From Thiomicrospira sp. (GTDB lineage Bacteria > Pseudomonadota > Gammaproteobacteria > Thiomicrospirales > Thiomicrospiraceae), in the NCBI GenBank assembly GCA_030826915.1, contig JAUUDE010000081.1:1-61052 (forward strand): a DNA stretch of 61,052 bases, in the 5' to 3' direction. Below, piece after piece: positions 1-61,052 of this stretch. Both the position numbers and the translations under genes were made by a program. The notes beneath the pieces were generated by a model that saw only the letters and a list, made by a program, of their open reading frames with translations, was not told the DNA's origin and ran no database searches. Numbering within the stretch: the stretch's first letter is position 1; every line of letters starts with the position of its first letter.

Positions 1-1113
1 CTTAACTTTACGCCGATAAGACTTTTCCTGCTCACGCAACTCGTAACGGCTCTTGCCATCAATATCTTCATCATCATGGTATTCAAGCTGAATGTTACGC
101 ACATTCTGAAACAACATTCTCCCTAACTGCTGCATATAAAAACGTGCGCCTGTAGCAACTTGTACATTTTCTAAAGCTTGTTCGGTTACCCAGCTCGGTT
201 GATCAAGCATAACAACCAAAGCATAAGAACCATCCGCTTGCACCCAATTATCAGAATGATATAAATCTGTGGCAATATTCTTAATACCATCATGAGGCGT
301 TTGCACACGCCAGTTTTCAAATGCACTGCGTACTTCTCTTGGTGGTATTTTTATTCCTATCCAATCTGGGTGATTCTGCACTTCGGCAAAGGTTAACATT
401 TTCTCAGGCTGTAGACTGTCTGCCAAAGTTTCTAGCAACAGAGTTGTACTCACGTGTTCACTACTACTGTAAATAAAACTCGATTTTCTACCAAACCATT
501 CATCAATCTGCTCAAAAAGAACGTCTGCCAAATCGCTTAAATAATGCAGGCCTGCTTTACCTTGCCACTCTATGGTTTCGTCCAAAGCATTCTCTAACGG
601 CAAGTTCGTTAAATGACGAATGTAATTGACATCCGCTCCATTTAAATCGGTTTCGAAATGCAGTTGAATCAGCCCTAAGCTGTTAAACCGTAAACTAAGA
701 TTGTAAGTCAGTGATTGACTTCTAAAATCGGGCAAAACCACTTGCGGTAAATCAAACTGCCAAATATGAAACTGCCCACTTTCTGACATATCCGATAAGA
801 TATCAGGCGGCTCTGGCTCGTAAAAACTATGCGCATTTACTTTTTCCATTAACTTTTCGCGTAATGCGTTGTTTTCAAGCGAATCAATTAAACTATCAAC
901 CTGCATAGAATTGATAGTTGAATAATAACTCGAGATTAACTTGCCATCGACAACCACCAATTTTTGATTACCCACCTTCTTTAGATAAGAAAGCGAGATT
1001 AAATGCGCCTTGAGTACAGAAGCATATATTTTAAGCGGTCTCGTTTTTATATAGGCAGACTGTAATATTCGCTCAATTTCCAGCCATTCTGCATCCGTAA
1101 TATTGACGCAGAA
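1..1113 (-). CDS. Unrecognised protein, cut by the window edge
   Basis: A frame stays open on the minus strand from an in-frame TGA at 1114-1116 to the left edge, about 371 codons, and continues beyond the window. The translation looks like real protein (for example NITDAEWLEIERILQS, then VNAHSFYEPEPPDILSDM), but I recognise no family. There is no ATG in the first 65 or so codons and no ribosome binding site; the first GTG is at 975. The first 67 bases overlap the end of the next gene (1047-1625) in another frame. I therefore suspect that the two frames are one gene split by a frameshift. A CAGGCCTG palindrome lies in frame at 547-554 and is read as Ala-Gly-Leu. Confidence 0.6.
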
Positions 1114-1625
1114 TCACGTTTAGCCAGCAGCTTGCTTAAGGCCAAAATCGCTTCAATGTAGCTTATTTCATACTCCAGTTCTGCCTGACACTCTGTCTGT
1201 TCAGCAATTAAAGCTAAGGCTTTTTCACAAGATTGCTGAGTATGATAGAAATGATTATTGTGCATGCCACGGTCTTCATCCACCAACATCACGGCAATTT
1301 GCGCTTTCAGCAATACACAGTTGGCTGGACGTAAAGCCTGATTTTGCATTGCATCCAGTTGCTCTACACCCCAATCAAAACATTGATTAGCCAATGTAAA
1401 ATCGTAACTCTGTTCTATTTTTAAGCGTGCCGTAAAGTAGGCAAACCAAAATGCGGCCAATTTTTGCTCGTCAGATTTGAGCGACTGTGCCATGCGAGGA
1501 AATTGAGAAGTGTCTTTAAAATGCAATATACAAGGAATAAACTCAACCAAGGCTTGACGCCCTACTTCAAAATCTTCATCTGCATCAAAATTAATAGCAA
1601 GTTGATTAATCTCTGTTTTCAACAT
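1047..1625 (-). CDS. Hypothetical protein, possibly the N-terminal part of a split gene
   Basis: 192 residues from ATG at 1625; a TTG just upstream is less likely. Mostly helical, with no signal peptide or membrane segment, and no family recognised. Its start overlaps the 3' end of the GNAT gene by 20 bases, so the two are probably co-transcribed. The last 22 residues (from DSASILRMQ on) look out of character, while the frame two bases along continues plausibly into the downstream partial ORF. This suggests a frameshift near 1095-1115, in the organism or in the sequence. Confidence 0.55.
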   Translation of the reverse strand: MLKTEINQLAINFDADEDFEVGRQALVEFIPCILHFKDTSQFPRMAQSLKSDEQKLAAFWFAYFTARLKIEQSYDFTLANQCFDWGVEQLDAMQNQALRPANCVLLKAQIAVMLVDEDRGMHNNHFYHTQQSCEKALALIAEQTECQAELEYEISYIEAILALSKLLAKRDSASILRMQNGWKLSEYYSLPI

Positions 1626-2253
1626 CAAACTCCGTTTGTGGATAATCTTGAATGGTTTTCATTTGTTGCTTATAGCGAACATCACTGTCTTTAATGCCGT
1701 AACCTGATAAAAGCAAATCTGAAACAAAACTGTGTATGACCGTTTTTGGAATTTTCGTTACGCTTACATGGGTTTTCACAAACAAGCCCATAAATTCTGT
1801 ACCCGCCCCATAAAACTCAGGGATTACATAAGGAATAGGCAATCGTTGAAAGCCTAATTTTTTATAAAAAGACCACAGTTTAGGATTAGCCTCTAACCAA
1901 AAATAGGGGCTCTTTTCGGTTAAGTATTTTTCAAGCTGGGCATTGACTAACTTGCGTGCCAACCCTTGGTTTTCAAAATCAGGATTCGTCGCTAAATAGG
2001 CCAATAAAGTTGAAGAGGAATAAAACTCAAGCAGAGTAAATCCTGCCCACTGTTTACTACGATTATCTACTAAACCGTGAATAACAGAATTGTTACTGAG
2101 TAATGAAGATTCAATAGACGTTAAAGGCGCTAACTCTTGATAAGGAAAACGAGAACGATACAGATGAGACCAACTACGAAACAAGAACCGACCAGGCCTG
2201 GTCAGTTGAATTTGTTTTAAAGATTGCAGGCGGTTATTGGTCTGTATCGACAT
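1606..2253 (-). CDS. GNAT family N-acyltransferase
   Basis: 215 residues. The central part has the acetyl-CoA binding pattern of GNAT enzymes: a beta strand LLAYLATNPDFENQGLARKLV, where the QGLARKL segment corresponds to motif A, then FWLEANPKLWSFYKKLGFQRL, the usual GNAT ending in which a short helix precedes a G-F strand. The substrate cannot be told. About 60 residues follow the core and have no recognised role. A 14-bp perfect palindrome (2190-2203) is read as Thr-Arg-Pro-Gly-Arg near the N-terminus. The gene runs into the following ORF with a 20-base overlap. Confidence 0.75.
   Translation of the reverse strand: MSIQTNNRLQSLKQIQLTRPGRFLFRSWSHLYRSRFPYQELAPLTSIESSLLSNNSVIHGLVDNRSKQWAGFTLLEFYSSSTLLAYLATNPDFENQGLARKLVNAQLEKYLTEKSPYFWLEANPKLWSFYKKLGFQRLPIPYVIPEFYGAGTEFMGLFVKTHVSVTKIPKTVIHSFVSDLLLSGYGIKDSDVRYKQQMKTIQDYPQTEFDVENRD
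2190..2203. repeat. Iterated palindrome, 14-bp copy
   Basis: GACCAGGCCTGGTC, a perfect palindrome around the CAGGCCTG core that recurs 18 times in the window. This copy is inside the GNAT coding sequence. It uses AGG and CCT codons, which are uncommon in the surrounding AT-rich genes. Confidence 0.85.
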
Positions 2254-2275
2254 AATTTTGGGCTTTACGACATTA

Positions 2276-3079
2276 TTATTTAAACAATTCAGCCAGCTTT
2301 TCGCCTGGGCTTTCAGCTCGCATAAAGGCTTCGCCCACTAAAAAACTGTTTACGGCATGTTCACGCATTTTGGCAACATCTTCTTTGCCTAGAATGCCGC
2401 TCTCGGTAATAACAATTCGGTCATCTGGAATCATATCCAACATTTCAATGGTGGTATCAAGTGACACATCAAAAGAGTGTAAGTCTCGGTTATTGATACC
2501 AATCATTGGTAATGGTAAACGTAACGCTCTTTCTAACTCTTCTTTATTATGCACTTCTACCAAAACATCCATACCTAGCGTCAAGGCGGTTTCTGTTAGC
2601 TCGTACATTTGGGCATCACCAATCGCTGCGGCAATGAGTAAGATACAGTCAGCACCAATCACTCGAGCTTCATAGACTTGGTAGTCGTCAACAATAAAGT
2701 CTTTACGGATAATCGGTAAATCCACCGCTTCACGCACTTGCATTAGGTATTCGTTTGAGCCTTGAAAGAAGTCTTTATCGGTTAATACTGATAAACAGGC
2801 CGCACCATTTTCTTGATAACTTTTGGCAATTTCCACCGGATCAAACGGATCACGTAACACGCCTTTACTTGGTGATGCTTTTTTAATTTCAGCAATCACC
2901 GCCGATTGTCCTGCATCCAATTTCGCCTGCATCGCTTCGGCAAAACCACGGGTTGGCGTGGTTGAAGCCATCATCGCTTTTTGTTTCATCTCTCTTAGCG
3001 GAATTCGATCGCAGCCTTCTTGAATCTCTTCAAGTTTACGGAAAATGATTTTTTTTAAAATGGTTGGTGTACCACTCAT
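2276..3079 (-). CDS. trpC: Indole-3-glycerol-phosphate synthase
   Basis: 267 residues, cytoplasmic (beta/alpha)8 barrel. It converts 1-(2-carboxyphenylamino)-1-deoxyribulose 5-phosphate to indole-3-glycerol phosphate in tryptophan synthesis. Family motifs visible are [13 protein letters not shown] (catalytic Lys), [31 protein letters not shown] and ITESGI. I chose ATG 3079 because AAAGGACG lies just upstream; the longer open frame to 3283 has no family similarity. Last gene of the trp group here; 56 bases separate it from the DUF454 gene upstream. Confidence 0.95.
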
Positions 3080-3135
3080 AAAGACGTCCTTTGTGACACT
3101 GAGGATGACCAGTGTTTTTAATTTTTTAAATGAAT

Positions 3136-3528
3136 TTATTCTGCTGGGTTTATGACTCTGTCTTCTGGCACACGCCATAAGAAAAACAATAGGGTTAACG
3201 CAATGACTACCAACATGATTTGTAGCCAAAGTTTGCCCATCAATATCGCAATCGAAATGGAAAACATAATCACAATGACCCAAGTTGCGCGCTTTTTAGT
3301 CGCTCGCAACATGGTGTGTTCTTTTTCCCAACGCTGTAAATCTTCACCTATCCAGCGGTTATTCAGTAAAGCCTGATGAAAACGCGGTGAACTTTTTGCA
3401 AAACAGCCCGCGGCTAAAATCATAAACGGAGTTGTGGGTAAAATAGGCAGTATCACGCCAATTAAACCTGTCACAAAAAATATCGCACCCAATATTAGGT
3501 ACATTTGTCGTTTAACAACATGAAGCAC
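3136..3528 (-). CDS. DUF454 (YbaN-like) inner-membrane protein
   Basis: 130 residues with two hydrophobic regions: [20 protein letters not shown] near the N-terminus and a C-terminal pair (about 83-117). The [21 protein letters not shown] segment is typical of the DUF454/YbaN family of small membrane proteins, whose role is unknown. It sits between trpD and trpC on the same strand, so it is likely transcribed with them, though nothing ties it to tryptophan. A CAGGCCTG core (3545-3552) lies in the 34-base spacer to trpD. Confidence 0.8.
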
Positions 3529-3562
3529 GTTATTCTTACCTTACCAGGCCTGCTAACTTTGT

Positions 3563-4597
3563 TTAACCTTGATTAAACGACTGTGTTTTTTCAATAAATT
3601 GATTGAGTTTTTTTTGCGCTAAGCCATCTGCAATGATTTTACGCGCCAAACAAACACCATTGGCATAACTGTCCGCCAATCCAGCAACATACAAAGACGC
3701 ACCTGCATTTAAACAAACAATATCTTTGGCGGCTGAGTCATTATTGGCAAATACTGCACGAATAATATTCAGACTGTCTTGTGCTGAATCGACTGATAAA
3801 TCATCTAAATTAGCATGATCCATATCGTGTTCTGATGGATCAATAATCCACTCATGCACTTCACCGTGTTTTAACTCCGCCACATAGGTTTTACTAGCAA
3901 TACTGATTTCATCCAGGCCATCTTCCGCATGCACAACCATCACATGGTTAGAACCTAAACGTTGTAAGACCTTGGCAAACAGAACCGTTAAGGCTTTATC
4001 GTAAACACCAATCACCTGAAATGGCGCACCTGCCGGGTTAGTAAGCGGCCCTAACATATTAAAGATGGTACGCACCCCCATCTCTTTACGTGCACCAATC
4101 ACATGTTTCATAGCACTGTGATGCGCTTGTGCAAACATAAAGCCTACACCCGTTTCATTAATGCACTCGGCAACTTCCTCTGGCGTAATTGTTAAATCCA
4201 CACCTGCGGCTTCTAATACATCAGCACTGCCTGACTTACTGGAGATAGAACGATTACCGTGTTTTGCAACCGTACCGCCTGCGGCCGCTACTACAAAAGC
4301 ACAAGCAGTAGAGATATTAAAGGTATTTGCACCATCCCCCCCAGTTCCACAAGTATCGACTAATTTCGATTTATCACTTACACGAACTGGCGTTGCAAGA
4401 CTACGCATCACTTGAACCGCCGCAGTAATTTCCTCTAAGGTCTCACTTTTCATTCTTAAAGCGGTTAAAATCGCGCCAATTTGTGCAGGAGTGGCTTTAC
4501 CAGACATTAACTTATGCATAACAGATTCCATCTGTGCGGCATCTAAGTCTTTACTATCTAATAGTTGTTCTAATGCGGCTTTTAATTCCATTTCCAA
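3563..4597 (-). CDS. trpD: Anthranilate phosphoribosyltransferase
   Basis: 344 residues, the usual length. It transfers the phosphoribosyl group of PRPP to anthranilate. Motifs visible are DTCGTGGDGANTFNIST (PRPP-binding glycine loop), KHGNRSISSKSGSADVLEAAG (anthranilate site) and FNMLGPLTNPA. Lies 26 bases downstream of trpG and upstream of the DUF454 gene. Cytoplasmic. Confidence 0.96.
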   Translation of the reverse strand: MEMELKAALEQLLDSKDLDAAQMESVMHKLMSGKATPAQIGAILTALRMKSETLEEITAAVQVMRSLATPVRVSDKSKLVDTCGTGGDGANTFNISTACAFVVAAAGGTVAKHGNRSISSKSGSADVLEAAGVDLTITPEEVAECINETGVGFMFAQAHHSAMKHVIGARKEMGVRTIFNMLGPLTNPAGAPFQVIGVYDKALTVLFAKVLQRLGSNHVMVVHAEDGLDEISIASKTYVAELKHGEVHEWIIDPSEHDMDHANLDDLSVDSAQDSLNIIRAVFANNDSAAKDIVCLNAGASLYVAGLADSYANGVCLARKIIADGLAQKKLNQFIEKTQSFNQG

Positions 4598-4623
4598 CTC
4601 CTACGGTGCGGTTATTTTTGGCT

Positions 4624-5214
4624 TTATTTTGCTTTGTTCTGATCAAGGAAGTTTTTTAACATCTGATGACCTTGCTCTGTCAAAATCGATTCGGGATGAA
4701 ACTGCACCCCTTCAATTGGCAAAGTTTTGTGACGCACACCCATAATTTCATCAAACTCACCCTCTGTATCTTGAGTCCAAGCGGTGACTTCTAAACAATC
4801 AGGCAAGCTCTTATGGTCAATCACTAAAGAGTGATAACGTGTGGTTTGCACTGGGTTTGGCAGGCCTGCAAACATACCTTCGTTTTTATGAAATACAGGC
4901 GAAGTCTTACCGTGCATAACGGTTTTAGCACGAACAATGTCACCACCAAACGCTTGACCAATACTTTGGTGACCTAAACAAACACCCATAATTGGAATTT
5001 TGCCTGCAAAGTGTTTAATGGCTTCTACCGAAACACCCGCTTCTGTTGGCGTACATGGGCCTGGAGAAATCACCAAGTATTCTGGATTTAATGTTTGAAT
5101 GGTTTCAATATCAATCTGGTCATTACGATAAACCTCCACCTGTTGGCCTAACTCGCCAAAATACTGCACGATGTTATAGGTAAAAGAGTCGTAATTATCA
5201 ATCATTAATAACAT
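4624..5214 (-). CDS. trpG: Anthranilate synthase glutamine amidotransferase subunit
   Basis: 196 residues, class I glutamine amidotransferase. Starts [14 protein letters not shown]; the nucleophile Cys is in [15 protein letters not shown], and the His-Glu pair is in [12 protein letters not shown]. Supplies ammonia to TrpE. It may also serve aminodeoxychorismate synthase (PabA), as in many proteobacteria with a single such subunit; this cannot be decided here. 31 bases separate it from trpE. A GCAGGCCTGC palindrome (4860-4869) is read as Ala-Gly-Leu. Confidence 0.94.
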
Positions 5215-5245
5215 GTTATATTCCTTAATAAACCGTCATACTCGC

Positions 5246-6751
5246 TTAACGGTGACCAGCATCTGGGTTGTCTGTTTTCATACCTTCTGTCACAAATTGT
5301 GCCGCTTTAAAAATAGCGCGACCTTTGTTCATGGTTTCATCCCATTCTAATTGAGGAACAGAATCGGCGACAATACCCGCTCCTGCTTGTACAAAAAGTT
5401 TTTTATCTTTAATCACTGCGGTACGAATCGCAATGGCGGTATCCATATTGCCGTGCCAACCTAAATAGCCCACTGCTCCAGCGTAGATTCCTCGCTTAAC
5501 AGGTTCCATTTCATCAATAATTTCCATGGCACGAATTTTAGGTGCACCAGATACAGTTCCTGCTGGGAAAGTGGCTCGCAACACATCCATGGCAGTCATG
5601 CCTGGTTTCGCTTGGGCGTTAACATTGGATACGATGTGCATAACATGAGAGTAACGTTCAACAATCATCTTTTCCGTTAACTCTACGGAACCAATTTGCG
5701 CAATACGTCCAACGTCGTTACGCCCTAAATCAATCAACATCAGGTGCTCGGCTAGCTCTTTAGGATCACTTAACAATTCGTCTTCTAAGGCAACATCTTT
5801 CTCTGGCGTTAAACCACGACGACGCGTACCTGCAATAGGACGCACCGTTACTTGATTATCTTCAAGGCGAACTAAAATTTCTGGTGAGGAACCCACAATC
5901 TGAAGGTCGCCCATATCCACAAAAAACATATAAGGCGATGGATTCAAATAGCGTAAGGCACGGTATAAATCGATGGGTGCGCCAGCAAAGTCAACAGACA
6001 TCTGCTGAGAAATGACCACTTGCATAGCATCACCCGCCAAAATATATTCTTTAATTTTAGCGACCGCTTCTTTAAACTCTTCTTCACCAAAACTAGAGAC
6101 AAAATCTGACTCGGTCAGCACAGTTTGACTGCTTATATCTGCTGGCATAGGCATTGGCTGACTTAGCTGTGCTTGTAACTCATCAAGACGAGTCTGAGCA
6201 GTAGAATAAGCATTGGATTTTGATAAATCGGCATGCACAATCACATGTACTTGCCCACTCAAATTATCAAACACCACCAACTCTTCAGAAACCATGAGTT
6301 CAATATCCGGCGCGTCAATATCATCCTGTTCAGGAGTGGATTTTTGTAAACGCTCTTCTACATAACGCACGGTGTCATAACCAAAATAGCCAACTAATCC
6401 GCCGTTAAAAACAGGCAGGCCTGCTTGTTTATATACCTTAAACTGATTTTGATAGGCTTCAACCCAAGCAAGTGGATCATCAGCCACTTGATGCTGAACA
6501 ACCTCATCGCCACACATCTCACGAATTTGATTACCTTTAATGAGAAGACGTGTTTTACATGGCAAACCAATAATGGAATAACGCCCCCACTTATCTCCGC
6601 CCTGCACTGACTCAAATAGATAAGAATAAGGTCCTTTGGCTAACTTATGATAGACACTCAGCGGTGTGTCATAGTCAGACAATACAGTGCGCATTACAGG
6701 TGCACGAGTGTAGCCTTGTTTTGCGAGGTTAGCAAAAAGTTCATTGCTCAT
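5246..6751 (-). CDS. trpE: Anthranilate synthase component I
   Basis: 501 residues. Converts chorismate to anthranilate together with TrpG. The C-terminal chorismate-binding domain shows [52 protein letters not shown]-type segment [26 protein letters not shown] and GAVGYLG. The N-terminal region carries the LLESVQGG-like feedback motif as [16 protein letters not shown], so feedback inhibition by tryptophan is likely (known for the family). Its ATG overlaps the TGA of a 46-codon ORF just upstream (ATGA), which suggests translational coupling. Confidence 0.96.
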
Positions 6752-6888
6752 TTTGGTTCTGCCTTGCTTGAAGATTGCTTACGTTCTTTCCAATCCAAAT
6801 ATTTAAAAAGGATGGTGCGGCGAATACCCGCCAAAGAACAAAATAAAGGTCGAAAAATTTCTAGTAACAATGCTTTTATAAAAGCCAT
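6748..6888 (-). CDS. Small protein translationally coupled to trpE
   Basis: 46 codons ([20 protein letters not shown]..., ending [13 protein letters not shown]). The N-terminal half is hydrophobic and the C-terminal half is basic and hydrophilic. The stop codon overlaps the trpE start as ATGA. It is not a classical trp leader peptide: there is one Trp and no run of Trp codons. The upstream AGGATTT is a weak ribosome binding site. No family recognised. Confidence 0.5.
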
Positions 6889-7061
6889 GTTGAAATCCTA
6901 ATTGTTAATACAAACTTCTCAAAATTAAATTATGCAGGCCTGCCGGGTACGAAAAAATTGCATTTCCCAACAAACCTATATAATCCTAAATGCAATTAGG
7001 TTATCTTAAAGCTTGAAATTATCCAATACAGAAGTTCCCAAGCTTACAAAACAACCATTCT

Positions 7062-7122
7062 AAAATGGGAATGAAACTGGCTAAAACGCATAAACGCTTC
7101 ATAGCCAGTTTCAACCCATTTT
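7062..7122 (-). terminator. Long hairpin at the end of gph
   Basis: Two-part stem: AAAATGGG (7062-7069) pairs with CCCATTTT (7115-7122), and TGAAACTGGCTA (7072-7083) pairs with TAGCCAGTTTCA (7102-7113). It begins at the gph stop codon and is followed on the minus strand by only a short T-run, so it may act as a terminator or as a 3'-end stabiliser. The rest of the 6889-7120 spacer holds one CAGGCCTG core (6935-6942). Confidence 0.55.
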
Positions 7123-7798
7123 ATTTTGAGACTAGGTAGTCTTTAAATTCTACAAAAGAATCTGCAATGACATCTGGCTTATAGTCACGAATATCTTCTC
7201 CGTGGTTATAACCATAAGTCATACAGAAAATATGGAAACCGGCTGCTCGCGCGGCTTTAACGTCAGAACGAGAATCTCCAATCATTAATGCGTTTTCTGG
7301 TTCAACACCTAATTGTTCTGCGGCATACAGTAACGGCATTGGGTGCGGTTTTTTTTCTGCACAAGTATCACCTGAAACAACCACTTCAAAGTAATCATAC
7401 AGCCCTTTATCTTTTAATAAAGGAATGGTGAATGCTTCAGCTTTATTAGTCACACACGCAACACGGTAACCTTGTTCCATTATCCATTCAATACCTTCAA
7501 TAACACCATCGTAAATACGACTGCGTTGTGAGTAGTTATGTTTATAAAGCTCTAAAAAAATTGGGTAGGCTTTATCCATAAGTTCTTGATCTGGCATACC
7601 ATCTACAGAATTAATTAAGGCACGTTCAGTTAAACGCTGAACACCATTACCAACCCAATCACGCACAGCCTCTTCACCACGAACAGGCATGCCTAATTGC
7701 TTCATCATTTCGTCCACACAATAAGCCAAATCTGGCACGCTATCAATTAAGGTACCATCCAAATCAAACAGAACAAACCCTGGCTTTAACTTTTCCAC
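7121..7798 (-). CDS. gph: Phosphoglycolate phosphatase
   Basis: 225 residues, HAD superfamily. Motif I is LFDLDGTLIDS, motif II is CVTNK, Lys is in KKPHPMPL and motif III is ALMIGDSRSDVKAARAAG. It dephosphorylates 2-phosphoglycolate, the product of RubisCO oxygenase activity; in autotrophs the same enzyme is called CbbZ. Lies downstream of rpe on the same strand, and both enzymes serve the carbon-fixation genes located further along the window. A specific substrate test would be needed to exclude another sugar phosphate. Confidence 0.85.
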   Translation of the reverse strand: MEKLKPGFVLFDLDGTLIDSVPDLAYCVDEMMKQLGMPVRGEEAVRDWVGNGVQRLTERALINSVDGMPDQELMDKAYPIFLELYKHNYSQRSRIYDGVIEGIEWIMEQGYRVACVTNKAEAFTIPLLKDKGLYDYFEVVVSGDTCAEKKPHPMPLLYAAEQLGVEPENALMIGDSRSDVKAARAAGFHIFCMTYGYNHGEDIRDYKPDVIADSFVEFKDYLVSK

Positions 7799-7920
7799 AA
7801 TACTTCTCTTTTTAATATTTTTAACGAATCATCCAACAATATTACACCTTGAATCATTCACTATGAATTTCTAGCTGTATTTTTAAATACAAGCAAAAAT
7901 TCCTTCCCTTAAAACCACAA

Positions 7921-7954
7921 AACGCCAACGCCTCAAATTGAGTGCGTCAGCGTT
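7921..7954 (-). terminator. Hairpin between rpe and gph
   Basis: AACGC (7921-7925) pairs with GCGTT (7950-7954), with inner complementary segments around CTCAAATTGAG. On the minus strand it follows the rpe stop by about 25 bases and leads into GCGTTTTGTGG. Weak T-run, so a partial terminator at best. Confidence 0.45.
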
Positions 7955-7977
7955 GCAGTTGAAAAGCAAAAAGTGAT

Positions 7978-8682
7978 TTAGACTTTTGCTAGCTCATCAC
8001 GCATTTGTTTAATCACTGTATCATAACGGTTTGCATCTGATGCATTGGCTTTACCAAAGATACCTGAACCAGATACAAATGTATCACAACCTGCCGCTGC
8101 AACTTCAGCTATATTCTCAACCTTAACACCACCATCAATTTCTAAACGAATATCACGCCCAGATGCATCGATAAGTTTACGTGCTGCTTTTAGTTTTTCT
8201 AACGCTTGAGGAATAAACGATTGACCACCAAATCCTGGGTTAACAGACATGATTAAGATCATATCGATTTTATCCATAACATGCTCAAGATAGTCCAAAG
8301 AAGTTGCTGGGTTAAATACTAAACCGGCTTTTAGACCTGCGTTTTTGATTAGACCAAGATCACCATCAATGTGCTCAGAAGCTTCTGGGTGGAAAGTAAT
8401 GTAATCCGCACCAGCTGATGCGAAATCACCAATAATACGACTTACAGGCTTAACCATAAGGTGAGCATCAATTGGTGCATTAACACCTTCCGCAACCATA
8501 AAGTTTTTTAGTGATTCACAAACTAATGGCCCAATTGTTAAGTTTGGAACGTAGTGGTTATCCATTACGTCAAAGTGAACCACGTCTGCACCTGATGCAA
8601 TCACGTCTTTAACGTCTTTACCTAACTGAGCAAAGTCAGCAGATAAGATTGAAGGAGCAATCCAATTTTCTTTTTTAGCCAT
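7978..8682 (-). CDS. rpe: Ribulose-phosphate 3-epimerase
   Basis: 234 residues, cytoplasmic (beta/alpha)8 barrel. Interconverts ribulose 5-phosphate and xylulose 5-phosphate in the Calvin and pentose phosphate pathways. Motifs visible: [29 protein letters not shown] (metal His and Asp), [26 protein letters not shown] and EIDGGV. I chose ATG 8682 (AAGGTG six bases upstream) over a GTG three codons earlier. Confidence 0.95.
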
Positions 8683-8861
8683 GTTTAACACCTTATATCT
8701 GTAAATGTATAAAAAATAATTCGTGCATTCTAACAGTATCCTTTAAAATGGGCAAAAAATTGCATAGGATAACGCTAAGTTATGTCAATGAGATCATCAA
8801 GCGGAATAACTTGGATGTAGTAAGTGTATATTTAGAATGCTTAACGCAGGAAATTTACTAA

Positions 8862-9335
8862 ATGATAGATGAAGAGACAATTGAACGTCGGAAACCTTTG
8901 GACTTTGAAGAGATGCGTGTAACTTCAAAAAAACCAGCCCGAGAAATTATTTTAGCCAAAGCCATTAATTTTGCTGAATACCTTGGTTTGGTTGTGATTG
9001 CTCTGGCAACCGTTTATGCCGCCTTCGGTGAAGTTTTGCACATGGTTAATGCCGCCACAGTAACGCTTGGGGATTTATTACTTCTTTTCTTATATTTAGA
9101 AGTTTTAGCCATGGTAGCTATTTATCTTGAATCTGGAAAACTGCCGATTCGACTCCCACTCTACATAGCGATTGCCTTGGCTCGCCTATTAATTTTAGAC
9201 ATGAAAGATCTCACTGAATGGGAGATGATTGCTATTGCCGGCACAATTACATTAATTTCTATTGCCACCTTAATTTTACGTTACGGCCATCTTAAGTACC
9301 CATACAATAAAAGACGTCGTGCAACCGACCTTTAA
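8862..9335 (+). CDS. PsiE-like membrane protein
   Basis: 157 residues. A hydrophilic N-terminus (about 40 residues) is followed by four hydrophobic segments (YLGLVVIALATVYAAF; LLLLFLYLEVLAMVAIYL; LPLYIAIALARLLIL; IAIAGTITLISIATLIL) and a basic tail, matching the phosphate-starvation-inducible PsiE family. Molecular role unknown. Divergent from rpe; no clear Pho box was seen in its upstream 160 bases. It is 31 bases upstream of purC and may be co-transcribed. Confidence 0.7.
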   Translation: MIDEETIERRKPLDFEEMRVTSKKPAREIILAKAINFAEYLGLVVIALATVYAAFGEVLHMVNAATVTLGDLLLLFLYLEVLAMVAIYLESGKLPIRLPLYIAIALARLLILDMKDLTEWEMIAIAGTITLISIATLILRYGHLKYPYNKRRRATDL

Positions 9336-9366
9336 AACATCAAAACAGAGATACAGGAACATTTCA

Positions 9367-10257
9367 ATGCAACCACTTTATGAATCAACTCTAACGAGCT
9401 TGCCTTTATTAAACAAAGGTAAGGTTCGAGATATCTACGATATTGATGACAAGCACCTATTGATTGTTACCACGGATAGAATCTCTGCATACGATGCCAT
9501 CTTACCTACGGCTATTCCTGGTAAAGGGCGTATTTTGACTGAAACTGCACAGTTTTGGATGAAGAAAATGGCAAACATTGTTCCAAACCAATTAGCCACT
9601 GAAATGAATTTGTCTGACTATCTCACTGCTGATGAATTAAAGCAGTTAGATGGAAGAGGTATGATTGTTAAAAAGCTAAAACCTTTACCGGTTGAAGCCA
9701 TTGTGCGTGGTTATTTAGTGGGTTCTGGTTGGAAAGAGTACAAAAAAACACAAAAAATTTGTGGCATTGATTTACCTGAAGGGCTAAAAAATGCATCAAA
9801 ACTTCCACAACCTTTATTCACCCCTTCTACCAAAGCCGAGCAAGGCGAACACGATGAAAACATCAGCTTTAAGCAGCTTGTCGATATTATGGGTGAAGAG
9901 AAATCCAATGCGGTTCGTGATTTAAGTATTCAACTCTATACAACGGCGGCTGAATTTGCATTAGAGCGCGGCATTATTATTGCCGATACCAAGTTTGAAT
10001 TTGGTGAAGATGATGAAGGCACGATTTACTTAATTGATGAAGCTTTAACCCCAGACAGTTCACGTTTTTGGCCTGCATCCAGCTACAAAGTAGGCAGCAA
10101 CCCTCCGAGTTTTGACAAGCAGTATATTCGTGATTATCTGGATAGCCTCGACTGGGATAAAAATCCGGATACCGCTCCAGAATTACCAGAAGAAATTGTG
10201 GCCAAAACCTTTGAAAAATACCAAGAAGCACAGTCTCGTCTTACTGAGAACTTATAA
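9367..10257 (+). CDS. purC: SAICAR synthase (phosphoribosylaminoimidazole-succinocarboxamide synthase)
   Basis: 296 residues from ATG 9367 (MQPLYESTLTSLPLLNKGKVRDIYD). This is the longer eukaryote-like form of PurC. Condenses CAIR with aspartate using ATP in purine synthesis. Motifs visible: GKVRDIYDIDDKHLLIVTTDRISAYD, PVEAIVRGYLVGSGWKEY, ADTKFEFG and LIDEALTPDSSRFWP. The open frame extends 48 bases further upstream into the PsiE-like gene, but this ATG matches the family. bioD starts 6 bases after its stop. Confidence 0.95.
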   Translation: MQPLYESTLTSLPLLNKGKVRDIYDIDDKHLLIVTTDRISAYDAILPTAIPGKGRILTETAQFWMKKMANIVPNQLATEMNLSDYLTADELKQLDGRGMIVKKLKPLPVEAIVRGYLVGSGWKEYKKTQKICGIDLPEGLKNASKLPQPLFTPSTKAEQGEHDENISFKQLVDIMGEEKSNAVRDLSIQLYTTAAEFALERGIIIADTKFEFGEDDEGTIYLIDEALTPDSSRFWPASSYKVGSNPPSFDKQYIRDYLDSLDWDKNPDTAPELPEEIVAKTFEKYQEAQSRLTENL

Positions 10258-10263
10258 CGTTTC

Positions 10264-10956
10264 ATGAGTTATTCTACAACTAAAGCCACCAGGCCTGGTC
10301 TAACCGCTGGTGGTTTTTTTATTACCGGTACCGATACAGATGTTGGCAAAACCTATGTTGCCGGCTGTATTGCACACACTTTAATTCAAGCGGGGTATAA
10401 GATCATTCCGCGTAAACCGATTGCGTCTGGCTGCATTAAACAAGCTGACAATAGTCTATTAAGTGAAGATGCCGAGTTTTTACAGCAGGCCTGCCAATCA
10501 GCAGAGTCCTTAGAGACCATTTGCCCTTATCAATTTGAACCTGCCGTATCCCCACAAACAGCCATTGAACAAGCTGGGCTTGAGATTACAATAGAAGACT
10601 TAATTAGCGCTATAAAACTGCCTAAAACCGTCAATGAAAAACAACTTTATCTGGTTGAGGGAGCAGGTGGTTTTTATTCACCCATTTGTTCTAACGGATT
10701 AAATAAAGACTTGGCACAAGCTGTAGGCTTACCTGTTATTTTGGTAGTAAAAAACCAACTTGGCTGTATCAATAGCACGCTTTTAAGTTTAGCTGCCATT
10801 GAGCAAGCTGGGTTGCAGACTCATGCCATTATCCTCAACTTTGCCTCTAACACAAATCACGCTAAAGGCATTGAAAACTGGACTAGCGTGCCAATTTTGG
10901 AACTCTCTTTTAGTGACTCTCGTTCACTTCAAACCATGTCTAAATTTCAACTTTAA
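10264..10956 (+). CDS. bioD: Dethiobiotin synthetase
   Basis: 230 residues. P-loop FFITGTDTDVGKTYVAG, KPIASG and LVEGAGGFYSPI are the BioD signatures. Carboxylates 7,8-diaminopelargonic acid to dethiobiotin with ATP, in biotin synthesis. No other bio gene lies in the window. Two iterated palindromes are inside the gene: ACCAGGCCTGGT (10288-10299, read Thr-Arg-Pro-Gly) and GCAGGCCTGC (10485-10494). Confidence 0.92.
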   Translation: MSYSTTKATRPGLTAGGFFITGTDTDVGKTYVAGCIAHTLIQAGYKIIPRKPIASGCIKQADNSLLSEDAEFLQQACQSAESLETICPYQFEPAVSPQTAIEQAGLEITIEDLISAIKLPKTVNEKQLYLVEGAGGFYSPICSNGLNKDLAQAVGLPVILVVKNQLGCINSTLLSLAAIEQAGLQTHAIILNFASNTNHAKGIENWTSVPILELSFSDSRSLQTMSKFQL

Positions 10957-10966
10957 TGTTTGCATT

Positions 10967-11269
10967 TCATAACACTCCCGATTCTAATACTGGTGTTATG
11001 AAGTAATGGCATTGCAATCTTGGGTGCTGATCTCTAAGGTACGCTAGAATATTGGTGTAGTTTTCTTGTGTAGTCATGATTTCCACCTGTACTTTTGCCA
11101 AATAACCTGCCACTTGTTCCTCAATTTCTTCAAGCTCATTTTCGTTGCTATATGAGCGAATCGACAAAGTCTTGAATTCAATATGTGCCTTTTCATAGAC
11201 CAATAAACTATCTGCAACGACTGAAAAAACACCTTCATCTATTAAAAGCTTAATTAATACGCCTGACAT
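10967..11269 (-). CDS. DUF3240 (PII-like) protein of a metal-efflux operon
   Basis: 100 residues resembling the DUF3240 family, small ferredoxin-fold proteins related in fold to PII/CutA. Genes of this family are often found at the end of CzcA/CusA-type efflux operons, as here: it starts one base after the RND pump stop. A metal-sensing or pump-modulating role is an inference. Cytoplasmic, no signal peptide. Confidence 0.7.
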   Translation of the reverse strand: MSGVLIKLLIDEGVFSVVADSLLVYEKAHIEFKTLSIRSYSNENELEEIEEQVAGYLAKVQVEIMTTQENYTNILAYLRDQHPRLQCHYFITPVLESGVL

Positions 11270-11270
11270 A

Positions 11271-14200
11271 TTAGGCTCCTTTTTTCAGATAAGTTAGCTG
11301 ATTTCCCTGCCCAAACAGACGATAAAAAATCGGTAATATGAGCAAAGTTAAAATGGTCGATGAAATCAATCCGCCAATCACTACAATCGCCAGTGGACGT
11401 TGAATCTCTGAACCTGGCCCTGTAGCAAACACTAAGGGCACTAATCCAAGAGCTGCAATACTGGCCGTCATTAATACTGGGCGTAAACGTCGCATTGCAC
11501 CTTCTACAACCACCTCGGTAATTGCAATACCTGTTGCTGCTAATTGATTAAAGTATGAAATCATGACTACTCCGTTTAATACGGCAATACCTAACAGGGC
11601 AATAAAGCCAACTGAGGCCGGTACAGAAAGATATTCACCGGTTATCCACAGGGCGGTAATCCCACCAATCAGGGCAAAAGGCACATTGGTTAAAATCATC
11701 GCGGCTTGCGGAATGGATCTAAAGGTACTGAATAAGATAATAAAGATCAGAGCCAAAGCAATTGGCACCACTACCACTAATTTAGCTGCAGCACGTTGCT
11801 GGTTCTCAAATTTACCGCCCCACTCAAAGTAGTAACCCGCTGGGATATTCATCTGAGCCGCCTTTTGTTTAGCCTCTTCAACAAAACCAACCAAATCACG
11901 CCCTTTTACGTTTGAAACCACCACCGCAAAACGTTTACTTTGTTCACGCTGAATAGAAACAGGTCCTTCAACTTCTTTGGCGTTAACCAACTGACTTAAC
12001 ATAACGGTTTGACCATTTTCTAAGGCAATAGGTTTTTGCAACATCTCTTGCTTAGATGACTTATAAGACTCACCAGCTCTAACAATAATTGGAATTCTGC
12101 GAATACCTTGATACAAAATACCCGCCTCTAAGCCATTAACTTGGGCTCGTAAAATAGCTTGCACGTCATTCACACTTAAACCAAACTTAGCCGCCATTTC
12201 TTTATTAATATCTAGCTGTAAGTAGCGTAAACCTTCGTTGGTTGGTGTAAAGACATCTTCTGCACCTTTTATTGAACTAACGGTTTCAACCATTTTTTTT
12301 GCAACTTCATTTAACTGTTCTGGATCGTCACCAAAAATCTTAATCGCCACATCACCACGTGCTCCGGTAAGCATTTCATCAACACGCATCTGAATCGGTT
12401 GCGTAAAGGCAAAGTTAACGCCTGGGAAGTGATTTTCAAGACCCGTACGAATCTCACCAATCAGTTCTTCTTTGGTAGCCATTCGCCATTCTTCTTTTGG
12501 TTTTAACACCAAAAAGCTATCGGTATCATTTAAGCCCATTGGGTCCAGACCCAACTCATCTGAACCAACACGTGCCACAATACGGCCAATCTCTGGAATA
12601 TTTTTTAACAGATATTTTTGTACCTGTTTATCCATATTTACTGTCTCTTTAAGACTAATTGCTGGCAGTTTTTCAATTTGCATAACGATATAACCTTCAT
12701 CCATTTGCGGGATAAACGTTTTACCTACTTGAGTATAAATAAAGCCTGCAAACATTAAACCTAGTAAAGCGATACTAATCACCTTTTTACTGTTAGCTAA
12801 ACTCCAAACCAACACAGGGCGATAAAGCTGAAGCAGTTTCTCAATTAACCACGGCTCTTTATGACTTGGTTTACCTAACATAAATGACGCTAAAGTTGGA
12901 ATAATGGTTAATGAGAGCAGTAACGCGCTACCTAATGCAAAGATAATCGTTAGAGCAACCGGTACAAATAATTTACCCTCCAAACCCTCAAGAGTTAAGA
13001 GTGGTAAAAACACCGTCATAATAATTAAAATACCCGAGATAACTGGTATCGATACTTCTTGCACCGCTCGGTAAATAATATGTAGTTTAGGCAGGCCTGC
13101 TCGGTCTTTTTCTTGATGAGTAACAATATTTTCGACCACCACAACGGCCGCATCAACCAGCATACCTATAGCGATTGCAAGCCCTCCCAGAGACATTAAG
13201 TTGGCCGATAAACCAAATTGTTTCATCAAAATAAATGTAAGTAGTGCCGCTAAAGGTAAAATTAAGGCAACCGTCAAGGCGGCACGTAAATTACCTAAGA
13301 AGATAAATAACACCAATACAACCAAAATAACCGCTTCAGTTAAAACACCAGAAACCGTATCAATCGCTTGTGAAATTAAGTCTTTACGGTTATAAAACAC
13401 ATGCAAAGAGATACCTTGTGGCAAGGCACGTTGAATATCGGCCAAACGTGCTTCAATACCAGACACAACGTCACGAGCATTGGCACCTTTAAGAGCCATA
13501 ACCAAACCTTGTACCGCTTCTTCACCATTCTGGGTAACAGCTCCATTACGGTATAAAGAATCTACTTCAACCTTAGCTAAATCTTTAACATAAATTGGGC
13601 GATCACCAGAATTATCGACAATGATATTTTCAATATCGTTAATATTGGTTAGATTCCCCAAAGTTCTTACTAATAGAACTTCTTCACCTTGATTGACTCG
13701 ACCCGCACCATCATTTTGATTATGGGTTTCCACGGCATTAATTAAGCGGGCCAATGAAATTTTAAAGGTACTTAACTTGTTAAAATCTGGCTTAACCGCA
13801 AACACACGTACGTTACCACCTAAGGCATTAACGTCTGCCACACCTGGAACCGAACGTAAAGCGGGACGAATTACCCAGTCCAACAAATCACGTTTTTCCA
13901 TATTATTGAGTGTATTACCATCAATGGTAAACATAAAAATATCACTTAACGGGGTAGATAAGGGCGCCATTCCACCTGTTACACCATTTGGCAAATTCAC
14001 ACCATTTAAACGTTCGGCCACCAGCTGCCTAGCCCAATAGATATCGGTGCCTTCAGCAAAGTTTAAAGTAATATCGGCAATCGCGTACTTGGCTAAAGAA
14101 CGTAATAATGTCTCTTTAGGAATCCCTAATAACTCTTGCTCAAGCGGTGCAATGACACGCTGTTCCACCTCCGTAGGAGTCATACCCGGTGCTTTAAAAA

Positions 14201-14345
14201 TCATTTTTACCTGTACAGGTGAAACATCCGGAAAGGCATCAATTGGAGTTTTCTGAAATGCCATCCATCCGCCTGCAACTAGAGCAAATATGACTAAGAC
14301 AACAAAGATGCGCTGGGTTAAGAAAAACTCTATTAAACGGTTCAT
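11271..14345 (-). CDS. Heavy-metal efflux RND pump (CzcA/CusA family)
   Basis: 1024 residues, inner membrane, 12 predicted membrane helices with two large periplasmic loops. The HME-RND signature MLVDAAVVVVENI in TM4 and the start FFLTQRIFVVLVIFALVAGGW mark the heavy-metal branch rather than the drug branch. Exports a metal cation by proton antiport with the adaptor and outer-membrane genes just upstream. The metal (Cu, Ag, Zn, Co or Ni) cannot be decided by eye. A GCAGGCCTGC palindrome lies at 13091-13100, read Ala-Gly-Leu. Confidence 0.92.
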   Translation of the reverse strand: MNRLIEFFLTQRIFVVLVIFALVAGGWMAFQKTPIDAFPDVSPVQVKMIFKAPGMTPTEVEQRVIAPLEQELLGIPKETLLRSLAKYAIADITLNFAEGTDIYWARQLVAERLNGVNLPNGVTGGMAPLSTPLSDIFMFTIDGNTLNNMEKRDLLDWVIRPALRSVPGVADVNALGGNVRVFAVKPDFNKLSTFKISLARLINAVETHNQNDGAGRVNQGEEVLLVRTLGNLTNINDIENIIVDNSGDRPIYVKDLAKVEVDSLYRNGAVTQNGEEAVQGLVMALKGANARDVVSGIEARLADIQRALPQGISLHVFYNRKDLISQAIDTVSGVLTEAVILVVLVLFIFLGNLRAALTVALILPLAALLTFILMKQFGLSANLMSLGGLAIAIGMLVDAAVVVVENIVTHQEKDRAGLPKLHIIYRAVQEVSIPVISGILIIMTVFLPLLTLEGLEGKLFVPVALTIIFALGSALLLSLTIIPTLASFMLGKPSHKEPWLIEKLLQLYRPVLVWSLANSKKVISIALLGLMFAGFIYTQVGKTFIPQMDEGYIVMQIEKLPAISLKETVNMDKQVQKYLLKNIPEIGRIVARVGSDELGLDPMGLNDTDSFLVLKPKEEWRMATKEELIGEIRTGLENHFPGVNFAFTQPIQMRVDEMLTGARGDVAIKIFGDDPEQLNEVAKKMVETVSSIKGAEDVFTPTNEGLRYLQLDINKEMAAKFGLSVNDVQAILRAQVNGLEAGILYQGIRRIPIIVRAGESYKSSKQEMLQKPIALENGQTVMLSQLVNAKEVEGPVSIQREQSKRFAVVVSNVKGRDLVGFVEEAKQKAAQMNIPAGYYFEWGGKFENQQRAAAKLVVVVPIALALIFIILFSTFRSIPQAAMILTNVPFALIGGITALWITGEYLSVPASVGFIALLGIAVLNGVVMISYFNQLAATGIAITEVVVEGAMRRLRPVLMTASIAALGLVPLVFATGPGSEIQRPLAIVVIGGLISSTILTLLILPIFYRLFGQGNQLTYLKKGA

Positions 14346-14347
14346 AC

Positions 14348-15538
14348 TTATTCTCCGCCTTCATCTGCCATAATGTTACTTTTCAGGCTTGATGCACCAT
14401 GAGTAACTACAACACTTTGTGCATTAATATCCTCTTGACGGACTGGATTAAAGAACAATTGACCATCAAAAGTTTGTAAAACAACTACTGGCACAGCCTT
14501 AATTTCCTGTTGTTGCTGTACAAAAATGATGTCTTGATTATTTAAGGTTGTTAAAGCGTTCATTGCCGTTTGGTATGCAGCTTGTTCATATTGAAATTGC
14601 ACTGAAAACAACTGACCAGGTTTGATAGCAAAATCGGCATTATCAAACACTGTATGCACTTCAACCGATTGCGTATCTGGTGTAACAAAATCTGAAATAT
14701 GTGCAACCTTACCAGGTTTATCAAGTGTGGCAACGGTGACCGATTGACCTTCAGCTAACCCTTTGACGTCTTTAACAGGTACTTCTAAATCAATAACGAT
14801 TGGATTAGTTTTAGCAATAGAAACCACCACCGCTTGTGCTTGAACACGTTGACCAATTTCTACCTTAACATCAAATAATTCACCGTTTACAGGAGCAACT
14901 AACGACAATTCTGCTGACTGAATCTGCTGAGTTTTTTCTAATTCAGCAACCAACTTAGAATCCATTCCTAAATATAACAATTCTTGCTTTTGCTGAACTT
15001 TCATTTGCGAAAGTTTTCTTACACTCGCCTCTAACTCTTGACGTTGTTTACTAGAAATCGCTCCGGTTTGACTTAATGATTTTGCACGCTTTAATGCCGC
15101 CACTTGGGCTTTTAAATCAGCCAAAGTGGCCACAAAATCACTTTGCATCTTTTGCAGCTCAGCACTGTAGACTGTAGCAATAATTTCACCCTTGTTTACA
15201 TGTCCATGCACATGATGTATGGCGTTTATTTGCCCAGAAATAGGCATTGTAACCACATAACGTTGGTTTAGTGGCACCATGCTTTGTGCAATAAAAGCAC
15301 TACTTGGATAAGCCTTAACCATAGCTATTTTTTGCGTTTGAATAGCAAGAGCATCCATTTGGTCAGTGGTTAATGTTAAAGAGGGTATTGTTGCCATATC
15401 TGAAGCTGTTACATAAGGCACATAGCTCATTGCAGAAAATACGAGCACAAGAGTAGCAGTAACTTTAGACTGTTTTAAAGACATACAAAATTGGGCTAAA
15501 TAATTATTTTTATTCTGAGTTAACAATGTAGTTTGCAT
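14348..15538 (-). CDS. RND efflux periplasmic adaptor
   Basis: 396 residues. A membrane-anchoring or signal segment (ATLVLVFSAMSYVPYV) begins about residue 28. Then come a lipoyl-like half (MPISGQINAIHHVHGHVNKGEIIATVYS), a helical hairpin, a second lipoyl half (LVAPVNGELFDVKVEIGQRV) and beta-barrel domains. Links the pump at 11271 to the outer-membrane channel. The ATG overlaps the preceding stop by one base (TAATG). An internal ATG at 15484 would give a more usual signal-peptide position and is an alternative start. Confidence 0.88.
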   Translation of the reverse strand: MQTTLLTQNKNNYLAQFCMSLKQSKVTATLVLVFSAMSYVPYVTASDMATIPSLTLTTDQMDALAIQTQKIAMVKAYPSSAFIAQSMVPLNQRYVVTMPISGQINAIHHVHGHVNKGEIIATVYSAELQKMQSDFVATLADLKAQVAALKRAKSLSQTGAISSKQRQELEASVRKLSQMKVQQKQELLYLGMDSKLVAELEKTQQIQSAELSLVAPVNGELFDVKVEIGQRVQAQAVVVSIAKTNPIVIDLEVPVKDVKGLAEGQSVTVATLDKPGKVAHISDFVTPDTQSVEVHTVFDNADFAIKPGQLFSVQFQYEQAAYQTAMNALTTLNNQDIIFVQQQQEIKAVPVVVLQTFDGQLFFNPVRQEDINAQSVVVTHGASSLKSNIMADEGGE

Positions 15539-16740
15539 TATAAAGATACACCTGCAATTTGGTTATGACGTGCAATTGCTTTGTTTAATTCAATTTGGGT
15601 AAGGGCTTGCTTTAATTTACTGTTCAGAAACTGCTGCTGAGCATTCATCAAAGTCTGAATATTACTTTCACCAATTCTGTAGGCCTGTTTAGCCAGTGTT
15701 AACGCTTGTATGCTAATCACCATTTCTTGTTCTATGAGTTCGACTTTTTTCTGGCTTGCCTCTACTTGTTGTTTTGCTTCAAATAGCTGGCTTTGTAACT
15801 CAAGTTGATAACGTTTAAGTTCGGCTTCTTTAGCTAAAACCGTAGATTTGTGTTGAGCTGTTGCAACTTTAGCGGTTGGGCTACTGCCAATTGGATAGGA
15901 AATTTGTGCATATAAGGAGCTATTAGCAGGCATACCTTTATCGTCTTCTTGAAAACCACCAAATGAGAGTACTGGATTATCTTTTTGCGTGGATTTTAAG
16001 TTCTGATACTCTGCATTTAATACCGTTAACTGGGCTTTTAATTGATTCAGCTGCGGATGATTTTGCAAGTCATAGGTTGCTAAACTCTCGAGTATTGGAC
16101 TTGGTAGTTCATTGGTTTTAGTCCAATATTGATAACGGTTTTGAGAAGCTTTTAACTCGGTATTCATCGCAAATAGATGCGACTGTGCTTCTAGCAACGC
16201 TTTATCAGCCAACAAACCGTCAAGCTTAGGTTTTTCGCCAACATTCACTAACACTTGGATGAGCTTCTGCAAACTTTTTGCTTGTTCTACAGACTGTTCG
16301 GCAATATTCGTCTTAACTTGGGCTTCGCGGAACTGCCAAACCAAATCACGTAATTGTCCTGAAGCTTGCCACTTAAGATAGGAGGCCTGGTTAGTTTTTA
16401 ATTCAGAAAAACCTTGTGCAAGTGCTTGCTGGCTCTGTACCTGGCCTGGTAACCATAAAGGCATTTCTGCACCAATTTGCCACTTTTGTTTATCTAAATC
16501 ACCAGTAAAAGCATCATTTTCATGCGCAAAAATCAAATTTGTATTACCAGAAAACCAACTACTAGCGGCTTGATTGGCTGTATTTTCTAAAGCATCAAAA
16601 CCTTGCAAAGCAGCCTGTTCAGGCTGTGTATCTAAGACGTTCTTTAACAAATCCGCATAGTTTGCTGCTTGAGCAGGTAAACTGAATATTAAGCCAACAC
16701 TTAATAGCGTGGCAAAACGAAATTTTTGAATGGTTTTCAT
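15538..16740 (-). CDS. TolC-like outer-membrane efflux protein
   Basis: 400 residues with a clear signal peptide (FATLLSVGLIFSLPAQA, cleavage near residue 25) and two long coiled-coil repeats, ending with LAKQAYRIGESNIQTLMNAQQQFLNSKLKQAL, the usual TolC-family closing repeat. First gene of the efflux operon. Three CTGAAA repeats lie 44-66 bases upstream of its start. Confidence 0.88.
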   Translation of the reverse strand: MKTIQKFRFATLLSVGLIFSLPAQAANYADLLKNVLDTQPEQAALQGFDALENTANQAASSWFSGNTNLIFAHENDAFTGDLDKQKWQIGAEMPLWLPGQVQSQQALAQGFSELKTNQASYLKWQASGQLRDLVWQFREAQVKTNIAEQSVEQAKSLQKLIQVLVNVGEKPKLDGLLADKALLEAQSHLFAMNTELKASQNRYQYWTKTNELPSPILESLATYDLQNHPQLNQLKAQLTVLNAEYQNLKSTQKDNPVLSFGGFQEDDKGMPANSSLYAQISYPIGSSPTAKVATAQHKSTVLAKEAELKRYQLELQSQLFEAKQQVEASQKKVELIEQEMVISIQALTLAKQAYRIGESNIQTLMNAQQQFLNSKLKQALTQIELNKAIARHNQIAGVSL

Positions 16741-16783
16741 TGTTTATTCCTAGAATATTCCATAATAAGAAACATTCTAAAAA

Positions 16784-16806
16784 CTGAAACTGAAACGAAA
16801 CTGAAA
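16784..16806 (-). promoter_or_regulatory. Candidate response-regulator box upstream of the metal-efflux operon
   Basis: CTGAAA occurs at 16784, 16790 and 16801; the last two are spaced 11 bp, as in the direct-repeat half-sites of OmpR/PhoP-type regulators. On the minus strand the repeats read TTTCAG and lie about 16 bp upstream of TATTAT (16762-16767), a possible -10. The OmpR-family regulator at 18633-19334 is the obvious candidate, but this is an inference. Confidence 0.4.
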
Positions 16807-17080
16807 ATGACACAGAAAAATGCGGTGAATAGTTTAATCTTACAATTCAAGAAAGATGAAAATCCTCATACTGTTTTTTATATGGGATAACAAGTCCATA
16901 AATGAAACCTGCGTTTGAGTAAATGCATTGGCAAACACCCAAATCCCCCTTGGAATAAATGGTGCAAAGTTCTTATCGTAGAGAACGATTAAGCAATCTC
17001 GACTTTTCGAAGCTGAGCTTGCTCAGCAAGTTGCGAGATTGTCTCGGCTCTTCAGCCGAGTTCTTCGTTTCAGTGAACAG

Positions 17081-17213
17081 CTTAGAACTTGCACATTTGT
17101 GGAGTGGGGTGCCCTTTGTTTGCTTACTTTGTTTTGGGCAAGCAAACAAAGTAAGGGAAAGCCTGTAGACAATATCAAGGCGAAGTAATTAAATTCAGAA
17201 GGCTTCTCAACTT
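17081..17213 (+). repeat. Dispersed modular repeat, copy A
   Basis: This stretch matches the window's last 200 bases in inverted orientation at both ends: an outer block from CTTAGAACTTGC to GGGGTGCCCTTT and an inner block from AATATCAAGGCGAAGT to AAGGCTTCTCAACTT. Between them is a perfect 12-bp stem CTTACTTTGTTT (17123-17134) / AAACAAAGTAAG (17144-17155). It sits in a 528-base gene-free spacer (16741-17268) that also holds a second inverted sequence near 17000-17065 (GAGATTGTCTCGGCT and AGCCGAGTTCTTCG). No coding capacity is likely. Confidence 0.75.
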
Positions 17214-17268
17214 ACGTGTAATCCAAGGTTAAGTTGAAGTTTTTACATTTAATCAATACCCGTGCAGA

Positions 17269-18636
17269 CTATTTTGGTTTGAAAACTAGTTTAACCTGGA
17301 GTCCGCCTAAGTCTGATCGTGCGAACGTGATTTCCCCAGAGTAAGCTTCCACGAGATCTTTCACGATTGACAGGCCAATACCATGCCCTGGAGTCGCTTC
17401 GTCTGCTCTAAAACCTCTGGTTTGAATCGCTTTTATCTGCTCTTCAGTTACTCCTAGCCCATCATCTTCAATAAGAATTGTACATAGATGTGCGGTTTCA
17501 TTAAATGAGACTCTAATTTCAGACTGACTCCACTTAAAAGCGTTATCGAGTAAGTTACCAAACAGCTCAAAGCCATCCTCTTTTTCAATAACTAGAGTGT
17601 GATTCTCTAGCAGATTAACATTCACGGTAATCTCTTTGTTTTGATGCAGTTGTTTTAGAGTTGTAATTAACTCATCTAAATCAATTTTAAAATCAAAACG
17701 ATTAGACATGGGTGCATCAGAGGCAATACGAGCCTTCTTTAATTCACGTTCAATCAACTGGTGAATTTTATCCAACTGCTGCTGCATCTGTTGCTCCACT
17801 CGCTGAATATTTTCTACCGAAGAGTCCAGTTTAATTTGCTCTAAAAGCTGAAAAGCGAGATTAAGCGGTGTTTTTAGTGCGTGTGAAAGGTTGGCATTGG
17901 ATTGCCTGGAAGATTTCAACTGTTTACCAGCTTGAGTAATGGCAAACCGTAAAGCTTCAATTAATGATGCTACCTCTTTTGGATACATGGAGTCATCGAT
18001 GTTCAATTGATGGGTGAATTCCAACTCTTTAAGTTGTTTTTCTAAAGGTACAAGCTGAGTAAAGGTACGTCTTAAAATCCATTTTTGTAATAGGTAAAGA
18101 AGGATGAGTGTACCTAAGGCAAACAGGCCAAATAACCAATCAAAATGATTTAGGCTTTCTTGGATTGGTGCATGATCTTCAGCAATGTAGATGCTTATTA
18201 CCTGATTGTTTTTTGTTCTATGCGTCGCCAATACAAGCAGTTTTGAACGTTTTACAGTTTTGCCCTCTGCAACCATTGGCCCTAATGTTTCATATACCAT
18301 TTCATCTGCTTGGTTCTTCATCCAAGACTGTTGAAACAGTGGAAACTGATTGAGTGAAGGGGAACGAAACGTTTGATTAGAAACCTTAACCACATAGTAG
18401 TGACCCGAGTTAATTTGTGAATAAATCGGTTCCATATATTCAACATCCAATCGCCACTGGCCATTGACAAGGTGAAGGTTTTTGACTACTGAATCACTGT
18501 CATGGCTCAAACGTGTTAAGAGATAGTCATCCGCCACCTTGTGAATGGTAGTAATGGAGAGCCACCAAAATAAAAAAAACACGGCAACAACACTTAAGCC
18601 AAGCATAACAGAGAGTTGTTGCTGAAGAGACTTCAC
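17269..18636 (-). CDS. Sensor histidine kinase
   Basis: 455 residues. TM1 (about 11-30) and TM2 (FGLFALGTLILLYLL, about 168-185) enclose a periplasmic sensor domain of some 130 residues. Then come a linker, the phosphoacceptor segment NLSHALKTPL (His near 250) and an ATPase domain with FGNLLDNAFKWS (N box), EDDGLGV and GHGIGLSIVKDLV. PhoQ-like overall. Its start overlaps the regulator stop by 4 bases (ATGA type). It probably phosphorylates the adjacent regulator. The signal is unknown; the metal-efflux operon downstream suggests a metal. Confidence 0.9.
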   Translation of the reverse strand: MKSLQQQLSVMLGLSVVAVFFLFWWLSITTIHKVADDYLLTRLSHDSDSVVKNLHLVNGQWRLDVEYMEPIYSQINSGHYYVVKVSNQTFRSPSLNQFPLFQQSWMKNQADEMVYETLGPMVAEGKTVKRSKLLVLATHRTKNNQVISIYIAEDHAPIQESLNHFDWLFGLFALGTLILLYLLQKWILRRTFTQLVPLEKQLKELEFTHQLNIDDSMYPKEVASLIEALRFAITQAGKQLKSSRQSNANLSHALKTPLNLAFQLLEQIKLDSSVENIQRVEQQMQQQLDKIHQLIERELKKARIASDAPMSNRFDFKIDLDELITTLKQLHQNKEITVNVNLLENHTLVIEKEDGFELFGNLLDNAFKWSQSEIRVSFNETAHLCTILIEDDGLGVTEEQIKAIQTRGFRADEATPGHGIGLSIVKDLVEAYSGEITFARSDLGGLQVKLVFKPK

Positions 18637-19334
18637 TCTACCAGGCCTGCTGAATCAGCCAAGGTCAATCGATAACCTTGACCACGTAAGGTTTGAATCG
18701 ACTCTTTACCTAAATAACCCCGTAAACGCCGAATATAGACCTCGATAATATTGTCATCTTTTTCCTGAGAGGCGTCTGAGATTTTATCCAACAACGCTTG
18801 TTTAGAAAATATGTTTTTTGGATGTCTAAATAGAGTCTCTGCTAAACGAAATTCGGTTGCTGTTAAGGTTTGTGATTGATGATTTATAAGGAGAGATTTT
18901 GCCTCAATATCCAAACAAACGTACGTTATATCTTTAATATGCGAGGGAGAAAAACAGATAACGGATTTTTTTGGTTGATTACGCTTAGCTAGGCTTTCAA
19001 TTCGTGCCTGAAGTTCTTCAAAGTGAAAAGGCTTACCCAAATAATCATCGGCGCCTTTCTTCAAACCTTCCACCCGCTCTTGCCATGAGTTACGCGCTGT
19101 AAGAATCAGTATAGGCATAACCTTATCTGCTTCACGAATTTTTTGTAAAACAACCAGGCCTGGTTGTTTAGGCAAACCTAAATCCAATATGACTAAATTA
19201 TAATCATATTCTAAAGCCAAATATAAACCCTGCTCACCATCCTGAGCAACATCCACAATATAGCCTAGACTTTTAAATCGTGCTTGTAGATTTTCTACAA
19301 GTAAAGGTTCGTCTTCAATCAAGAGTAGCTTCAT
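18633..19334 (-). CDS. OmpR/PhoP-family response regulator
   Basis: 233 residues from ATG 19334; an in-frame GTG lies five codons upstream. Receiver domain: acidic IEDEP, phosphoacceptor Asp in NLVILDLGLP (about 51), Thr in ILTARN, Lys in LGKPFHF. The C-terminal winged helix ends DDNIIEVYIRRLRGYLGKE...TLRGQGYRL, typical of PhoP/QseB. The gene contains a 22-bp perfect palindrome (19148-19169), read Gln-Pro-Gly-Leu-Val, and another CAGGCCTG at its last codons (18642-18649). Confidence 0.92.
   Translation of the reverse strand: MKLLLIEDEPLLVENLQARFKSLGYIVDVAQDGEQGLYLALEYDYNLVILDLGLPKQPGLVVLQKIREADKVMPILILTARNSWQERVEGLKKGADDYLGKPFHFEELQARIESLAKRNQPKKSVICFSPSHIKDITYVCLDIEAKSLLINHQSQTLTATEFRLAETLFRHPKNIFSKQALLDKISDASQEKDDNIIEVYIRRLRGYLGKESIQTLRGQGYRLTLADSAGLVE
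19148..19169. repeat. Iterated palindrome, 22-bp copy inside the response regulator
   Basis: Core CAACCAGGCCTGGTTG (19151-19166), extended by three complementary bases on each side (AAA left, TTT right), so 22 bp of perfect symmetry within a coding sequence. Confidence 0.9.
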
Positions 19335-19380
19335 GCATTTCTCTAACACTTATAGGTGTGGTTCTTATAAAAAGAATGGG

Positions 19381-19620
19381 TTATTCCTGTTGTTGCGTCT
19401 CAGGCGATTTCCACAGTTTCATAATCATTAACACAACAAAAATACCTGCAAAAAACATAAAACTCATTGCTGGCCAAAGACTGTAAAGCAGTTGCCAACC
19501 TTGGCTAACAGGGATGGAGATGCCATCTATGACTTCAATTAATTGATAATGCTCGATTGATGCAGATAAATAAAACAATAGAATTGCCATAATAGCAAGA
19601 ATAAAAATACAGATAGACAC
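19381..19620 (-). CDS. Small two-helix membrane protein
   Basis: 79 residues: an N-terminal helix (SICIFILAIMAILLFYLSA), a short loop, a second helix (SFMFFAGIFVVLMIMKLW) and a charged tail. It lies 46 bases upstream of the response regulator on the same strand, so it may belong to that operon. No family recognised. Alternatively a spurious ORF, but the membrane pattern and position favour a gene. Confidence 0.55.
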   Translation of the reverse strand: MSICIFILAIMAILLFYLSASIEHYQLIEVIDGISIPVSQGWQLLYSLWPAMSFMFFAGIFVVLMIMKLWKSPETQQQE

Positions 19621-19715
19621 TCTCCTATTTCAGTAAGATTTTATATACATACTTTTAAATAATTGTGGATACACAGAATCAAGTAATAACTGCAATTCCG
19701 TAAATTTACGATAAT

Positions 19716-20660
19716 TTATAGGTCAATATACTCTTCATCCCGCTCTTTTAAAAACTCTAAAAATTCAGACGCAATCAAAGATAATTCCTTCCCTGCCGGA
19801 TAAACAATATTCCAACTCTTTTCAATCGGAAAACCTTCAACATCCAGTTCAACAAGCGGTCCATTTTTGTCTTCAAGGTACAAGGTGTGTTCAGAAACAC
19901 AAGACATACCTAAACCACCAACCACACAATGCTTAATTGCTTCATTGGTATTCATTGTTAAACGTTCATTTATTGTCAAACCTTTATCTGAAAAAGCCTT
20001 GTTCACTGCAGACCGGATACCTGAACCTTCTTCACGCATAATGAAAGGCTCTTTTGCTAAACGCTCTAAGGAGACTTTTTTACCAACAAGCTCGTGATTA
20101 CGGTTTGAAATAATAACCAATTTATTTGGCGTAAAAGGCAGCACCTTCAATTCATAACTTGTGGATGGAATCTGACCAAGAATATATAAATCATCTAAGT
20201 TTTCATTAATGCGTTGTAACAAAGTGTCTCTATTGCCAATTTGGAGGGACAGCTCAATATCTGGATATTTTTTACAGAACTCACCTAAAGCAATAGGAAT
20301 GAAATATTTGGCTGTGGATACCACTGCAACTCTCAAACGCCCACGTTTCATTCCCTTTAAGTTATCTAGTTTGATTTCTAAATTTGTAAACGAATCTATA
20401 ATCTCGCGACAACTGCTGGCCACGGTTTCACCAATTTCTGTAAGGAAGATATTTCTACCTAACTGTTCATAAAGCGGAAGCTCTATCGCTTCAGCCAAAC
20501 TTTTGACTTGCGCAGAAACAGTGGGTTGGGTGAGGTGTAATTCTTCGGCAGCACGTGTAAAACTTAAATTACGTGCGACAGATTCAAAAACTTGAATTTG
20601 GCGAAGGGAGGCGTGACGAATAAGGTAATTGCCAGAAGTAGAATTAGAATCAGTTGTCAT
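19716..20660 (-). CDS. cbbR: LysR-type regulator, CbbR-like
   Basis: 314 residues. N-terminal helix-turn-helix (SLRQIQVFESVARNLSFTRAAEELHLTQPTVSAQVKSLAEAI) and a substrate-binding-like effector domain from about residue 105. The similarity to CbbR and its position at the end of the carboxysome region suggest that it controls cbbL and/or the SulP-csoS1D genes. CbbR is more often divergent from the operon it controls; here it lies 11 kb downstream on the same strand. The effector (for example NADPH, RuBP or phosphoglycolate in other organisms) is unknown here. Confidence 0.8.
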   Translation of the reverse strand: MTTDSNSTSGNYLIRHASLRQIQVFESVARNLSFTRAAEELHLTQPTVSAQVKSLAEAIELPLYEQLGRNIFLTEIGETVASSCREIIDSFTNLEIKLDNLKGMKRGRLRVAVVSTAKYFIPIALGEFCKKYPDIELSLQIGNRDTLLQRINENLDDLYILGQIPSTSYELKVLPFTPNKLVIISNRNHELVGKKVSLERLAKEPFIMREEGSGIRSAVNKAFSDKGLTINERLTMNTNEAIKHCVVGGLGMSCVSEHTLYLEDKNGPLVELDVEGFPIEKSWNIVYPAGKELSLIASEFLEFLKERDEEYIDL

Positions 20661-20782
20661 AATATCCCTTTACTTAAGTACAAATTAAATGAAAACCACT
20701 TTAAATAGAGGATCAATTTGTAAGTCGTAAAGAGAATTATAGCGGAATGGTAATAAGTTAACGAACTTTAAACGATGAGAGA

Positions 20783-21412
20783 TTAAACTACCTGTCCACG
20801 GCGGCAAGTCAAACGTTCAAGTGCATTTTTAGCCGCACGCTGGGCTTCAAGTACATCGGCTTCACTTCCTGCCATTAATAAACGCCCGTAGGCACCAACT
20901 GCACGAGCTTCGATTAATGTAACATTGGCGGCCTTTTCAGCTTCATTGGCGGCATATACGATATAACCTGCAGGATCTGTTTCTAAAATAAAGATACTCT
21001 GACCAGGCATAATCATTGAACCGCGTCTATTGTCGCGGTTAATCAAAGTTGCATGGTCTGCAGTAATGCTTGTGATGACTTCACTCCACATAATAATACA
21101 TGGGTGGCGATCATACTCTTCTGTATTTAGATGTTGTAGGATTTTATTCCCAGCCTCTAGCACGTCACTTTGATCACGATGATTGAACACCATAGAACCA
21201 TATGAACGCTCAACAACCTGTTGAGTCAAACGAACATTGGTACCTTGCAGTGCAATGTTTGAAAGACGATGAACTGCCATCCCAGGTGCAACCTCCATCC
21301 AAAGACATGAGTCGCCTGGTACAGGTAAGAAACCCATGGATGCAGTGCCCATATAGGATGCTAATTGAGGTTGTAAAGAGTCTAAAAAGACGTATGTTCT
21401 TAACTCTATCAT
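20783..21412 (-). CDS. csoS1D: Carboxysome shell protein CsoS1D (tandem BMC trimer)
   Basis: 209 residues holding two BMC domains, the second recognisable as [56 protein letters not shown]. CsoS1D forms stacked trimers with a gated central pore, thought to pass larger substrates such as RuBP. Starts directly after the rdgB stop and lies outside the main carboxysome operon, as a satellite shell gene. Confidence 0.88.
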
Positions 21413-22021
21413 TTATGTATTCTTATGTTGTAAAGTTGCAAGAACTTGTTTAATTGCTTTAGCACGATGACTCATTTTATTTTTTATTTCTAGCGGTACT
21501 TCTGATAAAGTTTTTACCAGTTTAGGTACCCAAAAGACTGGATCATAACCAATTCCAAAGGACGTCCTGCGTTCTTTCAGAATTTCTCCATACCAATGGC
21601 CATAACCAATAATAGGCATTGGATCATGGGAATGTTCTACATATACAACAACACAAGAATAACGCGCTGTTCTTTCTTTATAAGGCAGATCACCTAATTC
21701 AGATAATAGCTTTTGTAAGTTCTGCTCATCGGTGGTTTTACCATCCATATCGGCTGCATAACGAGCTGAATAGATGCCTGGCTGCCCATTTAAAGCATCA
21801 ACTTCTAAGCCAGAGTCATCTGCAATCGCTGGTAACCCTGTTTTAGAACTAGCATATCTTGCTTTTTTGAGTGCATTTTCTACAAAACTTAAACCGTCTT
21901 CTTCTACTTCATCACAAAAAAATTCTGTTTGTAGGCGAACATTGTACCCAGCTTTCTCTAACAAGGGAGCAAGCTCTTTCACCTTGTTAGGGTTTCCTGT
22001 GGCTAAAACAATGTCATTCAT
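21413..22021 (-). CDS. rdgB: XTP/dITP diphosphatase (RdgB/HAM1 family)
   Basis: 202 residues. Family motifs: VLATGNPNKVKEL (nucleotide-binding start), SFVENALKKARYAS, ADDSGLEVDALNGQPGIYSARYA and FGIGYDPVFWVP, with a final SHRAKA. Hydrolyses non-canonical purine nucleoside triphosphates. It lies between SulP and csoS1D, abutting the latter. HAM1-like genes occur in other alpha-carboxysome loci. Any special link with carboxysome nucleotides is unproven. Confidence 0.9.
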   Translation of the reverse strand: MNDIVLATGNPNKVKELAPLLEKAGYNVRLQTEFFCDEVEEDGLSFVENALKKARYASSKTGLPAIADDSGLEVDALNGQPGIYSARYAADMDGKTTDEQNLQKLLSELGDLPYKERTARYSCVVVYVEHSHDPMPIIGYGHWYGEILKERRTSFGIGYDPVFWVPKLVKTLSEVPLEIKNKMSHRAKAIKQVLATLQHKNT

Positions 22022-22153
22022 TAATACAACTCCAAGAAAGTATAGTCCATTTAGGAATTTATTAGCACACTACTTTAATAGAATACTAATAAATTCATAA
22101 ATATTCACTGCCAGCATTTGGCAGTGATATTTAAGTTTGATCGCAAATAACGA

Positions 22154-23452
22154 TTAATCAACGCCTTCATTATTTTTGAAACGATCAAAGTATTTTCGCA
22201 TAATTGCACCTGTTTTCATTTCATCAATATTTTTGAAAATAACGAAATTAATTACTGCGTGAATAACAAGAGTAATAATCAAGCCTTCAAAAATACCAAC
22301 CTTAAATACTAACAGTCCACATAAAGTCCCAAGTAATAATGCATAAGGTCCATGATGTGCAACATGCAATAATCCCATGACCATTCTAATGCCTACGAAT
22401 GCCATAATAATCGCTAATGCAAAATAAGGTAAGTTATCTAGCAAATGACTATTAAATACAAAAAATGTAATCATTAAACCAATTATAAGAACAGAGAACT
22501 TGGTATAAGCACCAGCTAGACGGTTTGTCGAACTTTTTGCCAATCCATCAAGATTTGTCATACCACCAAAGAAACTAGCACCCATATTTGAAACCCAAAT
22601 AGACAGTAAGCTGTTATTACTGTTACATGGACGTTTTAATGGATCGATTTTTTCAATCGCAGCATTACTCATAACTTGTTCAATAACATCTACGACAGCC
22701 AACATTAATGCGAAGAAGATGGCATAAATCCATAAATAAGCGCTTTCAAAATCAGGGATTGGAAAAGCTAAATTAAACTCAACATCCTCAACTTTAAGCA
22801 TATTCACACTGAACATTTGAGCCGCTATTATTCCAAAAATAATTAGCACAAAGTAAGGCATGGCTGGTTTTGTATCTTTAAACTTTTGGAATAAAGCAAG
22901 AAAGACAACAATACCAACCAAAGATAAGACAACCACTGCGATTCGATCATCACTCCAGAATTCTTCGGGCGCGGCCATACCAACAGGTAACATCCACAGA
23001 AAAGGAACAAATTTCATGGCAATTTTTAAACCAATACCTGCAAGTAGTCCTTCTACCAAATAGGTCGGAACCGCCATAAGTAAATAGCGCTGCCAATTAA
23101 ACTTCCAAATTAAAGCCTGAAAAGTTGCCGTCAGGAAAATAATAAAAGCCATGTTCTCTATACCGAAGGTGGCAACACCCATGGCTAAAATTGGAGCTAA
23201 ACCTGCTGCAATACCTGGTGCTCCGATAAAGTTTCCAGGTCTAAACCAAGCGAATAAAAATCCAATAAAAGATGCGAAAGCAACTGTTGCTAAACCAACT
23301 TGAATCGGATAATCAGACATTAGGGCAATACCAATTGATAGAGGTATTGCCATTGTGGCAGTAATGACTCCAGCCTGTACATCACGTAACGCATATTCTT
23401 TACGGAAGGCTGCTGAGCCAGATTGTGTCATATCTAAGTTTTTTGTTTCCAT
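22154..23452 (-). CDS. SulP-family anion transporter, probable bicarbonate uptake
   Basis: 432 residues with about 12-14 hydrophobic segments. The SulP core is seen in VITATMAIPLSIGIALMSDYPIQVGLATVAFASFIGFLFA and NFIGAPGIAAGLAPI. It ends soon after the last helix, so the C-terminal STAS domain of many SulP proteins is missing. SulP transporters next to carboxysome loci are known inorganic-carbon importers in the Thiomicrospira group, which supports bicarbonate as substrate; sulfate cannot be excluded by eye. Separated from the carboxysome operon by a terminator, so it has its own promoter. Confidence 0.82.
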   Translation of the reverse strand: METKNLDMTQSGSAAFRKEYALRDVQAGVITATMAIPLSIGIALMSDYPIQVGLATVAFASFIGFLFAWFRPGNFIGAPGIAAGLAPILAMGVATFGIENMAFIIFLTATFQALIWKFNWQRYLLMAVPTYLVEGLLAGIGLKIAMKFVPFLWMLPVGMAAPEEFWSDDRIAVVVLSLVGIVVFLALFQKFKDTKPAMPYFVLIIFGIIAAQMFSVNMLKVEDVEFNLAFPIPDFESAYLWIYAIFFALMLAVVDVIEQVMSNAAIEKIDPLKRPCNSNNSLLSIWVSNMGASFFGGMTNLDGLAKSSTNRLAGAYTKFSVLIIGLMITFFVFNSHLLDNLPYFALAIIMAFVGIRMVMGLLHVAHHGPYALLLGTLCGLLVFKVGIFEGLIITLVIHAVINFVIFKNIDEMKTGAIMRKYFDRFKNNEGVD

Positions 23453-23466
23453 AGTTTGAATGAATA

Positions 23467-23482
23467 CTAAGATTTCTCTTAG
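23467..23482. promoter_or_regulatory. Inverted repeat in the SulP leader
   Basis: CTAAGATTTCTCTTAG, perfect 6-bp arms around a 4-base loop, 15 bases upstream of the SulP start codon. It could be an operator or an RNA hairpin near the ribosome binding site. The rest of the 23453-23711 spacer is AT-rich. Confidence 0.35.
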
Positions 23483-23663
23483 ATATCTCCCTATTTATGT
23501 TTCTCTGTTTTAAAAATGTTAAGTGTACAAATAAATGCAGTATCTAATTAGAATAGATCTTAACGTGTTATCTATAATTTAAGAAATTGAAATATCAGCT
23601 ACTATCCATAGACTGTTATCAATATATGGCATTTATATAAATATAATTAAAATGCCTTTATTA

Positions 23664-23687
23664 TAAAAAAAGGGGCTATAAACCCCT
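23664..23687 (-). terminator. Terminator of the carboxysome operon
   Basis: On the minus strand GAGGGG-TTTATAG-CCCC is followed by seven T residues (23664-23671 read as A on the plus strand). It comes 25 bases after the stop of the McdB-like gene and separates the carboxysome operon from the SulP gene. Confidence 0.8.
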
Positions 23688-23711
23688 CTAGTTAATCAAA
23701 TATAAAATATA

Positions 23712-23954
23712 TTAATCAGGCCAAACACGTCTTTTTGAAAACACCTTGATCTGATCAGCAATATGCGTTTCTTTAGCTGCAGTCTTTGTATCTGCAGCCT
23801 TTGTAGACCTGGTCTTCGGTACTGTTTTAGTCGCAGGTTTTGAGGCCGAGGACTTTGCAGCAGTTGAAGCTGGTTTAGCAGCAGGTTTTGCTGTTGTTGA
23901 TTTTGCAGTTGTTGTTTTCTTTGCTGCTGATGCAGCTGTCTTTGTTGTGGCCAT
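23712..23954 (-). CDS. Low-complexity protein ending KRRVWPD, McdB-like candidate
   Basis: 80 residues from ATG 23954, which has GGAGAAT upstream; the frame is open further, but without a binding site. About 60 residues are Ala/Lys/Thr/Ser/Pro-rich and surely disordered, then comes the conserved-looking tail THIADQIKVFSKRRVWPD. Alpha-carboxysome McdB proteins are small, disordered and carry a conserved Trp near the C-terminus, and they act with the ParA-like ATPase McdA to spread carboxysomes. No ParA-like gene is in the window. A histone-H1-like protein is the alternative. Confidence 0.5.
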   Translation of the reverse strand: MATTKTAASAAKKTTTAKSTTAKPAAKPASTAAKSSASKPATKTVPKTRSTKAADTKTAAKETHIADQIKVFSKRRVWPD

Positions 23955-23967
23955 CAGATATTCTCCA

Positions 23968-24228
23968 TTATGATTTTGCTGTGACACGCTGGAAACTTTC
24001 GTCAATTCCTTCGGCTAGCGCAATATCTTTATCATCCAATTCTTCACTTGAAGAATAAATAATGACAGAAACATGCGTTCTTCCAAAGCTAATATTTGCA
24101 TGATGGTCCAGTTTTTCAGAAACATCCGCTAAATCGTCTAAAAACAATCTGAGAGTATCATAGTCTTCAAAGTCAAAGCGGGTATCCAAACTTACTGGAC
24201 GACCCTTTTGTTTCCAACGTTCGTTCAC
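23968..24228 (-). CDS. Pterin-carbinolamine-dehydratase-like RubisCO assembly factor (acRAF)
   Basis: 86 residues with the PCD-like fold (TRFDFEDYDTLRLFLDDLADVSEKLDHHANISFGRTHVSVIIY). The PCD-like proteins of alpha-carboxysome operons act as RubisCO chaperones (acRAF) rather than pterin enzymes. The HH pair is kept as DHHANI. The start overlaps the ferritin-like gene by 4 bases. Confidence 0.82.
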   Translation of the reverse strand: MNERWKQKGRPVSLDTRFDFEDYDTLRLFLDDLADVSEKLDHHANISFGRTHVSVIIYSSSEELDDKDIALAEGIDESFQRVTAKS

Positions 24229-24773
24229 ACAAAGCTCCTATTTGGCTGTTGAGACGCAGTAAGAGACTGATAATACTCTTCTAACCATGCATGCACTCTC
24301 ATTAACTGAGCTTGTTCTTCTTCCAGTAGCTTACTGAAAAGAGCATGATCTTCACTCGCTCCTAAATTGGCGCAATATTGAGTTGCTTCTGAATAAAGTT
24401 GAATTAATGCTACTTCACGTTCTTCACAACTTCTTAAAGCTTCAATAACATTTGTCGCAGGTGAAGCAGGTCGTAAGACACTTCCTCCGGGTAAAGCACC
24501 TTGAGATACCATACGATCTGTTAATAGGTTAGCGTGTTGAAATTCTTCATTTGCCAAGGTAACAAAAGCCTCGGCATAATTAAGTTCATTTCTAGTCTTA
24601 GCCAGAGATGCTTGTGCAAGGTAGTGCTGACCAGCAGACATTTCCAAGCTTAACGCACGTCCTAGATAACCAAGTATCTGACTGTTTGCAACAGTCGATT
24701 GTACTCCGGCCATATGAGGATAAGCACCAGCGCCAGGCATTACACCACCCGGCATTCCTGATGAATTATGCAT
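24225..24773 (-). CDS. Ferritin/bacterioferritin-like carboxysome-associated protein
   Basis: 182 residues; a four-helix segment begins near residue 30 (LGRALSLEMSAGQHYLAQASLA) and shows ferritin-like metal positions (EEFQHANLLTDRM; EEREVALIQLYSEA; LLEEEQAQLMRVHAWLEEYY). A bacterioferritin-like gene at this position is usual in alpha-carboxysome operons, and its role is unsettled. The first 28 residues are Gly/Met-rich and may be disordered. Confidence 0.8.
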   Translation of the reverse strand: MHNSSGMPGGVMPGAGAYPHMAGVQSTVANSQILGYLGRALSLEMSAGQHYLAQASLAKTRNELNYAEAFVTLANEEFQHANLLTDRMVSQGALPGGSVLRPASPATNVIEALRSCEEREVALIQLYSEATQYCANLGASEDHALFSKLLEEEQAQLMRVHAWLEEYYQSLTASQQPNRSFV

Positions 24774-24823
24774 ATGTATCTCCTAAACTCTGAGGTATTA
24801 ATAAAATACCCAATGAAAAAAAC

Positions 24824-25111
24824 TTATTTAGTGCTAATTGCAGACTCAACTTCATTGTGAGGACGAGCAATAATGTGAGCAGCTACAAGACCGTCACCTA
24901 CACGTTCACAAGCATCAGCACCAGCACGAACTGCTGCGTTTACTGCGCCTGTTTCACCACGAACCATTACAGTTACGTATCCACCACCAACAAAATCACG
25001 ACTTACTAGGCGTACTTCTGCTGCTTTGGTCATAGCATCTGCAGCTTCAATAGCTGGTACTAAACCACGAGTTTCAATCATTCCTAATGCAATACCAAAT
25101 TCAGTACTCAT
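24824..25111 (-). CDS. csoS1: Carboxysome shell hexamer protein CsoS1 (third copy)
   Basis: 95 residues, single BMC domain (GIALGMIETRGLVPAIEAADAM... RPHNEVESAI). Forms hexameric tiles of the shell with a small central pore. Differs from the copy 23 bases upstream at only a few residues (F for Y at position 5, D for E in SRDF, M for L in VMVRGE). Confidence 0.96.
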   Translation of the reverse strand: MSTEFGIALGMIETRGLVPAIEAADAMTKAAEVRLVSRDFVGGGYVTVMVRGETGAVNAAVRAGADACERVGDGLVAAHIIARPHNEVESAISTK

Positions 25112-25134
25112 TTTTTTCTCCTAAAATAATGAAA

Positions 25135-25419
25135 TTATTTTGTAATTACAGATTCAACTTCATTGTGAGGACGTGCAATGATGTGAGCAGCTACAAGACC
25201 GTCACCTACACGTTCACAAGCATCAGCACCAGCACGAACTGCTGCGTTAACTGCTCCTGTTTCACCACGTACTAAAACAGTTACATAACCACCACCAACA
25301 AATTCACGACTTACTAGACGAACTTCAGCCGCCTTAGTCATAGCATCTGCTGCTTCAATCGCAGGAACTAAACCGCGAGTTTCAATCATTCCTAGAGCGA
25401 TTCCGTATTCAGTGCTCAT
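25135..25419 (-). CDS. csoS1: Carboxysome shell hexamer protein CsoS1 (second copy)
   Basis: 94 residues, single BMC domain, almost identical to the copies at 24824 and 29955. It has SREF where the other two have SRDF and VLVRGE where they have VMVRGE. Preceded by AGGAGAAA. Follows csoS4B by 44 bases. Confidence 0.96.
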   Translation of the reverse strand: MSTEYGIALGMIETRGLVPAIEAADAMTKAAEVRLVSREFVGGGYVTVLVRGETGAVNAAVRAGADACERVGDGLVAAHIIARPHNEVESVITK

Positions 25420-25463
25420 ATTTTTCTCCTTCAGAGTTTGTTACTTTCAATGTTTAAATAAAA

Positions 25464-25709
25464 TTATGGTTTCCAGCCATCAATGATGCCCGCAACCGTT
25501 AAATCTGTTAGATACCGTTTGTCGCCTGCAGCATCTCTGGCTGCGGAGTTGGCGATTGTAAAAACATAATCACCTTCTTTAACTCCAATAGGATCCATTG
25601 CTGCCAAAGTACTACCAGACATACTGGTTAAGACTTTTATTGGCAGGTGGCCTAAGTCATCTAATCGACTAGTCAATACCAATTGTGCTTTAACTTGATG
25701 AATTTCCAT
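25464..25709 (-). CDS. csoS4B: Carboxysome vertex pentamer protein CsoS4B
   Basis: 81 residues, BMV (EutN/CcmL) fold, starting MEIHQVKAQLVLTSRLDDL and with AAMDPIGVKEGDYVFTIANSAAR. Pentamers cap the vertices of the icosahedral shell. The start lies inside the 3' end of csoS4A (20-base overlap), so the two are translated in step. Confidence 0.94.
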   Translation of the reverse strand: MEIHQVKAQLVLTSRLDDLGHLPIKVLTSMSGSTLAAMDPIGVKEGDYVFTIANSAARDAAGDKRYLTDLTVAGIIDGWKP

Positions 25710-25962
25710 CGCGAGTCTCTTCCCACTTATCGATTATACCGACAATCGTTAAATCACTAGGATAGCCTTTAACACCTGTTGCATCTCGTGCTGCCGAACT
25801 ACCACAACACAGAACCCAGTCACCTGGTTTACAACCGATAGGATCAACTGCTACCATTGGAGTCCCACCTTCTTTTTCTCTTAGTACAAGAAGTGGTTTA
25901 TGTTCCATCATTGCAATACGGTTTGTAGAAACAAGCGCACTGTCAACTTTATATATTTTCAT
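25690..25962 (-). CDS. csoS4A: Carboxysome vertex pentamer protein CsoS4A
   Basis: 90 residues, BMV fold (MKIYKVDSALVSTNRIAMMEHKPLLVLRE... VAVDPIGCKPGDWVLCCGSSAARDATG). Paralog of CsoS4B, with a longer C-terminal tail (EETRDGNSSS) that overlaps the csoS4B start region. Confidence 0.94.
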   Translation of the reverse strand: MKIYKVDSALVSTNRIAMMEHKPLLVLREKEGGTPMVAVDPIGCKPGDWVLCCGSSAARDATGVKGYPSDLTIVGIIDKWEETRDGNSSS

Positions 25963-25995
25963 AGCAAACTCCGTTGTTCAGGGTCTCAATGTAAG

Positions 25996-27513
25996 TTAAA
26001 TCAGTTTTTCTGCGGGCCGAGCACCTGTGTTATCCCGTAACGTACCCATGGTTTGTAACAAACCACAAGATGATAACTCCTGGTAACGACTATGAACCGC
26101 CTTCTCTATTCTACGGGCTTTCTCTACTGCTCTGGTTTTAGAGCCTGGCACCCTGCCGTCATAGTCACAACGAATTATAATAGGAATTGGTAAACCACGT
26201 TTTACATTTAAGCCTTTAAAGATTTTGATTCCAACATCAATATCATTTACACCTTCTTCTATCGTATCTAAGAAACTGTAATAACATAAATTACGCAACT
26301 GAACTTCTTCGAATCCGTTACCAATACCTATAAATCTTTCAGCATGGCCAATATCTTCATAAAGACCTTGCTCATATTCTTTCACATATTGTATTTGCGA
26401 AAAATTATTTGTAACAAGCCAAGCAATTAACTTTTTTAGCTCTGGTCGAGGTATAGTTGAATTTTTTTGTAGGTTGCAGTTATCAATTTCTGATTCTATC
26501 AATACACGTGCTTCTGAAGCACTCATATTGGTTGCATTACTGTATAGCTGATCAGTTTCAATATAACGATCTAAGCAAACCTGTCCTTGCTGATTGGGGA
26601 TATGAACTTTTAAAGTATCGTTATCCGTATTTAAACCAATTAGCATTGTTTCAACTGTTGAACCACAACCGAATCTATTTTCGATTGCTTGTCTAAAATC
26701 TTGGAGCTTTGCCTTAGCGGCTTCAGCTGCTTTTTTGTCATCACTTCCATGAGCAGCACATCCCTGATGAGATGGATCTACCTTTGAATAATGATAGACG
26801 GCCATTTTTAAAAAACGAGTAGGTTCTGCCGCATTATTTGGCATACCTTCACGAAAACGGCTGTGTTCTATGAACACCCAATTTCTAACACTTTCACTAA
26901 CGTCAAATAAAGCGCCAGCGTGTGCTTTTCTTCTAGCTACAGAATAAGGCAATCTTAAAACGTAACTAATAAAATGAGCTAACCTTCCATCAGCACAAGG
27001 TGTTATATCCAGTGCATGAATTCCAGCTTCTCTAAAAATCTCTTCGGCTTCTTTACGATTTTGACCCTGCAAAGGATCATTATTAAAAAAGTCTTCAGAC
27101 ATTCTCAAAAATTGTTTGAACACAATTTGGGAAAATAAGTCTTGAAAAAAGCTATATGAGTTCGAACTCTCGTCCATATCCCATGCAGCTTCTTCAAGCT
27201 TAACACCTAAGTGTAAGAACAGTTGTTCATTAGCCCAACGTTTGAAACCACTTCGTGTTTGGTGACTTAGAATCTCTTTTAAAACTGGTTCGATATCATC
27301 GAATAACAATTTAGTTCGAGATTCATAGTCCCTTAACATTTCGTTTTGTGAAACATTGACTAACGACTGAGTATTATGCGGTGAAAGAGAAGAAGATCCA
27401 ACCTCTGACAGGATATTATTTTGTAATCCAGCAGACCCTAAGTTTTGATATCTACCCTTTCTCTGTGAGCGTTTACCAAATTCAATTTGTTTTTTTCTTC
27501 TTCTATTCAACAT
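25996..27513 (-). CDS. csoSCA: Carboxysomal carbonic anhydrase CsoSCA
   Basis: 505 residues from ATG 27513. A GTG ten codons upstream (27543) overlaps the csoS2 stop and is possible; neither has a strong binding site. Converts bicarbonate to CO2 for RubisCO inside the shell. An N-terminal basic, disordered stretch (LNRRRKKQIEFGKRSQRKGR), which in this family tethers the enzyme to RubisCO, is followed by a helical domain. The catalytic domain has the zinc residues in DITPCADGRLAHF (Cys) and SHQGCAAHGSDD (His, Cys). The C-terminal domain is the degenerate duplicate. Divergent beta-class enzyme. Confidence 0.93.
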   Translation of the reverse strand: MLNRRRKKQIEFGKRSQRKGRYQNLGSAGLQNNILSEVGSSSLSPHNTQSLVNVSQNEMLRDYESRTKLLFDDIEPVLKEILSHQTRSGFKRWANEQLFLHLGVKLEEAAWDMDESSNSYSFFQDLFSQIVFKQFLRMSEDFFNNDPLQGQNRKEAEEIFREAGIHALDITPCADGRLAHFISYVLRLPYSVARRKAHAGALFDVSESVRNWVFIEHSRFREGMPNNAAEPTRFLKMAVYHYSKVDPSHQGCAAHGSDDKKAAEAAKAKLQDFRQAIENRFGCGSTVETMLIGLNTDNDTLKVHIPNQQGQVCLDRYIETDQLYSNATNMSASEARVLIESEIDNCNLQKNSTIPRPELKKLIAWLVTNNFSQIQYVKEYEQGLYEDIGHAERFIGIGNGFEEVQLRNLCYYSFLDTIEEGVNDIDVGIKIFKGLNVKRGLPIPIIIRCDYDGRVPGSKTRAVEKARRIEKAVHSRYQELSSCGLLQTMGTLRDNTGARPAEKLI

Positions 27514-27526
27514 AAAACTACTGCAA

Positions 27527-29554
27527 CTAGGCTCTTGACCCACCAGAAAGTGTTACTTTAGCACCAACATGTGTGTTACCAGATGAACCTGTAATTGGGC
27601 TCTGAGGTACTTCTTCCATAGCCACAGGTCTAAATTGACTTGCACCCATTGGAGCTTGTACTTGAGCACCACGGATAGAAGCATTACGTTGCGCAGCCCA
27701 TGGCCCTTCAGTGCCAGTAACCTTGCTTCCTCTATCCCAACCATCTCCAGTAATTCTTGAACCAGTTTCCTGCGGAGCAGGAGCGGCTGGCATTTCTACC
27801 GGAGCAGGAGTTACAGCTTGTGCTGTTGCAGCAGTCGGCATAATAGAACCCATCATCTGAGGGAAGTCAGACTCTCCAGGCTGTGATACATTTGAAGTAT
27901 TACAAACCATTGAAGTTTGATCATCACCTTGGTAATGAGTACCAGAAACTAATGAACATGCACCCTTTTGAGCACCTGTCAATCCAGTCGGCCCTGGTTG
28001 AACACCAGACACCGCATGATTAGCTCCCATACGCTGACGCTTTTCTATCGCAGCTTGTTGTTCAGTTGAACACATCGCTAACGATTCAGTACCCATATAG
28101 GCAGTTCCGCTAATAGACTGACAAGATCCGCTTTCGGCTCCTGTCATATCAGCGTTTCCCCCGCTACGGTCACCCGTAACGATTTGTCCGCCCTGAGTAC
28201 CAGAAACAGTCACCTTGTTTGCTGGTGTTGCAGCAGGAGCATCACATAATGTTTCAGCTTCTTCCGCACTTTGATAACCAGTACCTGTCACAGATTTACA
28301 AGAGCCTGCTTCAGTACCTGTCACATCTTCTAATCGACCAACTTGTGTTCCAGAAGTCATATTACCCATCGCTGTTTGCGACATAACGACTTTCTTTGGA
28401 GCACCTTCTGGACGAATCGTAGTTGATTGTGACTTATAACCTTCACCACCTGTCACATTTGAGCGGTCTGCAGATTGTGTTGCAGGACTCATAACGGTAA
28501 ATGCTTTACCAGCATTTTTTACAGGAGTTTCAGTACCACAAAATAACGCTGACTGATCCGCTGGAATATATTCTGTTCCTGTAATGGATGAACACTGACC
28601 TGCAGTATGTCCAGTTACACTCTTAGAATTACCAACTTCATTTCCACTAATGGTTTGACCATGAGTAGTTTGTGTCATTGTAATTTTTGCCGGTTTTGGA
28701 TTTGGTGTTGTATCACAGTGCATTGAAAATTCTTCTGCACCTAAATATTCAGTACCACTTACAACCTTACATGCACCTGTTTCAGCACCCGTCATAACCT
28801 TATTACCTTGGCCAATCAGAGTTCCAGAAACATTTTGCCCGCTAAGCGTTTTCGACTCACCCGCCTGAACCGAAGAAGAACTTCGATCTTTAGACTGGCG
28901 AACACGTCTCGCACTAGCTGTTTCTGTTGGCGCACAACCAGACTTTCCTTTAGTACACTTGTCTGCACGAATTTTTCTTGCGATTTCTCGTGTAGAAGCT
29001 CCAGGGTTAGCCATTTTAGCTAAAGCACCTGACTGCGTACCTTTAGATTTGTAAGCATCCTGACCAACACGGCCTTGAGCACCAGCTTGACGCCAGGCCT
29101 TAGCCACGTTACGACCACCAGATTGAGCAATAGGCTCAGCCTTAGGTTTTACCTTGCGGTCGGTCGTACGACGTGTAGTTGCTTCAGGCGCACTTGCTTT
29201 AGAACTTGATTTTTGTTCAATCATTTCTTCAGGCTTTTTACGCTGTTTAGCACCACGTCTTGGATCAGGTGTACTCTGTGTTTGTTGTGATACTTTTCCG
29301 GATTTTTGTTGCTGTCTAGCCTGCTTAGCAGCCGCACGACCACCCGCTACTGCAACTGGTGCAGCAACCGGGGCAACTTGGCGTCTAACAGGTGACTTAG
29401 CAGCAACTGGCGCAGCTTTTGCCGGAGCGACTTTCGCCGTAGGACGTGCAGCTGGAGTGACTGGAGAAGTTGCCTTCCCGTTCTTTCCACTTTTTTGTCC
29501 CTGACGGTGTGCTCGAGCTTGTTCGCGCCCGCTTAGCGTAGAATTTCCACTCAT
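27527..29554 (-). CDS. csoS2: Carboxysome assembly scaffold CsoS2
   Basis: 675 residues, shorter than the roughly 870 of Halothiobacillus. Intrinsically disordered linker between RubisCO and shell. The N-domain (about 1-235) has four basic RubisCO-binding repeats (at about 10-27, 72-87, 147-163 and 188-222). The middle region (about 238-570) has five repeats with VSGT/VTGT motifs and conserved Cys (for example TGACKVVSGTEYLGAEEF). The C-domain is short (about 575-675) and ends VTLSGGSRA, the conserved shell-anchoring tail. Whether a ribosomal frameshift makes a short form, as in Halothiobacillus, was not resolved. Confidence 0.93.
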   Translation of the reverse strand: MSGNSTLSGREQARAHRQGQKSGKNGKATSPVTPAARPTAKVAPAKAAPVAAKSPVRRQVAPVAAPVAVAGGRAAAKQARQQQKSGKVSQQTQSTPDPRRGAKQRKKPEEMIEQKSSSKASAPEATTRRTTDRKVKPKAEPIAQSGGRNVAKAWRQAGAQGRVGQDAYKSKGTQSGALAKMANPGASTREIARKIRADKCTKGKSGCAPTETASARRVRQSKDRSSSSVQAGESKTLSGQNVSGTLIGQGNKVMTGAETGACKVVSGTEYLGAEEFSMHCDTTPNPKPAKITMTQTTHGQTISGNEVGNSKSVTGHTAGQCSSITGTEYIPADQSALFCGTETPVKNAGKAFTVMSPATQSADRSNVTGGEGYKSQSTTIRPEGAPKKVVMSQTAMGNMTSGTQVGRLEDVTGTEAGSCKSVTGTGYQSAEEAETLCDAPAATPANKVTVSGTQGGQIVTGDRSGGNADMTGAESGSCQSISGTAYMGTESLAMCSTEQQAAIEKRQRMGANHAVSGVQPGPTGLTGAQKGACSLVSGTHYQGDDQTSMVCNTSNVSQPGESDFPQMMGSIMPTAATAQAVTPAPVEMPAAPAPQETGSRITGDGWDRGSKVTGTEGPWAAQRNASIRGAQVQAPMGASQFRPVAMEEVPQSPITGSSGNTHVGAKVTLSGGSRA

Positions 29555-29589
29555 GCTAAAGCCTCCTTAAAATTCCAGAAAAAATTGGA

Positions 29590-29937
29590 TTACATGCCTC
29601 TTGGACGGTAAACCACAAAGTTATGTCCTTGACACTGTGTGTAGTTATCGTAACCAACAACACGAATGATGTGGTTAGGATACATAGAACGACACTGGTC
29701 AATTTCAGCAAGAACTTCGTTTGGATCACGCATACCAAAGAATGGTAACTTCCACATACCCCAGTAAATATCTGAAGCTAGAGCAGGCTCTTCGTGCTCA
29801 AGTGCAGGAGTCCAACCTTGGTTGATAATGTATACAATCTGGTCGTAAATCTCATCAGAAGTTAACTCAGGAATGAATCCGAATGTTTCTAAAGTAGATT
29901 TAGTCTGATAGTCATCATACTGCATCATTGTTGACAT
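29590..29937 (-). CDS. cbbS: RubisCO small subunit, form IA
   Basis: 115 residues ([38 protein letters not shown]... [12 protein letters not shown]... [10 protein letters not shown]). Completes the L8S8 enzyme. Separated from cbbL by a csoS1 gene, which is unlike the usual cbbL-cbbS pair. Lies 35 bases upstream of csoS2. Confidence 0.96.
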
Positions 29938-29954
29938 AATTCTGTCTCCTTATC

Positions 29955-30248
29955 TTACTTAGCGTCAGAAGTTAATACTGGCTCAACTTCTTTGTGAGGG
30001 CGCGCAATGATGTGAGCAGCTACAAGTCCGTCACCAACGCGTTCACAAGCATCAGCACCAGCACGTACCGCTGCGTTAACCGCACCAGTTTCACCACGAA
30101 CCATAACAGTTACGTAACCACCACCAACAAAATCACGACTTACTAGACGTACTTCTGCCGCCTTAGTCATAGCATCTGCAGCTTCAATAGCTGGTACTAG
30201 ACCACGAGTTTCAATCATTCCTAATGCAATACCGTATTCAGTACTCAT
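29955..30248 (-). CDS. csoS1: Carboxysome shell hexamer protein CsoS1 (first copy, between cbbL and cbbS)
   Basis: 97 residues, single BMC domain, nearly identical to the two downstream copies except for a longer C-terminus (HKEVEPVLTSDAK). Its AAGGAGAAAT binding site is strong. As the second gene of the operon, it should be made at nearly the level of RubisCO. Confidence 0.95.
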   Translation of the reverse strand: MSTEYGIALGMIETRGLVPAIEAADAMTKAAEVRLVSRDFVGGGYVTVMVRGETGAVNAAVRAGADACERVGDGLVAAHIIARPHKEVEPVLTSDAK

Positions 30249-30294
30249 AATATTTCTCCTTAATACTTTTAATTTAATTGATTGTAGTTAACGA

Positions 30295-31704
30295 CTAACC
30301 GTCTAACTTATCAACTGTATCGAACTCAAACACGATCTCTTTCCAAGTATCAAGAGCAACTGCTAGTTCTTTACTATGACGTGCTGCATCACGAAGGATA
30401 TCCGCACCTTCTCTTTCTAAATCACGACCTTCGTTACGTGCTTTAACACAAGCTTCAAGAGCAACACGGTTTGCTGCTGCACCCGCTGCGTTACCACCAG
30501 GGTGACCCTGTGTACCACCACCAAACTGAAGTACTGAATCATCACCAAAGATGTTTACAAGCGCAGGCATGTGCCATACGTGAATACCACCAGAAGCAAC
30601 GGCCATTACACCAGGCATTGAGCCCCAGTCTTGGTCGAAGAATACACCACGTGAACGATCTTCAGGAACGAATGCTTCACGTAACTGATCAACAAAACCT
30701 AGAGTTGACGCACGGTCACCTTCAAGCTTACCTACAACAGTACCTGTGTGAAGGTGATCACCACCAGACAGACGTAGACACTTAGCTAGTACGCGGAAGT
30801 GAATACCGTGATGTGGGTTACGGTCAATTACTGCGTGCATTGCACGGTGAATGTGTAATAACATTCCGTTATCACGACACCAGTTAGCTAATGTTGTGTT
30901 AGCTGTAAAACCAGCAGTTAAGAAGTCATGCATGATGATTGGCTGACCTAGTTCTTTAGCGAACTCAGCACGTTTCATCATTTCTTCAACGCTACCAGCT
31001 GTTACGTTTAAGTAGTGACCTTTTACTTCACCAGTTTGCGCTTGCGCTTTATCAACAGCTTCAGCTACAAACTCAAAACGATCTCTCCAACGCTGGAAAG
31101 GCTGTGAGTTGATGTTTTCATCATCTTTTGTTAAATCTAGACCACCACGTAGGCACTCGTATACTGCACGACCGTAGTTCTTAGCAGAAAGACCTAGCTT
31201 AGGCTTGATAGTACAACCTAACATTGGACGACCATATTTGTTTAACTTATCACGCTCAACTTGGATACCGCTTGGTGGTCCACCACAAGTTTTAATGAAT
31301 GCGATTGGGAAACGTAAATCTTCTAAACGTAGTGAACGTACAGCTTTAAATCCGAATACATTACCAACAAGTGAAGTAAGAACGTTAACAACAGAACCTT
31401 CTTCGAAAAGGTCTAATGGGTAAGCAATAAATGCGTAGAACGCTGATGGATCACCAGGAACGTCTTCAATGCGGTAACACTTACCTTTATAAAATTCCAT
31501 ATCTGTCAACAAGTCAGTCCAAACTGTTGTCCAAGTACCAGTTGAAGATTCAGCAGCTACTGCAGCAGCAGCTTCTTCACGTGGTACACCTTCCTGTGTA
31601 ACTACTTTAAAACACGCTAGTAAATCTGTATCTAGCGGAACATAATCTGGGGTCCAATATGTTAATTTGTAATCCTGGACACCAGCATCAAAAGTCTTAG
31701 CCAT
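30295..31704 (-). CDS. cbbL: RubisCO large subunit, form IA (carboxysomal)
   Basis: 469 residues. Carboxylates ribulose 1,5-bisphosphate. Active-site segments: [22 protein letters not shown], the carbamylated Lys in [18 protein letters not shown], and the loop 6 / C-terminal phosphate-site segments [11 protein letters not shown] and [11 protein letters not shown]. First gene of the carboxysome operon; AAGGAGAG precedes the ATG. Promoter with a LysR-type site upstream (see 31747-31789). Confidence 0.98.
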
Positions 31705-31746
31705 AAGTGCTCTCCTTAATTTGGGAGTGGGTTGAATTCGCTATGA

Positions 31747-31775
31747 ATTATAGGAAAATTCTTTTTCATTGACTA
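31747..31775 (-). promoter_or_regulatory. Probable sigma70 promoter of the carboxysome operon
   Basis: On the minus strand TATAAT (31747-31752) is a perfect -10, and TAGTCA (31770-31775) lies 17 bp upstream as a 4-of-6 match to the -35. Transcription would start near 31740, giving a leader of about 36 bases. Confidence 0.65.
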
Positions 31776-31776
31776 A

Positions 31777-31789
31777 TCATAAAAACTGA
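31777..31789 (-). promoter_or_regulatory. Candidate CbbR (LysR-type) binding site upstream of cbbL
   Basis: TCA-N7-TGA (on the minus strand TCAGTTTTTATGA), which fits the LysR T-N11-A pattern, immediately upstream of the -35. It is nested in wider symmetry (TTTCAT at 31765-31770 and ATGAAA at 31791-31796) and between two direct copies of CATTGACT (31767-31774 and 31797-31804). The position next to the -35 fits an activation site. Confidence 0.5.
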
Positions 31790-31804
31790 TATGAAACATT
31801 GACT

Positions 31805-32150
31805 GCTATCTATATATCAAGTTCTACATCATGACTAGCTCAATAGTGGTGAACACACTAACTTATCTAAATGAAAATTTCAAACATCAAAATATTAAAC
31901 TTTTACTACGTTATGAGAATTCAAAGATCTAAATCTATAATAATTATATAAAAGTAAAATAAGATTACATTCATAAGAGATTGTTTTTAATCAATAAAAA
32001 AATATAAATAAATAATTAGGTGAAATGTAAAACTAATTTGAAATGCAGATTTTAATTAAAAAATAGAACAAGATTTCAATATAAAATATTTATGTGGCTA
32101 TATAAATTTAATAGTTATTCCACTCTTGTTAACAGATTAAGATCCTATTT
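31805..32150. other. AT-rich gene-free spacer upstream of the cbbL promoter
   Basis: About 350 bases of strongly AT-rich DNA without an open frame of note. It may hold further CbbR half-sites or an UP-like region, but I see no clear motif. It ends at the 8-bp target duplication of the insertion sequence. Confidence 0.5.
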
Positions 32151-32158
32151 TCTTTTTT

Positions 32159-33219
32159 GAGTTAATGAAAAAATCTGGGGTCTCTTTTTAGGTGTAACGT
32201 GTTTAAAATAAACGGATTTTAGGTAAAGTTTTATAATGAGTTTTAAAAGTTTACAAAAAAATGCCCCAAATGCACCTCAAATGCCACCAAAGAAATAGGC
32301 AAACGTAACAGTATTCAGCGTTACTTTTGCCATAACTGTCATTCAAAATTTCAACTCAAACGAAACCCCAAAAGGTACCTTGATAAAGTCTTTAAAGAAT
32401 ACTTCTATCAAAGACAAACACTTCAATGTTTGTCAGAAAAATATCAAGTAAGCATCCCTACTATTCCTTCATGGATAACTCACTATAAACCCACTAGAAC
32501 GACTCCCAACCTTGAAGTATTATCCTTATTGCATATGCTACATTTTTGGGTAAACGCATAGATAAGTTTGGGGTGCTTGTCTTTAAAGATTCAATAACAT
32601 CTAAAGTTGTGGGCTGGCAGTATATTCATACTAAAACGATTCAAGATTACCTTGTTTTAAAGCAACAAATTGAAAGTCAAGGATTCTGTATCAAAGGCGT
32701 GGTATTAGATGATCGAAGAGGCTTGATTCAAGCATTTGACGGTATTCCTGTACAATTATGTCTATTTCATATATAGGCAACGATAACACGTTACTTAACC
32801 AAGAACCCAAAGCTAAACCCCGCAAAGGATTTAAAAGAAATTGCTGCATATATTCAATATGTTGATGAAGCTTTATTTAAAGAAATGTTGGAGGGATGGT
32901 TTTCAAAACATGAGCGTTTTTTGAATGAAAAAACCTATCATGAGCACTCAAATCGCTGGAGTTATAAACACCGAAGAGTGAGATCTGCATACCGCAGTTT
33001 AAAAACAAATATGCCGTATATATTTACTTATCAAAAGCAATTACAAATGAAAATTCCAACTACGACAAATGGGCTTGATGGCGGAGTATTTTCACCACTA
33101 AAAAACTTGCTGAGTACTCATAACGGGATGAATTTTGAGTTAAGAAAAAAACTGATAGAAGACTTTTTAATTACCTTAAAAAAATAAAGGTATCAGACCC
33201 CCGTTTTTTTCATTAACTC
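32159..33219 (+). mobile_element. Decayed insertion sequence (IS256-like, Zn-ribbon transposase) with intact ends
   Basis: 1061 bp. Terminal inverted repeats begin GAGTTAATGAAAAAA at both ends and continue into a shared GGGGTCT. The flanks carry an 8-bp direct repeat TCTTTTTT (32151-32158 and 33220-33227), a target duplication of the length usual for IS256-type elements. It lies in the spacer between the thioredoxin/TPR gene and the cbbL promoter and reads opposite to both. The transposase is broken. Confidence 0.8.
32236..33187 (+). pseudogene. Broken DDE transposase with N-terminal zinc ribbon
   Basis: Starts MSFKSLQ, then shifts frame at a run of seven A. The second frame gives KCPKCTSNATKEIGK...YFCHNCHSKF (zinc ribbon with two CxxC). 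A further frameshift near 32540 leads to GKRIDKFGVLVFKDS and VVLDDRRGLIQAFDGIPVQLCLFH. An in-frame TAG at 32774-32776 interrupts the region where related proteins have Gln, after which ITRYLTKNPKL and RRVRSAYRSLKTNMPYIFTY...TTNGLDGG follow to 33187. At least two frameshifts and one stop, so inactive. It resembles the Zn-binding variant of the IS256 transposase group. Confidence 0.8.
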
Positions 33220-33293
33220 TCTTTTTTTGAACTGTTCACAGAGTGGTTATTTTGATTTATTGTTTTGGTAAAGTTATGAGATTTACTTCTAAA

Positions 33294-34175
33294 CTATCCA
33301 TTTACGATATTTGCCAAGTTACGACGAGCCTTTTTAGCTGCTTCTGGATCATAAATATCCAACATATTTATGATAGTAACAATTAATTCTTGTGAAGCTC
33401 CATCTTTGTAATCTGGATCTACTGACAATACTTTGAATGCATTATCTAGTGCTTGTTCAAAATCACGTTCTGCCACATAGCAAACTGCTAAATAAAACTG
33501 TGCGTCTATATCATTCTCATCCTCTTCCAATGCTTTTACAAGACTATTAATTCCAGGCGTTTTCTCTGCTAAGTTTTTAAACGTCACTTGACCAATAATT
33601 AGTTTTCCAGCATCTGAGTTTTTGTGTTTATCTGGTAGCCGGTTAAATAAACCAACAGCATCGTCCACAAGATTAATATCAAGCAGTAATTGCGTCATAT
33701 CTAATACAACACGTGCATTACCAGGATCCTGTTGAATTGCTTCTGTTAGTTTTTGAATAGCCCCATTTGTATCACCTTGTGCATTCAACGCACTGGCCTG
33801 TTCTCGTAATTCATCCGAGGCTCTATAGATGCCAAAGCCCTTGAGCATCTTAGCTATTTCTGATTCATCTACCATACCAAACTCCTGATGAACCATCTCA
33901 CTGTCTTTAAAAACCTTGATGGTTGGAACATTGGTAATGTCATACTGTTCTTTTAAATCAGCATCCATATCTATATCTACTCTAGCGAGTATGAACTGAC
34001 CAGCAAACTCTTTAGCACATTCTGCAAGCATACTCTCCAGCTCTAAACACACTACATTACTTGGACTCATAAACAATACAACAACGGGCAATTTGTATGA
34101 ATTCATCAGCACAACAGAATTAAAGTTACTTTGGGAAACTTCAAAATTCAAAACTTGTTTAGTACTCATTTTCAT
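33294..34175 (-). CDS. Thioredoxin-fold protein with TPR repeats (CnoX/YbbN-like)
   Basis: 293 residues: a thioredoxin domain (about 1-110) and a helical TPR-like region (about 115-290). The CXXC site is degenerate: the active-site loop reads FMSPSNVVCLELESML, keeping only the second Cys, as in E. coli YbbN/CnoX. The cis-Pro loop is NVPTIKVF. Members are chaperone-like holdases that protect proteins from oxidation. It lies between fba and cbbL, separated from fba by a terminator. A role in protecting Calvin enzymes is only an inference. Confidence 0.8.
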   Translation of the reverse strand: MKMSTKQVLNFEVSQSNFNSVVLMNSYKLPVVVLFMSPSNVVCLELESMLAECAKEFAGQFILARVDIDMDADLKEQYDITNVPTIKVFKDSEMVHQEFGMVDESEIAKMLKGFGIYRASDELREQASALNAQGDTNGAIQKLTEAIQQDPGNARVVLDMTQLLLDINLVDDAVGLFNRLPDKHKNSDAGKLIIGQVTFKNLAEKTPGINSLVKALEEDENDIDAQFYLAVCYVAERDFEQALDNAFKVLSVDPDYKDGASQELIVTIINMLDIYDPEAAKKARRNLANIVNG

Positions 34176-34224
34176 TTATCCTGACAATTTAGGTACGTTT
34201 TTAAATCAACCTACCATGGAATAA

Positions 34225-34252
34225 CAAAAAAGCCCGCATAAAGCGGGCTTTT
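34225..34252 (-). terminator. Terminator downstream of fba
   Basis: AGCCCGC (34231-34237) pairs with GCGGGCT (34243-34249) around a 5-base loop. On the minus strand it is followed by six T residues, 22 bases after the fba stop. Symmetric enough to work in both directions. Confidence 0.85.
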
Positions 34253-34273
34253 AACTCTTAACGTAACAGTTAA

Positions 34274-35338
34274 TTATTTAACAGTTTGGTTAAGTGAACC
34301 TGAAGCGTAACGAGCTTGCATTTCTTCAAGACCTACAGCCTTAATTTTTGATGCGTGACCTGCACAACCAAATGCTTCAAAACGTGCTTTACAGATTTCC
34401 ATCATAGCATTTTCTGCAGCATTGAAGAATTTACGAGGATCAAAGTTAGCTGGGTTCTCAGTTAAGTGCTTACGGATTGCACCAGTAGATGCCATACGTA
34501 GATCAGTATCGATATTTACCTTACGAACACCATACTTAATACCTTCAACGATTGCTTCAACTGGCACACCATAAGTTTGTCCCATGTCACCACCGTAGTT
34601 ATTGATTGTTTCTAACCACTCTTCAGGAACAGAAGAAGAACCGTGCATTACGATGTGAGTATCAGGGATGCGTGCGTGAATCTTAGCAATCTGGTCGATC
34701 TTAAGAACATCATCAGAAGGCTTAGAAGTAAACTTATATGCACCGTGTGAAGTACCTACCGCTACAGCTAAAGCATCAACGTTAGTATCTTTTACGAATT
34801 GTGCAGCTTCTTCTGGATCTGTTAATAAGCTATCCATACCAAGCTTCTCATCAGAACCATGACCATCTTCTTCACCCATCATTCCTGTTTCTAATGAACC
34901 TAGGCAACCAAGCTCACCCTCAACAGAAACACCACCAGCGTGTGCGATTTTCACTACTTCAGCAGTGATACCAGCATTGTACTCGTAAGAAGCTGGAGTT
35001 TTCATGTCAGACTCAAGAGAACCATCCATCATTACAGATGTGAAGCCAGACTGAATTGCACGTAGACATACGCCAACATCAGAACCGTGATCCTGGTGCA
35101 TAACCACAGGAATATGTGGGTACATTTCAACAGCAGCCGCTACCATGTGACGAAGCATTGGCTCACCAGCGTACTTACGAGCACCTGCAGAACCCTGAAG
35201 GATTACTGGAGAATCTACAGCGTCAGCAGCGCGCATGATTGCACGAACTTGTTCCATGTTGTTTACGTTAAACGCAGGCATACCAAAACTGTTTTCTGCT
35301 GCGTAGTCCATTAATTCACGAAGTGTAATCATCGCCAT
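34274..35338 (-). CDS. fba: Fructose-bisphosphate aldolase, class II
   Basis: 354 residues, Zn-dependent. Metal and catalytic segments: [37 protein letters not shown] and [10 protein letters not shown], with KVNIDTDLR. In the Calvin cycle it makes fructose 1,6-bisphosphate and sedoheptulose 1,7-bisphosphate from triose and tetrose phosphates. ATG 35338 is preceded by AGGAG. End of the tkt-gap-pgk-pyk-fba cluster. Confidence 0.96.
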
Positions 35339-35458
35339 GTGCGAGACTCCTATAGTTGATTTTCAAAAAAATTATCTTTTTAGTTTAACAAGCTTTGCCA
35401 AGCTAGCCAACTCAATTAATACCTTAAGACTTGTAAAAGCATTAATTACAAAGAAGTT

Positions 35459-36901
35459 TTATGGAAGTTTTACAATTTCCATTTTATTAGTTCCACCCAT
35501 GGTACCGTTTACTTCACCACGGGTCATAAGAATAAGATCACCAGATTTAGCGATACCAAATTCTTTAATTTTCTCTAAGATTGCAGATTTAACTTCATCA
35601 TCATTCAATCCATCATAAGTTAAAGTCGACGGATAAACACCACGGAACAATGTTACTTTACGACGTGTGTCTAAATGAGGAGTCATCGCAATGATTGGCA
35701 TACCAGAACTGATACGTGACATAAGTAATGCTGTATTTCCAGATTCAGTTAAAGCTGCGATGCATTTAACACCAAAGTGGTTAGCAGAATACATTGAAGC
35801 CATTGCAATGGTTTCGTCTACCGCTGTAAATGATTCATCAATACGATGAGTCGACTCACGTGAAGTACGCGACTTCTCGGCTTCACGACAAATATTACCC
35901 ATTGTTTCAATAACAAGGCTTGGTGAATGACCAGTGGCCGTTTCACCTGAAAGCATTACAGCATCGGTACCATCCATAACCGCATTTGCAACGTCAAATA
36001 CTTCCGCACGTGTAGGGATAGCATTATCAATCATGGTTTCCATCATTTGCGTTGCTGTAATCGTTACACGATTTAGTTGACGTGAACGTTTAATCATTTT
36101 TTTCTGTAGTGCTGGTAATTGAGCATCACCTACTTCAACACCTAAGTCACCACGCGCAATCATAATAACATCAGAGGCTAAAATAATACCATCAAGTGTT
36201 GCGTCATCAGCAACCGCTTCTGCACGCTCTACTTTAGATACAATGCCACATTCCAAACCAGCCTTTTGAGCAAGGGAACGGCAATATTCAACATCTTCAG
36301 CTGAACGAGGGAAAGAGAGCGCTAAATAGTCAGCATCAATCTCTGCTGCAGTAATAATATCTTCTTTATCTTTATCCGTTAGAGCTGCAGCAGATAAACC
36401 ACCACCAGCTAAGTTGATACCCTTATTGTTAGAAAGCGTACCACCTACAACAACAGTACAATTAACACGCTCATCAACAACATCAACCACTTCAAATACT
36501 AAACGGCCGTCATCTAATAATAATTTATCACCCGCCTTAACATCATATGGTAGGTTCTTATATGTCAGCCCTACTTCATGCTGATTACCAGAATTGTTAT
36601 CAACATTGTTATCAAGAGCGAATTTATCACCTGCTTTCAACAGAATCTTGTCATCTGCAAAACGCGCAATACGAATTTTAGGCCCTTGTAAATCAACTAG
36701 AACACCAACTTGTCTATCAAACTTTTCAGCAAGTTCACGAACCGCTTGTGCACGACCTTTATGCTCTTCTGGATTACCATGAGACATATTGATACGTACA
36801 ACATCAACGCCCGCTTTAATAATTTTTTCTAATTCACCTTCACGGTCTGTAGCTGGACCTAAAGTTGCAACGATTTTTGTTCTTCTTAAACCACTTGGCA
36901 T
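35459..36901 (-). CDS. pyk: Pyruvate kinase
   Basis: 480 residues. Motifs: RRTKIVATLGPA at the N-terminus, VRINMSHG, DLQGPKIRIA, IARGDLGVEV (catalytic and metal residues), TATQMMETMI and DAVMLSGETA. Transfers phosphate from PEP to ADP, drawing triose from the Calvin cycle toward pyruvate. Located between pgk and fba, an arrangement known in autotrophic proteobacteria. Confidence 0.96.
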   Translation of the reverse strand: MPSGLRRTKIVATLGPATDREGELEKIIKAGVDVVRINMSHGNPEEHKGRAQAVRELAEKFDRQVGVLVDLQGPKIRIARFADDKILLKAGDKFALDNNVDNNSGNQHEVGLTYKNLPYDVKAGDKLLLDDGRLVFEVVDVVDERVNCTVVVGGTLSNNKGINLAGGGLSAAALTDKDKEDIITAAEIDADYLALSFPRSAEDVEYCRSLAQKAGLECGIVSKVERAEAVADDATLDGIILASDVIMIARGDLGVEVGDAQLPALQKKMIKRSRQLNRVTITATQMMETMIDNAIPTRAEVFDVANAVMDGTDAVMLSGETATGHSPSLVIETMGNICREAEKSRTSRESTHRIDESFTAVDETIAMASMYSANHFGVKCIAALTESGNTALLMSRISSGMPIIAMTPHLDTRRKVTLFRGVYPSTLTYDGLNDDEVKSAILEKIKEFGIAKSGDLILMTRGEVNGTMGGTNKMEIVKLP

Positions 36902-37169
36902 TTTTATTTTTTACCTTATAAATATTTGGATTTGTTATTGTCCAAAAAAGATGTCTCGCAAAATAAACTGAAGTACTCAACAATCAGCCATTTGGCTGAA
37001 GCATCCAATGTTTACTTACCGAGTCACCCTCTTTTATGAACAAAGTTAATTTAACAAATCTACGTGACATTAAAATTACATAGCGCAAATTTAAAATTGA
37101 GCTATATTCATAATTTAGGCCTGATGCACATATCTTGCAACAGACCAAATACTATTATCGACTAATAAA

Positions 37170-38348
37170 TTATTTTGCCGCCGCTTCTAGCATAGTTACC
37201 GCTGGTAACTCTTTACCTTCCAAGAACTCTAGGAAAGCTCCACCACCAGTAGAGATATAAGAAACCTTATCAGCGATATCGTACTTATCAATTGCCGCTA
37301 AAGTATCACCCCCACCTGCAATAGAGAACGCTGAAGATTCAGCAATCGCCATAGAAATTGCTTTAGTACCTTCACCAAACTGATCAAACTCAAATACACC
37401 TACTGGACCGTTCCAAACAACAGTTCCTGCGTTTTTGATAATTTCAGCAAGCTCAGCTGCAGAATCAGGACCGATATCAAAAATCATGTCATCATCACAA
37501 ACTTCTGAAACATTTTTAGTTTCAGCCGCTGCAGTTTCAGAGAACTCTTTACCACAAACCACATCAGAAGCTAACGGAATCGCCGCTCCACGAGCTTCCA
37601 TGATTTCATTTAGCTTATTACAAGTAGGCACTAAATCTGATTCAGATAGAGACTTACCAACGTTGTAGCCTGCCGCTTCGATAAATGTGTTAGCAATACC
37701 ACCACCTACAACTAGCTGATCTACTTTTTCAGATAGAGACTCAAGAACAGTCAACTTAGTTGAAACTTTAGAACCACCAACAATTGCCACCATTGGGCGC
37801 GCTGGATTATTTAACGCTTTACCTAATGCGTCTAATTCTGCTGCTAATAATGGACCTGCACATGCAGTATCCGCAAATGCACCAGCACCGTGCGTAGAAG
37901 CTTGAGCACGGTGAGCTGTCCCAAACGCATCCATTACATATACATCACACAAAGCGGCATATTTTTTTGAAAGCTCTTCAGTGTTTTTCTTTTCACCAAC
38001 GTTGAAACGAACGTTCTCTAAAAGAACCACTTCACCTTCAGCTACATCAAAACCACCATCTAGGTAATCTTTAACAAGACGTACTTCTTTACCTAATTTT
38101 GCTGTTAAATCAGCCGCTACAGGAGCAAGAGAGAACTCTTCTGCATATTCACCTTCAGTTGGACGACCCAGGTGAGACATTAACATTACCTTAGCACCAG
38201 CATCCGCTGCCATTTTAATTGTAGGTAATGAAGCACGGATACGTGCATCAGAAGTTACTTTACCGTCTTTAACTGGAACGTTAAGGTCTTCACGAATAAG
38301 TACGCGCTTACCAGCTAAATCTAGATCAGACATCTTAATTACAGACAT
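37170..38348 (-). CDS. pgk: Phosphoglycerate kinase
   Basis: 392 residues. Motifs: [51 protein letters not shown] and WNGPVGVFE, with GGGDTLAAI near the C-terminus. Phosphorylates 3-phosphoglycerate in the Calvin cycle. The 256-base spacer to gap holds a structured inverted repeat. The spacer to pyk (36902-37169) shows nothing definite. Confidence 0.97.
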
Positions 38349-38498
38349 GTTGAGTCCTCTTTCTTAAAGTTAAAACTGTTTCTGATTGAAACAGCATTGG
38401 ATTAAATTAAATTTACTTTTTTATACTCAAAACAAAATACAAACAAGAAAATTTAATTTGAGGTGATATAGAACCACCCCAAAACAAAATGAGCTTTC

Positions 38499-38597
38499 GC
38501 TCTTCCAGTAAGCTGTTCAGTTCAAGGCAGAAAAAGGGAGTGTGCAAATAGCACACGACCGTTTCTAACGAAGAAATGAGCTGCTTAATGGAATGAG
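38499..38597. repeat. Structured inverted repeat between gap and pgk
   Basis: Imperfect arms of about 25 bases (from CGCTCTTCCAGTAAGCTGTT on the left and AATGAGCTGCTTAATGGAAT on the right) enclose an inner perfect hairpin GTGTGC-AAATA-GCACAC (38540-38556). It starts 8 bases after the gap stop on the minus strand, so it could be a terminator, a processing site that sets the gap:pgk ratio, or a small mobile repeat. Confidence 0.55.
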
Positions 38598-38604
38598 ATA
38601 AGGC

Positions 38605-39609
<1,005 letters not shown>

Positions 39610-39693
39610 TTACTCCAATTTATACCAGGCCTGCTAACATTAAAGAAGAAGACCTGACTTTAAAAAAATTTATTATTTACTGTAAACAATTAA

Positions 39694-39710
39694 GCCGTCA
39701 TTAAGACGGC
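39694..39710 (-). terminator. Hairpin after tkt
   Basis: GCCGTC (39694-39699) and GACGGC (39705-39710) around ATTAA, 9 bases after the tkt stop. The T-run is weak (TTAATTG), so termination may be partial, letting transcription run on into gap. Confidence 0.45.
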
Positions 39711-39718
39711 CTATTTAA

Positions 39719-41707
39719 TTACTTACCTAAAACCTTGTTTGCTGTTGCAACAACGTTCTCTACAGTGAAACCAAACATTTCAAATAGTTCGTTTGCAGGC
39801 GCAGATTCACCAAAAGTAGACATACAAACTGTTCCGCCTTCAAGGCCAACGTATTTGTACCAACCATCAGCAACACCGGCTTCGATTGCTACACGCTTAA
39901 CACCAGGAATAAGAACAGAATCTTTATAAGCTTGTTCTTGCTCGTCATAAGCATCTGTACATGGCATAGAAACAACACGTACGTTTGCATCCATTGCTTC
40001 AGCTGCTTCAACAGCTAGACCTACTTCAGAACCAGTAGCTATAAAGATAATATCTGGCGTACCTTCACAATCTTTCAGTACGTAACCACCTTTTTCGATG
40101 TTCTTAACTTGTTCAGCAGTACGTGCCATTGGCTCAAGAGCCTGACGAGAGAATACTAATGCTGTTGGTGCTTTATCACGCATAACTGCCATTTTCCACG
40201 AAACCGCAGACTCAACCGCATCACAACCACGCCATGTCTGGAAGTTAGGGATAACACGCATTGTTGCTAACTGCTCAACTGGCTGGTGAGTAGGACCATC
40301 TTCACCTAGACCGATAGAGTCATGAGTATAAACATAGATAGTACCGATTTTCATTAATGCAGACATACGTAACGCGTTACGCATGAATTCCATAAACATA
40401 AAGAATGTTCCACCGAATACTTTGAAACCACCGTGAAGAACCATACCGTTCATCATGTGAGCCATACCGAATTCACGTACACCCCAAGATAGGTAGTTAC
40501 CATTCGCGTTTTCTTTATTCACCTTAACCATCTTAGACCAGTTAGTTAGGTTAGAACCTGTTAAGTCAGCAGAACCACCGAACATTTCTGGCAACATAGA
40601 GCCAAGCTGTTCAATGGCTTTCTGAGAAGCTTGACGAGATGCTAGCTTTGGAGACTCTTCTTGAGTCTTAGCGATAAACGCATCAAAATCCACTTCGAAG
40701 TTAGCTGGTAAATCACCCGCCATACGACGTTCAAACTCTGCCGCTTCAGCAGGGTAAGCTGCTTTATATGCTGCAAACTTGTCATTCCAAGCCGCTTCAT
40801 CTTTAGCACCTTGCTCTTTATGATCCCAACCAGCGTAGATATCATCTGGAATTTCGAATGGCGCTGCTGTCCATCCTAGTTCTTTACGTACTAGATCGAT
40901 TTCTTCATCACCTAGTGGCGCACCGTGACAAGAGTAAGTACCACATTTATTAGGAGAACCAAAACCGATTACTGTTTTAGTACAAATCAACGTAGGCTTA
41001 TCAGTGACTTTCTTAGCTTCTTCAATCGCTGCATTGATTGCTTCTGCATCGTGACCATCAACGTTAGGAATAACGTGCCAATCATAAGATACGAAACGAC
41101 CAGGAACACCTTTTTCCATCCAGTCACCGATATTACCATCGATAGAAATATCATTATCATCCCAGAATGCGATTAGCTTACCAAGACCTAAAGTCCCGGC
41201 CATTGCCGCTGCTTCATGAGAAAGACCTTCCATTAAACAACCATCACCCATAAATACATAAGTATTATGGTCAACAATTTCATGACCAGGCTTATTGAAC
41301 TGAGCCGCTAAAGTACGTTCAGCAATTGCCATACCTACAGCGTTAGTGATACCTTGCCCTAAAGGACCCGTTGTTGTTTCAATCCCTTCTGCATAACCAT
41401 ATTCAGGGTGACCAGCAGTTTTAGAGTGCAACTGACGGAATTGCTTGATGTCTTCCATGCTTAAGTCAAAACCAGCAAGATGTAATAGAGAATACATAAG
41501 CATTGAACCGTGTCCGTTAGAAAGAACGAAACGGTCGCGGTCAAACCACTTAGAGTTAGTTGGGTTGAATTTCATGTGACTATTCCACAATACTTCAGCG
41601 ATATCCGCCATACCCATCGGTGCACCAGGGTGACCAGAATTTGCTTTTTGAACTGCATCCATACTTAAAGCACGGATTGCATTTGCTAGATCTCTACGAG
41701 TTGCCAT
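39719..41707 (-). CDS. tkt: Transketolase
   Basis: 662 residues, thiamine diphosphate-dependent. Motifs: [53 protein letters not shown], the ThDP motif [13 protein letters not shown] and [17 protein letters not shown]. Transfers two-carbon units for RuBP regeneration. First gene of the cluster; GAGGAAG precedes the ATG. Confidence 0.97.
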
Positions 41708-42042
41708 ACAACTTCCTCAACATTTTTAAAAATTCGGTACTTGCAGTCTTAATTTATCTCCGTAATCAGGCTGTTTCTACACAGTGTTTAGATTGAGATA
41801 AACCCTTTAAATATAACTACAATATAAATTTGGACGATTATTCTCTCTCAAAATGACAAAATCATCAAGTTTTCTTATACATTCATTGCCTTTTTTACTA
41901 AACAAAAATGATATAGATCATGAGATTTTATAAGCATGAGAGCCGATTAAGTATGCTATACCAGCGTTTCACGGTTAACGTTCTTCTGGTATTTCTTATC
42001 AACCAATATAAAAGACCCAGGATAAACCTAGGTGACACAATT

Positions 42043-42075
42043 ATGAAACTTGCTTTACAGTTAGGGAAGTGCTGA
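42043..42075 (+). pseudogene. Start of a gene cut off by a MITE-like element
   Basis: ATG AAA CTT GCT TTA CAG with a good AGGTGA seven bases upstream enters the left terminal repeat of the element at about 42063 and meets TGA after ten codons. The strong binding site and leader suggest that a gene once started here, but what it encoded cannot be told. Confidence 0.3.
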
Positions 42076-42326
42076 TCAAATAGCTTGAGATTCTGCTTGA
42101 ACTTTAAGGGAGTAGATTCTAGGTAGACTTTGCAGGCAATGGTTCGCCCTCTTCAAGAAGACCAACAACGAAGATACCTTTTGAAGGTCCGCCCGAAGGG
42201 GCCTACGCCAAATTCCCAACCTCTGCTTTGTTTTTTCTTGCCGTATTGACACTCGCCTGCGATAAAACGCCTTGATGCTGAAAATTTGGCTTGTCCAAAA
42301 ACAAGCAATTTAATCTGTACACCCCT
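42063..42326. mobile_element. MITE-like element with imperfect inverted ends
   Basis: Left end AGGGAAGTGCTGATCAAAT (42063-42081) and the reverse complement of the right end, AGGGGTGTACAGATTAAAT (42308-42326), match at 14 of 19 positions. No coding capacity. The junctions read TTAG and CTAG, as for elements that target YTAR. The right end abuts the RND pump gene so closely that the pump's TAG stop lies at the junction. The interior (about 42186-42294) is related to the repeat at 53920-54028. Together with 41708-42062 (tkt promoter region and a leader) it fills a gene-free stretch of 617 bases. Confidence 0.6.
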
Positions 42327-45300
42327 AGGTTACAGATTCCATTTTAACATCCACAACTGAGCTTGCTTTTGACTTAGCTATACGCCACTCAATAAAATGC
42401 TCATAAAGTGACAACATGGCTGGAACAACAAATAGAATCAAGAATGTTGAAAACATCAAACCAAATGCAATAGCAGTCGCCATTGGAATTAAAAACTGTG
42501 CTTGCAATGACGTCTCAAATAACAAAGGTGTTAAACCTGCAATAGTGGTTAATGATGTCAATAGAACAGCACGTACCCTTTGCACCGCAGCTTCTTCCAA
42601 AGCCTTATTTACAGCAAGACCCGACTCCCTTAGTGCTTTATAAAAGCTCACTAAAATAATCGAATCATTCACAACAATACCTGACAGACCAAAGAAACCA
42701 AACAATGACAAAATAGTCATATCCAGACCTAGCCACCAATGACCCATAATCGCCCCCACCAAGCCGAACGGAATGGCCATCATGACCACTAAGGGCCAAC
42801 CATAGGAGCCAAATACCCAAGCCAAGACGATATAAATCATCGAAAGACCTATTAGCAAACCAATTTTCATATCTGCCATAGTTTCAGCTTGACGTGCGTT
42901 CTGCCCTTCAACTGTATAACTCAAACCATATTTAGATTCTAAATCTTTCAAAACACCCTCTTTTAAAGATGCCAAAATATTATTAGGATTGTTTGCCGCT
43001 GAGTTTACATCCCCCAAAACAGTAACAGCCATCTGCCCATCAACATGGCGAATCGCATCAAACCCTCGTTGCGTATTCCAAGTTGCTACTGAACTCAAGG
43101 CGACCCTTTCTCCTTTTGGGGAAACAACTTGCATCTTATTTATTGTTGCTAATGAGACTTGCGCCTCCCTTGGATATTGAACACGAACTTCGACCTCATC
43201 TTGACCATCGGTAAAAATCTGCACCAAACGACCTGAGAACGCATCGGATAACTGACGACCTAAAGAGAGATAAGTAAAGCCCATTGCTTGCCCTTGAGGA
43301 GTTAAACGATAGATAAGCTGATCTCGACCAAACGGCAAATCATCACGCACACCGCTCACGCCTTGAATCTGGCTCACAACCTGTTCGATTTCCAAAGCGG
43401 CCTGTTTCAGAACCATTGGTTCTGCGCCTGTAAGGCGAATATCAATATCGCTTCCAGGAGGCCCTGCTCGGCCAGCCGTAATAGTTAATGTATCCAAACC
43501 GGGCGCACTGCCCGCTTTTTCTTGCCATGTTTGAATAAACTGTGCATTACGTGTATCTCTTAGATCTGGCTCTTCCAATTGAATATTAATCCCAGCATAG
43601 TTTGCCCCAGGCTGTGTGGTTGTTTGATTATAGTGAACCACAGCCACCTTTAAGATACCAGGCTCTAACTCTTGTTCAGTATCTAATAAAGCCTGGTAAA
43701 GTTTGTCCACGTAAGCTGCCGATTCAGAAGAGGGTGTACCAGCCACAAAACGAACATCCGCATTGATTTTTGTTGACTCTGGAGAGGGGAAAAAAACAAA
43801 CGACAACCGCCCACCCGCTAGTAATCCAATAACAAAAATCATCAATGCAAGCGTTGTTGCCAAGGTAATTGCTCTATGATTCAAAACCCAACGGATAGCA
43901 TGTCTAAATTGATGGTGCCTAAAATGGTCTATCGCACTATCCAGGCGATAACGTACACTGCCTTTTTTTGCTTTTTTCACTCCTTTTAAAGCATGTCGCA
44001 AATGCCCAGGCAGAATCGTAAAACTTTCAATTAAAGAAGCAAAAATAACCGCAATAATTACCAATGGTATAGCAAATAAGATATTACCCATTTCACCACC
44101 AATCAACATCAATGGTAAAAATGAAGCTACAGTCGTTAATGATGATGCAGTAACAGGCCCAAGCATACGATGCGCTCCACCTTCTGCGGCTTGTAAATCA
44201 GACTCTCCCATTTCATGAAGGGATAAAGCATCCTCACCCACCACAATCGCATCATCAACAATAATCCCTAGAGCCATAATCAGTGCAAATAGGCTCACCA
44301 TATTAATGGAGCCGCCAGCCAGATACATAATCATCAAAGTAGCCATAAAAGAGACTGGAATCCCGACAGCCACCCAAAAGGCTACCCGCCCGTTCATAAA
44401 GATATAAAGAATTAAAACAACCAGAATCAATCCGCCAATACCATTATTAACCAGCAACATAATACGCTGATTCACCAACGACCATGTTTCATCGTAAACT
44501 TTTAAGTGAATACCTTTTGGCAATTTTGGTTCTGTTTTACGCAGCCAATCTTGCATAATTTTAGACGATTTTAGAGTGTCACCGCTCTCAGCACGCATTA
44601 ACTGCATTTCTATTGCGGTTGCCCCATCCACCTTTAAAAAGGGAGCATCTTTAATTGGACGACGCTCAATCTTGCCAATATCATTCAATGATAAGTTTTC
44701 AGAATCAGACACAATAACCGAAGCTTGGCCAAAGGCGACTTCATCTCGCTTTTGTTCTAGGGCGCGTAAATCCCTTACACTATCATCACTGCCTACCGAA
44801 CCCGCTGGATAATCAAGACTCATACCCGCAATTTGGTTGCCGACTAATTCTAAGGTTAAATTATGTTCTTCTAACTTTTCTTGAGAAATCTCGATTGCCA
44901 TCTCCTCTTGAGGCAATCCCTTAAAATTAACCTTATCTATACCAGCATCAAGTAATTGTCTTTCAAAGCTACGCGCTAGAGGACGCAACTCATCCAAATG
45001 GCCTTTTTCTGAAATCAACAAAATTCTGGCAATGGATTCATAACGAACAACTCTTTCTATAATCGGCTTTTGTGAATCTTGAGGTAAGTTTCTAAGCTCA
45101 CCGATGCGCTGATTAATTTGATCAATGGCATCAATCATATCGGTACCTTCTTCAAATTTTAAAGATATTGAAGAAATACCTAAAGAAGAAGTGGAGGTCA
45201 TCTCATCGAGATTATCGATATTGCGCAGAACACGCTCAACAGGATCAGTAATACTGCTTTCAACATCCTGCGCATTTGCACCGGGCCAAACAATCTTTAC

Positions 45301-45507
45301 GGAAGCATAATCCAACTCAAAATTTGGAAAAAACTGAACATTTAACTTCATCAATGCCACAATTCCCGCAAGAATCATGATTATCATAAGTAAATTTGGC
45401 GCGACTTTATGACGGGCAAAGAGCCCAATAATTCCGCGTGATTTAAATGTCTTTTCTTGTGGATGAATATCAGTGTCATCCCGGTCAAGAGATTCTAACT
45501 GACTCAT
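42325..45507 (-). CDS. RND efflux transporter (HAE family)
   Basis: 1060 residues, inner membrane, 12 helices with two periplasmic domains. TM4 carries ALGIIVDDAIVVGEDAL with the paired Asp of the proton relay. Closest by eye to the AcrB/MdtB-like branch with a hydrophilic N-terminal extension (about 30 residues), not the heavy-metal branch. Its start overlaps the adaptor stop by 4 bases. No outer-membrane gene adjoins. The last codon and TAG lie at the junction with the MITE-like element. Confidence 0.9.
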   Translation of the reverse strand: MSQLESLDRDDTDIHPQEKTFKSRGIIGLFARHKVAPNLLMIIMILAGIVALMKLNVQFFPNFELDYASVKIVWPGANAQDVESSITDPVERVLRNIDNLDEMTSTSSLGISSISLKFEEGTDMIDAIDQINQRIGELRNLPQDSQKPIIERVVRYESIARILLISEKGHLDELRPLARSFERQLLDAGIDKVNFKGLPQEEMAIEISQEKLEEHNLTLELVGNQIAGMSLDYPAGSVGSDDSVRDLRALEQKRDEVAFGQASVIVSDSENLSLNDIGKIERRPIKDAPFLKVDGATAIEMQLMRAESGDTLKSSKIMQDWLRKTEPKLPKGIHLKVYDETWSLVNQRIMLLVNNGIGGLILVVLILYIFMNGRVAFWVAVGIPVSFMATLMIMYLAGGSINMVSLFALIMALGIIVDDAIVVGEDALSLHEMGESDLQAAEGGAHRMLGPVTASSLTTVASFLPLMLIGGEMGNILFAIPLVIIAVIFASLIESFTILPGHLRHALKGVKKAKKGSVRYRLDSAIDHFRHHQFRHAIRWVLNHRAITLATTLALMIFVIGLLAGGRLSFVFFPSPESTKINADVRFVAGTPSSESAAYVDKLYQALLDTEQELEPGILKVAVVHYNQTTTQPGANYAGINIQLEEPDLRDTRNAQFIQTWQEKAGSAPGLDTLTITAGRAGPPGSDIDIRLTGAEPMVLKQAALEIEQVVSQIQGVSGVRDDLPFGRDQLIYRLTPQGQAMGFTYLSLGRQLSDAFSGRLVQIFTDGQDEVEVRVQYPREAQVSLATINKMQVVSPKGERVALSSVATWNTQRGFDAIRHVDGQMAVTVLGDVNSAANNPNNILASLKEGVLKDLESKYGLSYTVEGQNARQAETMADMKIGLLIGLSMIYIVLAWVFGSYGWPLVVMMAIPFGLVGAIMGHWWLGLDMTILSLFGFFGLSGIVVNDSIILVSFYKALRESGLAVNKALEEAAVQRVRAVLLTSLTTIAGLTPLLFETSLQAQFLIPMATAIAFGLMFSTFLILFVVPAMLSLYEHFIEWRIAKSKASSVVDVKMESVT

Positions 45508-46736
45508 TTCACCACCTCAGAAACTTTAAGACCCGTGGTTGCATTTGGTAGATGTGTAATACTTACTTTAGACCCAGCGGCAAAATCCGGTTTAACCAAA
45601 GCCGATAAACGGCCATTACGTAAAACGTCCCCAACCACTTCAACCGTATGGGAAACTAAGCGTCCATTTTCAATTAAATACAAACGATTACTACCATAAA
45701 TTGCACTATAAGGCACCACAAGCACATTTTTTTGAACTAGGCCTTTTAATTGAACCTCCATCAATTCTCCAGGTCTAAAATCAGACAAAGAGTTAGGGAG
45801 TCCAAAAAAGGCATCCACACCACTGGTGCTCGCCTCTCCAGCCAAGCGCAATAAAGGCAAACTTTCTTGTTTATCATCAATACGGTAAAGCGCATTTAGA
45901 CTGACATGCTTACTAAGCGCTTTTGTCACTTCCATTAATTGAGATATTGGCAATTTAGCACGTAACTCAAGACTGTCTAACGCATAAAAGCTCATCATGA
46001 CTGTCCCCGCATTAACTCGTGTTCCCTCGCTCACATTCACCGTTGCAACACGAGCATCATAAGGTGCAATCAACTGCCCTCTTTGTAAATTAAGCTCTGC
46101 TTGATTTAAAGCCGCCTTAGCTTTATCCAACCGTGCTTGAACCTGCTGCACTTTTAACTGATTTTCTTTTACTGCTAACTCGGAGCCAACCACCACATAC
46201 TCTTGTCTTACCAAGGCTTCATTAGCCGCATCTACTGAGGATTGTGACGCTAGATTTTTGCGCATTAACTGTTGAGTTCTAGTTACTGCTACTTTTTTAA
46301 GTTTTAACACCTTAATTTCATGATCTAAACGCTTGCTATTGGCTTCATTTGTTAATTTCTGTAACCTTAATTGCGCCTTTGCATCTGCCACATCGGCTCT
46401 AGCCTGGGTGAGCGGAATCATTAAATCCGCCTCGCTAATCGACACTAAAGCTTGGCCTTTTTTAACATTCTGACCTTCTTTAACGAAAACTGTATCAACC
46501 ACACCTGTAACAGGTGCGGATGCAGAAACTAAAGAGTTAGATTCAACCTTTCCGTACAAGGTCTGCACAGGAGAGAGATTTTCAAAATTTGCCTGTATGC
46601 TCTCAACCATCCAAACTTTTTCTTTTACTGCTACAGGCGTCTGGGCGGGCTTTGTTGACTTCATATAAACAAACACGGCCACCGCAAATAAAACAATAAA
46701 AAGTGGGATTAGAATCTTCTTTAGCTTTTGAAACAT
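45504..46736 (-). CDS. RND efflux periplasmic adaptor (HlyD family)
   Basis: 410 residues. N-terminal membrane anchor (ILIPLFIVLFAVAVFVYM), first lipoyl half (SAPVTGVVDTVFVKEGQNVKKGQALVSI), a long coiled-coil hairpin (about 105-200), second lipoyl half (RGQLIAPYDARVATVNVSEGTRV) and a barrel domain. Partner of the pump that follows with a 4-base overlap. No lipobox. Confidence 0.9.
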   Translation of the reverse strand: MFQKLKKILIPLFIVLFAVAVFVYMKSTKPAQTPVAVKEKVWMVESIQANFENLSPVQTLYGKVESNSLVSASAPVTGVVDTVFVKEGQNVKKGQALVSISEADLMIPLTQARADVADAKAQLRLQKLTNEANSKRLDHEIKVLKLKKVAVTRTQQLMRKNLASQSSVDAANEALVRQEYVVVGSELAVKENQLKVQQVQARLDKAKAALNQAELNLQRGQLIAPYDARVATVNVSEGTRVNAGTVMMSFYALDSLELRAKLPISQLMEVTKALSKHVSLNALYRIDDKQESLPLLRLAGEASTSGVDAFFGLPNSLSDFRPGELMEVQLKGLVQKNVLVVPYSAIYGSNRLYLIENGRLVSHTVEVVGDVLRNGRLSALVKPDFAAGSKVSITHLPNATTGLKVSEVVK

Positions 46737-46796
46737 AACAATGCTCTTCTAATTTATAAATTAAGCGTATTTGCTTGGGTAATTTTGTTGATAAAA

Positions 46797-46812
46797 TAAC
46801 CAGGCCTGGTTA
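46797..46812. repeat. Iterated palindrome, 16-bp intergenic copy
   Basis: TAACCAGGCCTGGTTA, perfect symmetry, between cca and the RND adaptor promoter region. The same 16 bases occur at 57946-57961. Confidence 0.9.
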
Positions 46813-46837
46813 GATTACAAAGTGTAACGCCAACACC

Positions 46838-48091
46838 TTAACTTTGCGATGCATAAGTATGAATAAATGTTTTAATTTGCAAAATTCGAGCGTCTTCAAT
46901 CGCTAATGCAATCTCTGCCCCCTGTACACCGGTTGCAATAATCGCCTGATTATCAACATGGCTTGCCGCATCCAGAACTTGTAGCCAAAATTGAGATTGT
47001 GGGTACTCCACCTCTTCAAAACCTAAGCGCCCTTTCGCATCCGCTTCACAAGCTAACAACAGCAACTTGAAGCTAGCAACATCTTTTAAAGCACCGCAGG
47101 CTTTTAACACTTTTAAATACGTTTTGGGCTTTAAATAGGGCAAACCCTCTGACGTTAATCCTTGGTGAATTAAACCATGAAACTCGGTTACCTTTTCTGC
47201 CAATATTTGTGTTTTTTTAGGCAACTTATAACGTTTAGCCAACGACTTGACCAAAGGAACACCTGCCCTCTCATGCCCTTTATGGCTAGGCCACAATTCT
47301 TTAGGCGTCAGCCCCTTACCAAGATCATGCACCAATGCGGCAAAACGCACATTTTCAGATTCTGATAATTTAGCCGAAGCGTCTAAAGCCATCATAGTAT
47401 GAATCCAAACATCACCTTCAGGGTGGTACTTCTCAGGCTGAGTGACACCATGCAAAGCATAGAGTTCAGGAAACAGCTTTTCAACCGCACCGACCTTGTC
47501 TAACACATCAAAAAACACACTTGGCTTAGCCGTATTAAGCGCTTTAACCACTTCTTGCCAAACTCGCTCAGGTGTTAAATTCGATAACTCGCCTGATGCC
47601 GTCATTTGAGCCATTAACGCTTGTGTTTGAGGTGCCAACGTAAAACCGTAAGGCGCCAACTTGGCAGCAAAACGAGCTACACGCAACACTCTTAACGGGT
47701 CTTCTGAAAAAGCCTCTGAAACATGACGCAAAACTCTGTTTTCTAAATCTGACAGGCCTGCATAAGGGTCAATAATATTGCCTTCACCATCTTTTGCCAT
47801 CGCATTAATGGTCAAATCTCTACGAATTAAATCCTCTTCCAGACTCACACTTGGGTCAGCAAACACGTCAAAACCGTGATAGCCCACACCAGATTTTCGC
47901 TCTGTTCTGGCAAGCGCAAACTCTTCTTTGGTTTTAGGATGCAGAAAAACAGGGAAATCCTTACCTACCTGCTGGTAGCCGTTATCCAACATCTCTTGTG
48001 GTGTTGCACCGACCACCACCCAGTCATGGTCATAAGCTTTTTCTCCCAAAAGAGTATCCCTTACAGCACCACCCACTAGATATACTTGCAT
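46838..48091 (-). CDS. cca: CCA tRNA nucleotidyltransferase with HD domain
   Basis: 417 residues from ATG 48091. Adds or repairs the 3' CCA of tRNA. The nucleotidyltransferase head has [14 protein letters not shown] and the metal pair in [13 protein letters not shown]; then [10 protein letters not shown], the RNA-binding neck and body, and an HD phosphohydrolase domain ([15 protein letters not shown]), as in the bifunctional E. coli enzyme. A CAGGCCTG core at 47753-47760 is read Ala-Gly-Leu. Confidence 0.94.
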
Positions 48092-48140
48092 CAACTCAAA
48101 TCCTGTTTATTCTTAATATAAAAACTTTTGCCTAAAACTA

Positions 48141-48165
48141 AAAAAACCGTCTAAAGACGGTTTTT
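48141..48165 (-). terminator. Terminator downstream of the NDUFA9-like gene
   Basis: AAAAAACCGTC-TAAA-GACGGTTTTT: a 6-bp GC stem flanked by A and T runs, working in either direction. On the minus strand it ends the NDUFA9-like transcript before cca. Confidence 0.85.
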
Positions 48166-48202
48166 AAATCTTAATGAGACCTGTGTACCTTTAACTCACA
48201 AG

Positions 48203-49174
48203 CTACGCTAATTCTTTAGCGTCTCTACCTGCTTCTTTGCGGTAAAAGTTATAACGCTCACGAATGTCATGTGGCGTAGCATAAGTCGAAATCACCCACT
48301 CTAAACTGCTTGGTGCAAAACCAAATTGAGAGCTAAAGTCACTCTCGGAAATCATATCATGCGGCAACATCAATAATTGGGATTTGGAGACCGAAGCAAC
48401 TGGTGCAAACCCACCTAAAGCCGCCATGATTTTGGCATTTAACTTACACATTGGGAATACAATCGCATCTTTTTGCATCAGTTCAGCAACAAGCTCACCC
48501 AGCTCTTTAAGTGTTAAACGCTCTTCTCCTGCCATCTCTAACTTATGACCAAACGTCGCTTCTTCTTTAATTGTAGACACCATTGCTTGGGCAAAGTCTT
48601 TCACCCATAAAGGCTGTACAACTGTGCCTGAATTTGCCACCATCAACAAATCAATACGATTTAACTGCTTAATAAAACGTGCGGTTGTGTCATCTTCAGC
48701 GCCAATTAACAAACTTGGTTTAAAAATAGTAACCGCAGCATTGGCAATGTTATGCATGAGGTTATCTACCTCACCTAACAAACCAAACCAATCCGAATTC
48801 GGAGCATCGTTATTGGCTCCAATTTGCGACAGGCTCAAAACACGTTTTACACCAGCCGATTCAATTGCCGGTTTCATCTTTTGTGTGATTGATGCTAACT
48901 TATTCTGTTCAACCATCTCTGTTCCAGTAGAACGATCCGTTGTCAAATTCACAACAATATCCGCACCTGAAACAGCGGCATTTAGTTGTTCAGCATTTTC
49001 ATAAGACTCTAAAGTATGCAAAGTGGTATTAGGGTAGAGTAAAAACTCTCTAAAACGTTCAGAACGACGAACCACCACTTTGATCTCATAACCGGCTTTT
49101 GACAGTTCGTTAACAACAGCCTTACCTACAAAACCTGTTCCACCAAATACAGTGACTTTATTTCCTAATAACAT
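48203..49174 (-). CDS. NAD(P)-binding protein, NDUFA9-like / atypical SDR
   Basis: 323 residues from ATG 49174 (GGAAG five bases upstream; the ORF is open nine codons further). Rossmann start KVTVFGGTGFVGKAVVNEL, then VVNLTTD and a Ser-Gln region (VLSLSQIGAN) in place of the usual Tyr-x-x-x-Lys, as in the complex I NDUFA9-like/NmrA group of non-catalytic or atypical reductases. Role unknown; in bacteria such genes have been linked to quinone or respiratory enzyme assembly, which I cannot support further here. Confidence 0.75.
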   Translation of the reverse strand: MLLGNKVTVFGGTGFVGKAVVNELSKAGYEIKVVVRRSERFREFLLYPNTTLHTLESYENAEQLNAAVSGADIVVNLTTDRSTGTEMVEQNKLASITQKMKPAIESAGVKRVLSLSQIGANNDAPNSDWFGLLGEVDNLMHNIANAAVTIFKPSLLIGAEDDTTARFIKQLNRIDLLMVANSGTVVQPLWVKDFAQAMVSTIKEEATFGHKLEMAGEERLTLKELGELVAELMQKDAIVFPMCKLNAKIMAALGGFAPVASVSKSQLLMLPHDMISESDFSSQFGFAPSSLEWVISTYATPHDIRERYNFYRKEAGRDAKELA

Positions 49175-49315
49175 ACCGCTTCCAATCTTATTTTTAAACA
49201 AACCCTACAAGAATAAGTAAATGCTGATGCAAGGTCAAGTTTTAATCCATGCAAACCCATGATTCAACATCTCGAATTTGTTACAATACGCGCAAAATTA
49301 AAATAGGATTTCACC

Positions 49316-49612
49316 ATGAATTTAATGAATATATCAGCTTTTAAAAGCCCAAAAAAAGCGGAACTTTATCTATTTGTTCCACAAGAAAGCGGTTTAGATG
49401 ATTTACCTAAAGAACTGCTTGTTATGTTTGGCAAGCCTGAGCACGTTATTGATTTTGAATTAACCCCAGAAAAAAAGCTTGCCCGTGAAGATGCTGCTAC
49501 CGTATTAGAAGCCATTGAAAGCAAAGGCTACTTTATGCAAATGCCGCCACATGAAGTGGAAAAAATGGGTAACATGACCCCACCTCCGGCGCATCTTGAT
49601 AACATCTTTTAA
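49316..49612 (+). CDS. YcgL-domain protein
   Basis: 98 residues matching the YcgL (DUF709) family: KAELYLFVPQESGLDDLPKELLVMFGKPEHVIDFELTPEKKLAREDAATVLEAI and a C-terminal GYFMQMPP. Small cytoplasmic protein of unknown function, common in gammaproteobacteria. AGGATT lies upstream of the ATG. Confidence 0.88.
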   Translation: MNLMNISAFKSPKKAELYLFVPQESGLDDLPKELLVMFGKPEHVIDFELTPEKKLAREDAATVLEAIESKGYFMQMPPHEVEKMGNMTPPPAHLDNIF

Positions 49613-49726
49613 TGTTAAAAGAATTTGAATAACCAATAAAACCACTCAAGTATTTACAAAGTTTGTTTTGTGAATACAATAGAAGTTCAGTTTTAAAAAC
49701 TCAATTTAATCTATAAGGATATCGCC

Positions 49727-50335
49727 ATGGCATTTACGCTTCCAGATTTACCGTATGACTACAACGCATTAGAAGTTTCTATCGATGCTCGTACAATGGA
49801 AATCCACCATACAAAACACCACAATGCTTACATCACCAATTTAAATAATGCAATTGCTGACACTGAAATGGCAGATATGTCATTAGAAGATATGATGGCA
49901 AAAGCAGGCACTTTACCTCCTGCGGTTCGTAACAACGGTGGTGGACACTGGAACCACGCTTTCTTCTGGGAAGTGATGTCAGGTGACAGCATGGGCGCTC
50001 CTACTGGTGATTTAGCAGATGACATTACAGCTACTTTCGGTAGCTTCGATGATATGAAAGCAAAATTCAACACAGCTGGTGCAACACAGTTTGGTTCAGG
50101 TTGGGCATGGCTAACCGTTTCAGCTGATGGTAAGCTAGAAATTTCTTCTACGCCAAACCAAGACAACCCATTAATGGATTGCGCTAAAACTCAAGGTACA
50201 CCAATTCTAGGTTTAGACGTTTGGGAACACGCTTACTACCTACGTTACCAAAATCTTCGCCCTGCTTACATGCAAGCTTGGTGGGATGTGGTGAACTGGG
50301 ATAAGGTTTCAGAGCTATACGCTGCCGCTAAATAA
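49727..50335 (+). CDS. sodB: Superoxide dismutase, Fe/Mn family
   Basis: 202 residues. Metal ligands: His in [12 protein letters not shown] and NHAFFWEVM, Asp and His in [31 protein letters not shown] is near the position that divides Fe and Mn enzymes. The sequence looks closest to the iron or cambialistic type, so the metal is not certain. Cytoplasmic, no signal peptide. Preceded by AAGGATAT. Confidence 0.92.
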
Positions 50336-50461
50336 TTATATTTTTGCGCAATTTCGTTGTTGGATGACTTTCTGAGATCCTCATGTATTATCCATACATT
50401 TTGGTTCTCAAAAGCCACCCGCCTAGAACTTGAAGCAAAATCCTAATTATTTATCCAGAAT

Positions 50462-50486
50462 AAAACCTCGCATTGCGGGGTTTTTT
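50462..50486 (+). terminator. Terminator after sodB
   Basis: AAAACCTCGC-ATT-GCGGGG followed by six T residues, about 130 bases after the sodB stop. The rest of the 50336-50599 spacer shows no gene. Confidence 0.85.
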
Positions 50487-50599
50487 ATTGCCCAACAAAA
50501 TGCACTCAACTACCAGATTCTCCCTCCTCCTTTTCATATTACTTAGTCCTCAACTCCTACCTCTTTACAGATAAATCTACCCCCTCCTTATTAAAAAAA

Positions 50600-51035
50600 G
50601 GGTATCTGGAATAGAGCGTGGAAAATCCATCAAATGAATTTCACACCCATTCCAGCCAAATTGGGAATTTAGTCAAATTCACCTTTTTCAAGTAAATCGC
50701 AAAGAGTGGGAATGTGAGCACCGTAGTAGCGTTTTTCTTCAATAATTTCTGTTCTGTATTTCTGTTTTATTGATTGTGAACCAACAAGACTATCGGTCAT
50801 TAAATAAAAGACTGGAGCCTCTTTAACGGGCTTACGCTTCTTCATGCGAATCGTACTTGTTGTTGGCTTATTGGCCTCTACGTTATAAAGCATTTTGGCT
50901 CTAACCACATCAAAACTGTATCCTCTACCCATGCACTGAACATCCTTTGCATAGCGATTAATACTTTCAGTATAGGCATTGGTCACAGGATAGTCAAAGC
51001 CATTCAAAATCTCTGGCATCCAGTTCGATAATGGT
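50600..51035 (-). mobile_element. ISL3-family insertion sequence remnant (3' part)
   Basis: One end is present, beginning GGGTATCTGGAATAGAGC at 50600 and continuing through TTTCACACCCATTCCAGCC, typical of ISL3 ends. Inside is the C-terminal part of the transposase (50669-51019 and a few codons more: NAYTESINRYAKDVQCMGRGYSFDVVRAKMLY). The rest of the transposase and the other end are missing. The DUF6502 sequence begins where it stops (between about 51020 and 51040). Confidence 0.75.
50669..51019 (-). pseudogene. ISL3 transposase, C-terminal fragment
   Basis: 117 codons with the C-terminal signature of ISL3 transposases (TNAYTESINRYAKD and GRGYSFDVVRAKM). The family's N-terminal zinc finger and most of the DDE core are absent, so it is inactive. 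Confidence 0.8.
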
Positions 51036-51689
51036 CAAGGGAAAACAACCATATCGAGCGTTTCAGCCAAAACAGGCCTATCAAGAAAAGAAGTTAAGCG
51101 CTTAAAAGAAACCGAGCAAATAGACCATAACCAAAACAGTCAGAAATATAATCGAGCGACCAGAGTCATCAGTGGCTGGACCAATAAGCAAGAATTTTTA
51201 GACGCTTCCGGAAAGCCAACACCTTTAAGATTAGATAATCAAGCACCCTCATTTTCCAATCTTGTAAAAAGGTACAGTGGAGATATACCAGCTAAAGCAA
51301 TGCTGGATTTATTGCTAGAGGCTGAATGCATTGAAATTAATGACAACCTTGCTTTCTTGGTCAGGCCTGTTTACCTGCCTGGCAATGATTCTTCAGAAAT
51401 TGCACTTATCTTAGGAACAGATACTACAGAGCTCATTGAAACTATCAGTCACAACATGGTTACTGATGAAAGTAACAAACGCTTTCAAAGAAAAGTTTCC
51501 ACTCATAAGCTGGACAAGGCCGCCGTTTCAGCATTCCAAAAATTGGCAGCCAACCACTCACAGGCTCTTCTGGAAGAATTAGACTCATGGCTTTCTGAAC
51601 ATGAAGCAGAAAACGGTAATGACAGCCAATATGTCAGTGTCGGGGTTTATTACTATGAATTCAAAAACAAGGAAAATCATCATGATTAA
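51021..51689 (+). pseudogene. DUF6502 gene lacking its N-terminus
   Basis: The frame is open and conserved well before the first ATG (51300): QFDNGQGKTTISSVSAKTGL, SRKEVKRLKE, NRATRVISGWTN, FLDASGKPTPLRL and FSNLVKRYSGDIPAKAMLDLLLEAE are family features. The N-terminal part of about 60 residues is missing and ISL3 sequence lies there instead. DUF6502 proteins look like DNA-binding regulators and pair with DUF5666 genes, as here: it overlaps the next start by 8 bases. Expression from ATG 51300 would give a 129-residue fragment. Confidence 0.7.
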
Positions 51690-53184
51690 ACCATTTAAGA
51701 CAACTACAATAGCAAGCGCAATCGCCGTAACTTTAGCTGCTTGTGGTGGTGGAACTTCCTCAGATACAGATACTGCTGGCATTGAAGGCTCAGGATTTAT
51801 TTCTACTGGAACCATTACAGGCTTTGGTAGCGTTTACGTCAATGGCGTAAAATTTGAAACAGACAGTGCCACCTTTGATATTGAAGGCAACAGCAGTCGC
51901 ACATCTCAAGCAGACTTGGCTATCGGGATGGTGGTACGTGTCAACGGAACCATTAACCCTGATGGCGTTACAGGAAACGCAACCAGCATAATCTTTGATG
52001 ATGAGTTGCAAGCACCCATATCTGGACTGTCATTTAACCCTTCTGGCGCAACAGCAGATACAGCAGACACAGCCTCTTTCACGGTTTTAGGCGTTACAGT
52101 AGATGCCGACCGTATCACCACTAACTTTGATGGCCCTACTTTATTCGATTCAGCTGCAGGAAGCCTAGTGGATGGTAATCATATTGAAATCAGCGGTTTC
52201 TTTGATTCAAACGGTGTGCTCCATGCTAGCCGCATCGAAAAACAGAGTGATTCAAAGGTTGAGATGAAAGGTACGGTTGCTAATTATGTTAATGATAGTA
52301 ATTTTGATCTTGTAAGATTAGATAGTAATAACAACGTGATTGTCACTATCAGTGTAGATGCATCCTCTGCATCTTCAATTGAAGGGTTTCCTAATGGCAT
52401 TTCAGATGGCGCATTCATTGAAGTAGAAGGAATTTATAGTTCAGGTAGTAATACCATTACAGCTGACAAAGTTGAGTCTGAATCTTTTGAAGTAGAAGAT
52501 ACTAATGAATTTGAAATTGAAGGCTATATCACCAACTTCAATAGCAATAGCGATTTTAAAATCAACGGCATGAGCATTGACGCAAGTGGTGCACAAATCG
52601 AGCCTGCTAGCACAATTTTAGCGAATGACTTAAAAGTCGAGGCAGAAGGTCAAATAGTAAACAACGTACTTATAGCCAATGAAATTTCATTACGTAGCGG
52701 TGAAATTAAAATTGAAGCTCCAGTATCAAGTACTGACACTGTAAACAACACCATTACTGTTGCACCGACTTCAACAGACTTCATCATCATCGAAGTCGGC
52801 AATGAAACAGAGTTCAGAGATGAAGTAAACGATACAGAACCTTTTTATCTTGAAGACATCACCAATAGCATGCATATTGCAATTGAAGGCTACGAGCTTC
52901 AAAACGGCAATGTATTTGCTGATAAAGTTGTTGTAATTGATGGTTCAGACGGTATAGCCGTAGACGGCATTCTCGAAAGTTTTGAAAGTGGTTCAAAAAC
53001 TGTCACCATTCTTGGCGCTACCTTTTCTGCAATTGATGGTACTACAACATATGAACAAAATGATGTCGTTTTAAGCCCTAATGACTGGGCAACTTTAGAA
53101 CCCCTCTTAACTCCAAATACCACACAGATTGAAGTTGAAGACACGGACTCTGATGGTATTGCAGATAAAATAGAAATAGATTAA
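51682..53184 (+). CDS. DUF5666 repeat lipoprotein
   Basis: 500 residues from ATG 51682 (AAGGAAAA upstream). The lipoprotein signal peptide ends IAVTLAAC-GG. The rest is built of repeated beta-rich units of about 70 residues with G-x-I/F-x-G-T, VNGV, V-E-x-G and A-x-x-I-x-I patterns (for example SGFISTGTITGFGSVYVNGVKFETDS), the DUF5666 family. Very acidic. Exported and probably anchored to the outer membrane; function unknown. Its regulator-like partner is truncated. Confidence 0.8.
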   Translation: MIKPFKTTTIASAIAVTLAACGGGTSSDTDTAGIEGSGFISTGTITGFGSVYVNGVKFETDSATFDIEGNSSRTSQADLAIGMVVRVNGTINPDGVTGNATSIIFDDELQAPISGLSFNPSGATADTADTASFTVLGVTVDADRITTNFDGPTLFDSAAGSLVDGNHIEISGFFDSNGVLHASRIEKQSDSKVEMKGTVANYVNDSNFDLVRLDSNNNVIVTISVDASSASSIEGFPNGISDGAFIEVEGIYSSGSNTITADKVESESFEVEDTNEFEIEGYITNFNSNSDFKINGMSIDASGAQIEPASTILANDLKVEAEGQIVNNVLIANEISLRSGEIKIEAPVSSTDTVNNTITVAPTSTDFIIIEVGNETEFRDEVNDTEPFYLEDITNSMHIAIEGYELQNGNVFADKVVVIDGSDGIAVDGILESFESGSKTVTILGATFSAIDGTTTYEQNDVVLSPNDWATLEPLLTPNTTQIEVEDTDSDGIADKIEID

Positions 53185-53203
53185 AAAAACAATCGCACTC
53201 AAT

Positions 53204-53230
53204 AAGCCCCTTCACATAGGGCTTTTTTTT
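53204..53230 (+). terminator. Terminator after the DUF5666 gene
   Basis: AAGCCC (53204-53209) and GGGCTT (53219-53224) around a 9-base loop, followed by eight T residues counted from the end of the stem. Confidence 0.85.
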
Positions 53231-53292
53231 ACCCCAACAAAATACAATCCATTACACTATTCAGCATACAAACCTAATAAAAAGGAAAAATT

Positions 53293-53847
53293 ATGGTTAG
53301 CCTAACTACCCCTGTATGTGACTTTAATCAACCTGCTATCAATTTCGATTTACCTGGTGTCGATGGCCAAAACTGGACTTTGCAAAAAGCAAAAGGCGAA
53401 AATGGCCTTTTAGTGATGTTTATCTGCAACCACTGCCCTTACGTCAAAGCCATCCATAAAAGGCTGGTAGAAGACACTCGCATTCTGAGAGATGAATATG
53501 GCATAAACAGCATTGCTATTATGTCGAATGACCCTAATGAATATGCAGAAGACTCCTTTGAAAACATGCAAAAAATTTCGGAACAATGGAATTTTCCATT
53601 CCCTTATGTTTTGGATGAAACTCAAGAGATAGCTAAAAAGTATGGAGCGGTCTGCACACCTGATTTCTTTGGTTACAACAAAGACTTAAAACTGCAATAC
53701 CGTGGACGTTTAGATGAGTCACGTAAAGAGACTTCGCCAGAAGGCGTTCGCCGTGATCTAATGGAAGCGATGAAGCAAGTTGCACAAACTGGGCAAGGCC
53801 CATTAGAACAAATTCCATCTATGGGCTGTTCAATTAAGTGGAAATAA
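53293..53847 (+). CDS. Thioredoxin-like / peroxiredoxin-like protein with CxxC
   Basis: 184 residues, cytoplasmic. AhpC/TSA-type fold with the redox motif FICNHCPYVKAIH (Cys-Asn-His-Cys), AIMSNDPNEYAEDSFENMQ, a cis-Pro region VCTPDFFGYN and the family's closing IPSMGCSIKWK. A well-spread family in bacteria whose substrate is not known. Stands alone between terminators. AAGGAAAA precedes the start. Confidence 0.85.
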   Translation: MVSLTTPVCDFNQPAINFDLPGVDGQNWTLQKAKGENGLLVMFICNHCPYVKAIHKRLVEDTRILRDEYGINSIAIMSNDPNEYAEDSFENMQKISEQWNFPFPYVLDETQEIAKKYGAVCTPDFFGYNKDLKLQYRGRLDESRKETSPEGVRRDLMEAMKQVAQTGQGPLEQIPSMGCSIKWK

Positions 53848-53919
53848 AAGATAATCTTATCAAAGAGACTTGCTTTTACTATTAAATAGTCGACTCTGAA
53901 TAACTCCTTTAAATTATGG

Positions 53920-54028
53920 CAAAGCCAGATTTTCCTCAACAAGGCAGAATTTTGAAATGCTATCTAGATAACATAAGAAATTCTAACGCCGTTGAGCGAA
54001 AACTGGCGCAGCCCCTTCGGGTGGGGCT
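53920..54028 (+). repeat. Dispersed repeat, second copy of the MITE interior
   Basis: From GCAAAGCCAGATTTTC to GGTGGGGCT. Its two ends match, in opposite orientation, the interior of the element at 42063-42326: AAGCC-AxATTTTC-N5-CAAGGC, and CTGGCGCAGCCCCTTCGGG against TTTGGCGTAGGCCCCTTCGGG. AGCCCC-TTCGGGT-GGGGCT forms a tight hairpin. It occupies most of the 317-base gene-free spacer 53848-54164. Confidence 0.6.
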
Positions 54029-54164
54029 ATTTAAGGTCTAACAATAGTGAGCCATTCAGTTTATTTTCACTCACATACATTTGGTACAAAGCTCTCAATT
54101 ATATTTACTCACCAACACAGGAATGCAACGAAGCATAGCCTAATAGAAAAACAAAAGGTTACTT

Positions 54165-55286
54165 ATGTCAACATATCTCGTTGCACCCGATAGTTTTAAA
54201 GGCTCTTTAGACGCCTCCCAATTTTGTCAAATCGCCACACAAGTTATTCAATCACTTGACCCTAATGCTAAGGTTTTTTCCCGACCTATGTCTGATGGTG
54301 GAGAGGGCTTTGTAGAAAGCTTTACCTTTGCTGGAGTTGGTGAGCCTCAATCTATTTGGGTTTCTGGCCCACTGGGAAAAAAAACCAAAGCCACTTTTGC
54401 CTGGCAAGCAGAGACTCAAACAGCCATTATTGAGATGGCACAGGCCTCTGGCATTACCAAAGTAAGACGCCCAGAACTTAACCCCTTAAACACTCATACT
54501 TACGGCACGGGTCAAATGATTCAAGGCGCCATAGACATGGGGGCTAAAAAAATCATTTTGGGTTTGGGCGGTTCTGCCACAAATGATGGTGGCGCGGGTG
54601 CTTTAATGGCTTTAGGTGTGCCTTTACTTGATAACAAACAACAACCTATTAATTTAGGCGGTCAAGCATTGAAAGACTTAGCATCTATTGGCACTGTTCC
54701 ACATTACTTATTAGACATAGAGTGGCAAATTGCCTGTGATGTAACCAACCCACTTTTAGGCAAAAATGGCGCAACGGCAGTTTTTGGCCCACAAAAAGGC
54801 GGCCAACCAGCGCAACTTGAGATTCTTGAAAAAGCATTAGGAAACTTTGCTTCAGTGCTTGAACAGCACAATCAACAAACCGTGCATTTAGAGCCTGGTG
54901 CAGGGGCCGCTGGAGGCATGGCCGCAGGTTTTATGGGCCTGCTCAATGCCAAATTAGTACCGGGGTTTGATGTAATTAACCAAACCTTAAAGTTAGATGA
55001 ATTGCTACACAACAATGACATTGACTATATCTTTACAGGCGAAGGCCGTTTCGACAGCCAAACTCGTTTTGGGAAATTGCCACTAAGAATTGCTGAACTC
55101 GGTAATCAGTTCAATGTTCCAACCATTGGAATTTGCGGTAGCCTGACCTGCTCAGTAGAAGATTTACCTGAATTCAAAGCCATTTTTAGCATTGTAAATA
55201 AAATTATGGATGAATCTGAAGCGATGGGCAATGCACCTTTCCTTTTAGAGCAAACCCTTCATTCTGTAATGCGAATTTTAAAATAG
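54165..55286 (+). CDS. Glycerate kinase
   Basis: 373 residues, GarK/GlxK family: VAPDSFKGSLDASQFCQIA at the N-terminus, RPMSDGGEGFVESF, GLGGSATNDGGAGALMALG, GKNGATAVFGPQKG, PGAGAAGGMAAGF, FTGEGRFDSQT. Phosphorylates glycerate, to 2- or 3-phosphoglycerate depending on the enzyme. With Gph it could complete the salvage of 2-phosphoglycolate carbon through glycerate, though the intervening enzymes are not in the window. Confidence 0.92.
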   Translation: MSTYLVAPDSFKGSLDASQFCQIATQVIQSLDPNAKVFSRPMSDGGEGFVESFTFAGVGEPQSIWVSGPLGKKTKATFAWQAETQTAIIEMAQASGITKVRRPELNPLNTHTYGTGQMIQGAIDMGAKKIILGLGGSATNDGGAGALMALGVPLLDNKQQPINLGGQALKDLASIGTVPHYLLDIEWQIACDVTNPLLGKNGATAVFGPQKGGQPAQLEILEKALGNFASVLEQHNQQTVHLEPGAGAAGGMAAGFMGLLNAKLVPGFDVINQTLKLDELLHNNDIDYIFTGEGRFDSQTRFGKLPLRIAELGNQFNVPTIGICGSLTCSVEDLPEFKAIFSIVNKIMDESEAMGNAPFLLEQTLHSVMRILK

Positions 55287-55319
55287 AATACAAACGAACT
55301 TCAAAACATTCACAACATA

Positions 55320-55343
55320 AAGATAACCAGGCCTGGTTATCTT
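55320..55343. repeat. Iterated palindrome, 24-bp intergenic copy
   Basis: The longest copy in the window: core ATAACCAGGCCTGGTTAT (55323-55340) extended by AAG on the left and CTT on the right to 24 bp of perfect symmetry. Located between glycerate kinase and the Pho-box-like sequence before btaA. Confidence 0.9.
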
Positions 55344-55393
55344 AAAACCCATCTAATTTTCTCTTCTAAAACTTACATATAGCCGTTACACAA

Positions 55394-55427
55394 CTGTCAT
55401 ATTGCAGTAACAACAAATCGATAACAT
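55394..55427 (+). promoter_or_regulatory. Pho-box-like promoter of btaA
   Basis: CTGTCATATTGCAGTAAC (55394-55411) has two 7-base half-sites spaced 11 bp (CTGTCAT and CAGTAAC); the first is identical to the PhoB consensus half-site. A third, weaker half-site CGTTACA lies 10 bp upstream. Exactly 10 bp downstream is TAACAT (55422-55427), a possible -10, which is the spacing of PhoB-activated promoters. The match was found by eye. Confidence 0.6.
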
Positions 55428-55442
55428 TATTTGAAATATATT

Positions 55443-55466
55443 GAGCCCTTTGCACAAGAAGGGCTC
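55443..55466 (+). promoter_or_regulatory. Strong hairpin in the btaA leader
   Basis: GAGCCCTT (55443-55450) and AAGGGCTC (55459-55466) around an 8-base loop, 41 bases before the btaA ATG and downstream of the inferred transcription start. Followed by ATATTT, not a real T-run, so more likely a leader RNA structure than a terminator. Confidence 0.5.
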
Positions 55467-55507
55467 ATATTTATCAAAGTCATTAACACCTTTAAAGAAG
55501 ATTAAAA

Positions 55508-56812
55508 ATGAACTCATCGAACTCGCTTGATTTATCTACTCAAACCCCTAAAACAAAAACCTTACTGAACTCGGCTGTAAACAATACCTCTATCTTGAGT
55601 CGTAAAGGTTTTTTGGATCGTTTGTTCACTAGCTGGTTTGACCGTTTGGTCTATCCCCAGATTTGGGAAGATCCTGAAGTAGATATTCAAGCGTTACAAA
55701 TCGATAAACAATCACGCATTTTCACCATTTCTTCTGGCGGTTGTAATGCATTAAATTACTTAACCGAACAACCTGAACACATTGAGGTGGTTGATTTAAA
55801 CGAAGCGCATATTGCTTTAATAAAATTAAAACTGACCGCCATTGAACATATGCCTAATGCAGAGGCTTTTTTTGATTTTTTCGGCAAAGCCAACCTGCAA
55901 AAAAACATGGATCGTTACGAAGCTTATATCAAGCCACACTTAGACAGAAAAACGCTTGAATATTGGGAGTCTAAAGAACGCCCGTGGAGTAAAAAACGCA
56001 TTACCTACTTTACCAACGGTTTTTACAAGCACGGGCTTTTAGGTCATTTTATTGGCTTAATTCACTGGACAGGAAAACGCCTTGGCTATGATATTTCAAA
56101 AATGATGCAGGCAAGTAATTTAGAGCAACAACAGCAGCTTTTTGATGAAAATGTTGCCCCGATTTTTGACACAAAACTACTCAAGTTTTTGTCTAACCGT
56201 GCCATGGTCATGTACAGCCTTGGCATACCTCCATCACAGTTTGATGAACTGCATAAACAGTCAGAAGATGAACAAAAAGGTATGCACAACTTACTTAAAG
56301 AACGTGCTCGTCAATTAGCTTGTGATTTTTCGTTAGACGAGAACTACTTTGCTTGGCAGGCATTTAAACGGGAATACGATATTAAACACCGCAAAGCCAT
56401 TCCACGTTATTTAAAACAAGGGGTTTTTGATGTTTTAAAAGACAACCAACAAATAGTGAATGTGAGCCACAGCTCAATGACCGAGCGTTTAAAGGCATTG
56501 CCTGCAAACAGTTTAAATGCCTATCTGTTTTTGGATGCGCAAGACTGGATGGATGAAAATCAATTAACGGAGCTTTGGCAAGAAGTTAATCGCACGGCTA
56601 TGCCAGATGCAAGAGTGGTATTTAGAACTGCAGGTGAAATTTCTCCATTAGAAGAAAAACTTCCACAAAGCATTCTAAATGAGTGGCAGACTGACGTTCA
56701 AAGCAACCAGGCCTGGACAAAAAAAGATCGCTCTGGAATTTATGGCGGTGTGCATTTGTATATCCATAAAAACCATCATGCAGAATCTGCCAACCACGTT
56801 GATAATAAGTAA
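55508..56812 (+). CDS. btaA: SAM:diacylglycerol 3-amino-3-carboxypropyltransferase (BtaA)
   Basis: 434 residues, DUF3419/BtaA family. Features: WFDRLVYPQIWEDPEVDIQAL, ISSGGCNALNYLTEQPEHIEVVDLNEAHIALIKLKL (SAM-binding), NGFYKHGLLGHFIGLIHW, LSNRAMVMYSLGIPPSQF, ACDFSLDENYFAWQAF, YLFLDAQDWM and DRSGIYGGVHLY. BtaA attaches the homoserine moiety of SAM to diacylglycerol, the first step of betaine lipid (DGTS) synthesis. The usual second gene, the N-methyltransferase BtaB, is not next to it; a GNAT gene starts 9 bases downstream. A Pho-box-like promoter precedes it, as expected for phosphate-free lipids. Confidence 0.88.
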   Translation: MNSSNSLDLSTQTPKTKTLLNSAVNNTSILSRKGFLDRLFTSWFDRLVYPQIWEDPEVDIQALQIDKQSRIFTISSGGCNALNYLTEQPEHIEVVDLNEAHIALIKLKLTAIEHMPNAEAFFDFFGKANLQKNMDRYEAYIKPHLDRKTLEYWESKERPWSKKRITYFTNGFYKHGLLGHFIGLIHWTGKRLGYDISKMMQASNLEQQQQLFDENVAPIFDTKLLKFLSNRAMVMYSLGIPPSQFDELHKQSEDEQKGMHNLLKERARQLACDFSLDENYFAWQAFKREYDIKHRKAIPRYLKQGVFDVLKDNQQIVNVSHSSMTERLKALPANSLNAYLFLDAQDWMDENQLTELWQEVNRTAMPDARVVFRTAGEISPLEEKLPQSILNEWQTDVQSNQAWTKKDRSGIYGGVHLYIHKNHHAESANHVDNK

Positions 56813-56821
56813 ATAAACAAC

Positions 56822-57937
56822 ATGATTATTACCAATAACCAGAGCTTAAACGAATATCACCCTTCTAAAATCTATGTTGAGACCTTGCTTAGTTTAGGTC
56901 TTGATAAGGCGATTCCGAATGTGCAGACGGATATTGATACCATTACCATTGATAAACAGCCCGTGCCTATCACACTGAATTATGAAGAGTACAATAATAG
57001 CTACGTTTGCTCTCCTTACACCGCCTATATTTCTTATGCACAAGATGAATTGCAACTGATTCATTCCAAAACACAGCGTAGGTTGTTTTGGGGAGCGATT
57101 CGTTTTGCAGATAAACTCTTAAAATGGGCAAATATTAATCAAACTTTATCCATTAACAACTGGTTAGTTTCAACCAATTTACCGCCAAACTGGTCAAGCC
57201 AAAGTATACAACAATTAACAGTAGATTTAATTGAACGCTACCCAAACCATAGCTTTAATATCCGTTCTTTAAATCCGCACAACCATGCACAGCTTATCCA
57301 AAATTTACAAGAACAAGGCTGGCTAATGCTGCCCGCTCGCCAGGTGTATCTATTTGATAATAAAGATAGGCAATGGTGGCAACGCAGTCATACAAAGCGC
57401 GATCAGAAGCTATTGCAAAAAACCCATTTACAACGAGTGAAGCCTGAAGAACATCAGCAAGCGGATTTTACTGAGATTGAAAATTGCTTTAAGCAGTTAT
57501 TTATTGAAAAACACTCTCACTTCAATCCACAATTTACAGCAGCTTATCTATATCAAATGCACCTTAATGGATTAATGGAATTTCACAGCTTTAGAGATCC
57601 AAACTCTCAACGTATTGTTGCGTCCATTGGGTTATTTACCCAGCAGGGAATCATTACCACACCTATGGTTGGTTACAATACCGGTCTGCCTAAGAAACTG
57701 GGGCTTTATCGCCTATTGATGGCCGTACTTTTAAAAGAGACTTATGACTCTGGAAAAATAATGAATTTGAGTTCAGGAGCAGGCAGTTTTAAAAGTGCTC
57801 GTGGTGGACGGCCTACTATTGAATATACGGCGTTTTACACCAATCATTTATCCTATAGACGCAAATTAACCATGTTCCTGTTTGCCAAACTTCTCAATAA
57901 ATACGCCCCTAAAGTGTTTGCTGAGAATCAGATTTAA
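56822..57937 (+). CDS. GNAT-fold acyltransferase paired with btaA
   Basis: 371 residues. The N-terminal half (1-160) is unrecognised; the C-terminal half resembles GNAT/FemAB-like acyltransferases (FHSFRDPNSQRIVASIGLF; GLYRLLMAVLLKETYDSG; NLSSGAGSFKSARGGRPTIEYTAFY). Starts 9 bases after btaA with no strong binding site, so it is probably translated with it. From context it may act on the free amine of diacylglyceryl-homoserine or on another lipid head group, in place of BtaB. This is an inference. An alternative is an unrelated amino-acyl or acetyl transfer. Confidence 0.65.
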   Translation: MIITNNQSLNEYHPSKIYVETLLSLGLDKAIPNVQTDIDTITIDKQPVPITLNYEEYNNSYVCSPYTAYISYAQDELQLIHSKTQRRLFWGAIRFADKLLKWANINQTLSINNWLVSTNLPPNWSSQSIQQLTVDLIERYPNHSFNIRSLNPHNHAQLIQNLQEQGWLMLPARQVYLFDNKDRQWWQRSHTKRDQKLLQKTHLQRVKPEEHQQADFTEIENCFKQLFIEKHSHFNPQFTAAYLYQMHLNGLMEFHSFRDPNSQRIVASIGLFTQQGIITTPMVGYNTGLPKKLGLYRLLMAVLLKETYDSGKIMNLSSGAGSFKSARGGRPTIEYTAFYTNHLSYRRKLTMFLFAKLLNKYAPKVFAENQI

Positions 57938-57945
57938 AGGGCATT

Positions 57946-57961
57946 TAACCAGGCCTGGTTA
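57946..57961. repeat. Iterated palindrome, 16-bp intergenic copy
   Basis: TAACCAGGCCTGGTTA, identical to 46797-46812, 8 bases after the stop of the GNAT gene and in the convergent spacer before the PlcP-type gene. With the 24-bp copy at 55320 it brackets the btaA-GNAT pair. Confidence 0.9.
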
Positions 57962-58065
57962 CTTTTATTTTTCTGTTTTCTACCAAGTGTTTTTATACCT
58001 AACATTCAAGTAAAACACTTGGTTTTAGGTCGGTTTTAATGATTTATCTCGCCGCTAGATTCGAT

Positions 58066-58926
58066 TTATGAATTCGTTTCGTGATTAATTTCCATCCAAC
58101 GCAGCAACTTCATTTCACCATCTAATGTTTCTACAATCGCGGTACAGGACTCAACCCAGTCACCACAATTTAGGTATTGAATATCATCCAACAATCTAAT
58201 TTCTGGATGGTGAATATGCCCGCAAACCACACCCGAATAGCCTTGCTCTTTACAATCTTTTACCACCGCTTCTTCATAAGCAGAGATAAATGAAACCGCA
58301 CCTTTTACCTTCTGCTTTATATATGAAGAGAGAGACCAATAGCCCATGCCAAATTTGCGACGAATTTGATTGAAATAGCGATTAATAATGACTAAGGTTT
58401 CGTAACTCCAATCACCCAGTAACGCAAGCCACTTCTGCGTTTGAATCACACCATCGTACTTGTCACCATGCACCACCAAAAAACGTTCACCGTTTTTGGA
58501 TTGAAACTCAGCTTCGTCACATAACTCGATATTTCCAAAGTTCAAACCTGAATAACGTCTCAAAAAATCATCGTGATTTCCAGTAACAAACACCACATCG
58601 GTACCACGCTTTGACATCGTCAAAATTCTACGAATAACGTTGGTATGACTTTGCGGCCAGTGCATACGTTTTTTCAATCGCCAACCGTCAATAATATCGC
58701 CAACCAGGTACAGTTTTTCGCAATCGTTATACTTTAAAAACTCGGCTAAAAAAACGTCTTTACAACCTTTTGCACCCAAATGCACATCAGATATAAAGAT
58801 GGTTCTATAGACATGCTTTTGATGATCGTTTTCAGCCAAAATAAGCTCATCTTGATCAATAGAAGCCATCCAATCAGGCAGTAAAGTCGATTCAAAGTTA
58901 TTCATTTGCGAGTCGTTAGATGACAT
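58066..58926 (-). CDS. plcP: Metallophosphoesterase, PlcP-type phospholipase C (LpxH-like)
   Basis: 286 residues, calcineurin-like. Metal motifs in order: FISDVHLGAKGC, YLVGDIIDGWRLKK, FVTGNHDDFLRRY, LVVHGDKYDG and CGHIHHPEI, with NCGDWVESCTA. No signal peptide. Length and the GWRLKK...WPQSH and WSLSSYIKQKVKGAV segments resemble PlcP, which under phosphate limitation splits phospholipids to diacylglycerol. It would thus supply the substrate for BtaA encoded opposite. A UDP-2,3-diacylglucosamine hydrolase role is the alternative. A Pho-box-like sequence lies upstream. Confidence 0.75.
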   Translation of the reverse strand: MSSNDSQMNNFESTLLPDWMASIDQDELILAENDHQKHVYRTIFISDVHLGAKGCKDVFLAEFLKYNDCEKLYLVGDIIDGWRLKKRMHWPQSHTNVIRRILTMSKRGTDVVFVTGNHDDFLRRYSGLNFGNIELCDEAEFQSKNGERFLVVHGDKYDGVIQTQKWLALLGDWSYETLVIINRYFNQIRRKFGMGYWSLSSYIKQKVKGAVSFISAYEEAVVKDCKEQGYSGVVCGHIHHPEIRLLDDIQYLNCGDWVESCTAIVETLDGEMKLLRWMEINHETNS

Positions 58927-59016
58927 ATCAATCCCAATTTAATTCACTGTTATAAATAGAAAAAATTACATTCGATAATTTCTTGCAACCTTTTAAATCA
59001 GTCTACTGGTTGTTTT

Positions 59017-59033
59017 TGACATTTAAATGACGC
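59017..59033 (-). promoter_or_regulatory. Pho-box-like sequence upstream of the PlcP-type gene
   Basis: On the minus strand GCGTCATTTAAATGTCA matches the PhoB consensus at 11 of 17 positions, with GTCAT and TGTCA spaced as the half-sites. A further TTTCATT lies 11 bp upstream. About 90 bases before the start codon; TAGACT 11 bp downstream could be the -10. The rest of the 302-base divergent spacer shows nothing definite. Confidence 0.5.
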
Positions 59034-59228
59034 TTAAATGAAAATGTAATAATCTTGACCTTATTCGTATCCAAAAATATAGGTGTGTGTGGTGAAAAAT
59101 ATAAACAAGACCTCTACAAAAAGGACTAACAGGTTCAATCCGTTATTAAAGCAACGATGTCATAGTTATCTCGCTTTATAAACGTTACAATACTCCACAT
59201 TATTTTTTTAACATAAAGCCCTTAAAAC

Positions 59229-60305
59229 ATGAGTAATGCACAACTAATTCTGCTTGATAAACGCAACCAACCTTTAAAAGAGTACCTAGTCGCCGTTGCC
59301 GCCTCCGATGGTTTAAATATTAAAGGGGTGGAAGTTATGGCTTCACCAGCCAAGGGCGAAAAGTCATTACTCAATGCCAATATCTATATTCCGCCGCTAG
59401 AAAAATTTGATTACAACCCCAAAAAATTGGTTGCCGAATCTCTAACCAAGCTCACTATAGGAGAAGAGGTTGTTGATATGGATACCTATATTGAGCGCGC
59501 TTCTGAAGACGAGGCGGTTCGTAAGGCTTTAACAAAATCACTTCCTAAATTTTCTAAAAAACTGGAAACATTAATCAAAGAATTTTGTGTTTCGGATGTA
59601 ATCCCACTGATTCAAGAACGACGTAACGATGCGCTGTTTAAACTTAAAAATCACGCCAAAGATTTAAAAGATAAAAACATTGTTTGCATAGATATTGAAG
59701 CCACCAATATCTCAACCGATCCAGAAGCCGATATCATTCAAGTATCTGCTTGTGACAAAGAGGGGAATGAGCTCTTTAACCAGCTGATTAATCCAGGTTA
59801 CGACATTCCCGATAATGAAAAACACAATATCACCACTGAAATGGTGCAAGGCCAACCAACATTGGCAGAAGCTTGGGATATGATTCATGACACCCTACAA
59901 AACGCAGACGTTGTTTTAGCCTACAGCACTGAAAGTGACTTTATGTATCTTGAAAAAAGTGCAGAAAAGAAACTATTACGTTTTGAGTTAGACTACAACA
60001 CTTGGTTAGATGCGGCGGAACTAAGTAAAGACTTAATTGGAGCCATGCGCTGGCATAGTGAAAAAATGTACTGGTTCTTTAAAACACCAAAACTCACACA
60101 TGCCTATGAAGTGGTTTTAGAAAAAGAATTTCCAGGTGATGCGCATGATGCCCTAGCCGATGCTCGTGCAACCATTGACCTATTTAATGCCATGATGGAA
60201 AAAGGCGCTAAATCTCAAGTGAAGCAAGCTAAACCTAAAGCAAAGAAAGAGGTTATAACTAACAACCCATTTGCCGCGGCGTTTGCCAACGCTAAACGCA
60301 GTTAA
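59229..60305 (+). CDS. DEDD-family 3'-5' exonuclease domain protein
   Basis: 358 residues. The first 145 are unrecognised; from about 150 to 325 there is a DnaQ-like exonuclease domain with ExoI VCIDIEATN (Asp, Glu), ExoII in VVLAYSTESDFMYLE and ExoIII GDAHDALADARATIDL (His, Asp: DEDDh type). The tail is basic (KQAKPKAKKE). Metal-dependent exonuclease on DNA or RNA; the substrate is unknown. Cytoplasmic. Confidence 0.82.
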   Translation: MSNAQLILLDKRNQPLKEYLVAVAASDGLNIKGVEVMASPAKGEKSLLNANIYIPPLEKFDYNPKKLVAESLTKLTIGEEVVDMDTYIERASEDEAVRKALTKSLPKFSKKLETLIKEFCVSDVIPLIQERRNDALFKLKNHAKDLKDKNIVCIDIEATNISTDPEADIIQVSACDKEGNELFNQLINPGYDIPDNEKHNITTEMVQGQPTLAEAWDMIHDTLQNADVVLAYSTESDFMYLEKSAEKKLLRFELDYNTWLDAAELSKDLIGAMRWHSEKMYWFFKTPKLTHAYEVVLEKEFPGDAHDALADARATIDLFNAMMEKGAKSQVKQAKPKAKKEVITNNPFAAAFANAKRS

Positions 60306-60353
60306 TGACTCATTAACCCCGAATTTAACCTGACTATTGAAAGAGCGATCATC

Positions 60354-60797
60354 ATGTGCCAAACCACTACTTTTAAACAACTTGAAAAAGCACAACAAGG
60401 CGACGAATTTGACTGGGAAACCTTAAAGCCACAAGTTAAATTTGATAAAGATGGTTTAATTCCTGCCATAGCGCAACAGTTTGATACACATGAAGTATTA
60501 ATGATGGCTTGGATGAATGAAAAATCTCTGGAAGAAACGCTTACCACAGGGCGAGTTTGCTACTGGTCACGTTCTCGCCAAAACTACTGGCGCAAAGGCG
60601 AAGAGTCCGGGCAAATTCAGGTATTAAAGTCGCTGAGTTTTGATTGTGATGGTGATACGATTTTATTACAAGTTGACCAAACTGGGCCAGCTTGTCACTC
60701 GGGAAGAAGAAGCTGTTTCTATACTCAAGTCGCTGACCACAAAGCCACCATTACCAGCAATCCTTTGATTAAACCTGAAGACTTGTATAAAAAATAA
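60354..60797 (+). CDS. hisI: Phosphoribosyl-AMP cyclohydrolase
   Basis: 147 residues. VLMMAWMNEKSLEETLTTGRVCYWSRSRQNYWRKGEESG holds the family core; zinc and metal residues are in FDCDGDTILLQVDQTGPACHSGRRSCFY. Opens the ring of phosphoribosyl-AMP in histidine synthesis. Single-domain form without the HisE part. Slightly longer N-terminus than usual (start at 60354 chosen as the first ATG). Confidence 0.94.
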   Translation: MCQTTTFKQLEKAQQGDEFDWETLKPQVKFDKDGLIPAIAQQFDTHEVLMMAWMNEKSLEETLTTGRVCYWSRSRQNYWRKGEESGQIQVLKSLSFDCDGDTILLQVDQTGPACHSGRRSCFYTQVADHKATITSNPLIKPEDLYKK

Positions 60798-60852
60798 GCT
60801 TAAATAGGTTCATTTAATTGTAAAAATTACGACTTAATCTTACATTACAGAA

Positions 60853-61052
60853 AAGTTGAGAAGCCTTTTAATTCAATGACTTCGCCTTGATATTTTCTAC
60901 CAGGCTTCCCATTACTATTTTTCTCGTCTCTGCAGCCGAGTTCTTCGTTTACTTGCCTAAAAAAATAGTAACCAAACGAAGAACTTGGCTGAAGCGTAGC
61001 GGAGAGACAAGACAAAAAGGGCACCCCACTCCATAAATGGGCAAGTTCTAAG
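60853..61052 (-). repeat. Dispersed modular repeat, copy B (reaches the window edge)
   Basis: Inverted counterpart of 17081-17213: on the minus strand it begins CTTAGAACTTGCCCATTT, passes TGGAGTGGGGTGCCCTTT and ends AATATCAAGGCGAAGT...AAGGCTTCTCAACTT. The middle is different and longer than in copy A, with two facing copies of an ACGAAGAACT/AGTTCTTCGT module, so the family shares ends and varies inside. It may continue past the edge. Confidence 0.7.

Follow-up and report, generated by a model that had tools for sequence, protein, structure and literature searches.

Membrane-remodelling operons that link plcP to btaA and btaB have been described previously, with that of Phaeobacter sp. MED193 showing the type 1 arrangement in the available portion of the account (PMC4796936). 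Aminoacylation of a phosphate-free glycerolipid has likewise been reported, in that LysX, an MprF homologue, makes lysyl-diacylglycerol, as stated in the accessible part of that study (PMC10580965). In the window (the whole 61,052-nucleotide stretch of DNA analysed here), we detected a btaA gene, a gene for a GNAT-fold enzyme starting 9 bp 3' of it, and a convergent plcP (Table 1); all three genes and their arrangement were confirmed as originally predicted. The module formed by plcP and btaA is a known one for lipid remodelling, and the GNAT enzyme in BtaB's place is new: searches of openly accessible literature brought up no description of a btaA–GNAT pair.

Table 1. Features of the btaA–GNAT–plcP region, with positions counted from the first letter of the window
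Feature	Coordinates	Strand	Basis
btaA (DUF3419), 434 aa	55508..56812	+	PF11899, 1.9e-102
Double-GNAT transferase gene in BtaB's place, 371 aa	56822..57937	+	Structure model, conservation
plcP-type phosphoesterase gene, 286 aa	58066..58926	-	Metallophos, below LpxH cut-offs
Pho-box array 5' of btaA	55361..55411	+	7-bp direct repeats, 11-bp spacing
Weak Pho-box-like repeats 5' of plcP	59016..59044	-	15/21, chance level in window
Copy of iterated palindrome ACCAGGCCTGGT, then T-rich sequence, 3' of GNAT gene	57946..57964	+	

The btaA product matched DUF3419 (PF11899) at 343.8 bits against a curated cut-off of 28.2, was the sole DUF3419 match in its own genome, and was 41–43% identical to rhizobial BtaA; from its sequence, it is predicted to be an S-adenosylmethionine:diacylglycerol 3-amino-3-carboxypropyltransferase. 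The plcP product, a calcineurin-type phosphoesterase, fell far under both LpxH cut-offs, while the genome's own LpxH, encoded on contig 95, scored above both, which rules out an LpxH identity. The two proteins matched each other at just 24.9 bits, compared with 238–302 bits between the window PlcP and four plcP products encoded beside btaA–btaB in other Gammaproteobacteria, and the single homologue detected in S. meliloti was 42.8% identical to the window PlcP. The prediction that this gene is PlcP-type therefore held, as its product is closer to btaA–btaB-linked PlcP than to LpxH, and it is predicted to release diacylglycerol from phospholipids.

Pho boxes were scored as three 7-bp units at 11-bp spacing, with matches to the Pho-box consensus counted out of 21. 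The best block upstream of btaA (29 bp, 55383–55411) had 19 of 21 matches and ranked first among 122,048 positions on both strands of the window. Of 19 upstream regions from related btaA genes, some of them near-identical, 17 scored at least 16, versus 20 of 173 control regions. The controls came from these loci too and comprised the upstream region of any open frame of at least 200 aa, those of btaA and the GNAT gene not excepted. PhoB is encoded in the genome. The best block 5' of plcP reached only 15, a score equalled or exceeded at 78 positions in the window, so that the original prediction of Pho boxes on both transcription units stands for btaA and falls to chance level for plcP. Separately, folding gave no support for a terminator role of the palindrome downstream of the GNAT gene (z-score 0.78).

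The history of the gene pair was followed in a DUF3419 tree of 50 rows with long outer branches, rooted for drawing only. The 19 GNAT-partnered BtaA proteins formed a single clade (support 99/98), nested in a 27-row clade (support 99/96) with S. meliloti-type BtaA, for which the S. meliloti row is a frame fragment covering 46% of the columns. Eight rows of this larger clade are BtaB-partnered, BtaB adjoins btaA at each of the 21 BtaA loci sampled beyond the GNAT-partnered clade, and no row has both partners. Because the GNAT-partnered proteins form one supported clade among BtaB-partnered ones, BtaB would most simply have been replaced by the GNAT enzyme, with the direction of this swap depending on the drawn root. 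Seven lower-scoring DUF3419 loci (L174–L180) had neither partner nearby and fell outside the BtaA clade, and a class-wide DUF3419 search gave weak matches in three genomes (G206, G215, G259), while G037 had a weak match in addition to its first. The DUF3419 proteins of Rhizobium and Shinella, just 19–23% identical, were set apart both in this tree and in a GNAT tree from which near-duplicate and short rows were left out, so the pairing of DUF3419 with this GNAT family seems, from these sequences, to have arisen at least two times.

Counts across relatives, none of them corrected for shared ancestry, revealed that, among 37 genomes of the family to which the window belongs, btaA and the GNAT gene are found in an identical set of 22, as neighbours. 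The GNAT gene lay directly 3' of DUF3419 and in the same orientation, at a distance ranging from -32 to +71 bp, in 46 of 46 DUF3419–GNAT loci, a set in which some places are counted twice and four are of the distant Rhizobium/Shinella type. All 22 GNAT-bearing family genomes had a strong plcP match (E < 1e-50), adjacent in 20, versus 3 of the 15 without the GNAT gene, one of these three being partial (Fisher p 2e-7 over the 37 genomes); no plcP was present in the flank examined at 7 of 20 named btaA–GNAT loci, including Vogesella. In one genome without btaA and the GNAT gene (G019), plcP sits between genes matched in length to those flanking btaA–GNAT–plcP in another (G026), which suggests that btaA and the GNAT gene were gained or lost jointly.

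Among the checks named in the original prediction were a genome search for btaB and the conservation of the DUF3419–GNAT pair without it, and both came out in its favour. No recognisable BtaB was found elsewhere in the window's own genome, an assembly 86% complete (best match E 6.2e-5, 27% over residues 46–159), and the same was true of its 21 GNAT-bearing relatives, with a best match among all 22 genomes, 16 of them at least 99% complete, of E 3.7e-6 (27% over about half of the query). Methyltransferases adjoining btaA in 18 other gammaproteobacterial loci scored 71–191 bits. The sequence evidence thus mostly favours the reading that a GNAT enzyme stands in BtaB's place, through the missing BtaB match, shared distribution, adjacency and supported partner swap.

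Sequence searches with the window GNAT protein gave nothing significant in Pfam, NCBIfam or the PDB. Of its 62 aligned family members, 34 matched Acetyltransf_6 (PF13480) at E 0.1 or better, the best at 2.4e-8, but the window protein itself did not. A structure model (pLDDT 95.3) has a double-GNAT transferase fold, with domains at approximately residues 37–178 and 203–340, so the GNAT label was correct by way of these relatives and the model, and not on the protein's own sequence. The closest whole-length solved folds were all aminoacyl-tRNA-dependent enzymes: Sbb17 (Z 16.2, 3.5 Å over 250 residues), FemX (Z 16.0, 4.0 Å over 274) and MprF (Z 14.6, 3.8 Å over 251). Other MprF chains gave Z as low as 12.6, overlapping the acetyl-CoA double GNATs; among named double GNATs, VipF and MshD (seen with acetyl-CoA) and MAB_4324 (seen otherwise) had Z 11.8–13.9 at 5.0–7.7 Å rmsd. 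Foldseek TM-scores for the model were about 0.45. Lys324 of an F323-K324 motif is invariant in the 62-member alignment, preceded by F in 59 members and Y in three, and resembles, by motif and order rather than residue-level superposition, the catalytic lysines of FemX (Lys305) and DhpH-C (Lys329) given in the accessible part of PMC12945691.

None of the 62 aligned members matched Pfam FemAB or LPG_synthase_C, and the family profile could not be aligned to the single FemAB and MprF sequences tried, so these proteins may work like FemABX and MprF but are not classed with them. A single-protein search found no relatives; this is no sign of rarity, since 423 are known from GTDB species genomes, a number that also rules out a merely local curiosity. 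An ATP-grasp gene was near the GNAT gene at 51 loci among the best 80 of these 423, the 80 that were read. A search of the window's own genome, run without a positive control, did not detect the AMP-ligase that accompanies KASIII/ATP-grasp clusters.

These genes suggest a module that would act in membrane remodelling under phosphate starvation. PlcP would remove the phosphate headgroup from phospholipids to leave diacylglycerol, and BtaA would transfer the 3-amino-3-carboxypropyl group of S-adenosylmethionine to it to give diacylglyceryl-homoserine (DGHS), two reactions that we infer from the known families. The double-GNAT enzyme would then cap the free amine of DGHS instead of the triple methylation to DGTS by BtaB, most likely drawing on aminoacyl-tRNA and yielding aminoacyl-DGHS, with a fatty-acyl or acetyl donor as the main rival. 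We consider it likely that the enzyme acts on DGHS; that it both does so and takes its donor from aminoacyl-tRNA has somewhat less than an even chance, and the whole explanation, from module through DGHS capping to aminoacyl donor, is held tentatively, slightly short of the balance point.

The choice of donor draws on the fold, on the invariant Lys324 and its motif, and on the ATP-grasp genes near many relatives. The original "acyltransferase" wording implies a fatty-acyl donor, but the fold points more to an aminoacyl one: across both domains, the model fits the aminoacyl-tRNA enzymes better than it does the acetyl-CoA double GNATs named above. The cap is therefore more probably an amino acid than a fatty acid. 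Were acyl-CoA or acyl-ACP the donor instead, the DGHS amine would receive a fatty-acyl or acetyl group, and the product would be an anionic N-acyl- or N-acetyl-DGHS; this seems unlikely to us but far from negligible. The GNAT fold itself is consistent with it, and the second domain alone lies close to acetyl-CoA enzymes, as with spermidine acetyltransferase (Z 12.9, 2.4 Å over 126 residues). In GNATs, the CoA-binding loop reads Q/RxxGxG/A, and residues 291–296 are Q/K/R-x-x-G-L-Y in most members, a resemblance with the last position altered that favours a CoA- or ACP-bound donor. GNAT-type enzymes are also described as N-acylating amino acids in aminolipid synthesis in the available part of PMC11631085, but an OlsB-type acyltransferase (PF13444) was rejected for the window protein, which had no match to that family at E 0.1 or better.

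Two further readings give the GNAT enzyme another job. An unrecognised methyltransferase might methylate DGHS, in part or fully to DGTS, as the end lipid, and the genome does encode generic class I methyltransferases, seen as weak matches, one of which might substitute; we regard this as very improbable given the recognisable BtaB at every sampled BtaA locus outside the GNAT clade and the feeble best match in the 22 GNAT-bearing genomes. Free DGHS could instead be the end product or feed another pathway, and the GNAT enzyme could serve to make or alter some other lipid built on an amino acid, for instance ornithine lipid, for which the genome also encodes an OlsF-type synthase. That OlsF lies on a different contig, and the position of the GNAT gene directly 3' of DUF3419 in all 46 loci, in two separately paired DUF3419 lineages, speaks against this reading, which we hold to be quite improbable as well.

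With capping of DGHS as the preferred reading, cells of the Thiomicrorhabdus group probably make a membrane lipid not yet described. The presence of btaA is easily taken as a sign of the betaine lipid DGTS, but a group of sulfur-oxidising chemolithotrophs, and Vogesella, pair btaA with another enzyme, and a search of 22 family genomes brought up no recognisable BtaB. To infer DGTS from btaA would thus be a mistake in these bacteria, whose lipidomes are worth searching for a different lipid. The DUF3419-partnered members also offer a predicted acceptor for a large uncharacterised enzyme family across many phyla, so the family's reaction becomes directly testable. More speculatively, and with rather more doubt than confidence, we suggest that a widespread undescribed double-GNAT family may use aminoacyl-tRNA to cap amino-acid head groups of two-tailed phosphate-free lipids, the head group coming from DUF3419 acting on diacylglycerol, or, in many phyla, from ATP-grasp ligases (or distant DUF3419) acting on an OleA/OleD-like two-chain acid; in the window, the product would be aminoacyl-DGHS, a new class of phosphate-starvation lipid.

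Compared with the Phaeobacter sp. MED193 operon, as far as the available text describes it (PMC4796936), the window shares PlcP, BtaA, gene linkage and putative Pho boxes, but has a double-GNAT enzyme where BtaB stands. The BtaA proteins of S. meliloti and R. leguminosarum (loci L126 and L125) are about 41% identical to that of the window and belong to a common clade, whereas the downstream partner in the window is no methyltransferase and a DGTS product cannot be assumed. FemX, MprF/lysyl-PG synthase and Sbb17 have the double-GNAT fold in common with the window protein, and the FemX-like and MprF proteins read also have a similar F-K motif; the window protein differs in showing no kinship to them detectable by Pfam or profile alignment, and in its gene partner, btaA. 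MprF also carries a membrane flippase part, unlike the window protein, which is a single 371-aa double-GNAT unit. The lipid N-acyltransferases OlsB and OlsF are similar in being GNAT-type enzymes that act on lipid amino acids, but they fall in Acetyltransf_5, a family to which the window protein showed no match, and an OlsF is encoded separately in the genome. LysX, as covered in the accessible part of PMC10580965, where BtaA goes unmentioned, offers the precedent for aminoacylating a phosphate-free glycerolipid, differing in that its acceptor is diacylglycerol and its family that of MprF.

The window encodes btaA, a double-GNAT transferase (the GNAT gene) and a PlcP-type phosphoesterase side by side, and the assignments of btaA and the convergent plcP in the original prediction were confirmed (table). 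The btaA gene is the sole DUF3419 match in its own genome, and the eight longer matches to rhizobial BtaA share 41–43% identity with the window protein. The PlcP-type protein scores far under LpxH cut-offs and the true LpxH is a separate gene on contig 95 (242 bits, cut-off 134), so LpxH identity was ruled out for the window gene. The adjoining genes, for glycerate kinase, an RNase T-type exonuclease and phosphoribosyl-AMP cyclohydrolase, look unrelated to the module. Matches to named loci of Thiomicrorhabdus and Hydrogenovibrio make this group the most probable source of the window.

Genes of the btaA–GNAT–plcP module in the window
Gene	Position	Orientation	Assignment
btaA	55508-56812	same strand as GNAT gene	DUF3419/BtaA match, 1.9e-102
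GNAT gene	56822-57937	strand of btaA, 9-bp gap after btaA	no significant family match by itself
PlcP-type gene	58066-58926	convergent	calcineurin-type phosphoesterase

Pho boxes had been proposed for both transcription units; this held for btaA, where a tandem block starting 125 bases before the gene scored 19/21 and ranked first of 122,048 window positions, but not for plcP, where the best score upstream was 15/21 and not unusual within the window. Across 19 related loci, regions upstream of btaA had a mean best Pho score of 16.7 vs 13.35 in 173 control upstream regions (Mann-Whitney p 6e-11, ignoring kinship among loci), and PhoB is encoded in the window's genome (322 bits, over the cut-off of 296).

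Other features of the window and genome were also detected. A 12-bp palindrome, ACCAGGCCTGGT, which we take to resemble a highly iterated palindrome or uptake-type signal, occurs in exact copies at 2191, 10288, 19153, 46799, 55326 and 57948, and with up to one mismatch reaches 11 copies in the window vs 0.04 expected; one of two copies folded gave a significant hairpin. The genome holds 197 copies and 24 same-genus genomes hold 0 to 718, so some species carry the palindrome in abundance and others lack it; its reversed control had no copies in any of these genomes. A 527-aa protein with DUF5666 domains repeated in five stretches (51601-53184) is possibly a surface protein. Ornithine lipids are a further expected product of the organism, since contig 49 of the same genome (L203:511-2244) encodes a bifunctional ornithine lipid synthase of the OlsF type (NF052615, 841 bits vs cut-off 620).

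Conservation of the DUF3419–GNAT pair, which the original prediction had raised as a check, was strong: both genes are present in the same 22 of 37 family genomes and in no other family genome, while DUF3419 without the GNAT gene was found in one genome outside the family among the 58 searched. Both genes were co-stranded at all 46 DUF3419–GNAT loci, which include some same-place duplicates and four of a distant Rhizobium/Shinella type, with gaps of -32 to +71 bp. A strong PlcP match accompanied all 22 GNAT-bearing family genomes vs 3 of 15 lacking the GNAT gene, one of the three being partial (Fisher p 2e-7). The placement of plcP varies among the 22: it directly follows the GNAT gene in the same orientation in 13, is convergent in 5, divergent upstream in 2 and elsewhere in 2. 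Among 20 named btaA–GNAT pairs, plcP fell within the fetched flank in 13 and was not found there in seven, including three Vogesella loci and one contig end. In one family genome (G019) btaA and the GNAT gene are both missing, and plcP sits between genes matching the lengths of those flanking the set in another (G026), which suggests that btaA and the GNAT gene were gained or lost jointly.

The proposal that the GNAT enzyme stands in place of BtaB was likewise upheld. Our BtaB search over 58 genomes returned, for the 22 with the GNAT gene, only weak generic matches (best E 3.7e-6; none at all in one), and nothing better than E 6.2e-5 in the window's own assembly (1.79 Mb in 99 contigs, 86% complete, the window being contig 8). 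In a class-wide DUF3419 sample of 370 genomes, all 18 high-scoring loci outside the family adjoin a BtaB-like methyltransferase (71–191 bits to two rhizobial BtaB), with PlcP within the fetched stretch in six. A DUF3419 tree of 50 rows, rooted for drawing only and with long outer branches, placed 40 rows in a BtaA clade, 21 partnered with BtaB, 19 with GNAT and none with both or neither. GNAT-partnered BtaA proteins, from the window's family and Vogesella, form one clade (support 99/98) nested in a 27-row clade (99/96) whose remaining eight rows are BtaB-partnered, and a 13-row BtaB-partnered clade lies outside it. Since BtaB-partnered rows fall on both sides of the GNAT clade, loss of BtaB and gain of the GNAT gene is the simplest reading, and the replacement is well supported by the genomes. 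Of the ten rows outside the BtaA clade, three, from Rhizobium/Shinella plasmids, have a partner that belongs to the GNAT family of the window protein. Because their DUF3419 proteins are only 19–23% identical to the window's and their GNATs are placed apart from those of the window type in the GNAT tree, DUF3419 seems to have been paired with this family at least twice.

We found 423 relatives of the double GNAT in GTDB species genomes; among the best 80, 20 adjoin DUF3419, 51 lie near an ATP-grasp gene and nine near neither, some of these being isolated genes or sitting on short contigs. Counted by similarity to seed genes, the 51 ATP-grasp loci carry KASIII (45), a reductase (45), an MBL-fold protein (43), an adenylating enzyme (39) and a Rieske protein (27). 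Curated models, applied only to the Shewanella locus L082, placed its reductase closest to OleD and its MBL protein closest to AHL lactonases, both below cut-off, while its adenylating enzyme passes TIGR02304. KASIII, OleD-like reductase, MBL, TIGR02304-type enzyme, ATP-grasp and double GNAT, often with Rieske, thus form a conserved cluster in many phyla (loci L082, L075, L118 and about 40 others), on which a literature search found nothing. Three Shewanella loci (L082, L083, L111) each hold three family members, two of them adjacent and diverged, and L082 also has an MFS transporter and a beta-lactamase-fold gene. A solitary member in Paenibacillus polymyxa (L122, about 5965-9372) has an alkaline phosphatase gene close by, which may be a further sign of a connection with phosphate. 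At the four Rhizobium and Shinella plasmid loci, DUF3419 occupies the place of the ATP-grasp gene elsewhere, and no ATP-grasp was found within the fetched 11 kb. We infer a common theme in which BtaA/DUF3419 or an ATP-grasp ligase would add an amino-acid head group to a two-tailed lipid and the double GNAT would work on the amine. Peptide ligation by enzymes of the GNAT fold and of the ATP-grasp type is discussed in PMC2922099, and this fits an aminoacyl donor.

Although the window protein had no significant match in family searches, its predicted GNAT fold was borne out: an AlphaFold2 model (62 sequences, pLDDT 95.3) shows two GNAT domains by secondary structure and fold matches, and Acetyltransf_6 matched 34 of the 62 aligned members at E 0.1 or better. 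The top solved whole-length folds, Sbb17 (Foldseek 1.1e-8; Z 16.2), FemX (Z 16.0) and MprF (Z 14.6), are all aminoacyl-tRNA-dependent. Further double GNATs, MAB_4324, VipF and MshD, rank lower (Z 11.8–13.9, rmsd 5.0–7.7 Å), with other MprF chains overlapping them in Z (down to 12.6, rmsd 3.6–4.2). K324 is invariant and follows F in 59 of 62 members and Y in three; one FemAB and one MprF protein inspected also have F-K towards the end of their second domain, and PMC12945691 gives Lys305 of FemX and Lys329 of DhpH-C as the key residues, Lys329 being next to Phe328. Counting against an aminoacyl-tRNA likeness, the second domain alone superposes on spermidine acetyltransferase at 2.4 Å over 126 residues, and residues 291–296 keep a CoA-loop-like Q/K/R-x-x-G-L-Y. 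An amphipathic stretch at about residues 86–103 (hydrophobic moment 0.70) could touch the membrane.

Our search of an open paper library brought up no btaA–GNAT pair. The GNAT enzyme probably modifies DGHS, and an aminoacyl donor for that step is our first choice, if a tentative one. The enzyme perhaps works like FemX and MprF, though it is not a member by sequence. By analogy, the module would work like a phosphate-starvation lipid pathway in changed form: the sections of PMC4796936 on such a pathway describe the gene order plcP–btaA–btaB with putative Pho boxes and the loss of DGTS in a plcP mutant, and the two appear alike up to DGHS and differ in the last enzyme.
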